Shown here piece after piece: positions 1 through 41,138 of a DNA stretch of 41,138 nucleotides. The notes beneath the pieces were generated by a model, which was not told the DNA's origin, made no database searches, and was given only the letters and a program-made list of their open reading frames with translations. The stretch comes from a virus: positions 1-41,138 of IMG/VR virus record IMGVR_UViG_3300043538_000019, one strand, 5' to 3'. A program made the translations under genes and the position numbers. Numbering within the stretch: position 1 is the stretch's first letter; every line of letters begins with the position of its first letter.

Positions 1-190
1 CTGACTGCCGAACACCATGTGCCGGCAGTCGCGCGCCGTCTTCAATCCCACCAGCACCTTCTATCCGTCGATGTTGGTGAGCCAGTCCGCGCGGCCCTTG
101 CATTCGCGCATGCCCATCATCCAGTGCAGCGATATCTCAGGATCACCGACGGCGAGGTACTTGATCGCGATGGGGTCAGAGCGCACCGCG
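1..190. repeat. Terminal direct repeat, left copy (circular closure)
   Basis: The first 190 bases are repeated at 40949-41138 in the same orientation, with a single difference: A at 63 and G at 41011. The repeat lies inside the exonuclease gene, and joining the copies gives one continuous reading frame. This is how an assembler leaves a circular or circularly permuted molecule. A true short terminal repeat is possible, but its position inside a coding sequence makes that less likely. Confidence 0.93.
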
Positions 191-531
191 AGCGCTATCG
201 CTTGCGCGAGCTGCGCCTCGTCGTCCTTTAGGATGATCTTGCCAGCGTGAAGTTCTGCGAACTCATCCCACACCTTGCCGCGGCGGGGCGAGCAGGCGCC
301 AGCCTCCGTGCGATTCGTCCACACGGCGTAATCATGCTCAAACCGTTCAGGCTCTAGCGTCGCGACGTGGGTAGCTATGCCAAGCGTTAACGGCGCCGAT
401 TTCTTCGGGTGCGTGAGCGCGTACCGGTAGTGCAGCGGCGAGCGGCGCAACTCCTTCAAGCGCGTGATCGAGGTCGCCTTGATGGCATCGTAATCGTCGC
501 GCGCGAGCCGGGATTGGATGGAGTCGGTCAT
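1..531 (-). CDS. RecE-like PD-(D/E)XK exonuclease, N-terminal part (gene runs off the left edge)
   Basis: Together with 40628-40948 this forms a 283-aa protein of the RecE/DUF3799 exonuclease type, which would resect double-strand ends for phage recombination. The N-terminal half shows the family pattern of a Gly-x-Ala-x-His segment near residues 51-55 followed by Leu-Glu-Pro-x-x-Phe. Then comes a Cys-Lys-Gly-Arg-Ala-Asp core with the metal-binding Asp at 149. The ATG overlaps the stop of the upstream gene (ATGA). In this copy codon 157 (61-63) reads TAG, giving a 156-aa product. The second copy reads CAG (Gln) there, so the amber is either an end-of-contig error or a variant. Confidence 0.8.
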
Positions 532-740
532 GCGCCACCCGTGGCTTTATTGAAGGATGCGATCATGGTGTTGCCCATGGACTCGGCGCCCAGCACGCGG
601 CCCTCGCCCTTGCCGATCTCGTAGGCAATCGCGATGGCCTGTATCTTGTCGGCATCACTCACGCCGGGCGTCGTGATCAGCGTGTTTAAGGATTCGAGCA
701 GGCTCTGCGGCGTCACCGGTTTCGGTATTCTTTTGGTCAT
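528..740 (-). CDS. Hypothetical early protein, 70 aa
   Basis: This is a small protein of the leftward early operon, starting Met-Thr-Lys-Arg-Ile-Pro-Lys-Pro. It is mostly helical in appearance with no recognisable domain. The ATG at 740 was chosen because it lies one base after the upstream stop (742-744). Its own stop overlaps the exonuclease ATG (ATGA), so the two are probably translationally coupled. Coupling to the exonuclease suggests a recombination or early-takeover role, but nothing in the sequence proves it. Confidence 0.65.
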   Translation of the reverse strand: MTKRIPKPVTPQSLLESLNTLITTPGVSDADKIQAIAIAYEIGKGEGRVLGAESMGNTMIASFNKATGGA

Positions 741-741
741 G

Positions 742-957
742 TCATCCCGCCTGCGGGCGCAGCAGCGCCGGTGTGGTTTGGTCGCGCTTGAACGGAAGCT
801 TGGAGCGGCGCGCAGCGCCTTCGAGCGCCGCGATGCGCTTATCTTGCAGTCCGACCGTGACTCGGTATTCGGCAATGATCGCGAGCAGCGCAGCGATTTC
901 CTTGTCCTTCGCGATCATGTCGTTGGAGGCCTTGAGTAGCTTTTCGAGGTAGCTCAT
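742..957 (-). CDS. Small coiled-coil protein, 71 aa
   Basis: The protein starts Met-Ser-Tyr-Leu-Glu-Lys. Residues 1-50 have regular leucine, isoleucine and alanine spacing with alternating charges, as in a short coiled coil. The C-terminus is basic (Arg-Arg-Ser-Lys, then Lys-Arg). The start overlaps the previous stop (ATGA at 954-957). The family is not recognised. Confidence 0.6.
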   Translation of the reverse strand: MSYLEKLLKASNDMIAKDKEIAALLAIIAEYRVTVGLQDKRIAALEGAARRSKLPFKRDQTTPALLRPQAG

Positions 958-1142
958 AGCAGCGGCTCCTGCAGCTTCTTCGTGCCGCGGAAAGGTGTGA
1001 GACCGTGGCGCTTAAGCTTCGCGTTGCGCTTCTCGACCGCACGGCGGTAGCGCCACTTGGCGTAGATCTCGGCAGCTTTGATTGCGCCGAGCACGAGGCC
1101 GCCCAGGATGAAGGGCGAAATGATCATGATGGTGGACTTCAT
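954..1142 (-). CDS. Small membrane protein, 62 aa
   Basis: An N-terminal hydrophobic segment at about residues 5-25, followed by a strongly basic tail (Arg-Arg and several Lys), predicts a single-pass inner-membrane protein with a cytoplasmic C-terminus. The start overlaps the upstream stop (ATGA) and the stop overlaps the next start. Its first 11 bases match those of the lipoprotein gene at 1778, which may be chance. The function is unknown. Confidence 0.65.
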   Translation of the reverse strand: MKSTIMIISPFILGGLVLGAIKAAEIYAKWRYRRAVEKRNAKLKRHGLTPFRGTKKLQEPLL

Positions 1143-1420
1143 GAGCGCACCAGGTGGCCGCGGCCGGCGTCAACCATGTCGCGTCGATACGCCTCATCGC
1201 CCGTTGACACGAGTGCGTCGAACTCACTGCGAAAGCGGCCGAGCGATTCACGCGCCTTCGCCTTGCTCGCCTGGATCTGCTCGAGGTTCTGCGCGTCCTC
1301 GATGTCATCCGAGCCGCAGTAGGGGCAGCAGAACTCGATGAAGCCGCCGGTGACTTGCGTTTGCAGCGCTGCGGCTTCAGGGAAGCGGTACTCGCAGGCA
1401 CAACACACGAAGCCGTTCAT
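1139..1420 (-). CDS. Zinc-ribbon protein, 93 aa
   Basis: Two Cys-x2-Cys knuckles, near residues 6-9 and 32-35 (the latter Cys-Pro-Tyr-Cys-Gly), form a classic zinc ribbon. An acidic and helical C-terminal half follows. Such small phage zinc ribbons often bind nucleic acid or host RNA polymerase. Here the role is unproven. Overlapping start and stop codons tie it to both neighbours. Confidence 0.7.
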   Translation of the reverse strand: MNGFVCCACEYRFPEAAALQTQVTGGFIEFCCPYCGSDDIEDAQNLEQIQASKAKARESLGRFRSEFDALVSTGDEAYRRDMVDAGRGHLVRS

Positions 1421-1584
1421 GCGAGCACCCGGTCGATCGCCCAGCTGAGCATCTTCGCTTCCGCTAGATTGAGCAGGTCATCGCGTGCCTCGTCCGCTCG
1501 CGTCGCTGCATCCTCCGAAGCATCGCGGCTGAAGGACTCGTCGTAGAACGCCGTGCGCTCCTCGGGGCCGTCGGGGGAACTCAT
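1417..1584 (-). CDS. Small acidic helical protein, 55 aa
   Basis: The ATG at 1584 was chosen over an upstream ATG because a GGGGAG ribosome-binding site lies six bases before it and because it overlaps the stop of the lipoprotein gene (ATGA). The product is acidic and rich in Asp, Glu and Ala and looks all-helical. Its stop overlaps the zinc-ribbon start. No family is recognised. Confidence 0.6.
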   Translation of the reverse strand: MSSPDGPEERTAFYDESFSRDASEDAATRADEARDDLLNLAEAKMLSWAIDRVLA

Positions 1585-1778
1585 CGGCAGCTCCCCGCAG
1601 CACACAAAGGTGTACCGATCGAGGATGCGGCCGGACCGCCGCGTTGGTCATCGTGATGCACCGATGCCGCGATGGAGCCGGCGACAATGGCGACGGCGAA
1701 GCCAGTGGCGTACGGATGCCGTTCTAGGGTGGCGCAGCCGGTGAGGGTGATCGCGAGGAGTAAAACCGTGGACTTCAT
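1581..1778 (-). CDS. Small lipoprotein, first gene of the leftward operon, 65 aa
   Basis: A signal peptide of about 14 residues (Met-Lys-Ser-Thr then a Leu-rich core) ends in a Leu-Thr-Gly-Cys lipobox with the lipidated Cys at 15. A second hydrophobic stretch follows near residues 25-42. A GGAGG sits five bases before the ATG. It is the promoter-proximal gene of the PL operon, so it is probably among the first made after infection and from the prophage if PL leaks. Phage lipoproteins in this position can act in superinfection exclusion. That is inference from position and lipidation only. Confidence 0.7.
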   Translation of the reverse strand: MKSTVLLLAITLTGCATLERHPYATGFAVAIVAGSIAASVHHDDQRGGPAASSIGTPLCAAGSCR

Positions 1779-1806
1779 AATCGCCTCCATGTGAACCATG
1801 GGAGCG

Positions 1807-1835
1807 AGATTAATGCATACGTGTATTAGAGTCAA
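1807..1835 (-). promoter_or_regulatory. Putative leftward early promoter (PL)
   Basis: On the minus strand there is a TTGACT (1835-1830), a 17-base spacer and a TAATCT (1812-1807). The spacer contains the operator at 1811-1828. The same layout occurs at the rightward promoter, which supports both. Transcription would start near 1800 and reach the lipoprotein gene after a leader of about 20 bases. Confidence 0.65.
1811..1828. promoter_or_regulatory. Operator OL, TAATRCA-N4-TGYATTA palindrome
   Basis: The sequence TAATGCATACGTGTATTA is an imperfect 18-bp palindrome inside the PL spacer. A further half site (AATACA, 1834-1839) follows it. The same arrangement of three half sites recurs at 2389-2417. 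It is most likely a binding site for the repressor and/or Cro. Confidence 0.7.
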
Positions 1836-1906
1836 TACATGGCCGCATTGAATTGTGAAATAGCTACACGCTGACCTTACATAAGGCTAATCCGTTGGCT
1901 TACTTC

Positions 1907-2344
1907 TTAGGTGGTTTTGGTGGTGTCGAGGAGCTGCTCGGCGAGAAAGGGATCGCCATCTTTTAGGCGCACCCATGCATCGCGCACGTCCCAAAGGAAC
2001 TGCCGGATGGAGGAGGGCATCTCATCGAAGCTTTGCGCCAGGTGGCGCGCTTCTGTACTGAGTTCGATACCCTCGGATGGCCCCATCTCGCCGCGAATCA
2101 CGGCTTCCTTGACGTTGAAATAGTCCGCGAGCGTTTTCACGGTGGATGCACTGGCACCTCTGCCCTGCAGAATCCGTGTGATGGTCGGCTGCGGCAGCGG
2201 AAATCCTGCCTCGGTCATTGCATCACTCAAAGCATTGGCATTGACCTTGCCGTCCGGCTTGATGAACGGCCTGCCTCTCTTTTGGCCGCCTTTCCGCCGG
2301 GCTAACTCGGTGATTACTGTGGCCATTGGCGACAGAATATGCAT
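1907..2344 (-). CDS. CI-like phage repressor without peptidase domain
   Basis: This is a helix-turn-helix DNA-binding protein of about 145 aa, divergent from a Cro-like gene. The HTH lies in the middle part: Asn-Ala-Leu-Ser-Asp-Ala-Met, then Gln-Pro-Thr-Ile-Thr-Arg-Ile-Leu-Gln-Gly-Arg-Gly as the recognition region, then Thr-Val-Lys-Thr-Leu-Ala-Asp-Tyr-Phe. The C-terminal part is short and has no Ser/Lys protease motif, so induction by RecA-stimulated self-cleavage is unlikely. The start at 2344 is chosen because a good promoter (TTCACA-17-CATAAT) puts transcription at or next to that ATG. ATGs at 2389 and 2326 are alternatives. An operator covers the promoter, implying autoregulation. Confidence 0.8.
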   Translation of the reverse strand: MHILSPMATVITELARRKGGQKRGRPFIKPDGKVNANALSDAMTEAGFPLPQPTITRILQGRGASASTVKTLADYFNVKEAVIRGEMGPSEGIELSTEARHLAQSFDEMPSSIRQFLWDVRDAWVRLKDGDPFLAEQLLDTTKTT

Positions 2345-2354
2345 GTGTGCATTA
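2337..2354. promoter_or_regulatory. Third operator copy, over the repressor promoter
   Basis: The sequence ATATGCATGTGTGCATTA matches TAATRCA-N4-TGYATTA with two changes in the left half. It overlaps the -10 element and the start of the repressor transcript. Occupancy would shut off repressor synthesis, as OR3 does in lambda. The lambda parallel is inference. Confidence 0.6.
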
Positions 2355-2379
2355 TGCGTCGCACTATCCACGATGTGAA
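2351..2379 (-). promoter_or_regulatory. Putative repressor maintenance promoter (PRM)
   Basis: On the minus strand there is a TTCACA (2379-2374), a 17-base spacer and a CATAAT (2356-2351). Both hexamers match consensus at five of six positions. Six bases separate the -10 from the ATG at 2344, so the transcript would be leaderless. Confidence 0.65.
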
Positions 2380-2388
2380 ATGCGATCA

Positions 2389-2421
2389 TGTATTGCGTTT
2401 AATACATTCGTGCATTAACAT
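2389..2421 (+). promoter_or_regulatory. Putative rightward promoter PR with operator OR
   Basis: The palindrome TAATACATTCGTGCATTA (2400-2417), preceded by the half site TGTATT (2389-2394), copies the PL layout. TTGCGT (2393-2398), a 17-base spacer and TAACAT (2416-2421) form a weak promoter placed as at PL. Transcription would start near 2428, at the ATG of the Cro-like gene. Confidence 0.6.
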
Positions 2422-2427
2422 CGGCGA

Positions 2428-2640
2428 ATGGACAAACCTGCTGATGTAATTCTCGCGCTGATCAAATCCGGGCTCTACACCGAGCAGTCGATTGCGGATG
2501 AAATCACCAAGAGCGGGGTCTACGTCGCGCAGTCCACGATCAACCGCATCAAGCTCGGCGAAATCGAGCAGCCCAAGTTCGATTTGGGCATTGCCATCAT
2601 GCGGCTGTGGGATCAGAGCAAGTCCGGCGCCGCCGCTTAA
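2428..2640 (+). CDS. Cro-like helix-turn-helix protein, 70 aa
   Basis: A compact HTH protein of Cro size, first gene of the rightward transcript and divergent from the repressor. The HTH is Gln-Ser-Ile-Ala-Asp-Glu-Ile, a turn with Gly-Val-Tyr, then Gln-Ser-Thr-Ile-Asn-Arg-Ile-Lys as recognition helix. No ribosome-binding site precedes the ATG, and the predicted start of transcription coincides with it. It would compete with the repressor for the shared operators and favour lytic growth. Confidence 0.75.
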   Translation: MDKPADVILALIKSGLYTEQSIADEITKSGVYVAQSTINRIKLGEIEQPKFDLGIAIMRLWDQSKSGAAA

Positions 2641-2889
2641 GTGGCTATTCCTCTCAAGGATTTTCGACTCGGTATCACCGACGGCATCGCCGCGTCGCTC
2701 GAGGCAGAGGCCGACGCCTTCGATAAGGATATGCAAACCGTGGCGCGGGAGATCCTGCAGGACTGGGCTGATAGGAAGCATCGTGCCTACACGGTATATG
2801 CCAAGCGAGTCCTCGCGAACGGCATGCAGACGGAGTTGCCCGGCTTTGAGGCGGGAGATGCTGGAAGAAGCCGGAGTAGGGCGAAATGA
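2641..2889 (+). CDS. Putative ribbon-helix-helix protein, 82 aa
   Basis: It begins with GTG immediately after the Cro-like stop. A short strand (Phe-Arg-Leu-Gly-Ile) is followed by two helices (about residues 15-28 and 31-46), the arrangement of a ribbon-helix-helix DNA-binding fold, with a basic C-terminus. I see no ribosome-binding site, so coupling to the upstream gene is likely. It could be a CII-like or other early regulator. The sequence does not settle this. Confidence 0.55.
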   Translation: MAIPLKDFRLGITDGIAASLEAEADAFDKDMQTVAREILQDWADRKHRAYTVYAKRVLANGMQTELPGFEAGDAGRSRSRAK

Positions 2890-2894
2890 GCGCG

Positions 2895-3065
2895 CTAGTG
2901 GTTACGCCAGACCCAAGCCAAGATGCCACTGATTGCAAGGCCAACCGCCGCTTCTTGGTGATTGGTGAGTTCGACGTTCAGCGTGTGAAAAACTGCCAGA
3001 AAAGCCAGCGCTGGCCAAGCAATGGTCAATCCCACGAACTCAAGCAGTTCTTTATTTTTCCACAT
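2895..3065 (-). CDS. Small two-helix membrane protein, antisense to the early region
   Basis: This 56-aa protein (Met-Trp-Lys-Asn-Lys start) has two hydrophobic segments, at about residues 9-27 and 38-53, and ends Trp-Arg-Asn-His. The start was chosen for a GGAGGG about seven bases upstream. It lies on the minus strand in an otherwise rightward block, between the RHH-like gene and the next plus-strand gene. That makes it a candidate prophage-expressed (moron-type) gene. The function is unknown. Confidence 0.6.
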   Translation of the reverse strand: MWKNKELLEFVGLTIAWPALAFLAVFHTLNVELTNHQEAAVGLAISGILAWVWRNH

Positions 3066-3190
3066 ATCCGTTCCCTCCATGGTGGCGTTGAGTGCCGAAA
3101 TTTAACACTTTCCGCCCGCCGGCCGCACTCCCCCTATTCCAACCTTAAGCGTCAAGCGGGTAGGGCGCTGTCGGTGGTTTTCGCGTCCAG

Positions 3191-3709
3191 GTGTCGGACG
3201 TGAGCGGACTTCGCAGCATTCCAAGCGAATACAACGGCGTCAAATTCAGGTCGCGCGCTGAGGCGCGATGGGCCATCGCCTTCGACTATGCAGACATCAA
3301 ATGGGTCTACGAGCCTGAAGGCTTTCAGTTGCCGACGCACTGGTATTTGCCTGACTTCTGGTTGCCGCGCATGGGCTGCTTTGCGGAAGTCAAAGGCGTG
3401 GCGACGCAGTGGGATGAGATCGCTATGACGAAAGCCACCGAACTGGCGGCACATTCAGGAAAACACGTTCTGCTGCTTACCGACTTGATGGAGATGGAAG
3501 ATGGCATTCCCTTAGTGCCATTTGTTCCCGCTGTCATCGGAGGTACCGAGTACGTCGATCTGATCATATCTGAGGCCAAAGAGCGGCCCTTCTACCACTG
3601 GGACACGATTGAAGCCGCTAAAGACTTCGCGAACTACCCAGAGTGGACGGTAGCCCAGCGGGCTGCAGCAATCTATTTTCGCGTTGACACCGGACGTTAT
3701 GCATTTTGA
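3191..3709 (+). CDS. PD-(D/E)XK nuclease-like protein, 172 aa
   Basis: The core matches phage restriction-endonuclease-fold proteins: Phe-Arg-Ser-Arg-Ala-Glu-Ala-Arg-Trp (Glu 24), a Tyr-Glu-Pro-Glu-Gly-Phe segment, Tyr-Leu-Pro-Asp-Phe-Trp (Asp 55) and Ala-Glu-Val-Lys-Gly (Glu 66, Lys 68). All catalytic positions are present. Such proteins act on DNA as resolvase or Vsr-like nucleases, but the exact substrate is unknown. GTG at 3191 or 3200 is the start. The stop overlaps the primase-helicase ATG, which places it in the replication module. Confidence 0.7.
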   Translation: MSDVSGLRSIPSEYNGVKFRSRAEARWAIAFDYADIKWVYEPEGFQLPTHWYLPDFWLPRMGCFAEVKGVATQWDEIAMTKATELAAHSGKHVLLLTDLMEMEDGIPLVPFVPAVIGGTEYVDLIISEAKERPFYHWDTIEAAKDFANYPEWTVAQRAAAIYFRVDTGRYAF

Positions 3710-5625
3710 TGTCGTACACCACTCAAGCCGTATGGACAGCGGAACGGTGCGCGAGTCTCCTTGCCAAGCCCAAGCGCTCACCGCAAGGCTGGAAGGCCTG
3801 CTGCCCGGCGCACGAGGATTCGGATCCATCCTTGTTCCTGGCAGACGGCGAGAATGGCGTGGCGCTGGTCTGCTATGCGGGCTGCGACTACAAAGACATT
3901 GCCGCGGCGCTCGAGGCGAAAGGGGCTGTGCTGCATGCGCAGCGCGACTCATCGTATCGCCCCCCATCAGGTCCGCCCGAATCGCATTTTCAACTCGGTG
4001 CATACCAGTCTTACTGGGATTACCGCAACGGCAGCGGCACCACGATCATGCGGGTATGCCGATGGGAGCAGCCAGACGGCAAGAAGGACATCCGGCCGCT
4101 GGTGAAAACTGCGGACGGTTGGAAGTGGGCGCATCACCCGAATCCACGCCCGCTGTTTCAACTCGACCGCTTAACCAACGAGCCGGACGTGCCGGTGATT
4201 ATGGTCGAGGGCGAGAAGACGGCGATGGCCGCCCAGAAGCTTTTTCCCGATCGGATCGCGACCACCTGGCCGGGCGGTGCGGCATCGACGGGGCAGATCG
4301 ACATGGCGCCTTTAACCGGTCGCTCGGTGGTGCTGATTCCGGACTGCGATGCCGCGGGACGCAAGGCGATGGCGTGGATGCAGACGGAGCTCAAGAAGTT
4401 TGCCAAGGAGGTGCGCATCGTCGACCCGGCGGACTTCGCGCCGGAGCTGCCGAAGGGGTGGGACTTGGCCGATGCGCTCATCGAGAAGCGCGATGTGACG
4501 ATGTGGCTTCTGGCGCCCACGCCAGCCGGGCCGGTCCGGCGTCCTATGCTCTGGACGGAATTAAAATCGCTCGAAGCCCCGATACGCACGTGGGCGGTAG
4601 ATCATTGGCTCGGCGTTGGCACTACGCTCCTAGCCGGCCGCGGCGGTATCGGCAAGACATTGCTCGCGCAGACATTAGCCACCGCATTGGCGCTCGGCAG
4701 GAACTTCCTCGATGCCATCGTCGCGCCAAAGAAAGTGCTTTTCTGGGCTTGCGAGGACGATCACGACGAGTTGTGGCGCCGGCAAATCGCCATCTGCAAA
4801 TACCTAGGCGTTCCCATGGATGCGCTCGAAGGGCAGCTCATGATTGAGCCGCGCTCAGGACTCGACAACACGCTTTTCTACGCCGAGTATGGTGCGCCCA
4901 AATGGACACCCCTGATGGGTGAGTTGGGCGCGCAGGTGAATGACTATTGCGCCGATGTGACCTTCATCGACAACATCGGGCAGACCTTCGGTGGTAAGGA
5001 GAATGACCGCCACCACGTCACCACCTACGTGAACGGCATGACGGGACTCGCCCGGGGCCGGCCACACGGCACCGTTATTCTTGCCCACCCTGGCAAGCAG
5101 GAGGACTCTGAGTTTTCAGGCTCGACCGCGTGGGAGAACTCGGTCCGCATGCGCTGGTACATGGGTATGAAGTTGCCAGACCAGGACGAATCAGAAGATG
5201 AGCCGGAAGCGGATCCGGACGTGCGCTACATCGCGAAGCGCAAAACAAATTACACCGTCAAAGACTATCGAAAACTGATCTATCGGCAAGGCGTCTTCGA
5301 AACCGCCTTGGAGGCCGGTTCAGGGATCAGCGATCGGTATAGCTTCGGGCGGCGCGATGAGGCGGCGGACGAGATAGTGCTCAAGGCGCTTGATCGGTTC
5401 GCTGAGTCCAGTGTTCGAACCACAGAGGGTAAAAGCTCGCCCGATTACTTGCCTCGCAAGATTCGGGACATGAAGTTGGCGCAAGACTTCACCCAAAAAG
5501 AACTCTTCGAGGCGATGAATCGGCTCCGTCTCGGCGCCCGCATCGTCGAGGGGCCAGTCGGGAAGTACCCGAATCGCAGCCCCAAGATTGGGCTCATGCG
5601 TGCCCCAATAGGTGCACAAAGCTGA
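3709..5625 (+). CDS. Primase-helicase fusion replication protein, 638 aa
   Basis: The domains run in order. First is a CHC2-like zinc finger (Cys 32, His 35, Cys 55, Cys 59). Next is a TOPRIM-type primase core with Val-Glu-Gly-Glu-Lys (Glu 166) and Pro-Asp-Cys-Asp-Ala-Ala-Gly (Asp 211, Asp 213). Then comes a RepA/AAA_25-type ATPase with Walker A Gly-Arg-Gly-Gly-Ile-Gly-Lys-Thr (Lys 315) and Walker B Val-Thr-Phe-Ile-Asp (Asp 420). The C-terminal 130 residues are probably a DNA-binding tail. It should prime and unwind at the phage origin. The ATG overlaps the previous stop (TGATG). The first repeat of the putative origin cluster lies over its last codons. Confidence 0.88.
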   Translation: MSYTTQAVWTAERCASLLAKPKRSPQGWKACCPAHEDSDPSLFLADGENGVALVCYAGCDYKDIAAALEAKGAVLHAQRDSSYRPPSGPPESHFQLGAYQSYWDYRNGSGTTIMRVCRWEQPDGKKDIRPLVKTADGWKWAHHPNPRPLFQLDRLTNEPDVPVIMVEGEKTAMAAQKLFPDRIATTWPGGAASTGQIDMAPLTGRSVVLIPDCDAAGRKAMAWMQTELKKFAKEVRIVDPADFAPELPKGWDLADALIEKRDVTMWLLAPTPAGPVRRPMLWTELKSLEAPIRTWAVDHWLGVGTTLLAGRGGIGKTLLAQTLATALALGRNFLDAIVAPKKVLFWACEDDHDELWRRQIAICKYLGVPMDALEGQLMIEPRSGLDNTLFYAEYGAPKWTPLMGELGAQVNDYCADVTFIDNIGQTFGGKENDRHHVTTYVNGMTGLARGRPHGTVILAHPGKQEDSEFSGSTAWENSVRMRWYMGMKLPDQDESEDEPEADPDVRYIAKRKTNYTVKDYRKLIYRQGVFETALEAGSGISDRYSFGRRDEAADEIVLKALDRFAESSVRTTEGKSSPDYLPRKIRDMKLAQDFTQKELFEAMNRLRLGARIVEGPVGKYPNRSPKIGLMRAPIGAQS

Positions 5626-5760
5626 TGCACAAAGCTGATAAGGATTTGCACAAAGCTGCCCAAAGCTGGTGCACAAAGGCCCCCTATGGGGCTGTAAGCC
5701 CCAGGGGGTTGTGTGCAGCAAGCCGTCACGTTTGTGCACAAGGCTGTTCACGTTTGTGCA
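5613..5760. repeat. Iteron-like cluster, candidate replication origin
   Basis: TGCACAAAGCTG occurs at 5613-5624, 5626-5637 and 5647-5658, and TGCACAAAGG at 5670-5679. TGCACAAGGCTG is at 5735-5746. The inverted form CACGTTTGTGCA occurs at 5726-5737 and 5749-5760. The shared core is TGCACAAA, with copies on both strands flanking a large hairpin. Its position right after the primase-helicase gene fits a phage origin bound by that protein. Confidence 0.65.
5680..5708. other. Strong hairpin between the iteron arms
   Basis: CCCCCT, AT, GGGGCT, a GTA loop, AGCCCC and AGGGGG fold into a stem of 12 G/C-rich pairs with a two-base bulge. No T-run follows, so it is a poor intrinsic terminator. Its central place in the repeat cluster suggests an origin structure or a primase recognition hairpin. 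Confidence 0.6.
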
Positions 5761-5776
5761 GTCAGGATTGTGCAAC

Positions 5777-6073
5777 GTGAGCCAAAGTAGTTCCAAACAG
5801 GTCAGCGTGCAGGGTTATGCAGGCCAGGGCTCTCTGAGCTTCATCCAACTCGACGCTGAGATCGATTTGGCGACTGCGCTGCATGCCAAGACGGGGCGCG
5901 ATTTGTTCGCCGGCGTCACGGGTCGCGAGGACCGCCAGGCCGCCGCGCGCATTGCCATTGTGATGAACCGGCTCGAGGGCGAGTTCGGTGAGGCATACCA
6001 GCGCATTTACGGTGAGGCGATTCCGGGGCGAGTGCGCATCAAACAAAACATCGAAACACGAAAGGGGAAATGA
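5777..6073 (+). CDS. Hypothetical protein, 98 aa
   Basis: The GTG at 5777 was chosen because upstream sequence in this frame runs back through the iteron cluster. The product is mixed helical with several Gln and Arg and a basic C-terminus (Arg-Lys-Gly-Lys). No domain is recognised. It is followed after one base by the next ATG. Confidence 0.5.
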   Translation: MSQSSSKQVSVQGYAGQGSLSFIQLDAEIDLATALHAKTGRDLFAGVTGREDRQAAARIAIVMNRLEGEFGEAYQRIYGEAIPGRVRIKQNIETRKGK

Positions 6074-6074
6074 C

Positions 6075-6488
6075 ATGGACATGATCGCGAAGGTAATCGA
6101 TTCGGTCGGCCAGCAGGTGCTAAAAGCCATGCTAGTCGAACTGCAAGTGCATTCACCGCGCTACGTCGCGCTGCCGCCGGAGAAGCAGCAGGAGGTTATA
6201 GATCGCTTGGCTGACGCGCTCGCCGATTCGATCAACCACGCGGTGCACACCATCGCGGCGCACAGCTACGACTCTCTGCCGGTGAAGATCATCAAGGCGC
6301 AACTCAAAGACGGCATCAAGTTTCAGGTCGATGTTGTCGGTACGCCGCCAAACTCAGGTTGGGTCGACGAGGTCGGCAAGGACGCGATGCTGGTGTTCTG
6401 CGACCCGACCGGTTTCACGCTCGGCCTTGATTCGTTCAAGGCGCCTGATAGGCAGCGTGACGCCTTTGATGCGGACGCGGGCGCCTGA
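6075..6488 (+). CDS. Hypothetical protein, 137 aa
   Basis: The ATG is preceded by AAGGGG about eight bases upstream. The N-terminal two thirds look helical, and the C-terminal third is beta-like and acidic. It sits between the replication gene and a resolvase-like gene, so a DNA-metabolism role is possible, but no motif supports one. Confidence 0.55.
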   Translation: MDMIAKVIDSVGQQVLKAMLVELQVHSPRYVALPPEKQQEVIDRLADALADSINHAVHTIAAHSYDSLPVKIIKAQLKDGIKFQVDVVGTPPNSGWVDEVGKDAMLVFCDPTGFTLGLDSFKAPDRQRDAFDADAGA

Positions 6489-6870
6489 GGTGGACACGCA
6501 AGTCGCGCACCCTTGGGTTCACACGCCATCCGTGCCGCAGCCAGCTCGCAAGAAGAAATCCGGCAACAGCCCGACGCAGCGATCCTTAAAGCACATGCGG
6601 GCGCTGGGCTACGTGTGCGACATCGTCGAGCGGCGGGTGCCGTTTCAGTTCGTGACCAAGGACCTATTCGGCTTCATCGACATCCTCTGCGTGAAGGGCG
6701 AGGAGATCATCGGCGTGCAGACGACATCTGGGGACAACGTGGCGGCGCGTGTGACCAAGATCACAGAGCACGAGAACTGGCCGCTCGTGTGCAAGGCGAT
6801 TCGCGTGATCGTGCACGGCTGGCGCAAGAACGCGAAGAACCGGTGGGTGCTGCGGGAGGTTGAGCTCTAG
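6469..6870 (+). CDS. VRR-NUC/resolvase-like protein, possibly catalytically altered
   Basis: The core Asp-Leu-Phe-Gly-Phe-Ile-Asp-Ile-Leu is followed by Gly-Val-Gln-Thr-Thr-Ser-Gly, then Ala-Ala-Arg-Val-Thr-Lys-Ile and a His-Gly-Trp-Arg-Lys strand. This is the layout of small PD-(D/E)XK (Holliday-junction-resolvase-like) phage proteins. The second motif reads Gln-Thr-Thr where an active nuclease usually has an acidic residue and Lys. The start is ATG 6469 or GTG 6490 (about 126-133 aa). The first overlaps the previous gene. Confidence 0.6.
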   Translation: MRTRAPEVDTQVAHPWVHTPSVPQPARKKKSGNSPTQRSLKHMRALGYVCDIVERRVPFQFVTKDLFGFIDILCVKGEEIIGVQTTSGDNVAARVTKITEHENWPLVCKAIRVIVHGWRKNAKNRWVLREVEL

Positions 6871-7002
6871 ATGGACGTCAACGACCGGATCTACATTCCG
6901 CCACCTGGCGCCAAGAAGCGCATGCGAGGCGATCGGTGGGTGACGCTGCTGCTCGCTATTGGCGCCGTGTTTTGGCTCTGCATGTGGCTGACGCTTCGAT
7001 GA
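6871..7002 (+). CDS. Small membrane protein, 43 aa
   Basis: The ATG starts directly after the upstream TAG. A basic N-terminal segment (Lys-Lys-Arg-Met-Arg) precedes one hydrophobic helix at about residues 23-42. The stop overlaps the next ATG (ATGA). It is short but well placed in the operon. Confidence 0.55.
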   Translation: MDVNDRIYIPPPGAKKRMRGDRWVTLLLAIGAVFWLCMWLTLR

Positions 7003-7469
7003 GCGCGCTTCCGGAACTCTCCTGGGGCTGGGCGCAGATCGCGGTGGTCATGATTTGGAAGCTTGCGCCCAAGGGATTCGTGATGCTGCGCGAGGACATG
7101 GCGAGGCTGCCGATGGATCGTGTGCTCCTCGAGGATCGCCAGCCGGACCGGATCTCGCTGTCCTTCATACCGATCAAGGACGCCAAGAAGCGGATGGCGC
7201 CGGAACGCGGCGAGCATCGGGCGACGCTGTCGGAACTGCAGGGGCGCTGGCAGAAGATCGCCGTAGTCGCGTTGTGGAGTCTGTCAAAGACCGGCATCAC
7301 GTTGACGGAATATGATCGCGCGGCCGTGCCGGATGGGCTGCAGTTGATGGCGTCAGGCCACGAGTTTGGTGTCGAGTGGCGATTCCTGCCGCGCTGGGAG
7401 GCACAGAAGCATCGCGACTGGGACTTGGAGAACGAGGGAACAATGATCTTGGAGAATCTGCCGTCATGA
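6999..7469 (+). CDS. Hypothetical protein with two tandem repeats, 156 aa
   Basis: The two halves are homologous. Residues about 6-70 and 78-145 share Glu-Leu, then Trp-x-x-Ile-Ala-Val-Val-x-x-Trp-x-Leu-x-x-x-Gly, an acidic linker, a Phe-[Ile/Leu]-Pro strand end and a Lys-rich end. It looks like an internally duplicated small domain, perhaps DNA-binding. The start overlaps the upstream stop and the stop overlaps the next start, so it is firmly in the early/middle operon. The family is not recognised. Confidence 0.6.
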   Translation: MSALPELSWGWAQIAVVMIWKLAPKGFVMLREDMARLPMDRVLLEDRQPDRISLSFIPIKDAKKRMAPERGEHRATLSELQGRWQKIAVVALWSLSKTGITLTEYDRAAVPDGLQLMASGHEFGVEWRFLPRWEAQKHRDWDLENEGTMILENLPS

Positions 7470-7810
7470 TAAAACAGCCGAACCTGATTCGCGACCGAGT
7501 GCTCTCTGAAGCCATCCGGATGTGCAAGACCATGCTGATCACCATCGGCACCTACTACCCGGATGAGCAGGACATCCTGCTGGTGCTTGAAACGCGCGGC
7601 GATAAGGATCTTGCCTTCTCGATCGCCAGCATCGTCATGGAACGCTTTGGCCACGCCCCGAGCCAGGCGAAGGATCCGCGTTTCGATAAGACGCACCGCC
7701 GGCTTGTTAAGAAAAGCAAACCCCCGCGCGGCGCCAACACCTTCGATAGCGGCAGGGATCGCAAGAAAGCGACGCAGCCAAACGGCACACTAGCCCCGGA
7801 AGCCGTATGA
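7466..7810 (+). CDS. Hypothetical protein, 114 aa
   Basis: The N-terminal 75 residues look like a mixed alpha/beta fold. The C-terminal 35 are basic and disordered (Lys-Lys-Ser-Lys-Pro-Pro-Arg, then Arg-Lys-Lys). ATGA overlaps join it to the genes on both sides. It precedes the packaging block. The function is unknown. Confidence 0.55.
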   Translation: MIKQPNLIRDRVLSEAIRMCKTMLITIGTYYPDEQDILLVLETRGDKDLAFSIASIVMERFGHAPSQAKDPRFDKTHRRLVKKSKPPRGANTFDSGRDRKKATQPNGTLAPEAV

Positions 7811-8193
7811 ACGCCATCGAGCCCGTGAAGCCGAAGCGCTCGCATCACAAGAAAAAGTCTGCGGCCGTGCAGCCCAAGAAGCCGAACCTGCCGAACCTAG
7901 ACCCGCGCGATGCGACTATCTGGCAGGAGACGGCGCGCTTAGCCCAGGACGGCAACACCAAGCTCGCCAGGGCGATCGATGTGCTACGCGAGTGCCTGCA
8001 GATCATCGTGGTCGCTGAGATGGACAACCAGACCAAATTACCCGTGACGGCGCGGGACCTGCGCACGCTCGCCGCCGAGGGACTCGATGCGTATAGCGCT
8101 CTCACCGGGCAGAACTGGCGCCGTCACCAGGTGGTGAGGAGCCGGGCAGGGGATCGCAATCAATCAACGTTGGAGGGCGAAGGCTATGGCTGA
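7807..8193 (+). CDS. Hypothetical basic protein, 128 aa
   Basis: A Lys-rich, low-complexity N-terminus of about 30 residues leads into a helical region, as in DNA-associated phage proteins. It overlaps the previous stop by ATGA and the next gene by eight bases. No domain is recognised. Confidence 0.5.
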   Translation: MNAIEPVKPKRSHHKKKSAAVQPKKPNLPNLDPRDATIWQETARLAQDGNTKLARAIDVLRECLQIIVVAEMDNQTKLPVTARDLRTLAAEGLDAYSALTGQNWRRHQVVRSRAGDRNQSTLEGEGYG

Positions 8194-8353
8194 CAGCATG
8201 AAGGTGGGTGGTGGTGGACGCTTCAAGAAGCTCGAGGGCGAACTATCCCACAAGAAGGGCGTGAGCAATCCGGGGGCGCTCGCAGCCTACATCGGCCGGC
8301 GCAAGTACGGTGCTGCGAAGATGGCCAAGATGTCGGCGGCGGCGCGCAAGTAG
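8186..8353 (+). CDS. Small glycine/lysine-rich protein before terminase, 55 aa
   Basis: The product starts Met-Ala-Asp-Ser-Met-Lys and has a Gly-rich then Lys-rich N-terminus with an Asn-Pro-Gly-Ala-Leu-Ala-Ala-Tyr-Ile-Gly segment. A GGAGGGCGAAGG lies just upstream of the ATG. Small proteins of this look commonly precede the terminase genes in podoviruses. The role is unknown. Confidence 0.55.
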   Translation: MADSMKVGGGGRFKKLEGELSHKKGVSNPGALAAYIGRRKYGAAKMAKMSAAARK

Positions 8354-8360
8354 GGGCGAT

Positions 8361-8636
8361 ATGCCGGTACCCAAGGGCAGTAAGTTCGGGGGGCGCAAGA
8401 AGGGTACGCCCAACAAGGCGACCATCAATGCACGGGAGGCCATTGCCGCATTCGTCGACGGCAACGCCAACAACTTGCAAAAATGGCTGGATGAGGTCTA
8501 CAAGGTCGACGGGGCGCAGGCGGCGCTACGTTGCTTCAATGACCTAGTCGAATACCACGTGCCGAAACTCGCCCGCACCGAGATCACAAGCCCAGACGGC
8601 AGCGCGATCTCACTCGTGATACAGCTCTCAAAGTGA
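8361..8636 (+). CDS. Putative small terminase subunit, 91 aa
   Basis: A Gly-Gly-Arg-Lys-Lys-Gly-Thr-Pro-Asn-Lys N-terminal motif, common in phage packaging proteins, is followed by two or three helices. It lies immediately upstream of and overlaps (GTGA) the large terminase. The call rests on the motif and position. It is shorter than most TerS proteins, so another DNA-binding role is possible. Confidence 0.55.
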   Translation: MPVPKGSKFGGRKKGTPNKATINAREAIAAFVDGNANNLQKWLDEVYKVDGAQAALRCFNDLVEYHVPKLARTEITSPDGSAISLVIQLSK

Positions 8637-10105
8637 CGGTCGAGTACGTCTATCGCAGCCCCGGGGTAGTCTGCGACGGCTTCCTCCTGTCGCAGGCCTT
8701 CCTCGTAGGGCTTCGTGGCCCGATCGGTGGCGGCAAGTCCACCGCGTGCGTGATGAAGCTGCTGGCGATTGCGGATAAGCAGCACGTGCAAAAGGATGGG
8801 CGCAAGCACGCCCGCTTCGCCATCATCCGCAACACCTACCCCGAACTCGTCACGACCACCATCAAGACCTGGCACCAGTGGGTGCCCGAGTCGATCGGCT
8901 CATGGCGCGGTCAGGGTCCGCCCACCCACCGGATCATCGATGACAAGTTGGACCTCGAGGTGATCTTCGTCTCGCTCGACCGGCCGCAGGATGTGCGCAA
9001 GGTCTTAGGTATGGAACTCACCGCCGCATGGATCAACGAGGCGCGCGAGGTTGGCAAGGAGCTGCTCGACGGACTCACGGGGCGCGTGGGGCGTTTCCCC
9101 TCCGCTCGAGATGGCGGCTGCGTGGGCGCGCAGATCATCATGGATACGAACCCCCCGCAGGTCGATCACTGGTGGTACGTGCTCGCCGAGGAGGACACCT
9201 CGAGCGAACGCAACTCGCAGCTCGTGGAGTCGGTGAAGCTTGCCGAGGCGGAGATGCGCGAGAAAGGGCTGCTCGATAAGCGCCAGCCGCTGTTTGAATT
9301 CTTTGCGCAGCCTGATGCCAACTCACCGGACGCTGAGAACCTAGCGAACCTGCCGCCGGCGTACTACGCGAAGGCCTCGGCTGGCAAGTCCGAGGAGTGG
9401 AAGAAGGTTTACATCCGCGGCGAGTATGGCTTCGTGCAGGACGGGCGGCCGGTGTATCCGGAGTTTCGCGAGATCCTGCACGTCAAGGAGTTTGAGTTAA
9501 ATCCGCGACTGCCACTCTCCCTCGGGGTCGACTACGGACTGACTCCCGCTGCCGCTATCGGGCAGCGGTCTTTTACCGGCATTCATCGCGTGCGCTGGGA
9601 GGTGGTCACCGAGCACATGGGCGCGAAGCAGTTCTCCGATACGCTCAAGGGGTTCCTGAACCAGCACTGCTCGCAGTTTCAGTTCGACTCGATGACGGGA
9701 GACCCAGCTGGCGATGCCGACAGCCAGACCGATTCCGAGGAGAGTTGTTTCAAGATCATGCGGGCGAATGGCTTCCCTGAGATGCGCCCCGCCCACACGA
9801 ATGATCCGACCATCAGGCGCGAGGCGCACGCCCAAGCGATGAGTAAGCTCGTCGACGGCCAGGCCGGCTGGCAGGTGCATCCGCAAGGCTGCCCGACACT
9901 TCGCCGCGGCATGGCCGGGCAGTATCGCTACCGGCGCATCCAGATCACCGGCGATGACCGCTATCACGATAAGCCGGAGAAGAACGCGGTCTCCCACGTG
10001 TGCGAGGCCGATCAGTACCGCATGCTCGGCTGTGGCGAGGGGCGCGTGGTGTTGCGTGGGGTATTGGGTGGAAAACGCGCGCGACCTGCGTACTCCATCA
10101 TGTGA
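8633..10105 (+). CDS. terL: Terminase large subunit, 490 aa
   Basis: This is the DNA-packaging motor. The ATPase domain shows Walker A Gly-Pro-Ile-Gly-Gly-Gly-Lys-Ser-Thr (Lys 35) and an Ala-Ala-Trp-Ile-Asn-Glu-Ala segment as Walker B (Glu 136). The nuclease domain has Leu-Gly-Val-Asp-Tyr-Gly (Asp 300) and Gly-Asp-Pro-Ala-Gly-Asp (Asp 357). The start is GTG, overlapping the previous stop. Its length is normal for the family. It cuts concatemeric DNA and pumps it through the portal. Confidence 0.9.
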   Translation: MTVEYVYRSPGVVCDGFLLSQAFLVGLRGPIGGGKSTACVMKLLAIADKQHVQKDGRKHARFAIIRNTYPELVTTTIKTWHQWVPESIGSWRGQGPPTHRIIDDKLDLEVIFVSLDRPQDVRKVLGMELTAAWINEAREVGKELLDGLTGRVGRFPSARDGGCVGAQIIMDTNPPQVDHWWYVLAEEDTSSERNSQLVESVKLAEAEMREKGLLDKRQPLFEFFAQPDANSPDAENLANLPPAYYAKASAGKSEEWKKVYIRGEYGFVQDGRPVYPEFREILHVKEFELNPRLPLSLGVDYGLTPAAAIGQRSFTGIHRVRWEVVTEHMGAKQFSDTLKGFLNQHCSQFQFDSMTGDPAGDADSQTDSEESCFKIMRANGFPEMRPAHTNDPTIRREAHAQAMSKLVDGQAGWQVHPQGCPTLRRGMAGQYRYRRIQITGDDRYHDKPEKNAVSHVCEADQYRMLGCGEGRVVLRGVLGGKRARPAYSIM

Positions 10106-10108
10106 GCG

Positions 10109-10145
10109 CCCTTGATTGTGCCCGGCACTTACAGCAGTGTCGGGC
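10109..10145 (+). other. Repeated 16-mer with hairpin, copy 1
   Basis: CCCTTGATTGTGCCCG (10109-10124) runs into the stem GCCCGGCACT / AGTGTCGGGC (10120-10145, loop TACAGC). The same 16 bases recur at 14288-14303, and a degenerate copy is at 16721-16734. It fills the gap between terL and the next gene. It may be an RNA-processing, attenuation or phage promoter element. Confidence 0.6.
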
Positions 10146-10148
10146 GCC

Positions 10149-10412
10149 ATGAGCTTCCTGTCCGGAATCGCGCACGTCGCGCACAAGGCCGACCCGATCA
10201 CGTTGGCCTTTGGGGAAAAGGCCGATCCGCTCTATGGCACGTTCAAGCCGAAGACTCCGCCCACCCCGCCTGGCGTACCGAACCCGAACGATGCGGCGAA
10301 TGCCGCGCAGTCCCAGACTGACGCGATGCGCATGCGCCGCGGCGCGCTTGCCAACATCTACGCGGGCGCTGGCAACACCGCGCCAGTCGTGGGCAAAGCG
10401 ACCTTAGGGTGA
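10149..10412 (+). CDS. Small structural-region protein, 87 aa
   Basis: The protein starts Met-Ser-Phe-Leu-Ser-Gly and has a Pro/Thr-rich middle and a Gly/Ala-rich end. Similar small Pro-rich proteins occur between terminase and portal genes in podoviruses. The stop overlaps the next GTG start. The role is unknown. Confidence 0.55.
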   Translation: MSFLSGIAHVAHKADPITLAFGEKADPLYGTFKPKTPPTPPGVPNPNDAANAAQSQTDAMRMRRGALANIYAGAGNTAPVVGKATLG

Positions 10413-10675
10413 GCCCCGCAGCGCTCGACAAGGCGAAGTCATTGCATCGCTTTGCAGCCGACCAGGGCGCGCCCCTCGATACGTTTCAATTGGTGCTCAC
10501 CGAGCCCGAAGCGATGGAACTCATGGAATGGTACGTGGATGAGTACGGCGGCGCGAACGAGATGCTCGAGCTAGACGCGGCCGAAGCCCGGCGCACGCGC
10601 AATCCCTGGGATCTGTTGGCCAATTTCACATGTATGGGCCTAGCGATGGCGCGAGCCAACCTGGTGCTCAATTGA
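10409..10675 (+). CDS. Hypothetical protein upstream of portal, 88 aa
   Basis: The GTG start overlaps the upstream stop (GTGA). The product is acidic and helical, with a Glu-Trp-Tyr-Val-Asp-Glu-Tyr centre and a hydrophobic C-terminus. The end overlaps the portal gene. No family is recognised. Confidence 0.55.
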   Translation: MSPAALDKAKSLHRFAADQGAPLDTFQLVLTEPEAMELMEWYVDEYGGANEMLELDAAEARRTRNPWDLLANFTCMGLAMARANLVLN

Positions 10676-12330
10676 GCGACGACGCCAACTCGATCATCAG
10701 CCATTACCAGGACCTGCGGAGCAAGCAGGGCAACTTTCGGGCGCTGTGGAACACGGCCGCGCAGTTCGTCTTCCCGGCGAATGATTCGTTCCTCGGTGAC
10801 TTTGCCGAGGGCGTGAATCGCAACACCCGCATCTTTGACTCAACCGCCATCATCGCGAATGAGCGCTTCGCAGCATGCATGGAGGCGATGCTGACTCCGC
10901 GCAGCCAGGTGTGGGAGAAGTCCCGGCCAGACGATGAGACCCTCGATGATGTGCCGGCGGTCGCCAAGTACATGGACCAGGTCACGAAGATCCGCTTCGC
11001 CGCCCGCTATCACCCGGAGGCGAACTTCGCGAGCCAGACGGACGAGTGCTACATGTCCTTGGGCGCCTACGGCAACAACTGCCTTTACGTCGATGAGATG
11101 CGCGGGCACAGCCTGCGCTACCGATCGATCCCCTTATCGGAGCTGGTGTGGGCGCTGAATCATCAGGGCATGGTCGACACGATCTTCCGCAAGTTTCGCT
11201 ATTCCGCCAAGCAAGCGGTGCAGCACTGGGGCATCGGCAATGTACCCACCGCGATCACGCGCGTGCTCGCGACGAACCCATACCAGGAGTTCGACTTCCT
11301 GCACTGCATCCGCCCGAATCCCGATCATGTGCCGTATGCGTATGGCGATAAGGGGAAGAAATTTGAATGCTGGTACATCTACCTTGGCGATAAGTCCATC
11401 CTCAGTCGGGGAGGCTATCGCACATTCCCTTGTGCTATTGGACGGTACCGAGTGGCGCCTCGAGAGAATTACGGCCGCGGCCCAGCGACGACTTGCCTCC
11501 CTGATGTCCGAACCGCTAACGAGATGGTCAAGACAGGCCTGCGCGCAGGCCAAAAGGCTGTGGACCCGCCTATCCTATTAGCTGAGGAATCTGTCCTCAA
11601 CAACTTCAACCAGCGCTCCGGCGCAAACAACTACGGCATGATGACGCAGGACGGCAAGCCGCTCGCGATGCCGTTCGAGTCGAAGTCGAACTTCCAGCTT
11701 GCGGATAAGATGCTCGATGGCACCCGCCAGGTGATCCGCGACACGTTTCTGAACACGCTCTTCCAGATTCTGGTGCAGAACCCGAACATGACCGCTACTG
11801 AGGCGCTGTTACGCGCCCAGGAAAAGGGCGAGCTAATCGCCCCTGCCATGGGTCGCCAGCAGTCGGAGTTCTTGGGGCCGTTGATCTTTCGCGAGATCGA
11901 TATCCTCTCCGAGGCTGGCCAGTTCCCGCCGCCGCCGATTGAACTCTTGCGCTCCAAGCGTGGCATGCGGATCGAGTACACGAGCCCATTGGCCCGGGCG
12001 CTGCGGGCTGAGGAGGGCACCGCCATCATGAACACGGTGTCCGACATCGCGCAGATATCGCAGATCGACCCATCGGCCAAGCTCATCATGGACATGCACG
12101 ATGCGGGGCGCGAGATGGCGAACATCCGCGGCTGCCCCGCGAAGCTCATCCGCTCCGAGGAGCAGGTCACGGCGCTCATGCAGCACGCTAACGATCAGCA
12201 GCAACAGCAGCAGGAAGCACCGAACGCGTTGGCAGTTACCACGGGCGTCAAGAACCTGGCCCAGGCTGCAGCGGCGGCGAGCGCGGCCGGCGGCTCTGGT
12301 GGCGCGCCCAGCGTCTCGCAGGCTGCTTAA
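10630..12330 (+). CDS. Head-tail connector (portal) protein, T7-like, about 566 aa
   Basis: Length and sequence style match T7-like portal proteins: an N-terminal helical part with Tyr-x-x-Leu-Arg-Ser-Lys-Gln-Gly-Asn, a long mixed central region and a Gln/Ala-rich C-terminus (a run of Gln near residue 520). The dodecamer would form the DNA channel and bind terminase. The start is ATG 10630. A TTG at 10672 overlapping the upstream stop would give 552 aa and fits the local habit of four-base overlaps. Confidence 0.85.
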   Translation: MYGPSDGASQPGAQLSDDANSIISHYQDLRSKQGNFRALWNTAAQFVFPANDSFLGDFAEGVNRNTRIFDSTAIIANERFAACMEAMLTPRSQVWEKSRPDDETLDDVPAVAKYMDQVTKIRFAARYHPEANFASQTDECYMSLGAYGNNCLYVDEMRGHSLRYRSIPLSELVWALNHQGMVDTIFRKFRYSAKQAVQHWGIGNVPTAITRVLATNPYQEFDFLHCIRPNPDHVPYAYGDKGKKFECWYIYLGDKSILSRGGYRTFPCAIGRYRVAPRENYGRGPATTCLPDVRTANEMVKTGLRAGQKAVDPPILLAEESVLNNFNQRSGANNYGMMTQDGKPLAMPFESKSNFQLADKMLDGTRQVIRDTFLNTLFQILVQNPNMTATEALLRAQEKGELIAPAMGRQQSEFLGPLIFREIDILSEAGQFPPPPIELLRSKRGMRIEYTSPLARALRAEEGTAIMNTVSDIAQISQIDPSAKLIMDMHDAGREMANIRGCPAKLIRSEEQVTALMQHANDQQQQQQEAPNALAVTTGVKNLAQAAAAASAAGGSGGAPSVSQAA

Positions 12331-12744
12331 ATGCCGACCACGAGTTGCGGGCGCGTCGATGCCTACGACAACCTAAACGGCTCGGTGAATCTTGCGTGGG
12401 GACCGTTCGGCGGGATCGCGCCCGATAGCTACAACGTGTACGTGAACGGCGTGCTGAATCAGAATGTGGCGATTCGCCAAGCTACGGTATCTGGGCTCAC
12501 GTCAACGACCTATGCTGCTGGATCTGTCGCATCTCCCACCGGCAATTCAGCGCGCCCGCAGAACATGCCGCCGAAGGGGCTGGTCACGCCATCCGGCACG
12601 TATCAGATCAAGATAGTGGCCGTGAAGACGGGCGTGGAGGTTGCCACCTCGCAGACGGTGACAGTGACCATATCGCCTGCCTCGATCATGCTCAAGACTC
12701 CGATGAAGCGCTTGTGGCCGTTCCCGAACACTGGGCTTGACTGA
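12331..12744 (+). CDS. Fibronectin/Ig-like structural protein, 137 aa
   Basis: The ATG begins directly after the portal stop. The sequence is beta-rich with the look of a fibronectin type III domain: Leu-Ala-Trp near residues 21-23, Tyr-Asn-Val-Tyr-Val-Asn-Gly, then Gly-Thr-Tyr-Gln-Ile-Lys-Ile-Val-Ala-Val. It is likely a head-decorating or accessory virion protein, inferred from fold and position. Confidence 0.6.
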   Translation: MPTTSCGRVDAYDNLNGSVNLAWGPFGGIAPDSYNVYVNGVLNQNVAIRQATVSGLTSTTYAAGSVASPTGNSARPQNMPPKGLVTPSGTYQIKIVAVKTGVEVATSQTVTVTISPASIMLKTPMKRLWPFPNTGLD

Positions 12745-13046
12745 TGGCTGAGCGCACAGTTGAGCAGGAAAACGAGATTGAGAAGGCGAAGGCGCTTTCT
12801 CGCATCCGTGATCGCGCGCGCATCTTTCGCGAGGTCTTAGGCTCGCCCCACGGCGTGCTGGTGCTCGAGGCTCTGCACACGAAGTTCAGCCACGCGCTGC
12901 CGCCCAATGTGCTCGACAACAACGGGCGCACGGACGAGTATCAGACGTGGCGGCGATTAGGGCACTTCGATGTGCTCGAATTTATTAAAACGCAAATGGA
13001 ATGGAAGGAGTCAAATTATGTCGACACCAGCAACAGCAGCGCTTAG
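12744..13046 (+). CDS. Bbp19-like phage protein, 100 aa
   Basis: The protein has an N-terminal charged helix and then a Phe-Arg-Glu-Val-Leu-Gly-Ser-Pro-His-Gly core, Val-Leu-x-x-Leu, a Gly-Arg-Thr-Asp-Glu segment and a C-terminal helix. This pattern resembles Bbp19 of Bordetella phage BPP-1, found beside portal and scaffold genes. The end overlaps the scaffold start by 29 bases. Confidence 0.6.
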   Translation: MAERTVEQENEIEKAKALSRIRDRARIFREVLGSPHGVLVLEALHTKFSHALPPNVLDNNGRTDEYQTWRRLGHFDVLEFIKTQMEWKESNYVDTSNSSA

Positions 13047-13968
13047 CAGCGCAGCAGCGCCGCCAGCCGACGCCGCGCCGCCCGCAGGTGCAGCGCCCGC
13101 AGCAGGCGCGCCGGCAGGTGCAGGACAGCAGCCAGCAGCCAATGAGGGCTTCTGGAAGGACTGGACCGCGCCGGAACAAAAAGATACGCGCGACTGGATA
13201 GCGAACAAAAACTACGCCGATCCCTTCACGCTCGCGAAGACCGCGCAGGGGCTCGAGAAGGAAGCGGCGAGCTTACGCACCGCCGCGAACCTAAAGGGCT
13301 ACCCGGCCGACAAGGTTGATCCGCAAACCGGCACGGTCACGAAAGCAGATGAGAATGCGGTCAAAGCCTGGCGCACCTCGATGGGCGTGCCGGAGAGCGC
13401 GGACAAGTACGAGATCGCACCGCCCAAGGACTCACCGTATCCGCAGTTCACCAATTACCTGAAGGACGTGCTGCACGAGGCGGGCGCGCCCCCGGCGATG
13501 GCCAAAGTGCTCGCCGCCGGCTACGAAAAGGCCGTGGTGCGCTTGGAGACGGAACTTCGCGCGGCTGAGGACACGGCGAGCGCGACGGCATTGAAGACCC
13601 TCGAGATGGAGTGGGGCTCGAACTACAAGGAACGCGTGGCCTTGGGCGCCCGCGGCAAGGAGTGGCTCGCCAAGGAAGTCGGGGGCTTGAACGATATGCA
13701 GATGCGCACGCTTGAGTCGGTGCTCGGCACGACTAAGTTCATGACCGCCATGTGGAAGTTCGGCGCCGGTAACACCGAGGCGAGCTTTGCGGGCGGCGAT
13801 GGCGGCGGCAAGTTCGAGGGCGGAGCGAGCGCTGCGAAGGCCGAGTGGGATCAGATCATGGCGGATCGGGCGGCCGGCAAGATCTCGGACTTTCAATGGA
13901 AGGATCCGCAGGCCCAACAGCATCGAGATTCGCTGGTCGAGCGCATCGCAAATGGTCACGCAAACTAG
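13018..13968 (+). CDS. Capsid scaffolding protein, 316 aa
   Basis: The ATG at 13018 has an AAGGAG seven bases upstream. An Ala/Pro-rich low-complexity N-terminus (residues 5-45) leads into a long helical, charged body and a basic C-terminal tail, as in phage scaffolds placed just before the capsid gene. It would guide procapsid assembly and then leave the head. Identification rests on position and composition. Confidence 0.7.
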   Translation: MSTPATAALSSAAAPPADAAPPAGAAPAAGAPAGAGQQPAANEGFWKDWTAPEQKDTRDWIANKNYADPFTLAKTAQGLEKEAASLRTAANLKGYPADKVDPQTGTVTKADENAVKAWRTSMGVPESADKYEIAPPKDSPYPQFTNYLKDVLHEAGAPPAMAKVLAAGYEKAVVRLETELRAAEDTASATALKTLEMEWGSNYKERVALGARGKEWLAKEVGGLNDMQMRTLESVLGTTKFMTAMWKFGAGNTEASFAGGDGGGKFEGGASAAKAEWDQIMADRAAGKISDFQWKDPQAQQHRDSLVERIANGHAN

Positions 13969-13977
13969 GAGACGAAC

Positions 13978-14118
13978 ATGGCTGACGAGAAAATAGTTGA
14001 TCTGACTCCCGATGAAATCAAGGCGCGCGAGGCAGCGGTCGCGGCGGAGGTAGCAGACCGCGCGCCAAAAGCCGCTGAGCCGGCACCCGCCGCGGAGCCC
14101 GACACGGCTTCGGAGTGA
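13978..14118 (+). CDS. Small acidic Ala/Pro/Glu-rich protein, 46 aa
   Basis: An AGGAGACGAAC precedes the ATG. The product starts Met-Ala-Asp-Glu-Lys-Ile and becomes a repetitive Ala/Glu/Pro tail. It lies between scaffold and capsid genes and overlaps the next GTG (GTGA). The function is unknown. Confidence 0.5.
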   Translation: MADEKIVDLTPDEIKAREAAVAAEVADRAPKAAEPAPAAEPDTASE

Positions 14119-14294
14119 ATCTTTCCATCGATGACGCGGTCGAGGCCGCCTACGCGAAGGCGCGGGCTGCCTTGATTGCGTATCTAAACCACAAAGTCGA
14201 GGTCTGCGATTGGCACGGAGCGAGCGATTGCTGCAATGACCTGCGCGTGCTCGAAGCGGAATATGCTGGACGCGTCTCACACATCGACCCTTGA
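14115..14294 (+). CDS. Small Cys-containing helical protein, 59 aa
   Basis: A GTG start overlaps the previous stop. The sequence is helical (many Ala and Tyr) with Cys at about 31, 39 and 40 and ends Ser-His-Ile-Asp-Pro. The stop lies inside repeat copy 2. It is well placed in the operon, but no family is recognised. Confidence 0.5.
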   Translation: MNLSIDDAVEAAYAKARAALIAYLNHKVEVCDWHGASDCCNDLRVLEAEYAGRVSHIDP

Positions 14295-14469
14295 TTGTGC
14301 CCGCGACCTCTGAAATAGTCCCGGCCACGAACGCGGACACGGTCAGGACCTGATCCCCGCTGACGGGAGCAAAGCTCCGGTGTAGGCCCTTCCCCAAGGG
14401 TTAGAAGCGCCCCCTCACGGACACGGCCTTCGAGAAGCGAATCCTTATTCCCTTTTCGGAGCACCGTCC
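14288..14469 (+). other. Capsid-gene leader with repeat copy 2
   Basis: CCCTTGATTGTGCCCG (14288-14303) exactly repeats the element after terL. A weaker stem follows (14302-14323, one mismatch in six pairs). The rest of this 175-base leader is rich in short inverted repeats, for example ACGGACACGG and CCCTTCCCCAAGGG. No start with a good ribosome-binding site is visible before 14470. A long structured leader before the most abundant protein suggests control of mRNA processing or stability. Confidence 0.5.
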
Positions 14470-15387
14470 GTGTCAACAAACATTGTTACGTTCTACGTCC
14501 AGCAGTTCGCCAAGCAGCTGAACGAGCTCGTTCAACAGAAGACCTCCCGCCTGCGCAAGTGGGCCACCGAAGACAAGTACGTCGGCCAAGCCGCCTCGCC
14601 TGTCGAGCAGGTTGGACCGGTTGCCATGCAGCCCGTCACGCAGCGCTACGGCCCAATGCAACGCGTGGACGCCCCGACGAATCGTCGCTGGGTGTACCCG
14701 TCCGATTACGACTTGCCGCAGCTGTTCGATAATTTCGACAAGCTGCGCCTGCAGATTGACCCCAAGGGCAAGTTCACCAAGAACGCCCACAACGCGGCCA
14801 ACCGCCAATACGATGACTTGCTGATCGCGGCCTTAGGTGGCACCGCCCAGACCGGCGTCGCCGGCGCGACTGCCACCGTTTTACCCGCTGGCAACATCAT
14901 CTCTGTGAACCAAGGCGCCACCGCGCCAACGGGTTTGACGGTCGCCAAGCTGCGCCAAGCGAAAATGCTCGCGATGCAGAACGAAGCCTACTCGGATGAC
15001 GAGGGCGATCCGGGCGACCCCAACTCTGGCCTCGTGTGCGTCGCCGGCGCGCGCCAGCTCGACAATTTGATGGCCGAAGCGCAGGTGATCAGCCGCGACT
15101 TCAACGACCAGCCTGTGCTCGAGGAGGGGCGCGTCAAGCGTTTCCTCGGAATCGACTTCGTGCGCTCTGAGCGCTTGCTCACTGGCACGGACGATCAGGC
15201 CGGCACGTCCGTCAAGGTGCACTTGTGGCAGCGCGAAGGCCTGCACTTGGGCGTGTGGAATGACATCACGACCAACATGAGCCAGCGCCATGACCTGCAG
15301 TCCGAGCCGTGGCAGTGCTACGTGTTCATGACCGCTGGCGGCACCCGCTTGGAAGAGAACCGCGTCTACCAGATTTGGGCCCGATAA
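14470..15387 (+). CDS. Major capsid protein, 305 aa
   Basis: The GTG start follows a GGAG. The protein has the length and composition of an HK97-fold podovirus capsid protein: a helical N-arm (Tyr-Val-Gln-Gln-Phe-Ala-Lys-Gln-Leu), a mixed core, and a C-terminal beta-rich part ending Val-Tyr-Gln-Ile-Trp-Ala-Arg. Position after the scaffold and before decoration genes supports the call. Copies would assemble the head shell. Confidence 0.82.
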   Translation: MSTNIVTFYVQQFAKQLNELVQQKTSRLRKWATEDKYVGQAASPVEQVGPVAMQPVTQRYGPMQRVDAPTNRRWVYPSDYDLPQLFDNFDKLRLQIDPKGKFTKNAHNAANRQYDDLLIAALGGTAQTGVAGATATVLPAGNIISVNQGATAPTGLTVAKLRQAKMLAMQNEAYSDDEGDPGDPNSGLVCVAGARQLDNLMAEAQVISRDFNDQPVLEEGRVKRFLGIDFVRSERLLTGTDDQAGTSVKVHLWQREGLHLGVWNDITTNMSQRHDLQSEPWQCYVFMTAGGTRLEENRVYQIWAR

Positions 15388-15440
15388 TTTTTAGCTAGGC
15401 GAAGGGGGCAGGTCCCCAGCCGGCATAAGGAGCTTACGCA

Positions 15441-16133
15441 ATGGCGATTGTAAATACGAAAGGCGCGCTGATCTCGAACTACGATGCGCAACCACGCATC
15501 ATCTCGAGCGGCTATCTTGCTGGGTCGAACGACACGAACACGGTGGGAACCGTGGCTGCGGCCTCGACCGACAACATCGCCTCGACGTACCGCTTTGGCT
15601 TCCTGCCATCCGGTGTGCGGCTCATCGATATCCAGTTGATGAACGATGCCACGACCGCTGGCGTGTGGAAACTAGGCGTCCTGTGCAACACACAGCAGTC
15701 CTTGAACTTGGGCGGCCCGGGCTTCTCGGTTCAGACTTGGAGTTCGACCCAGGCCTACGTGCCCGGCAACGTCGTGCTCTTCAATGGCGTGGTCTACTAC
15801 TGCACCACCGGCAACACCAACAGCCAGCCGCCATCCGGCAACTGGACCACTGGTGGCGCGCAGGTCGCGGCGGCAGGAGCCGTGCCGATTCCGAACGCCG
15901 ATCAGATTTTGGCGACCGGCGTATCTACCGCCGCGGCAAACACCATCTGGAAGAGCGTCTATTCGCCGTCCATCGGCGCGGTGGGCTTTGCCGCTGCGAA
16001 CGTAGGACTGCGGGTGTGGGAACTCTTGGGGATGGTGCAGGACCCTGAGTACATGTTCCACCTGGTGGCGACGGCTACCACGGCGCCCACGGCCAACGGG
16101 AACATCTCGCTGCAGTACACCTGGGCCCGCTAA
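15441..16133 (+). CDS. Head decoration protein with carbohydrate-binding-like insert, 230 aa
   Basis: The ATG has an AAGGAGC upstream. The ends are beta-rich and Ala/Thr-rich like a capsid cement protein. The middle (nt about 15738-15863) carries Trp-Ser-Ser, Tyr-Val-Pro-Gly-Asn-Val-Val, Tyr-Tyr-Cys-Thr and Pro-Pro-Ser-Gly-Asn-Trp, the spacing of small chitin-binding-type (CBM5/12-like) modules. A similar module occurs in the tail nozzle protein. It may let virions stick to glycans. That function is inference. Confidence 0.6.
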   Translation: MAIVNTKGALISNYDAQPRIISSGYLAGSNDTNTVGTVAAASTDNIASTYRFGFLPSGVRLIDIQLMNDATTAGVWKLGVLCNTQQSLNLGGPGFSVQTWSSTQAYVPGNVVLFNGVVYYCTTGNTNSQPPSGNWTTGGAQVAAAGAVPIPNADQILATGVSTAAANTIWKSVYSPSIGAVGFAAANVGLRVWELLGMVQDPEYMFHLVATATTAPTANGNISLQYTWAR

Positions 16134-16367
16134 ATGGCCACGGTTCGCTTCAGCATCAATCCGGAGGACCCGATTGAACTGGTGGTGATCGCCGCAGGTG
16201 CGGCGGTCGTCACCAAGAAGATCGAGCTCACCATCGAGCAGGCCGCGGTCATCACGGATTCCACCAACCCCACGAGTCCACGCGCCATCAAGCGTTCGGA
16301 GGTCATCATTGCGCTCGACAACCTGCGCGCTGCGATCATGCGCGATAACGTGAGCCTGAACGACTAG
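16134..16367 (+). CDS. Small virion-region protein, 77 aa
   Basis: The ATG begins directly after the upstream stop. Beta strands with repeated Val and Ile precede a C-terminal helix (Leu-Asp-Asn-Leu-Arg-Ala-Ala-Ile). It is probably a minor structural protein, judged only by its position between capsid and adaptor genes. Confidence 0.5.
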   Translation: MATVRFSINPEDPIELVVIAAGAAVVTKKIELTIEQAAVITDSTNPTSPRAIKRSEVIIALDNLRAAIMRDNVSLND

Positions 16368-16370
16368 GCC

Positions 16371-16715
16371 ATGCAGCCGAGCAACTATGTCCACGCCACG
16401 AGATTAGCCGGCGTTGCAGCGATCAACTGCAAGGCTGGTGTTTGCGGGGCGCCTGGCCCTGCCGGCATTGCGCGCGATACCGAGTTCTTAGGCTGCTACA
16501 TCGATCTGCAGGCTGGCGCAGGTGCGATACTCACGGTCGGCGGTTTTGGCGATAACGCGGGCGCCGCAGCGCCGTGGCTCATCAATGGCCAGATCACCCT
16601 TGATCAGGATTTTTTCTTCCCGTGGCCGCTGCTCAATGAGTTCGGTCCGCTGATCTTTACCCCGTCGGTCACCAACGTCATCTGGGTATTCACGCGCGCC
16701 TATACCGGGCCTTAA
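16371..16715 (+). CDS. Putative head fibre or decoration protein, 114 aa
   Basis: The protein is Gly/Ala-rich and beta-rich, with a Gly-Ala-Pro-Gly-Pro-Ala-Gly stretch and an aromatic C-terminal half. It has no charged active-site motif. It lies between the capsid and tail adaptor, which suits a decorating protein. Confidence 0.5.
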   Translation: MQPSNYVHATRLAGVAAINCKAGVCGAPGPAGIARDTEFLGCYIDLQAGAGAILTVGGFGDNAGAAAPWLINGQITLDQDFFFPWPLLNEFGPLIFTPSVTNVIWVFTRAYTGP

Positions 16716-16720
16716 GCGCT

Positions 16721-16753
16721 CTTTCATGTGCCCGCGACTTGAAGCATAAGTCG
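16721..16753 (+). other. Degenerate repeat with hairpin, copy 3
   Basis: CTTTCATGTGCCCG (16721-16734) matches the repeat at 11 of 14 positions. It is followed by a perfect six-pair stem CGACTT / AAGTCG (16735-16753) just ahead of the adaptor start. The stem is kept while its sequence differs between copies, which suggests the RNA fold matters. Confidence 0.5.
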
Positions 16754-16758
16754 GACCC

Positions 16759-17370
16759 ATGGCAAGCCAAGTCGATATCTCAAATCTCTGCCTCTCGATC
16801 CTCGGGAAGCCATCGATTGCAAGCTTAGGCGACAACAGCAACGCCGCCCGCGTCGTCAATATTGAGTACGACATGATTCGCCGCGCGCTGCTGACCGGCC
16901 CGGGAACCTGGCGTTTTTCAATCAAGCGCGCAAGCCTTCCATCGCTCACCGCGGTCCCGGTCTCAGGTCCCTACCAGACGATGTACGCGTTGCCATCCGA
17001 CTGCCTGCGAATCCTGCAGGTCGGCGACATGTACCCGGGGCTTGACCTCTCCGACTATCGGTTAGGTCCGACCGATGCCGACTACACGCAAGAGGGGCGC
17101 AACCTGCTGTGTGATTACGGCTCGCCGCTCTCGCTGCAGTATGTCGGAGATGTCACCGATACGACGCTATTCGATGCCTGGTTCGTCATCTACTTCGCCG
17201 CGCAGCTCGCATGGACCTGCTGCGAGCGATTGACGGGATCCGATGCCAAGCAGCAAGCCGCGATGTCCCGCAAGGAATACGCACACAGCCAGGCTGCTTC
17301 CTCTAACGCGATGCTGAACCCGCCACAGAACACCGCCGACGAGACTTGGGTCGCGGCGCGGATGCAGTAG
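16759..17370 (+). CDS. Tail tubular protein A-like adaptor (gp11 type), 203 aa
   Basis: The start Met-Ala-Ser-Gln-Val-Asp-Ile-Ser-Asn-Leu-Cys-Leu, followed by Leu-Gly, and the central Tyr-Ala-Leu-Pro-Ser-Asp-Cys-Leu-Arg-Ile motif are typical of T7 gp11-like adaptors. It would form the ring joining portal and nozzle. It overlaps the nozzle gene start by one base. Confidence 0.8.
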   Translation: MASQVDISNLCLSILGKPSIASLGDNSNAARVVNIEYDMIRRALLTGPGTWRFSIKRASLPSLTAVPVSGPYQTMYALPSDCLRILQVGDMYPGLDLSDYRLGPTDADYTQEGRNLLCDYGSPLSLQYVGDVTDTTLFDAWFVIYFAAQLAWTCCERLTGSDAKQQAAMSRKEYAHSQAASSNAMLNPPQNTADETWVAARMQ

Positions 17371-20360
17371 TGGGCCGCGCTTCCCCCGCAATCGCCGCCT
17401 TTGATGCCGGCGAGTTCTCTCCGCAGATGGAGGGGCGGATCGATATCGAGAAGTACCCGCGCGCCGCGCACATCCAGCAGAACTTCATTGCGCTGAAGCA
17501 GGGCCCCTCCACATTCCGGCAAGGCACGGTCTATGTGCAGCCGGTCAAGAACTCAGCCAATCGCACGTGGCTTCGCCGTTTCGAGTTCTCGCAGACGCAG
17601 GCCTTTCAACTTGAGTTCGGTGATAAATATGTTCGCTTTTTCACCAATCACGGGCCTCTCCTATCCACTGGCAATCCTGCATACAACGGCGCCACGGCTT
17701 ACGTCCTGGGCAATCAGGTCGTCTCTGGCGGCATCACTTACTACTGCATCGCGCCCACCACGGGGAACGCCCCGCCCAATGCGACCTTTTGGTATCCGAT
17801 GGCGCCTTACCAGGGCAGTGCAACGGTTGCGATCTATGAGATTCCGAGCCCCTATGCGGTAGCCGATCTCACCGATTCATTGGGCGAGTTCACGCTGCAG
17901 ATCAATCAGTCTGGGGATGTGCTCTACATTGCCGGCGGTCAGGCAGGCGTAGGGCCCGCTGGCGTGGGATACCCGGCCTACACACTCACGCGTTTCGCGA
18001 ACGCCCCGCCCAATTGGCAATTCGCCCAGTACGCGCCCACCGATGGCCCCTTCTCGCCCTTCACACCGCTTACGCCAGGCGCTGAGATCGCCCTCACCGT
18101 ATCGGCCGTGATGGGCAATGCGATCACCATCAATGCGTACGGCGGCAATCTCTTCGCTGCCACAGATGTCGGGCGCCTGGTGCGCATCGGCTCGCAGTAC
18201 TTCAACAATACGCCCTGGGCGACGGCGACCGCGGTAGTGGCCGGGGCGACCTTCGTCAACAACGGCAACAACTATTTGGCGCTCAATGCCGCGACCACTG
18301 GCGGCTCGCCTCCGGTGCACACCGCTGGCGCTGCGCTCGATGGGCCAGCGGGCGTGCGATGGCTCTACACCGATTCAGGCTATGGCGTCGCCCAGATCAC
18401 CGCCTTCACGAGCGCCACCCAGGTCACAGCCAAGGTGCTGACGCGCTTCCCAGCGAACTGCGTGGGCACCGCGGCGGCGATCACGGCGATATCGCAGGCG
18501 AACCCGGCCGTTGTAACGGTAGCCAACGCCTTCACGGCTGGCGAGGCTGTTTTCATCACGGGCGTCAATGGAATGACGCAGATCAACGGCAACCCCTACA
18601 CGAATCAAACCGCAGCAGGCGCGACCGTCACCTTGGCCGGCATCGACTCGACCGGCTATTCCGCTTATGTCTCCGGCGGCACCATCATCGGCAATGCATC
18701 GGTCGAATGGCAATTGGGCGCGTGGTCGAATACCACCGAATGGCCTCGAGCGCTCGGCTTCTTCAAGGACCGATTGTTCTGGGCCGGCAAGCTCAACGTA
18801 TGGGGCTCAGTTCCCGGGCTGTACAACTCCCACACGCCGGATTTCTTCGGCCAGCAGACGACCGACTCCGCAGTCAACATCCTGGTGTCAGGGTCCGACT
18901 CCTCGAACATCGTCTGGATGATCGCCGCGAACATCCTGCTCGTCGGCACCCAGGGCGGCGAGTACGGCATCGATGCGGCCAACTTTTCTAGCTCGCCTCT
19001 GGGGCCTGCCAACATCGAATGCCTGCGGCAATCAAATTGGCGCTGCCGCCCCATCGCCCCAGAGCTCGTTGGCGTCTCGGTGCTCTACGCACAGCGAGCG
19101 GGGCGAAAGATCTTCGCGATGGACTACAACTTCTATCTGAACCGGTACGACTCGACCGATCAGAGCAAGTTCTCCTACCACGCGACCATCGGAGGCATAT
19201 CCGGCATTGCTTTTCAGCAGGAGCCATGGTCGATCCTCTGGGGCTGGCGCGCCGATGGAACCTTCCTCTCGTACACCTTCAATCGTGAGGACAATGTCAC
19301 GGCTTGGTGCCGCCACAACATGGGCAACGGTGGCATCGTCGAATCGATGTCGGTGACGCCTGCGCCAGATGGATTGCGCGATGAATTCTGGTGCATCGTC
19401 AATCGCACGATCAACGGCGCAGTCATTCGCACCGTTGAGTACCAGCCGAAGCACTACGAGGGCCCGCAAGGCGGCAACCCAGGCGATGCGCAATCTTCAG
19501 CGTGGTACGTAGATTGCGGCGTGCAATATATCGCCCCGCCATTTGGCGTGATCACCAACGTGCAGTTGAACTTGGTGCCTTCTAATCCGATCCGCTTCAT
19601 CGTGACGGTGCCGAATAACTTCGTGGCCGGTCAAACCGTCAACGTCGCCGGTGTGCTCTTCACTGGCTCGCGAAACCCCAATGGCGTCTGGCAGATCGAA
19701 TCAGCGACCGCGACTCAATTCACCTTCCGCGATCCGAATAACATCGTAGGCACCTTCGTGTATCTATCTGGTGGAACCGCGAATGTGAGCACGCCGGCTG
19801 GCACCACCAATATCTCAGGGCTGCCGCCAGTGCTGTGGAATCAGACGGTGAATATCTTCGCCGATGGCGGCAAGCAGCCACAGCAGGTGGTGTCGGCAAC
19901 TGGCACGCTCACGCTGCAGGGCACGCTCAACACCGTGACAATCGGCTTCCCGTACCAAGGGAACCTTGTGCCCATGCGCCCCGAAGGTGGGGCTGATATT
20001 GGCACTGCGCAGGGCAAGAAGAAACAGGGCTCGAATCTCGTACTGCGCCTGGTCGACTCGTTGGGCGGCCAGGTCGGGCAGCTCTCAAACATCAATTGGC
20101 AGACGCAGCTTTATCAGGACCCGCTGGGCCTCTTGACGCAAAGCGTGCAGGACTTCGAGGCGATTCGCTACAACGACACCACGACGACTTTGGATTCACC
20201 GCCGCCCATTCAGTCTGGCGATTTCCCAGTGTCTTTCCCGATGCGTCAGACGTCTGATCAGGATCAAAGCGATCTCTACATGCTGATCCAGCAGAACGAT
20301 CCGATGCCGATGACCATCGCTGGGCTTTTCCCGTCGTACAAGGTTGAGGAGCCGCAATGA
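17370..20360 (+). CDS. Tail tubular protein B-like nozzle with inserted beta domains, 996 aa
   Basis: A GTG start overlaps the adaptor stop. The N-terminus (Phe-Asp-Ala-Gly-Glu-Phe-Ser-Pro-Gln) and overall style match gp12-type nozzle proteins, which close the tail tip. At 996 aa it is longer than T7 gp12. The excess includes a CBM5/12-like module (nt about 17680-17800: Tyr-Val-Leu-Gly-Asn-Gln-Val-Val, Tyr-Tyr-Cys, Phe-Trp) and two similar beta segments (nt about 18478-18690 and 19560-19800), each with Val-x-[Val/Ile]-x-Gly-Val and a Tyr-x-Ser-Gly-Gly-Thr end, resembling FCCH domains. These probably face outward as receptor or glycan contacts. Confidence 0.78.
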   Translation: MGRASPAIAAFDAGEFSPQMEGRIDIEKYPRAAHIQQNFIALKQGPSTFRQGTVYVQPVKNSANRTWLRRFEFSQTQAFQLEFGDKYVRFFTNHGPLLSTGNPAYNGATAYVLGNQVVSGGITYYCIAPTTGNAPPNATFWYPMAPYQGSATVAIYEIPSPYAVADLTDSLGEFTLQINQSGDVLYIAGGQAGVGPAGVGYPAYTLTRFANAPPNWQFAQYAPTDGPFSPFTPLTPGAEIALTVSAVMGNAITINAYGGNLFAATDVGRLVRIGSQYFNNTPWATATAVVAGATFVNNGNNYLALNAATTGGSPPVHTAGAALDGPAGVRWLYTDSGYGVAQITAFTSATQVTAKVLTRFPANCVGTAAAITAISQANPAVVTVANAFTAGEAVFITGVNGMTQINGNPYTNQTAAGATVTLAGIDSTGYSAYVSGGTIIGNASVEWQLGAWSNTTEWPRALGFFKDRLFWAGKLNVWGSVPGLYNSHTPDFFGQQTTDSAVNILVSGSDSSNIVWMIAANILLVGTQGGEYGIDAANFSSSPLGPANIECLRQSNWRCRPIAPELVGVSVLYAQRAGRKIFAMDYNFYLNRYDSTDQSKFSYHATIGGISGIAFQQEPWSILWGWRADGTFLSYTFNREDNVTAWCRHNMGNGGIVESMSVTPAPDGLRDEFWCIVNRTINGAVIRTVEYQPKHYEGPQGGNPGDAQSSAWYVDCGVQYIAPPFGVITNVQLNLVPSNPIRFIVTVPNNFVAGQTVNVAGVLFTGSRNPNGVWQIESATATQFTFRDPNNIVGTFVYLSGGTANVSTPAGTTNISGLPPVLWNQTVNIFADGGKQPQQVVSATGTLTLQGTLNTVTIGFPYQGNLVPMRPEGGADIGTAQGKKKQGSNLVLRLVDSLGGQVGQLSNINWQTQLYQDPLGLLTQSVQDFEAIRYNDTTTTLDSPPPIQSGDFPVSFPMRQTSDQDQSDLYMLIQQNDPMPMTIAGLFPSYKVEEPQ

Positions 20361-20782
20361 TCGTCGAGCCGTTCAAGGCTTACCACGTCGACTTGCTTCG
20401 CGCGCAAGGCGTGCAGACAGCGCAGCTGCGCGAGGTCTCGTATGTGCCCGCCACCTATGCCAGTGTCCCGGCAGGACCGGCGGTGACGGTTTTTTCAGGT
20501 GATCGCATCGTGCTCTGCGGGGGGATCGCGATCAAAGCGCCGCAGCGCGGCGATTGCTGGGCGCTGCTCTCGGAGCAAGCAGGCGCGCACATGGTGTGGC
20601 TGCACTACGCAGTGAAGCGATTCATCAGCATGCAGAACTGGCGTCGCCTCGAGGCTACGGTCGAGGAGAACTTCGGCCAAGGCTGCAGGTGGGTCGAGTT
20701 ACTTGGCTTTGAGTTCGAGGGACGAATGCCCGGCTACGGACTGAACGGTGAAACTCACATGCGTTACGCGAAGGTGGGCTGA
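20357..20782 (+). CDS. GNAT-like internal virion protein (T7 gp13 type), 141 aa
   Basis: The start overlaps the nozzle stop (ATGA). The fold pattern is acetyltransferase-like: an N-terminal helix, a strand with Gly-Gly-Ile-Ala, a central Trp-Ala-Leu-Leu, then a helix and a Gly-Phe-Glu-Phe-Glu-Gly strand. Phages of this type carry a gp13-like protein here that assists assembly of the ejection apparatus. Catalytic acetyl-CoA residues are not evident, so the role is probably structural. Confidence 0.6.
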   Translation: MIVEPFKAYHVDLLRAQGVQTAQLREVSYVPATYASVPAGPAVTVFSGDRIVLCGGIAIKAPQRGDCWALLSEQAGAHMVWLHYAVKRFISMQNWRRLEATVEENFGQGCRWVELLGFEFEGRMPGYGLNGETHMRYAKVG

Positions 20783-21249
20783 TGGCATTTCTCCCGGCAA
20801 TCCTGCCGTACGTCGCCGCCGGCGCGAGCGCCATTGGCTACGCCAAGCAATCACAGGCCGCTGACTACAACGCCAAAGTTTCGACGAACGAAGCGAACAT
20901 GTCGGTCAACCAGGCGAACGCCCAGGAAGGCCAGGTGCGCCGCGCCGGCCGCGAAGCCCTTGGACGACAGGCCGCAGCCTTCGGTGCCGCGGGCGTGGGC
21001 TACGGCGGTTCATCGGAAACCGCGCTCGATCAGTCGGCGATCAACCAGGAACTCGATGCGCTCAACACGCGCAACAAGGGCACGATCACCGCCTACGGCT
21101 ACAGAACGAATGCTGGCCTAGAGCAGGATCAAGCGAAGGGCTACGGGCTCATGGCCGGGGCTGCGCTTCTAAAAGGCTTCGGCAGCAACTACACGTACAC
21201 GCCATCTCCTGCTACTCAATCCGGCGTGACCACGCCTGGCTACAGCTAA
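20782..21249 (+). CDS. DNA ejection / internal virion protein (gp14 type), 155 aa
   Basis: A hydrophobic N-terminal segment (about residues 4-20) is followed by a long Ala/Gln-rich helical body with no charged catalytic motifs. It matches gp14-like core proteins that leave the head at infection and form a pore in the outer membrane. Its position, second in the ejection block, supports this. Confidence 0.65.
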   Translation: MAFLPAILPYVAAGASAIGYAKQSQAADYNAKVSTNEANMSVNQANAQEGQVRRAGREALGRQAAAFGAAGVGYGGSSETALDQSAINQELDALNTRNKGTITAYGYRTNAGLEQDQAKGYGLMAGAALLKGFGSNYTYTPSPATQSGVTTPGYS

Positions 21250-23475
21250 ATGGCACGCGGCGCCCCAGGCGAGGAGGGCTACACACCGCAGGTCTCACCT
21301 GAAGACTTGCCGCGGAAGATCATCCCGCGCATGGAAGCGGTGCCGGTAGGCCAAGCCTTCGAGCAAGCGGCCGATGCGAGCAATCGCAAGTACCAAGCGG
21401 ACTCAGCGACCTGGGCTGGCGATCAACTCGCCGCCGCGCGCGTGCAGGCGGTCAAGAGCCTACAGGATATGAAGGCAGCGGTGCCGGCGGGCGAGGACCC
21501 TGGCGACTTCTCCACCAAATTCGCAGCCACGCTCGACAAGCAGACGGCATCGCTCACGGATAACCCCCTGGTGCAGAACAATCCGTACGCCAGCAGGATG
21601 ATCGCTCACGGCATCGGCCAGATGCGCCAGACGCTCCTTGATCACACGCAGGAGTGGGAGGCAACCCAGCGCGTGGCCTATCGCGGGAATGCGGTTGATC
21701 AGAACCTGGAAACTCAACTAGGCGTCGTCACCGCTCATCCTGAGATGAGGGGGCAAGTCGCTTCGACCCTCACTGATCAGATCAACAGCATCGGCGGCGA
21801 TCCGTCGGCGCGGTATGCGCGCATGCGAAAAGTCGATGACGCGCTTTCGATGGCGGCCGCCACTGGATTGACGCAGCAGAATCCTAGGGCCGTGCTCGAG
21901 GGACTGAATGATCCGACCAAAGCCGACGAGGCGTTTCATCGCATGACCGAGCCGCAGCTCGAGGCGTTTCGCCAAAAGGCGAACGATCAACTGACGCGCC
22001 CCGCCTTTGGGTATCTGACCGATGGCGACACCGCGAGCGCCCAGCGCTACCTCGACAAGAACAAGGACGTGATGGACCAAAAGACCGCGTACTCGCTGCA
22101 GAACGCGATCGACGCCAAAGCTCGCGAGAAGCAGAACGATGCGAAGCAGGACATTGCCGATCGCTTCCAGGACTCGATGACCGCCGCGCAGTACGGCCTT
22201 GAACACCCGGTGAGCGTTACGCGCGCTGAGATGGATGTGCTGCACCCAAAGGATGGGCAGCGCTATTGGGATTCTCTGCAGGGCATCGTCGCCGCTGGCG
22301 CGAAGGCGAAAGACTACGACAAGATGACGCCGGAGCAGGTCAATGCGGACGTCAACGGCGCGCGCCCCACACACGGCGGGCCGGAAGTGGCGAACAACAT
22401 CAAGGCCTTCGAGATCCGCGCCAACGCCGCAGATCAGTCCTTGAAGGCCCGCAGCCAGGATCCGGCGCAGTTCGTCATTGACTCCGGTACCGGATGGAAG
22501 CCATTGGACTTCAGCAAGCCAGAGGACATGCTTGGCGACTTGCGCTCGCGTGCGAACACGCAGGGCGACGTGTCGCAGCAGATCGGCGTCAACACACCGC
22601 TCCTATCGAAGGGCGAACAGAAGCAGTTCACCAGCTGGCTGGCAGCGCAACCGCCCACTGATCGTTTGGCGACTCTCACGGCATTGCGCTCGAGCATGCC
22701 TAGCGATCAGGCCTACGCCTCACTTTTGAAGCAAGTGGCACCCGGTTCGCCGCTCACCGCAGTCGCCGGCGCCACGCTCGATCGGCCGCAGAACGGCAAC
22801 GTGCCAACTTGGTACAACTCGAACTTTGCGAATTCGCCCATTACCGGCCAGCGCATCTTGGAGGGAGAGTCGATCCTGCGCGACAAGGACGAGAAGGGTA
22901 TCGCCTCCAAGTTCCCGATGCCGAAGGACGCCGATCTCATGCCGCAGTTCATATCGGCGGTGGGCGGCTCAAACAGTGACTTGTTTCGCGGCCGGCCGGA
23001 GACACTCGAATCTACCTACGCGGCATTCAAGGCCTACTACGCCGCAGAGGCGAGCCACGCCGGCGTCACCAACGGCGTCATCAATACAACCATCGCTGCT
23101 AAAGCAGCGCGCGGCGTCGTGGGGAATGCGACGCAGTACGGCACCAGCAACATCGTCGTTCCAGCCGGCATGGACCCAACCAAGTTTGAAAGCACGGTGG
23201 ATGCCGCCACGCATACGGCATTGAAGGCCAGCGGCTACTCTGACAAGGACATCGAGGCGCTCAATGGCGCGGGCCTGCGCGAGCTTGGCGACACCTTGGG
23301 CACCGGCCGTTATGTGATGATCAACGGCAACGGCGATGCGCTCAGGTCCAAGGACGGCAAGAAGCCCGTCGTCATAGACTTGAACTCGCAGTTCAGCATT
23401 CCGCACGCGCCGCTGCCGACACCCGACGTCAAGACGACCGCCGCCGGTATCGCGGGCGCAAGGATGACGGACTGA
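21250..23475 (+). CDS. Internal virion / ejection protein (gp15 type), 741 aa
   Basis: The ATG directly follows the previous stop. It is a long, mostly helical protein rich in Ala, Gln and Asp with no membrane segment, as expected for a periplasm-spanning ejection protein. I see no lytic transglycosylase motif. It overlaps the next start by one base. The call rests on size, composition and gene order. Confidence 0.65.
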   Translation: MARGAPGEEGYTPQVSPEDLPRKIIPRMEAVPVGQAFEQAADASNRKYQADSATWAGDQLAAARVQAVKSLQDMKAAVPAGEDPGDFSTKFAATLDKQTASLTDNPLVQNNPYASRMIAHGIGQMRQTLLDHTQEWEATQRVAYRGNAVDQNLETQLGVVTAHPEMRGQVASTLTDQINSIGGDPSARYARMRKVDDALSMAAATGLTQQNPRAVLEGLNDPTKADEAFHRMTEPQLEAFRQKANDQLTRPAFGYLTDGDTASAQRYLDKNKDVMDQKTAYSLQNAIDAKAREKQNDAKQDIADRFQDSMTAAQYGLEHPVSVTRAEMDVLHPKDGQRYWDSLQGIVAAGAKAKDYDKMTPEQVNADVNGARPTHGGPEVANNIKAFEIRANAADQSLKARSQDPAQFVIDSGTGWKPLDFSKPEDMLGDLRSRANTQGDVSQQIGVNTPLLSKGEQKQFTSWLAAQPPTDRLATLTALRSSMPSDQAYASLLKQVAPGSPLTAVAGATLDRPQNGNVPTWYNSNFANSPITGQRILEGESILRDKDEKGIASKFPMPKDADLMPQFISAVGGSNSDLFRGRPETLESTYAAFKAYYAAEASHAGVTNGVINTTIAAKAARGVVGNATQYGTSNIVVPAGMDPTKFESTVDAATHTALKASGYSDKDIEALNGAGLRELGDTLGTGRYVMINGNGDALRSKDGKKPVVIDLNSQFSIPHAPLPTPDVKTTAAGIAGARMTD

Positions 23476-25403
23476 TGGCACTCCAAGCGGGCCTCTACAA
23501 ATCGCAGGATCAGCAGGAGCAGGACCTCACGCAAGGCCCTGGCTGGACGATTGATGATCAAAAGCCATCGACGTTTGCCGGCGCGGCGACAGCGCTTCCG
23601 CGTGGCGTAGGGCAGGGCGTGTCGGATGGCATCTCGGTTCTCACGCATGGCATCCACGATGAACTGGTCCCGGGACTGCTCGATGCCAGCCCTTTCGGCA
23701 GGCTGCTGCGTGGCGCGGATCAGGACATCGTCAAGGCGGTGCCAGGCGTGCAGACCGCGGAGTCCGCAAACGAGGCGCTCGAGGCGATGTCCCAGCGCAC
23801 GCGCGAGTTCTCAAAGTCTCTCGTAGGCGATCCGCGCACTACCGGCGCCGGCGCGAACGTCATTCAGGGCTTCAGCAAGGCGGTCACCGAGTTCACCTTA
23901 GGTAGCTTAGCTGGCGGCCCGACATCGGGCGCCGCGCTCCTTGGCGCAACCGAAGGCTACGCGCACTACGGCGATCTGCTTGATCTGGGCGTCGATGAAG
24001 AGACCGCGCAAAGGTCTGGCATCACCACGGCGATGTTGAGCGGTGGCGCCGCGTACTTGCCCATGGCGATGCCCGCCAAATGGCTTGCGGGGCTCTCAGC
24101 GCCGACCGCGCTCGCAGCGCAGGCTGGTACGGGCGCTGTGATCAACACAGGTTTCGGCGCGGTCGACCGGTACGCTGGGGCGAAGATCCTGCGCAACGCT
24201 GGCTACGACGCCATGGCCGACCAACAGGAGGTTTGGGATAAGACCAATGTCCTCGCCGATGCTATCTCCGGGGCCTTCTTCGGCGCGCATTCAGGATGGC
24301 ACGGCATCAAGGAATTGGCCGGCAAGCGCATCGATCCGTCGCTGCTCGATGCCGCCAAGGTGGTGCAGGACCGCCAAGCCGTCATCAATGCGGCCCCAGG
24401 GCTTCCAGTCGATGCGAAGTCCGCAGCCGTGCACCGGCAGGCCATGCAGACCGCCGTTGGAGACATGCTCACCGGCAAGCCCGTTGACCTCTCCGAGATC
24501 GACGCCGCTGGCGCGGTCTTCGCGCGCGGCGAGGTGGATGAATCGGCCGCTACCAAGATCATTCGCGATGCGTTCGTGAAGTCCGGCGTCCTAGATGAGC
24601 GCGATTTCAACGACAGCCTGGACTTCCTCAAGGGCGAGAAAGAGGAACCGGTGTCACAGAAACCGGCCGAAGCGCCTGAATCTGTCAAACCTGAAGCCGC
24701 TGCGGAACCTGAAGGGTATGATGTCGGCGAAGGAGAACTGACAGATGAGCAACGAAAAGCATTCGGCCTTGGACCGCTGGAAGAAGGCGCTGAAGCATCC
24801 GAGCCTGGGAGCGGGGGACAAGAAGTACATCCAGGATCAGATCGATCTGCTGAAGGCATCAAGGTCTACCGGGGTAGCCGCGCGCCGCTCACCGACGAGC
24901 ACTTCAGCGACGACGCACTAGGTTTCGCTTCCGACAAGTCTGCTGCGCGCCTCGGCGTCTTCTTCACGGCTGACGCAGCCGAGGCGGCCGATCACGGCGA
25001 TGTCTCCGCCCACGATCTTTATCTTAAAAACCCGAAAGTACTCAAGACGGGCGAACTGCCAGCCTTCGACTCACCCGCTGAGGCCATTGCCTACCGCGAG
25101 AAGCTGAAGGCTGAAGGCCACGACGGTATCGTCCTCGACTACCGCAACGTCGGCGGAAATCTCCACTACGTAGCCTTCTCTCCGGATGCGCTGAAATCCG
25201 CCAGTCAGCTCGCGCGCCAGCGCGTCAAGACTACCGGCGGACCACTGGCAGAAAGACCCAACCTGCAAATCGCCGATGAGCACGGCGCACCGACCTCCGC
25301 TGCTGACGCGCTCGATAAAGCTACCGCCGAGGAAGCCCAGGCCAACAAAGAAGCCGATCCCATGATGGAAGCGGCCGTGAAGTGCGAGATGCGCCATGCG
25401 TGA
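23475..25403 (+). CDS. Ejection protein with ADP-ribosyltransferase-like C-terminal domain, 642 aa
   Basis: Residues 1-280 are Gly/Ala-rich with hydrophobic stretches near 140-165 and 190-225. An acidic Glu/Pro-rich linker follows at about 390-465. Residues about 467-575 read like an ART-PolyVal domain: Val-Tyr-Arg-Gly-Ser, then Leu-Gly-Val-Phe-Phe-Thr-Ala-Asp-Ala, Ala-x-x-His-Gly, then Gly-His-Asp-Gly-Ile-Val-Leu and Tyr-Val-Ala-Phe-Ser-Pro-Asp-Ala-Leu-Lys-Ser. If active, it could modify host proteins as soon as it is injected with the DNA. The final catalytic acidic residue is not clear, so activity is unproven. Confidence 0.65.
   Translation: MALQAGLYKSQDQQEQDLTQGPGWTIDDQKPSTFAGAATALPRGVGQGVSDGISVLTHGIHDELVPGLLDASPFGRLLRGADQDIVKAVPGVQTAESANEALEAMSQRTREFSKSLVGDPRTTGAGANVIQGFSKAVTEFTLGSLAGGPTSGAALLGATEGYAHYGDLLDLGVDEETAQRSGITTAMLSGGAAYLPMAMPAKWLAGLSAPTALAAQAGTGAVINTGFGAVDRYAGAKILRNAGYDAMADQQEVWDKTNVLADAISGAFFGAHSGWHGIKELAGKRIDPSLLDAAKVVQDRQAVINAAPGLPVDAKSAAVHRQAMQTAVGDMLTGKPVDLSEIDAAGAVFARGEVDESAATKIIRDAFVKSGVLDERDFNDSLDFLKGEKEEPVSQKPAEAPESVKPEAAAEPEGYDVGEGELTDEQRKAFGLGPLEEGAEASEPGSGGQEVHPGSDRSAEGIKVYRGSRAPLTDEHFSDDALGFASDKSAARLGVFFTADAAEAADHGDVSAHDLYLKNPKVLKTGELPAFDSPAEAIAYREKLKAEGHDGIVLDYRNVGGNLHYVAFSPDALKSASQLARQRVKTTGGPLAERPNLQIADEHGAPTSAADALDKATAEEAQANKEADPMMEAAVKCEMRHA
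24745..24921 (+). CDS. Out-of-frame nested ORF in the linker of the ejection protein
   Basis: This 58-codon frame starts at an ATG inside the ejection protein gene, where the host frame encodes a featureless linker. Its first 40 residues look like a real amphipathic helical protein (Leu-Asp-Arg-Trp-Lys-Lys-Ala-Leu, then Tyr-Ile-Gln-Asp-Gln-Ile-Asp-Leu-Leu-Lys). The remainder looks like frame shadow. AAGGAG lies about 10 bases upstream. It may be a nested gene, an old frame before compensating indels, or chance. Confidence 0.3.
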   Translation: MSNEKHSALDRWKKALKHPSLGAGDKKYIQDQIDLLKASRSTGVAARRSPTSTSATTH

Positions 25404-27924
25404 GGACTGCTTAGAAGCGGTGTCCACGATGCTCGGTCGCCAGTTGATGGCATCCCAGGGCACGAAGATCGAGGAGCGCGTCAAGACCGCCATGAAGGTG
25501 CTCGCGCGTGAGAATCGGGATGAGTGGCGCGCGAAGAGCTACACCGACAGGCTGATGAATGCCGCCGCCAAGGCCGCCACCGACATGAAGGAGGAGGCCG
25601 CACAGAAGCGCGCGAACATCGAGAAGACCGTTGCCATCCATGATCGCATCGAGAACTTCCTAGCCACCCAGCCCAACGCCAAGGTGGGCGATGGCCTCAA
25701 AGCCGTGTCCAAGCTTTTGGACTTCGACACCCGCGGCGGCGGCTATACCTCGGTGCAGTCATGGGCGAACGCGGTGCGCAACGAGGCCTTCGGCAATCTC
25801 ATCAAGACGTGGGAAGCCATCCCGGGACACTTCTTCGGCCTGTTCGAGGACAAGAAGGGCGTCGCTGATCTCTGGAAGGAAATCCACGGCGAGGAGTCCG
25901 GCAACAAGGTCGCGAAGCAGGGCGCGGATGCGTGGCGCAGGACCACCGAGGAACTGCGCCAGCGTTTCAATGACGCCGGCGGGCATGTCGGCAAGCTCGA
26001 GGATTGGAGCAAGCCGCAGCATCACAGTCAGATGCGCGTCGCGGCGGCCGGTGTTGAGAAGTGGATCGCCGACATTCTCCCTAAGCTCGATCGCGAGAAG
26101 TACGTCACCGGCGATGGCCGGCGGATGAGTGATGAGCAGATGCAGCAGTTCCTGGGCCACGCCTATGACTCGATCATCACCGATGGCCACAACGGCACCG
26201 AGCCTGGCAGTGTCACGGGCGCCGGCGTCACCGCGAATAAGAACGCCGCGCACCGGCAGATCTTCTTCAAGGACTCGGACGCATCCGCGCAGTACAACGC
26301 GCTCTACGGCGAGCGCTCGCTCAATAACCTGCTCTCCGGCCACGTCTCGCGCATGGCCAGAGATATCGCACTGACGGAGCGGCTCGGACCCAACGCTGCG
26401 GCGACGCTCAAGTACTTCAACGACCGCACGCTGCAGGACGAGATACGCCAGGCGCCAACCAAGATTGCCTCCTTGCGCAAGAAGGCAATCTACAACGAGC
26501 GGTTGATGGATGCGGTCTCCGGCAAGGATCAGGTGGTTGATCAGCGCGTCGCGAATGCCTTCCAGACGTTTCGCAATTGGATGACCGCCAGCAAGCTCGG
26601 CAAGGTCGTGATCACGGCGCTCTCCGATGAGGCCGGCATGTTCTCGACCGCCATCGCGAATAAGGTGCCGTACTCATCGGCGCTGATCCAAGAACTTAAA
26701 CGCGTGTTGCCCGGTGAATCACGGCGGTTCGCCGAACATTCAGGCCTCGGCATAGACGCGATGATGGGGCACATGAATCGCTTTGCGCAGGAGGAGTTCG
26801 GCGCCTCATTCAGCGGGAAGATGGCCTCGAGCGTGATGCGCCTCTCCGGCGCCGAACGCATGTGGGCCGCGCGCCGGCAGGGCATGGGCACGGTGCTGAT
26901 GTCCTCGATCGGTAAGCTCACCCGCTCGATCGAGCACGTCGAGGATCTGTCCAAGGAGGATCACGGTGTGCTCGCTGATAAGGGCGTCACCGATACCAAT
27001 TGGCAGGTGTGGCGGCGCGCTGAGCCGGAAGATTGGGGCGGCTCATCCAAAGTGCTCACGCCGAAATCCATCTGGGCGATCCCGGATGAAAAGCTGGCCG
27101 ACTTGGGCGACCCGCGCGCGCTCAAGCGCGAGGCCTCCACGCAGCTACTCGCGCATACCCTCGAGGAAGCCGGCATGGGCGCGATGGACACCGGTCCACG
27201 CCAACGCGTCGCGGTTAACTTAGGCACCCAGCGAGGCACGTATGGTGGGGAGATCTGGCGCTCGATGAACCTGTTTCGCGGCTTCGCCTTCGCTATGATG
27301 ATGAAGCACTGGGCGCGCGCGGCTGATCAGCCGGGCTTTGGCAAGGTCAAGTACCTGGCGCCCCTATTCGTATACGGGACCGTCATGGCGGCCGTCGGCA
27401 ATCAGATCCGCAATCTCATCGCGGGCGCGGATCCTGAGAACATGAACCCGAAGCAGAACTTGGCATTCTGGGGCAAGGCGCTGTTGCGCGGCGGAGGCCT
27501 GGGTTTCTTCGGCGACTTCCTGCAGAACGAAACGACCGAGCACGACACCTCGCTCGCCGCGGCGCTTGGCGGCCCGGCAGCCACCACGGCCGAGGATCTG
27601 CTGCAGCTCACGCATGGCGCGTTCTTTCAATCCAAGCGCGGCCAGCAAGTGGATGAGAAGGCGAAGCTCATCCGCTTCGTGAAGGGCAACATACCGCTAC
27701 TCAACATGTGGTACACGCAGGCCGCGGCAGACCATCTCATCTGGAATCACCTGCAGGAGGCCGCCAATCCCGGTTATCTCTCGCGCATGGTGGCGAAGCA
27801 GGAAGCGAACTTCGGCAAGACCTACTACTGGAATCCGGAATCAGCTACTCCGGGGCGGGCTCCAAATCTCGCCAAGGCTGTTGGCGCCAATCAAAACGCG
27901 AACTTCGCAGGTAACACCCCATGA
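25396..27924 (+). CDS. Large internal virion / ejection protein (gp16 type), 842 aa
   Basis: The ATG overlaps the previous gene by eight bases. It is the largest ejection-block protein, mostly helical, with hydrophobic stretches near its C-terminal third (for example Leu-Ala-Pro-Leu-Phe-Val-Tyr-Gly and Gly-Gly-Gly-Leu-Gly-Phe-Phe-Gly) that could cross the inner membrane. T7 gp16-like proteins take this place and carry DNA into the cytoplasm. No N-terminal transglycosylase is visible here. The ATGA overlap couples it to the tailspike. Confidence 0.65.
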   Translation: MREDCLEAVSTMLGRQLMASQGTKIEERVKTAMKVLARENRDEWRAKSYTDRLMNAAAKAATDMKEEAAQKRANIEKTVAIHDRIENFLATQPNAKVGDGLKAVSKLLDFDTRGGGYTSVQSWANAVRNEAFGNLIKTWEAIPGHFFGLFEDKKGVADLWKEIHGEESGNKVAKQGADAWRRTTEELRQRFNDAGGHVGKLEDWSKPQHHSQMRVAAAGVEKWIADILPKLDREKYVTGDGRRMSDEQMQQFLGHAYDSIITDGHNGTEPGSVTGAGVTANKNAAHRQIFFKDSDASAQYNALYGERSLNNLLSGHVSRMARDIALTERLGPNAAATLKYFNDRTLQDEIRQAPTKIASLRKKAIYNERLMDAVSGKDQVVDQRVANAFQTFRNWMTASKLGKVVITALSDEAGMFSTAIANKVPYSSALIQELKRVLPGESRRFAEHSGLGIDAMMGHMNRFAQEEFGASFSGKMASSVMRLSGAERMWAARRQGMGTVLMSSIGKLTRSIEHVEDLSKEDHGVLADKGVTDTNWQVWRRAEPEDWGGSSKVLTPKSIWAIPDEKLADLGDPRALKREASTQLLAHTLEEAGMGAMDTGPRQRVAVNLGTQRGTYGGEIWRSMNLFRGFAFAMMMKHWARAADQPGFGKVKYLAPLFVYGTVMAAVGNQIRNLIAGADPENMNPKQNLAFWGKALLRGGGLGFFGDFLQNETTEHDTSLAAALGGPAATTAEDLLQLTHGAFFQSKRGQQVDEKAKLIRFVKGNIPLLNMWYTQAAADHLIWNHLQEAANPGYLSRMVAKQEANFGKTYYWNPESATPGRAPNLAKAVGANQNANFAGNTP

Positions 27925-30197
27925 CAATCGGAACCAACACAGCGCGCGTCAGCGCCAATTGCGACGGGGTGTCAAAGATATTCCCGGTCGCAATTCAAGC
28001 CTATCTTGGAAGCGACTTCCTCGTGCTGCTGACGAACAACGCAAGCGGCCTTAGCACGCTGCTGACACTCAACGCTGACTACAGCATGGCCACTGGCAGC
28101 ACCGACGCGCCGCCGAAGTGGACGCTAACGACACTGGCCGCCGCTGCGTACGCCGCTGGCAACACGCTGCAGGTGATCTTGAATACCGCTGAAGTGCAGC
28201 AGACGCAGTATGTGCAGGGCCAGCAATTTCCAAGTCTCGCGGTACAGACGAACGTTGATCGCCTGACGCAGATGGCGATTCGCCTCTCCGATCAAATGTC
28301 GCGCGCCATCGTCGCGCCGGACGGGGATGTATCGCCGGTCATGGCGTTGCCTGCACAGGGGCTGCGCAAAAGCACAAATCTAGGTTTCGATGCGAGCGGC
28401 AACCTGGCGCTCAATTTACAACTGCTGGCCGGAACGATTAGCACGGCGACGCTCGCGCCATTCTTAGGCCTCTCGCAGACTCCTGCTGAAGCTGCTGTGC
28501 CGGTGGTGCCAGTCAATTTGCAATACGCCCCCGGCAACGTGAATCGCTACGCTACGAACACCACGCCAGGCACCACGGACATGACGGCCGCCGTTCAGGC
28601 AGCCATCAATCAATCTGGACAGACAGGCGGTGCTGCTGCCTACGTGCCGCCAGGGACCTATCTGTGCAGTTCGACGTTGACGCTCGTCAGCAATGGCACG
28701 CTCTACGGTGATGGCGCGAAGTCAATCCTGCAGTTCTCCAACAACAACACCAGCAACATCTCAGGCGCAGCCCTCACTGATGCAACGGTGCGCAATCTAA
28801 AGATCACCGTCACCGGAAATGGCAATCAAAGCTACGTCGGTGCCGTGAACTTAAACACCGGCTGCACCAATTGCATCGTTGATTCGCTCGATATCTCTGG
28901 TAACTCTGGCTGCGGCGTTCTGCTACAAGATGCGATCTCTTGCCGCATCAGCAACAACTACTTCCATAATTTCAATGTGGTGAATGCCAATGCGGACGTT
29001 GGCGATATTTATCTTGGCGTCGATGTCGGCACCGGGTGCCGATACAACGTCATCACCGGCAATCAGTGTTTCGGTGGCGCATGGCACGGCATCATGATGT
29101 TGACCGCGGTCGCGGCTCCCGGCACCACGCATAACATGTTCAACGTAGTCTCGAACAACCGTATCGGCCAACACTTGGCTTACGGGATCGCGGACTACAG
29201 CGGCAACGCGAACTCGGATCTTTACAACCAGATCATTGGCAACTACATCGAAAACATCCAGGGGCCTGCCAGCGTGCTCGGTGGCTCTGCCGGCGCGGGG
29301 ATTTACCTCTCGGCGTGCGGCGGCGATGTGGTGGCGAACAACACGATCAGAAACTGCTGCGTGCAGACCACGAACCAGACGCTCACCCCAGCCGGCATCG
29401 GTGTGGGTGCTTTGGGCAACAGCGCCACCCAGGCGCCGATCGTCATCAGCGGGAACTTGATCACCGACATGACCCAGTATCACGGCATCGAGGTGGCCGC
29501 CTCGCCGGCGCCGGTCCAGGTGACGGGCAACACCATCCGCATGCCGGTAAGCAACTCCACGGGCAACGCGATTTTCGTGAATCAGTGCAGCAACTGCAAT
29601 GTCACGGGCAACAACATCGGTAACCTGTCGGCGAACGCCGGGATACTCTTCAGCGCCACGAGCGCGGTCGCCAACAACTCCTTCATCGCCAACACGATCG
29701 CCACCGGCAATGTAGGCATCCAAACCAACGGCGTCGGGCCGTACAACAAGACGGTGATCACGGATAACAACATCGTGGGCTCTACGGCGTCCGCGGCATT
29801 GAATCTGAACAACCTCGCCCAAGCCGTCATCTCAAACAACGTCCTTGGATGCACGGGGCAGGCAGTCACCTTGACGGCCTGCACGCAGGTTCGCATGACG
29901 GGGAATTCCATCGTCTGCGGCGGTACCTTCGCCATTGCGACTTCTGGCACCTGCACAGATACCTTCATCGATGAGTCGAACTATCTAAGCGGCGCGTCCA
30001 ACACCTACATGAACGCCGTGAACAATGCGGGCACCGGCGCGATCTTCGTGCAGTACGCAAGCGCCGTTGCGGCGGCAGGTGCGCACGCGGTAGGCGATTG
30101 GATCAAGCAATCGATCCCGGTGGTTGGTAACCCTAAGGGCTGGCGCTGCACGGTGGCGGCGACGCCAGGGACTTTCACCAGCGAAGGCAATCTGTGA
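27921..30197 (+). CDS. Tailspike with right-handed beta-helix, 758 aa
   Basis: Residues 1-165 resemble the anchor domain of T7-like tail fibres and spikes (Phe-Pro-Val-Ala-Ile near 21, Tyr-Val-Gln-Gly-Gln-Gln-Phe-Pro near 97, then Asp-Arg-Leu-Thr). From about 210 a pectate-lyase-type beta-helix begins (Ala-Tyr-Val-Pro-Pro-Gly-Thr-Tyr) and continues with many Gly-Asn-x-Ile turns. The C-terminus has a Gly-Trp-x-Cys-Thr and Thr-Pro-Gly-Thr-Phe end common in such spikes. It should bind and perhaps cleave surface polysaccharide, fixing host range. Confidence 0.85.
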   Translation: MTIGTNTARVSANCDGVSKIFPVAIQAYLGSDFLVLLTNNASGLSTLLTLNADYSMATGSTDAPPKWTLTTLAAAAYAAGNTLQVILNTAEVQQTQYVQGQQFPSLAVQTNVDRLTQMAIRLSDQMSRAIVAPDGDVSPVMALPAQGLRKSTNLGFDASGNLALNLQLLAGTISTATLAPFLGLSQTPAEAAVPVVPVNLQYAPGNVNRYATNTTPGTTDMTAAVQAAINQSGQTGGAAAYVPPGTYLCSSTLTLVSNGTLYGDGAKSILQFSNNNTSNISGAALTDATVRNLKITVTGNGNQSYVGAVNLNTGCTNCIVDSLDISGNSGCGVLLQDAISCRISNNYFHNFNVVNANADVGDIYLGVDVGTGCRYNVITGNQCFGGAWHGIMMLTAVAAPGTTHNMFNVVSNNRIGQHLAYGIADYSGNANSDLYNQIIGNYIENIQGPASVLGGSAGAGIYLSACGGDVVANNTIRNCCVQTTNQTLTPAGIGVGALGNSATQAPIVISGNLITDMTQYHGIEVAASPAPVQVTGNTIRMPVSNSTGNAIFVNQCSNCNVTGNNIGNLSANAGILFSATSAVANNSFIANTIATGNVGIQTNGVGPYNKTVITDNNIVGSTASAALNLNNLAQAVISNNVLGCTGQAVTLTACTQVRMTGNSIVCGGTFAIATSGTCTDTFIDESNYLSGASNTYMNAVNNAGTGAIFVQYASAVAAAGAHAVGDWIKQSIPVVGNPKGWRCTVAATPGTFTSEGNL

Positions 30198-30610
30198 CCG
30201 CCGAGGATCTCATCAAGGGCTTCGAGAATTGCCGGCTTGTCGCGTACCTCGACACCGTCGCCAACCCGCCGATATGGACCATCGGTTGGGGGCACACCGG
30301 CAAGGATGTGTACGAGGGTCTGGTGTGGACGCAGGCCCAGGCCGATGAGGCGCTCGAGCACGACATCATCGCGGCTGATGCGCTCTTAAGTGTCTACAGC
30401 CCGGGCCTCACCGGCGGCCCGCTCGAAGCAATTACCGACTTCGTATTCAACATCGGCATCGGCCACTACCGCACTTCGTCGCTGTGCCAACTGGTGAACG
30501 CTAATGCCTGGCCGCAGGCCAAAACCGAACTGCTCAAATGGGACCACAGCAACGGCACCGTGGTAGCTGGGCTCCTGCGCCGGCGCCAGGCTGAGGCGGC
30601 ACTGATATGA
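30194..30610 (+). CDS. Endolysin, T4-type lysozyme (GH24), 138 aa
   Basis: The catalytic triad pattern is intact: Phe-Glu (Glu 11), Ala-Tyr-Leu-Asp (Asp 20) and Trp-Thr-Ile-Gly-Trp-Gly-His-Thr-Gly (Thr 29), with the same Glu-to-Asp spacing as T4 lysozyme. The GTG start overlaps the tailspike stop. No signal or SAR segment is present, so it needs a holin to reach the peptidoglycan. Confidence 0.88.
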   Translation: MTAEDLIKGFENCRLVAYLDTVANPPIWTIGWGHTGKDVYEGLVWTQAQADEALEHDIIAADALLSVYSPGLTGGPLEAITDFVFNIGIGHYRTSSLCQLVNANAWPQAKTELLKWDHSNGTVVAGLLRRRQAEAALI

Positions 30611-30819
30611 CTGGCGAGGGCATTGCGGCAATCCTGGTCGGCATCGGCACGCTGGCAACCCAGCTATCGAGTATTGCCCTGCAGTTCAAGCAGGGAAAGG
30701 TATCGCAGGCGAACTCCGACAAGCTCGACGCGCAAGGCGGCAAGCTAGACGAAGTGCACGCCGCGACTGCGGCTATTCAGGAAGCGACCGGCACGCACAA
30801 GGCTTTGCCGCCGCCGTGA
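30607..30819 (+). CDS. Small membrane protein, holin candidate, 70 aa
   Basis: One hydrophobic segment (about residues 5-27) is followed by a polar, Gln/Lys/Ala-rich tail ending Leu-Pro-Pro-Pro. The start overlaps the lysozyme stop. It may be a holin or antiholin. The single membrane span makes this uncertain. Confidence 0.5.
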   Translation: MTGEGIAAILVGIGTLATQLSSIALQFKQGKVSQANSDKLDAQGGKLDEVHAATAAIQEATGTHKALPPP

Positions 30820-31181
30820 AGCGCTTCAGCACGAGCCCGCACCATGACCCGACGATTACGCAAAAGGTGCGCACCGCGTTGTACGAGTCTGGGCAGGGCG
30901 AGCTCGTCCACGAGATCGTCATCGATGGCATGCGCGATATCGAACAGATGGCACGCGGGGGCTTGAAGGAGCACGGCGACCGGCTGCAGATGCTTGAGGA
31001 CGCAGAGCGAGCGCGGGTTACGGAGACCGGCGTGTGGCGCATCGTCAAGGGCAAGCTCGATGCAGAGAAGGTTGATTGGGCGAAATGGATGGTGCGGGCA
31101 GGGCTTGCTGGAATAGGTACGGCGTTTTTATCGTTGATGGCCGTGGTGTTGAAACTGGCATGGAAGGGGCTACACGCCTAG
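30816..31181 (+). CDS. C-terminally anchored membrane protein, 121 aa
   Basis: A GTG start overlaps the previous stop. Residues 1-88 are charged and helical, and a single hydrophobic segment at about 92-112 ends in a short basic tail (Trp-Lys-Gly-Leu-His). It is a tail-anchored protein inside the lysis cassette, so a lysis-timing role is likely but unproven. Confidence 0.55.
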   Translation: MKRFSTSPHHDPTITQKVRTALYESGQGELVHEIVIDGMRDIEQMARGGLKEHGDRLQMLEDAERARVTETGVWRIVKGKLDAEKVDWAKWMVRAGLAGIGTAFLSLMAVVLKLAWKGLHA

Positions 31182-31189
31182 GGAATGCT

Positions 31190-31420
31190 ATGACAGACGA
31201 CGACAAGCAGACTGCCTTGCGAGAACTCCATGACATCATGGTGCGCACCGCCGCGATGATGACCAACATGGAATCCCTCGAACACCGGGTGGCTACCGTG
31301 ATCGAAGGAGGACGCCAGCAACTCTCGCACCTCGTCGCTGACCTGAATCTGCCCGAGATGCGGGCCGAACTTCGGCGCATCAAGATCGAGATGACCAAGA
31401 TCGCAGCGAGGCTCGAATGA
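31190..31420 (+). CDS. Small coiled-coil protein in lysis cassette, 76 aa
   Basis: The sequence is acidic at first (Thr-Asp-Asp-Asp-Lys) and then shows heptad-like Leu, Ile and Met spacing over most of its length, with no membrane segment. The stop overlaps the Rz start (ATGA). The role is unknown. Confidence 0.55.
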   Translation: MTDDDKQTALRELHDIMVRTAAMMTNMESLEHRVATVIEGGRQQLSHLVADLNLPEMRAELRRIKIEMTKIAARLE

Positions 31421-31905
31421 GCGAACTCGAAAAGATACTGATCGGTATCGTCGCCACGCTGGTGCTCTCAGGCGCCTTCGCCGCCTGGTGGGCGTACCAC
31501 AACCATGCCGAGCAGGCGATCGGCGCTCAGGCATGCATCCAGAACACCACGGTGACCAAGGAGACGGCCGCCGCCGAGGTGAACAAGAACCTAGCGGACT
31601 ACCAGAACAACCAGGCGAAGCCCGCCGAGGCGCAACATGAGCAAGATATCGCTGCCATTGATCTTCGCGTTATTCATACCCCTTTCCTCGTGCACGACGG
31701 TGCGCTATGTCCCAGTCCCGTGTCCAGCGCCTCCGCCAAGACCAGTGCGGACAGTGCCGCTACCGGCGCCGGGGGAACTCTCGGCGGAACTGGAAGCGTT
31801 GATATCAGGCCAGCCCTCGAAGCCTTCAAAGCAAAACTAGAGTCGATCGTGGCCGATGACCGGCGTGAGGATGCCGAATGGCCAAAACCCAAGGAGACAC
31901 CATGA
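31417..31905 (+). CDS. Rz: Rz-like i-spanin, 162 aa
   Basis: An N-terminal membrane helix (about residues 6-27) is followed by a helical periplasmic domain rich in Ala, Lys and Gln. An out-of-frame lipoprotein gene lies wholly inside it, the typical embedded Rz/Rz1 arrangement. The pair would fuse inner and outer membranes at the last step of lysis. Confidence 0.75.
   Translation: MSELEKILIGIVATLVLSGAFAAWWAYHNHAEQAIGAQACIQNTTVTKETAAAEVNKNLADYQNNQAKPAEAQHEQDIAAIDLRVIHTPFLVHDGALCPSPVSSASAKTSADSAATGAGGTLGGTGSVDIRPALEAFKAKLESIVADDRREDAEWPKPKETP
31637..31840 (+). CDS. Rz1: Rz1-like o-spanin lipoprotein, nested in Rz, 67 aa
   Basis: A signal peptide ends in Leu-Ser-Ser-Cys (lipidated Cys 19), followed by a Pro-rich stretch (Pro-Val-Pro-Cys-Pro-Ala-Pro-Pro-Pro). 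Lipobox, Pro-richness, size and full out-of-frame nesting inside Rz are together diagnostic of an embedded o-spanin. Confidence 0.8.
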   Translation: MSKISLPLIFALFIPLSSCTTVRYVPVPCPAPPPRPVRTVPLPAPGELSAELEALISGQPSKPSKQN

Positions 31906-32081
31906 ACATCGTCCCACTGATCCTGCAAATCATGGCACTCGTGTGCCTACTATTCGCGGCCTTCAACCTGTTCACGGCACCGCCCAATAAGCCGGCGTGG
32001 GGCTGGCTAGGGCTGTTCCTGTGGCTGCTCTCGCTCATGGTCTCAGGCATCGTGCTGCACGCGACGAGCGGCGTGCACTGA
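31902..32081 (+). CDS. Two-span membrane protein, holin candidate, 59 aa
   Basis: Two hydrophobic helices (about residues 4-25 and 33-53) are separated by a short Pro/Asn/Lys loop. The size and double span suit a class II holin. The start overlaps the Rz stop (ATGA). Of the membrane proteins in this cassette, it best resembles a holin. Confidence 0.55.
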   Translation: MNIVPLILQIMALVCLLFAAFNLFTAPPNKPAWGWLGLFLWLLSLMVSGIVLHATSGVH

Positions 32082-32085
32082 GCTT

Positions 32086-32268
32086 ATGCGGTGGCCGTGG
32101 ACCAAGCGGCCACCGCCGCCCACCATCCCGCCTTACCAGGTGCCAGTCTCAAAACGTGAGACTCCGAAGGAGCCGAGCATCGTGGTGGAGGAGGTCGATA
32201 CGAGTGACATGACGAAGACCGGCATTCACCGCGCGTGGGATCGGATGACTGGCAAGTTCAAGGACTGA
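32086..32268 (+). CDS. Small Pro-rich protein ending the late operon, 60 aa
   Basis: It starts Met-Arg-Trp-Pro-Trp-Thr-Lys-Arg followed by a Pro run, and the middle is acidic. It is the last plus-strand gene and overlaps the convergent membrane-protein gene by 11 bases. The function is unknown. Confidence 0.5.
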   Translation: MRWPWTKRPPPPTIPPYQVPVSKRETPKEPSIVVEEVDTSDMTKTGIHRAWDRMTGKFKD

Positions 32269-32464
32269 ACAGCAGCGACAGCGCGATCAATAGGCAGGTC
32301 AGCCAGAAAATCCGTAGATGCCGCAAGTCCACCGCGAAGCTCCCATGGACAAGAACGGAGCGAGCCGGCACTTGTTCAAACAGTCCTCGCGCTAGCAACG
32401 TGAGATCGATGATTAGAAGGATGCAAACCAAATCCCTAAACGGCAGCACTAGACAACGAAACAT
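32258..32464 (-). CDS. Small membrane protein, 68 aa
   Basis: AAGGAGG lies five bases before the ATG, one of the strongest ribosome-binding sites in the window. Hydrophobic segments at about residues 8-28 and 50-67 suggest two membrane spans. It is the last gene of the leftward accessory block, convergent with the late operon. A palindrome at 32525-32537 lies upstream. Confidence 0.6.
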   Translation of the reverse strand: MFRCLVLPFRDLVCILLIIDLTLLARGLFEQVPARSVLVHGSFAVDLRHLRIFWLTCLLIALSLLFSP

Positions 32465-32524
32465 TCAAACCTCCTTGCTGAGACCAGGGCACCTGGCGGC
32501 GCCATAAGTCCTTTCTGGGTCCAT

Positions 32525-32537
32525 TGTTACAGTAACA
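32525..32537. promoter_or_regulatory. Palindrome TGTTAC-A-GTAACA
   Basis: A perfect inverted repeat with six-base arms lies between the DUF3653-type regulator gene and the membrane-protein gene it precedes. No other copy was noticed. It could be an operator for that neighbouring regulator. Confidence 0.4.
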
Positions 32538-32559
32538 GTTTTGATATATCGAGAGGTTG

Positions 32560-32934
32560 CTAAGCGAGCTTCTCGAATACCCACTCCGGCCACACGTCCG
32601 GCACCGGCTGATCGTGTGTCAAAACTAGCTCGTCCTTCAAGCGCTTCAATTCTGTCTGATATCCGGCCAACTGTTGTCGCAAAATCGGTATAGCCAAAAC
32701 CTCACCGGCACCCAGCTGCCAGCCCTCAGGCGATATCAGATATCCGTTACGCACACGCCACCCGGCCCACTTCGGATCGAACGCGATCAGATCCCCGCAT
32801 ATCAAAAGTAGGGCGCTTTTGGGCGGGCACCTTGCTCCGCGCTTCCACCTGCGCGCAGTGGTCAAATCGACGCGGCAGATACGCGCTATCTCTTTGATAG
32901 TAAAGCCGTATAATGCGTTCTCGCGCTGCGCCAT
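32560..32934 (-). CDS. DUF3653-type HTH phage regulator, 124 aa
   Basis: An N-terminal HTH (Thr-Ile-Lys-Glu-Ile-Ala-Arg-Ile-Cys, Asp-Leu-Thr-Thr-Ala-Arg-Arg-Trp-Lys-Arg-Gly) leads into Pro-Pro-Lys-Ser-Ala-Leu-Leu-Leu, Trp-Ala-Gly-Trp-Arg-Val-Arg-Asn-Gly and Ser-Pro-Glu-Gly-Trp, the hallmarks of DUF3653. It then ends in a coiled coil and a Pro-Glu-Trp tail. Members are phage DNA-binding regulators. The best ribosome-binding site upstream (GGAGGT, 32951-32956) is spaced for an ATG at 32944 in another frame, not for this ATG. Confidence 0.75.
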   Translation of the reverse strand: MAQRENALYGFTIKEIARICRVDLTTARRWKRGARCPPKSALLLICGDLIAFDPKWAGWRVRNGYLISPEGWQLGAGEVLAIPILRQQLAGYQTELKRLKDELVLTHDQPVPDVWPEWVFEKLA

Positions 32935-32975
32935 ATACCCACATTACAGCACCTCCAACTGCGCATAATGTATAG

Positions 32976-32990
32976 ATTGGCAAATTGGCA
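32976..32990. repeat. Direct repeat ATTGGCA x2 upstream of the regulator
   Basis: ATTGGCA at 32976-32982 and 32984-32990 sits in the 79-base gap upstream of the DUF3653-type gene, beside AT-rich minus-strand candidate -10 sequences (TATACA, CATTAT). It could be a regulator-binding site. I found no convincing -35. Confidence 0.35.
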
Positions 32991-33013
32991 CTATGTATCA
33001 AAACAATACGCGC

Positions 33014-33346
33014 TCAACTTAAAGTAGAGTCTTCCGGACTTTTGATCATGTCTCGAAACGCGCGGGCAACTGGCTCGACGCGGGTGTCGTACTCGCGAAA
33101 TTTCGCGATGATGCGGTTGGCTGTTGGCACCGAGACGCGCCACATGGCCGCGCACGTCTTGATCGGGACGCCTGATTTTCGGTAGCAGTACAGCTCCCAT
33201 TCCTCGACACGGCGAAGGCGAGGAGGGCGGCCGGTGCGGACTTTTGATTCATTCATAGATTGCTCCACGTGACGCGCACCCTTGGCACGCGGCGGCCTGA
33301 TCTCATCGGCCAGCGCCTCGAGTTCCTCGCGCGTCAGCTCGCTCAC
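33014..33346 (-). CDS. Putative HTH DNA-binding protein, 110 aa
   Basis: The C-terminal half contains a helix-turn-helix (Pro-Ile-Lys-Thr-Cys-Ala-Ala-Met, turn, Val-Pro-Thr-Ala-Asn-Arg-Ile-Ile). The N-terminal part is charged with an Arg-Pro-Pro-Arg-Ala-Lys basic patch. The GTG start at 33346 overlaps the upstream stop (GTGA). It is probably a regulator or terminase-like DNA-binding protein. Confidence 0.55.
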   Translation of the reverse strand: MSELTREELEALADEIRPPRAKGARHVEQSMNESKVRTGRPPRLRRVEEWELYCYRKSGVPIKTCAAMWRVSVPTANRIIAKFREYDTRVEPVARAFRDMIKSPEDSTLS

Positions 33347-33465
33347 CACGTCACCTCATGCCATCGCACCGGGAAGAACGTCGCGGCGATCGTGACGAAC
33401 GCCAGGAACAGCGCTAGGACGTATCCCGCGGCGATCATGTACTGCTTGGCTTCCCAGCAGCTCAC
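33343..33465 (-). CDS. Small membrane protein, 40 aa
   Basis: A GTG start overlaps the upstream stop (GTGA), and the stop overlaps the next GTG. One hydrophobic helix spans about residues 10-33, with a Trp-His-Glu-Val-Thr-Trp end. Chained overlaps on both sides support it despite its size. Confidence 0.5.
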   Translation of the reverse strand: MSCWEAKQYMIAAGYVLALFLAFVTIAATFFPVRWHEVTW

Positions 33466-33554
33466 GACGGCGGCCTCGGCCCGTCCTCATAGACCCATTT
33501 GCCGATGCGCAGGCCGGCGATGAAAGCGATCACGACGAGGATGGCTGTGATCAT
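33462..33554 (-). CDS. Tiny membrane protein, 30 aa
   Basis: The product is Met-Ile-Thr-Ala-Ile-Leu-Val-Val, a hydrophobic helix to about residue 19, then a short charged tail ending Pro-Arg-Pro-Pro-Ser. Its ATG overlaps the stop of the reconstructed HNH gene (ATGA). Before the IS insertion it was therefore directly coupled to that gene. The insertion may now cut its transcription. Confidence 0.5.
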   Translation of the reverse strand: MITAILVVIAFIAGLRIGKWVYEDGPRPPS

Positions 33555-33653
33555 TTTTGGTCCGTTGCGGCATGGGGCGCCTTTGGTTTAAATCTCCGTA
33601 CCGAATCGTGATGGCACGTGCGGCACTGGCGTCGTCCATCAGGCGTAACGTAT
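33551..33653 (-). pseudogene. 3' remnant of the HNH endonuclease gene, left of the IS
   Basis: When the IS and one target copy are removed, this piece continues the HNH frame from 35664 without a break. It encodes Thr-Pro-Asp-Gly-Arg-Arg-Gln-Cys-Arg-Thr-Cys, a basic tail and a TGA that overlaps the next ATG. The restored Cys-x2-Cys is a typical ending for phage HNH proteins. No start remains for it here, so it is not translated. Confidence 0.85.
33646..33653. repeat. Target-site duplication, left (TAACGTAT)
   Basis: This is an exact 8-bp direct copy of 35664-35671, abutting the left inverted repeat. Eight bases is the usual duplication for IS1595-family elements. Confidence 0.88.
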
Positions 33654-33714
33654 CCAGATTATATACTTGACAAACCCACACTGATTTGAGACCATGGCTT
33701 TCAAGGAGATAGCC

Positions 33715-34635
33715 ATGACCGCCCTGAATGCCCCCCACTTCCACGATGACAATAAGGCCCGCGAACATCTGGAAGCAATCCGCTGGCCGCACGGTCCAGT
33801 TTGCCCTCATTGCGGCAGCATGGAGAAGCCCTACGAATTGAAGGGCAAAGCCCATCGTCCAGGCTTGCTGAAGTGTTCCGATTGTCGCGAACAGTTCTCC
33901 GTCACCGTCGGTACAGTGTTTGAGCGCTCCAAGATTTCCCTCTCTAAATGGCTTACGGCCACCTATTTGCTCTGTTCGAGCAAGAAAGGGATTAGCTCCC
34001 ACCAGCTTCATAGAACCCTTGGCGTGACCTACAAGACGGCATGGTTCATGACTCACCGTATCCGTGAAGCCATGCGCGATGTCACTGTCGATCAGCTTGG
34101 CGGAGCTGGCACGAGCGGCATTGTCGAGGCCGACGAAACCTACTTCGGCAAGACGAAGGGCATGGGAAAAGGCGCACATCTGAAGCAGAAACAGAAAGTG
34201 GTAGCGCTGGTAGAGCGCAAGGGCCGCGTCCGCGCGTTCCATGTTCCTACCGTCAATGTAGATACGTTGAAGCCGATCCTTGAGGGTCAGATTGCCGAGA
34301 CTGCCCGCCTTATGACTGACAGTGCTGGCGTGTACAAGAAAATAGGCAAGCGCTTTGCAAGCCATGAAGTGGTTGACCATGCTGCGAAGGAATACGCACG
34401 TGGTGACGTGACGACGAACACGGTCGAAAGTTTCTTCGGCGTTCTCAAGCGCGGCATCAGTGGCGTTTACCAACACGTCGCTCCTGAACATCTGAGCCGC
34501 TACGTCGATGAATTTGCGTTCCGTCATAACAATCGCGTCGCGCTTGAAATTAATGATGCGCAGCGCACTACAAATGCGCTCGCTGGGATCGAAGGCAAGC
34601 GACTCACATATCGGAGGACTGACGCACAAGCGTAA
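33715..34635 (+). CDS. IS1595-family transposase (ISXO2-like), 306 aa
   Basis: It has an N-terminal zinc ribbon (Cys-Pro-His-Cys at 30-33, Cys-Ser-Asp-Cys at 54-57), then an HTH-like stretch and a DDE catalytic core: Glu-Ala-Asp-Glu-Thr-Tyr-Phe-Gly (Asp 140), Met-Thr-Asp-Ser (Asp 202) and Asn-Thr-Val-Glu-Ser-Phe-Phe (Glu 238). The ATG at 33715 is preferred over 33694 because AAGGAG lies six bases before it. All catalytic motifs are intact, so it may be active. Confidence 0.9.
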   Translation: MTALNAPHFHDDNKAREHLEAIRWPHGPVCPHCGSMEKPYELKGKAHRPGLLKCSDCREQFSVTVGTVFERSKISLSKWLTATYLLCSSKKGISSHQLHRTLGVTYKTAWFMTHRIREAMRDVTVDQLGGAGTSGIVEADETYFGKTKGMGKGAHLKQKQKVVALVERKGRVRAFHVPTVNVDTLKPILEGQIAETARLMTDSAGVYKKIGKRFASHEVVDHAAKEYARGDVTTNTVESFFGVLKRGISGVYQHVAPEHLSRYVDEFAFRHNNRVALEINDAQRTTNALAGIEGKRLTYRRTDAQA

Positions 34636-34656
34636 AAAGCCGTAACGAACAACCCG

Positions 34657-35385
34657 ATGCCGCAGCCTCTCTCAATTGTTAATCCGGATGCCGGAATACA
34701 AATCGGTAACTCTTGGGATAGCCCAGCCAAAACCAGGCCGCAGCTTGCCCTTTTATCAATGAACGTTGTCGCCGAGTTTTCGATTTTAGAATCCTTCGTG
34801 AGTTCGCTTTTCGTAAAAATGCTCGGACCAAATCCAGGTCCGGCCGCTGCTGTATTCGCCGCTATAAAAAATGAAGTGGCTCGAAAGGACGCATTCAGAG
34901 CAGTAGCCAAAACAGTTCTCAATGAAACAGAAATGGATCTTCTGGAAGCTGTTTTGGCACGGTTTGATACTGCGGCGCGCGGCAGAAATAAGGTTGCCCA
35001 CCATGTTTGGGGGCATTCGCCAGCAATACCTGACGGCGTTCTTCTTTGCGATCCAGTGGTATTTACAAAAGCGAATGTTGAGATGCATCAGTACCTTCAA
35101 ATAATTAAATCCCGCACAAATCCTCAAGCTCGCTTGGAGTCAAATCCGGTTCGTCCAGAATTTCCAATAGACAAAATCTACGTGTATTACGCGCATGACT
35201 TCATTTCTATGTCGGAGGAAATTCAAAAGGCCATGAATTTCGTCGGTCATTTCAGGCACTATTTGGAGAACAAGGATCATCCGAGAGGCCCACAACTATT
35301 CGATGCGCTATCCAAAATGCCTGAGATTCAGTCATTTCTATTCCATCAATCCGAGCGTCGGAAAAAGAATGCAGAAGCTCCGTAG
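34657..35385 (+). CDS. IS passenger protein with HEPN-like motif, 242 aa
   Basis: The protein is largely helical and contains Arg-Asn-Lys-Val-Ala-His-His (Arg 110 to His 115), the R-x4-H signature of HEPN RNases, in a helix context (Ala-Arg-Phe-Asp-Thr-Ala before, Val-Trp-Gly-His after). HEPN proteins are often toxins or abortive-infection effectors. No partner antitoxin is obvious unless it is the 41-aa downstream protein. The lower GC than the phage indicates transfer with the IS. HEPN assignment is by motif only. Confidence 0.55.
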   Translation: MPQPLSIVNPDAGIQIGNSWDSPAKTRPQLALLSMNVVAEFSILESFVSSLFVKMLGPNPGPAAAVFAAIKNEVARKDAFRAVAKTVLNETEMDLLEAVLARFDTAARGRNKVAHHVWGHSPAIPDGVLLCDPVVFTKANVEMHQYLQIIKSRTNPQARLESNPVRPEFPIDKIYVYYAHDFISMSEEIQKAMNFVGHFRHYLENKDHPRGPQLFDALSKMPEIQSFLFHQSERRKKNAEAP

Positions 35386-35461
35386 CAATTGCGCCCATCA
35401 ATTTGTCGGGACTGATCACAATTGATTTGGACGCGTTCATGGCGTAGCGTCCAATACAGAT

Positions 35462-35587
35462 ATGGATAAACCACCACAAGAAAAGTCTGTACCCCGCCCG
35501 GACGACGTGCTGCGACGTATGCTGAGTACGCCGCCAACGCCGCACAAACCGGCGCCAAAAGAACCGACAAAGAAGCCCGCTAAGTAG
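35462..35587 (+). CDS. Small basic Pro/Lys-rich IS protein, 41 aa
   Basis: The product starts Met-Asp-Lys-Pro-Pro, has an Asp-Asp-Val-Leu-Arg-Arg-Met-Leu helix, then Thr-Pro-Pro-Thr-Pro-His-Lys-Pro and a Lys-rich end. An intrinsic terminator overlaps its stop codon. I recall small proteins with this Asp-Asp-Val-Leu and Pro-Pro-x-Pro-His-Lys pattern near similar transposases. It may be an accessory or a partner of the HEPN protein. The ribosome-binding site is weak. Confidence 0.5.
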   Translation: MDKPPQEKSVPRPDDVLRRMLSTPPTPHKPAPKEPTKKPAK

Positions 35588-35600
35588 CGGGCGTTTTTTT
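35575..35600 (+). terminator. Intrinsic terminator at the right end of the IS
   Basis: GCCCGCT / AGCGGGC forms a seven-pair stem with an AAGT loop, followed after one base by seven Ts. It ends the IS passenger transcript and overlaps the stop codon of the 41-aa gene. Confidence 0.85.
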
Positions 35601-35646
35601 CCGGCCTGTCACGCTGGCCGAAGCGTGGATTCGTGCTCATGGTTTG

Positions 35647-36114
35647 TCAAGTATACATACTGGTAACGTATAGGTTGGCGCCTGACAATTCGTGATCGCG
35701 GATGCAGTGCGTCCGGTCCCGCGGCGCTGGGTGGCCTTTCCCGTATGGCTTTCGCGCTGTACCTCGGCGACCCCTAGCGATCGACTCGGCTATGTTCTGC
35801 TTGTCGCTACCGGCCGATAGGTGCTCAGGATTGAAACAGATCGGGTTGTCGCAGGAATGCAGAACGTCCAGCGTTGTCTCGCCATAATGAATACGGTAAA
35901 CGAGACGGGTGACGCGCTGGTTCTTGCCTCGAAAGCAAATCTCCGCGTACCCATTCGGGAGAATGTAGCCGATGTATTCCCAGCACCCTGAGGCGGTGAG
36001 GCGGCGCCGAGTCATGAGCCTTTTCATGATAAGCGGAAACGCTACCTCGTCAGGCACGTCTTGACCTATGTGCGTGTCGCTTGCAATCGTCCTACCGAAG
36101 CCCTGCTTAGCCAT
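35647..36114 (-). pseudogene. HNH endonuclease gene, 5' part, interrupted by the IS
   Basis: The HNH core is visible: Leu-Asp-Val-Leu-His-Ser-Cys-Asp-Asn-Pro, then Cys-Phe-Asn-Pro-Glu-His-Leu, then Asp-Lys-Gln-Asn-Ile and Arg-Gly-Arg-Arg. The last native codon is Val before the duplication. After that the frame reads five IS-encoded residues and stops at 35647. The intact gene would give about 181 aa. The product lacks its C-terminal Cys-x2-Cys tail but keeps the catalytic core, so partial activity is possible. The start at 36114 overlaps the upstream stop by eight bases. Confidence 0.85.
35664..35671. repeat. Target-site duplication, right (TAACGTAT)
   Basis: This is an exact copy of 33646-33653 next to the right inverted repeat. 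It lies inside the codons Leu-Tyr-Val-Thr of the interrupted HNH gene. Confidence 0.88.
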
Positions 36115-36289
36115 TGTCAACGGCCCTATCAACATGTGTCGGTTGGTGGCAGGCACACGGGCACACTTCCACGCCGTTCATACCGTTGCTGCACGCTGCA
36201 CATGTTTTGGCATCGTCCCAATGGCAGGCGCACCGCAATACCAATTCGCCGCCGTTAATTTTTATAGTTGCAAATCGACTGAAGCTCAT
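36107..36289 (-). CDS. Cys-rich zinc-binding protein, 60 aa
   Basis: The ATG at 36289 has a GGAGG nine bases upstream and overlaps the previous stop (ATGA). The second half holds Cys-Ala-Cys-His, Cys-Ala-Ala-Cys and Cys-Pro-Cys-Ala-Cys-His, at least seven Cys and two His, enough for two zinc sites. The function is unknown. Confidence 0.55.
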   Translation of the reverse strand: MSFSRFATIKINGGELVLRCACHWDDAKTCAACSNGMNGVEVCPCACHQPTHVDRAVDNG

Positions 36290-36456
36290 ACGTCTGAACC
36301 TCCGCTGGCCTGTGTCGCTGTAGCGCGCCATCTGAACCACGCTGCCATTGTCTTGCATGCGCCGCAAAAGGCCTTTTTGAAGGTCATGAAATACATCGGC
36401 GTTCCGTCCGCAGACCCACAATGGGGGCAAAACCACTCCTGATTGTTAACCTTCAT
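36286..36456 (-). CDS. Zinc-ribbon protein, 56 aa
   Basis: The frame reads Met-Lys-Val-Asn-Asn-Gln-Glu-Trp-Phe, then Cys-Pro-His-Cys-Gly and Cys-Gly-Ala-Cys about 17 residues later, a clear zinc ribbon. GGAGAGG lies seven bases before the ATG. Both ends overlap neighbours (ATGA). A longer frame over the same bases lacks these features, so I prefer this one. Confidence 0.65.
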   Translation of the reverse strand: MKVNNQEWFCPHCGSADGTPMYFMTFKKAFCGACKTMAAWFRWRATATQASGGSDV

Positions 36457-36542
36457 TGCTTAACCTCTCCATCGAATTGTGTGTTTTCCGCCGGATGCAA
36501 CCCCCGGAGTGTCGTGCCCGGAATCAATGGATTAATGGGCAT
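36453..36542 (-). CDS. Tiny protein, 29 aa
   Basis: The frame starts in a TAATG overlap with the upstream stop and ends in an ATGA overlap with the zinc-ribbon start. It reads Met-Pro-Ile-Asn-Pro-Leu-Ile-Pro-Gly. It fills exactly the gap between two chained genes, which supports translation. It may act as a coupling leader rather than as a protein. Confidence 0.4.
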   Translation of the reverse strand: MPINPLIPGTTLRGLHPAENTQFDGEVKQ

Positions 36543-36751
36543 TACGCATCACCCCCTTTATCGACAGAACTTGTTTCAGATTGACTGCGCTCAAGCCAGC
36601 CGCACTCGTAGCAGCCAAGCGCACCGGCAGTTATCGTCTCAAGGCTTTCCTTGCCGCAGTCCGGGCAGAGCGACAGAACTTCACGGCACGCCCGGCAATA
36701 GCACATAGGTTCGGTAACCTCATTTTCGCAGCCTAGGCATTCGTAGCTCAT
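36542..36751 (-). CDS. Double zinc-ribbon-like protein, 69 aa
   Basis: Four Cys-x2-Cys-type knuckles occur: Cys-Leu-Gly-Cys, Cys-Tyr-Cys-Arg-Ala-Cys, Cys-Pro-Asp-Cys and Cys-Tyr-Glu-Cys. This predicts two zinc ribbons, followed by a polar tail. The start overlaps the stop of the methylase-like gene (ATGA). The role is unknown. Confidence 0.65.
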   Translation of the reverse strand: MSYECLGCENEVTEPMCYCRACREVLSLCPDCGKESLETITAGALGCYECGWLERSQSETSSVDKGGDA

Positions 36752-37365
36752 TTGCGACCGTCAGGTAATGGATTAGATTGAGAGGTGCGCGCGATCGATA
36801 TCAGCATGTCGCGAAACTCCAATGGTGTTTTAGCTGCGGCCGCCTTACCGACCCGCGGGCGCTTCTCGCCGCTCTTGACGTGATTGCCGCACCAGGAAAC
36901 TAGAGCCGAGCTCGCACCGTCCGGATTGAGTCCCCACTTGAGCGACGGCAAATCATCGCAGCCATGGGCATAGAGCCATGTGGCTTTCTTGGCGACGTGC
37001 CCATATCGACCTTGCTCGACGTGAGCGACCCAGCCGCCGCACATTGAGCGCTGCCAGCCTTCCGCGGCGGGCGCCGGCAGGCCGTAGAACAGGAACGCAT
37101 CGGTGTACGCGGGATGCTCGAGGACGCCGCCCCAGCGCCTTACGGATGCGAGCGCAGACTCAAAAGTCCCACCATCGTCACCCTTCTTGTGGCCCCATCG
37201 CTTTTCTACCAAGCCGGCCAGTCGGCACCAGCGCGAGCAAGGCGGGTGAGCCACCACGGCGTGCGGCCCTGGATAGTTGCGCGCATCTCGAGATTCGTCC
37301 CACGGATCGACATAGGGCAACCCGAAATAAGCCCCGCCTTTGTGGACGAACAGCGCGGCAATCAC
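36748..37365 (-). CDS. Cytosine-methylase-like phage protein, 205 aa
   Basis: The sequence Ala-His-Pro-Pro-Cys-Ser-Arg-Trp (Cys 43) resembles the Pro-Cys loop of C5 cytosine methylases, and Gly-Gly-Val-Leu-Glu-His-Pro near residues 79-85 sits where the Glu-Asn-Val motif would be. A later Gly-His-x-x-Lys-Lys-Ala-Thr-Trp-Leu-Tyr segment is typical of this short phage family. It lacks the length and SAM motifs of a full enzyme, so it may modify DNA with reduced machinery or be non-catalytic. It overlaps both neighbours. Confidence 0.55.
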   Translation of the reverse strand: MIAALFVHKGGAYFGLPYVDPWDESRDARNYPGPHAVVAHPPCSRWCRLAGLVEKRWGHKKGDDGGTFESALASVRRWGGVLEHPAYTDAFLFYGLPAPAAEGWQRSMCGGWVAHVEQGRYGHVAKKATWLYAHGCDDLPSLKWGLNPDGASSALVSWCGNHVKSGEKRPRVGKAAAAKTPLEFRDMLISIARTSQSNPLPDGRK

Positions 37366-37679
37366 TTTATGACAGCTCCGGATGTAGCCTGTTGCGCAAT
37401 TAAGCGGTCGATGTGATCCGCGATCTCGGCAAACGACTTCATTCTATCGTCGTTCAATTCAACGAACACATCCTGCTCTTCCTCGCTTAGATCCATGATC
37501 TTCCGCAAGTCGCTATATGGCTTTGGGTTTTCCAGCGGATCAGCGCCAGAGATGAAACATTTGTATGCCACACCCAAGCAGCAAAGATCACCCTTGGAAT
37601 TGCGAATGGCATTCCTGGCCTGGTGATACTTTCCAGATCTAAGCGCTTCGCTCCAAACCCTGGCCTTTTCAATGTTCAT
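37362..37679 (-). CDS. Phage protein with Cys-Cys-Leu-Gly-Val motif, 105 aa
   Basis: The pattern Trp-x2-Ala-Leu-Arg-Ser-Gly-Lys-Tyr-x-Gln and then Asp-Leu-Cys-Cys-Leu-Gly-Val-Ala marks a widespread but uncharacterised phage family. The C-terminal half is acidic and helical. ATGA overlaps link it to the genes on both sides. The gene at 38897 carries a related-looking motif. Confidence 0.65.
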   Translation of the reverse strand: MNIEKARVWSEALRSGKYHQARNAIRNSKGDLCCLGVAYKCFISGADPLENPKPYSDLRKIMDLSEEEQDVFVELNDDRMKSFAEIADHIDRLIAQQATSGAVIK

Positions 37680-37870
37680 TTAGACTCTCCTGCCTCACTC
37701 GCTTGTTGCTCTTTGCGCCGCTCGTATTCCCATTCGATAACGCCCATGTAAACGGCGCCGGCCAATAGCCCAGAAGCCCAACCGACACTCCATACCCAGT
37801 ATGGCGTCACGAAGTGCGAGAACACGCACGAGGCCGTGGCCCAGACGAACAGCGCGATTAGCTTCTTCAA
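37676..37870 (-). CDS. Two-span membrane protein, TTG start, 64 aa
   Basis: A TTG start at 37870 is proposed: GGGGAG lies seven bases before it, and no ATG in this frame is close. Hydrophobic segments at about residues 3-19 and 25-44 precede a highly charged tail (Glu-Trp-Glu-Tyr-Glu-Arg-Arg-Lys). The stop overlaps the next ATG. Confidence 0.55.
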   Translation of the reverse strand: MKKLIALFVWATASCVFSHFVTPYWVWSVGWASGLLAGAVYMGVIEWEYERRKEQQASEAGESK

Positions 37871-37886
37871 GGCTTCACTCCCCGGT

Positions 37887-38111
37887 TCATAGTTGATCTT
37901 CCAGTTTCGTGACGTAGTGATTGAGCCGGCTGATGCACTCAATCGCATCGTTGAAAGCAAGCGGGCCGTTAGCCCATTCCTGGAACTGTTTTACGTTGTC
38001 CGGGTCACTGCTGTTCTGCATCGGGTCGTCCTTGCCAGGACGAAGGCGATGAAACCTGGCGTGATACAGTTCCCCCACGATTTCAAAGAACTCGTTAGGA
38101 CCGACCAGCAT
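37887..38111 (-). CDS. Hypothetical protein, 74 aa
   Basis: AAGGAG lies six bases before the ATG at 38111, which decides the start. The product is helical and polar (Asn-Glu-Phe-Phe-Glu-Ile-Val-Gly, later Leu-Asn-His-Tyr-Val-Thr-Lys-Leu). It overlaps the upstream gene's end by 17 bases. The family is not recognised. Confidence 0.6.
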   Translation of the reverse strand: MLVGPNEFFEIVGELYHARFHRLRPGKDDPMQNSSDPDNVKQFQEWANGPLAFNDAIECISRLNHYVTKLEDQL

Positions 38112-38394
38112 CTGAGTCTCCTTTCGTTTCCACTTGGGAGGACGGAATATTCGACAAGGACCCTCCGGCCAAGGTCTGTTCAGCCATCGGCTGGTTTGGT
38201 GCCAGCGGATTGCCTGTCTGATTACAATTCGTTTCCGCAGTGGAACCAAGCGCCTCACGGGCAACCCTAACGGCGCTCCCGCTGCCGAATGTCTCTATCT
38301 CACGCAGCGCCGCCTCAAGCGCGCGGATGCGGGCTAGATCGTCTCGACGTGCCTTGATTGCATCCTCGTACATTGCTTGCCAAGACTTTCTCAT
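38095..38394 (-). CDS. Helical phage protein, 99 aa
   Basis: Residues 1-50 form a predicted coiled coil (Ala-Met-Tyr-Glu-Asp-Ala-Ile, Arg-Ile-Arg-Ala-Leu-Glu-Ala-Ala-Leu-Arg-Glu-Ile-Glu). The remainder is Ser/Gly/Asn-rich and probably unstructured. The start overlaps the upstream stop (ATGA) and has AAGGAA nearby. The function is unknown. Confidence 0.55.
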   Translation of the reverse strand: MRKSWQAMYEDAIKARRDDLARIRALEAALREIETFGSGSAVRVAREALGSTAETNCNQTGNPLAPNQPMAEQTLAGGSLSNIPSSQVETKGDSDAGRS

Positions 38395-38723
38395 TTAACA
38401 TTTCCTTGTTCAGAGAATCTTTGCGCAGGAAAGCATCGCGCGGCTTCTCTCAGTGCGTTGCGAACCTCCCGGCAGACTTTGAAATGGTCGGGATCTTCAC
38501 GCCGCCAATCGGCATCAGCGAGCTTGCCGCCAACGGTATAAGAAGCCCGCGCAGTGTCGGTGTTCTCGGCCAGGAGCGCCTGAGCGGCCCGTATGAGGCG
38601 GTCAAAAGCCATGTGCTTGCGCATCTCGCCCTTTACGAATGGCGGTATCTCAAGTAAGCCACCGCTGTCACAAGCGCATGCGTTGCGCTCATTCCCACAG
38701 CCTGGGCACATGCCAACAGCCAT
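38391..38723 (-). CDS. Small protein with N-terminal zinc knuckle, 110 aa
   Basis: The start Met-Ala-Val-Gly-Met is followed by Cys-Pro-Gly-Cys-Gly and Cys-Ala-Cys-Asp, a partial zinc ribbon, then a helical body with Asp-His-Phe-Lys-Val-Cys-Arg-Glu-Val-Arg near the end. The ATG at 38723 lies just after the stop of the 49-aa gene. The role is unknown. Confidence 0.6.
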   Translation of the reverse strand: MAVGMCPGCGNERNACACDSGGLLEIPPFVKGEMRKHMAFDRLIRAAQALLAENTDTARASYTVGGKLADADWRREDPDHFKVCREVRNALREAARCFPAQRFSEQGNVK

Positions 38724-38728
38724 GTCTC

Positions 38729-38878
38729 TCACGCTTCCTCCATCAGCTTTTCCTGCTGGCGATCCCATCGCTTCTCGGCGCAATTCTCGCAGTACACATC
38801 GCCGGTCGGACGGCCCCATGGATCTTCCTGCACTGCGTGCTTCCAGTCGGTGGTTTCCTGACAGTCGTCGCAAATCAT
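38729..38878 (-). CDS. Zinc-ribbon protein, 49 aa
   Basis: The frame reads Met-Ile-Cys-Asp-Asp-Cys, and Cys-Glu-Asn-Cys-Ala-Glu-Lys-Arg follows about 25 residues later, a complete Cys-x2-Cys pair. It ends in a charged helix. A longer frame over the same bases shows no such features. Its end provides the ribosome-binding region of the next gene (GGAGGAAGCG). Confidence 0.6.
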   Translation of the reverse strand: MICDDCQETTDWKHAVQEDPWGRPTGDVYCENCAEKRWDRQQEKLMEEA

Positions 38879-38896
38879 TGGCCTATCCATTTGTAG

Positions 38897-39316
38897 TCAA
38901 TCCTTTGCAGCTTCTGTCTGTTCGCGGAAAATCTCGCGCACGATATCCGGCAGACCAGTGAACTGATGCTTTGCAGGAGAGTGATACTCCACGGCGTAGA
39001 GGCGCAGCACACGCGCGCATTCTTTCGCGTGACGTTGCCAACTATCGTCTCCGCACAAGACTTCCATTCTCCGGTAAAACTCGTCGTCACCGTCTGACAA
39101 GGGCTCGCAGGGAACCTGTAGAACTTCCCGCGCAACCGCCCCGAAAGAAATTCGATTGTGTTTGTAACCTGAAAAAGTGCCGATCCAGCCCAACGCGCAT
39201 CCGGGAGTGCCGCAACCTGGACCCTTGGGTCTGGCAGTAGAACAAAACAAAAACTCATCCGGGAACCGATCGATGTGATCCGCGGCTTTCAAAATGGAGT
39301 CGTAAACGTTGTTCAT
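38897..39316 (-). CDS. Phage protein with Gly-Cys-Ala-Leu-Gly motif, 139 aa
   Basis: The ATG at 39316 is preferred because GAAGG lies about eight bases upstream. The pattern Ala-Ala-Asp-His-Ile-Asp-x-x-Pro-Asp-Glu-Phe, then Cys-Gly-Thr-Pro-Gly-Cys-Ala-Leu-Gly-Trp-Ile-Gly, marks a common phage family of unknown function. It is the first gene after the integrase in the leftward block. Confidence 0.65.
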   Translation of the reverse strand: MNNVYDSILKAADHIDRFPDEFLFCSTARPKGPGCGTPGCALGWIGTFSGYKHNRISFGAVAREVLQVPCEPLSDGDDEFYRRMEVLCGDDSWQRHAKECARVLRLYAVEYHSPAKHQFTGLPDIVREIFREQTEAAKD

Positions 39317-39354
39317 AAAGGTACCTTCGATTAACAAGTTCAGAACCTTTTCCC
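39317..39354. other. Gap downstream of the integrase
   Basis: These 38 bases separate the integrase stop from the next gene and include the latter's ribosome-binding site. An attachment site often lies beside the integrase, so this gap and its flanks are the first place to look. I see no clear tRNA 3' end or core sequence. Confidence 0.25.
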
Positions 39355-40197
39355 TTATCTGGCGTTCATCGCAGCGACCTTCACAAAGCGTCGATTGCGG
39401 TCGTATATGCGCCGAGTGATCGCGCTGTTTTGGTGGCCAGCGAGCAGCGAGGCCGCCATCAAATCGGGATTGTCCGATATGCTCTTCGCGCGCAGATCAT
39501 GGAAGTGAAAATTTTCATTGCCGGCCTTCATCCATGCGCGCATATAGCGCTGCCACATTGCGCGGAAGCCGTCCTCGGTGTACCGCTTGCCGTGCTTGGT
39601 GCGCAGAACGTATTCGCGCGGCCAGTGCGGCTCCATGAGCCAGGCGCGGTCCAGTATTTTTTCTACTTCGGCTGAGACTTCCACCGCCAACTTCTTGCCG
39701 GTCTTGCCTTGATCAATCTCGAGGTGCCATTGGTCGCGCGGGATGTTTTCAGTTTTCACTTGGGACCATTTGAGCCCAAGCAAATCCCCTTGGCGCTGGC
39801 TAGTGACCCAGGCCAAGTCCATGGCAATCTGAACTTGCGGCCGCACAGTGGCGCGGAAGGCATGAAACTCTTCGGTGCTGACGTAGCGCTCTCGCGGGTA
39901 CGTCTTCCAGCGCTCAATCACCGTGCAGGGATTCGTCAGATTCAGGTCAAGGCACCAACGGCCCATGGCTTTCTTGAACACCGTCGAAAGGATGGTGACC
40001 ATCCGGTTGCGGTGAACTCGACCCGTCGGCACATTGATGAACTCGGCGACATCCTTGGGACGCACGTCGACCACTCGCTTGTGGCCGAACACCCGGCGCA
40101 AGATGATTACTATGCTGCGGTAGTCGCGCTGTGAACGCCATTGCAGGCGCGGAATACACTCCGCCTCGTACAGATCGAAGAGTTGATCCATCAGCAT
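39355..40197 (-). CDS. int: Tyrosine-recombinase integrase, 280 aa
   Basis: The catalytic residues are all visible: Arg 135 (Ser-Gln-Arg-Gln-Gly-Asp), Lys 165 (Gly-Lys-Thr-Gly-Lys), His 233 and Arg 236 (Phe-His-Asp-Leu-Arg-Ala-Lys), His 255 (Ala-Gly-His-Gln) and Tyr 265 (Arg-Arg-Ile-Tyr-Asp-Arg). The N-terminal 100 residues form the SAM-like core-binding domain, but an arm-binding domain looks short or absent. It would integrate and excise the prophage. It lies in the PL operon behind the recombination genes. Confidence 0.9.
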   Translation of the reverse strand: MLMDQLFDLYEAECIPRLQWRSQRDYRSIVIILRRVFGHKRVVDVRPKDVAEFINVPTGRVHRNRMVTILSTVFKKAMGRWCLDLNLTNPCTVIERWKTYPRERYVSTEEFHAFRATVRPQVQIAMDLAWVTSQRQGDLLGLKWSQVKTENIPRDQWHLEIDQGKTGKKLAVEVSAEVEKILDRAWLMEPHWPREYVLRTKHGKRYTEDGFRAMWQRYMRAWMKAGNENFHFHDLRAKSISDNPDLMAASLLAGHQNSAITRRIYDRNRRFVKVAAMNAR

Positions 40198-40199
40198 GG

Positions 40200-40631
40200 T
40201 TAGGCCGCCGATTTCAACTCGATCTTGTGCATGACCTTCTTGAAGGGGCGCCGGCGCGGCAGCGTCACCGTCACTTCAAGTTCCTCGGCGATGTCGGGCG
40301 AGCCCCACACGCGAATACAGGGCTCCCCATTCCACACGTCCTCGAAGATCGTGATGCGTTTGCCCATCCAGTTCGCCAATTCCTTGCCGAACATGTCGCG
40401 TATACAAAGGCCGTTGGTCTTGCAGGCCACCAGCTTCTTCGGAGATTCCTTGAAGGTAATGACGCACTTGGTTTTCTTGCCGTCATCGCCCTCGAGATCC
40501 TCGAGTTCGACGTCGATCATGGTCAGCGTCACCTTTTTTCCTAAGAGCTCCGCTGCCTTGATAAAGCGGCCAGGGTACAACTGGTCGTACACGGTCGGCT
40601 TCGGGTGTTTCTTCGGTTCATCGTTCATCAT
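40200..40631 (-). CDS. Recombination-module protein of the Lys-Thr-Asn family, 143 aa
   Basis: The protein shows Phe-Ile-Lys-Ala-Ala-Glu-Leu-x-Gly-Lys-Lys-Val-Thr-Leu-Thr-Ile, Cys-Lys-Thr-Asn, and Trp-Met-Gly-Lys-Arg-Ile-Thr-Ile. These features recur in small beta-rich phage proteins found beside exonucleases and recombinases. An OB-like single-strand-binding role is plausible but unproven. The ATG overlaps the exonuclease stop. Confidence 0.65.
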   Translation of the reverse strand: MMNDEPKKHPKPTVYDQLYPGRFIKAAELLGKKVTLTMIDVELEDLEGDDGKKTKCVITFKESPKKLVACKTNGLCIRDMFGKELANWMGKRITIFEDVWNGEPCIRVWGSPDIAEELEVTVTLPRRRPFKKVMHKIELKSAA

Positions 40632-41138
40632 GCGACTTGCTCCAATCCAAGGTCGGATAGATCCTCATCGTCGCGCGCGTAAGCCCACGTCGGGAGGGTT
40701 AAGAATTCTTCGTTGGGTACCGGCCCCGGCCACACGTCTGCGGCCTCGCAGTCATCGAGGGTTCGCAGCAGGGCTTGATACTCCTCGCGCCCTTGCTCAA
40801 TAATGTCGTTGGGTATGATGAACACCGCCACGGCGTGGGGCGCATCTGACTCGACGACTATTTCGACCATGTGGGGCTTCGCGCCCGTTATCGTCTCGAA
40901 TCCGTCGTGATAGAACGCCCACTGCAGGTGGTACCCCAACTTGGCCGCCTGACTGCCGAACACCATGTGCCGGCAGTCGCGCGCCGTCTTCAATCCCACC
41001 AGCACCTTCTGTCCGTCGATGTTGGTGAGCCAGTCCGCGCGGCCCTTGCATTCGCGCATGCCCATCATCCAGTGCAGCGATATCTCAGGATCACCGACGG
41101 CGAGGTACTTGATCGCGATGGGGTCAGAGCGCACCGCG
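40628..41138 (-). CDS. RecE-like exonuclease, C-terminal part (5' end beyond the window; continues at 1-531)
   Basis: This holds the catalytic half: Cys-Lys-Gly-Arg-Ala-Asp-Trp (Asp 149 of the joined protein), then Gln 157 where the left copy has a stop, then Val-Gly-Leu-Lys-Thr-Ala (Lys 164), and Leu-Gly-Tyr-His-Leu-Gln-Trp-Ala-Phe-Tyr (about residues 181-190). In RecE/DUF3799 nucleases the residue two before the Lys is normally Asp or Glu; here it is Gly 162. The joined gene is 283 aa. It is followed by a coupled gene and the integrase. Confidence 0.8.
   Translation of the reverse strand, partial: AVRSDPIAIKYLAVGDPEISLHWMMGMRECKGRADWLTNIDGQKVLVGLKTARDCRHMVFGSQAAKLGYHLQWAFYHDGFETITGAKPHMVEIVVESDAPHAVAVFIIPNDIIEQGREEYQALLRTLDDCEAADVWPGPVPNEEFLTLPTWAYARDDEDLSDLGLEQVA
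40949..41138. repeat. Terminal direct repeat, right copy
   Basis: This is the second copy of 1-190, with G at 41011 in place of A at 63. The G version keeps the exonuclease frame open, so this copy is the more credible one. Confidence 0.93.

Follow-up and report, generated by a model that had tools for sequence, protein, structure and literature searches.

The stretch of DNA analysed here, which we refer to as the window, is one complete virus record of 41,138 bases and, because a terminase, a head-tail adaptor, a major head protein, a tailspike-like protein, an endolysin, and an integrase are encoded among its selected open reading frames (ORFs), its source is most likely a temperate podovirus. 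Three consecutive genes for proteins of the epsilon15 gp15, gp16 and gp17 types are chained in the window, each stop overlapping the next start (Table 1). The 842-aa product of the last of these resembles epsilon15 gp17 along its full length (E 1e-95), as well as a gp17-like protein of BcepC6B (E 6e-103). The middle gene, which carries an ADP-ribosyltransferase (ART)-like domain, is open and in frame throughout its 642 codons, with coding-like GC content at third positions (GC3). Profile phrog_1145 matches residues 11-360 of its product (E 1e-39), and tblastn with this protein retrieved epsilon15 gp16 and homologues in phiV10, SPN1S-like, and BcepC6B-like podoviruses. A reading of the sequence only had assigned this protein to an ejection block, and both its gp15- and gp17-type neighbours and the gp16-type homology of its N-terminal module back that setting. 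The packaging and injection device of epsilon15 is reported to include gp15 and gp17/16 (PMC12391199); a review table that names gp11-gp13 as the epsilon15 ejection proteins was set aside, as the sizes disagree with record L005.

Table 1. Genes of the ejection block and parts of the gp16-type protein, in window positions.
Feature	Coordinates	Strand	Size, evidence and remarks
Two small internal-virion-protein-like ORFs, start of the block	20357..21249	+	141 and 155 aa; phrog_4177/phrog_308, phrog_418
gp15-type protein, epsilon15 kind, upstream partner	21250..23475	+	741 aa; epsilon15 gp15 E 4e-18; phrog_992
gp16-type ejection protein, epsilon15 kind, carrying the ART-like domain	23475..25403	+	642 aa; phrog_1145, tblastn
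N-terminal module, conserved	23475..24554	+	residues 1-360; predicted all-helical, Ala/Gly-rich
Linker, acidic, Pro/Glu/Gly-rich	24615..24857	+	residues 381-461; predicted disordered
ART-like domain	24858..25208	+	residues 462-578; profile bounds; R466, H507, D550, H564
C-terminal tail, helix, conserved	25251..25400	+	residues 593-642; ERPNLQI...AAVKCEMRHA; present in nearly all intact relatives
gp17-type virion protein, epsilon15 kind, downstream	25396..27924	+	842 aa; phrog_684 E 2.4e-230

No segment of the gp16-type protein rose above the hydropathy threshold for a transmembrane helix, and its N-terminal module has no classical transmembrane segment. An AlphaFold2 model of the full 642-aa chain was poor (pLDDT 59.6), so that the exposure of the ART-like domain within the protein is not readable from it; a fold search with this model, which is too poor for such a search to be meaningful, returned no PDB match at E 0.001. 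As a separate observation on the block, the epsilon15 gene at a position like that of the first small ORF (20357-20782) is gp13, annotated as a GNAT acetyltransferase, and it is possible that a second virion enzyme is encoded there. A PHROGs search of selected window ORFs brought up no gene for an antitoxin, macro, or ADP-ribose hydrolase protein.

The sequence-only reading had placed an ART-like domain in the C-terminal part of the protein, at 24870-25220, which is close to the profile bounds obtained here. The four motifs on which that proposal relied were each found, and in the order it gave: VYRGS at residues 464-468 (24864-24878), VFFTAD at 495-500 (24957-24974), GHDGI at 548-552 (25116-25130), and FSPDALKS at 568-575 (25176-25199). 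The profile search it suggested gave a divided answer. Pfam model PF18760 (ART-PolyVal) matched the domain with E 7.8e-4 and 20.7 bits, below its cut-off of 31.2 bits; an independent profile built from 15 ART-PolyVal domains of other viral loci, from which both the window and its closest relative (L002) had been excluded, scored the window protein at 39.8 bits, against 9.7 bits for the best of 5000 shuffled versions of the same protein. Viral contigs searched with the ART domain alone yielded no confirmed relative, an initial profile scan of genome contigs with the alignment of the whole protein found none either, and a sequence-profile search of solved structures gave nothing significant, the best match being PARP13 (E 0.7).

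Structure prediction points in the same direction as the independent profile. Based on a 17-sequence alignment, the AlphaFold2 model of the ART domain reached a pLDDT of 80.6 and a pTM of 0.73, and places R466 in strand 1 and D550 just ahead of strand 5, while strand 6 begins at H564. When the model was compared to the PDB with Foldseek, all the top rows belonged to the ART superfamily (tankyrase, the catalytic domain of diphtheria toxin, the RES toxin, and the ParT toxin), with a best E of 8e-3 and a probability of 0.99, a result that is consistent with an ART fold for the modelled domain, although not overwhelming. Viral structure models gave 34 matches at E < 1e-3, many of them labelled ART-PolyVal. 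The best VIA alignment was to residues 1418-1599 of a pre-ejectosome chain of cyanophage A4 (9k3a_B; Z 8.2, rmsd 2.6, 103 residues), followed by PARPs with Z of about 7, values of 7-8 being middling according to the tool's own warning. Profile and model together show that residues 462-578 very probably have an ART fold, and the earlier proposal of such a domain is upheld; had the fold been absent from the predicted structure, that proposal would have been in trouble, and ARTs are instead its top matches. That the match is a false positive due to low complexity or composition, as the Pfam score below the gathering cut-off and a weak SPOR match overlapping the same region might suggest, is highly improbable in light of the shuffle control, the fairly confident model with ARTs as its top PDB matches, and the 34 viral models.

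Whether this domain is still an enzyme is a different matter. Iyer et al. defined the Tox-ART-HYD2 clade by a His in strand 1, a Tyr in strand 2, and an Asp in strand 5 (PMC5512222). We compared these positions, and the one preceding strand 6, over 58 distinct ART-PolyVal copies, 56-58 of which could be scored per position. The strand 1 residue is His in 50 of 56 copies and Arg in the other six, L002 included; the window protein has R466 and so lacks the defining His. At the strand 2 position, Tyr prevails (38/57), followed by Phe (9/57) and His (2/57), and here the defining Tyr is replaced by H507. The aspartate of the DG pair, present in 56 of the 58 copies, is retained as D550, which in our reading corresponds to the published strand 5 Asp of the clade. 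Residues at the position ahead of strand 6 vary (21 E, 8 H, 7 S, 6 T, and 5 Q), H564 being the one in the window protein. The same four positions read R, Y, D, and E in L002. The Glu of the EYVAF motif, presumably comparable to E988 of PARP1, had at one point led us to take its loss as a loss of catalysis; the variability of this position over the 58 copies indicates that it is not the defining residue of the family, and the argument was dropped. The sequence-only reading had named loss of the NAD-binding residues across homologues as evidence against it, and such a loss is partly seen: in the window protein D550 is kept and the His and Tyr of the H-Y-D set are replaced, although each replacement is seen in other copies.

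These residues leave room for a pseudoenzyme, in which the ART fold would be kept and NAD chemistry lost, the domain serving as a binding or structural module of the ejection machine. Such an outcome is a serious possibility, if one falling clearly short of an even chance. It is favoured by the Arg where 50 of 56 copies have His, by the His where Tyr or Phe is usual, by H564 at a position where 21 of 56 copies have Glu, and by the solved A4 pre-ejectosome chain, which likewise combines an ART-like fold with a diverged sequence unseen by Pfam. Every one of these substitutions, however, is found again elsewhere (Arg in strand 1 in six copies, among which L002 keeps both Y and E, and His in eight copies in place of the Glu), D550 is retained, and the reading frame is unbroken and has a coding-like GC3. 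Because of the changes to R466 and H507 catalysis is uncertain, and we would put it close to, though still under, an even chance that the domain is catalytic. On its residues, it is a non-canonical member of the clade, whose activity should not be assumed.

Nearly all intact gp16-type relatives keep the N-terminal module and a C-terminal tail with a terminal Cys motif (VAAACF/AAVKC), whatever payload lies in between. ART domains are confined to two of the 98 distinct gp16-type homologues, namely the window protein and L002, whose ART scores 36.6 bits and hence above the PF18760 cut-off. Two phages from the same metagenome, with about 90% identity in the surroundings of the slot, are distinguished by the presence or absence of the ART; the one devoid of it, L003, has only a short Pro/Glu linker in the slot, with DNA identity of about 90% on both sides, and the partial L126 shows the same linker end as L003. 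The slot between the conserved helical N-terminal module and the C-terminal tail is exchangeable, and the ART was gained or lost between near-identical phages. The ART-domain tree has long branches and an unresolved topology, so that the ARTs of the window and L002 may or may not go back to one insertion event.

Other relatives fill the slot differently. The payload encountered most often is SLT, which 8 of 24 representatives carry. The gp16-type protein of L127 (3088-5001) has a GGDEF domain there (E 2.2e-10), which would mean that an ejected protein bears a cyclic-di-nucleotide enzyme, and L134 matches GGDEF more weakly, short of the cut-off. Two gp16-type proteins of about 1240 aa, L129:4007-7714 and L143:3512-7228, each combine a Zeta-toxin kinase with a ddrB-ParB domain, the order of the two domains being opposite in L129 and L143, and the gp16-type protein of L071 (3794-6490) carries SLT and a PBECR1-like nuclease ahead of the conserved tail, the latter at 26.3 bits, just short of the 27.6 cut-off. 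HExxH motifs (HHEALHLEQRHYP; HEILHH.ERM) occur in the slots of L057:3923-5983, L065, L192, L200, and L201; Pfam recognises nothing in these regions of L057 and the L065 group, which are candidate metallopeptidases judging from the motif. The epsilon15-type gp16 proteins (L016, L017, and relatives) come in 634-aa and 521-aa forms, the difference being a middle insert of about 113 residues. ART, PBECR1, metallopeptidase, lysozyme, ParB, and GGDEF domains are all reported from polyvalent proteins by Iyer et al. (PMC5512222), and the repertoire of the slot overlaps that repertoire. If a polyvalent protein is taken as a single chain that unites at least two domains with disparate biochemical activities, L071, L129, and L143 carry two such payloads, and the window protein a single recognised one on a putative delivery chassis.

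Among known systems, ART-PolyVal (PF18760/Tox-ART-HYD2) shares with the window domain the whole-domain profile match, the order of strands and motifs, the DG Asp, and the F-x-P-x-x-x-K-S end; the window domain differs in its score below the cut-off, in the His to Arg and Tyr to His changes at two defining positions, and in residing on a 642-aa ejection protein, whereas most other copies found here are on multidomain proteins of 1000-3600 residues. T4 Alt is comparable in its proposed role, as a head-packaged ART delivered with the DNA (PMC5512222); it is placed in the R-S-E Alt/VIP2 clade, however, and in its myovirus it constitutes a head protein by itself. The A4 (Anabaena phage A-4L) chain 9k3a_B also belongs to a podoviral ejectosome, and an ART-like fold lies towards its C-terminus, although it is 1717 aa long and of another ejection protein family. 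Based on residue numbering, this chain seems to be ORF27 of A-4L, a protein of 1717 aa with LYHGT at residues 1424-1428, followed by GTYFS; BLASTP found no similarity between ORF27 and the window ART domain. ORF27 itself (L111:20119-25269, minus strand) is annotated as a tail protein, and has no Pfam match at residues ~1418-1599. The gp16 proteins of epsilon15 and BcepC6B share with the window protein the N-terminal module, the C-terminal tail, and the gene order, but epsilon15 gp16 (L016) has no payload recognised by Pfam, and in the BcepC6B type the middle region contains an SLT domain.

We consider it reasonably probable that the window gene is the middle member of an epsilon15-type gp15-gp16-gp17 ejection block, and that its ART is an interchangeable payload released into the cell. 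That the 642-aa protein is ejected at all is, on homology and synteny, a proposition we hold with good confidence. By analogy with its homologues, the N-terminal module and C-terminal tail would form a chassis that assembles in the core inside the head and is ejected, with the ART payload between module and tail on the predicted disordered acidic linker, and linker and payload would travel with the chassis. The payload would then most likely enter the cell with the genome and reach the cytoplasm, where it could modify a host macromolecule in an NAD-dependent manner, or bind NAD or ADP-ribose. Action on host targets ahead of any phage transcription, as raised by the sequence-only reading, is a conjecture. 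Against the preferred reading stand the rarity of the ART (2 of 98 homologues), the two changed H-Y-D residues, and the lack of a segment above the transmembrane hydropathy threshold. Several payloads of relatives point to cytoplasmic delivery, since they would need nucleotides or nucleic acids; the SLT payloads of relatives, on the other hand, make action in the periplasm possible too, and the payload could remain there, as does the N-terminal domain of T7 gp16 (PMC8954989).

It could also be argued that the gp16-type protein is an ordinary structural part of a periplasmic tunnel, with an ART that acts in the envelope or nowhere and a slot that is simply tolerant of insertions. The prevalence of SLT, a peptidoglycan enzyme, indicates that some payloads do work in the periplasm, and L003-type members exist without any payload. 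We regard this explanation as unlikely, however, as GGDEF, Zeta-toxin kinase, ParB, and PBECR1 domains would depend on nucleotides or nucleic acids of the cytoplasm, where NAD too is located. Extending the preferred reading of a released payload to the whole family, we tentatively propose, at a little under an even chance, that gp16-type proteins of the epsilon15/BcepC6B kind could be a general delivery chassis, in which the fixed N-terminal module and C-terminal tail provide the signals for packaging and ejection, and the bay between them, whose content is exchangeable, brings effectors into the host cell. Going by domain and motif matches, its cargo might include ART-like, GGDEF, PBECR1, Zeta kinase plus ParB, candidate protease, and muramidase domains, and the window ART would be one instance, possibly with an altered NAD chemistry (R-H-D).

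Descriptions of injected effector domains mostly concern large multidomain polyvalent proteins, MuF fusions, and T4 Alt. The injected ART of T4 Alt, ARTs within polyvalent proteins, and ARTs on N4-type virion RNA polymerases are already known (PMC5512222, PMC9503650), and in a published survey just 3% of podoviruses had ARTs (PMC9503650). Our limited search of searchable open-access text came across no account in which an epsilon15 gp16-type ejection protein bears an ART or exchangeable effectors. We read the locus as encoding a podoviral ejection protein with interchangeable payloads drawn from the polyvalent-protein repertoire. If such a compact ejection protein with exchangeable payloads is indeed what these phages carry, its fixed flanks would be testable delivery signals, and the two phages that share about 90% identity around the slot, one having the ART and the other lacking it, would offer a natural comparison for the effect of an injected ART-like domain.
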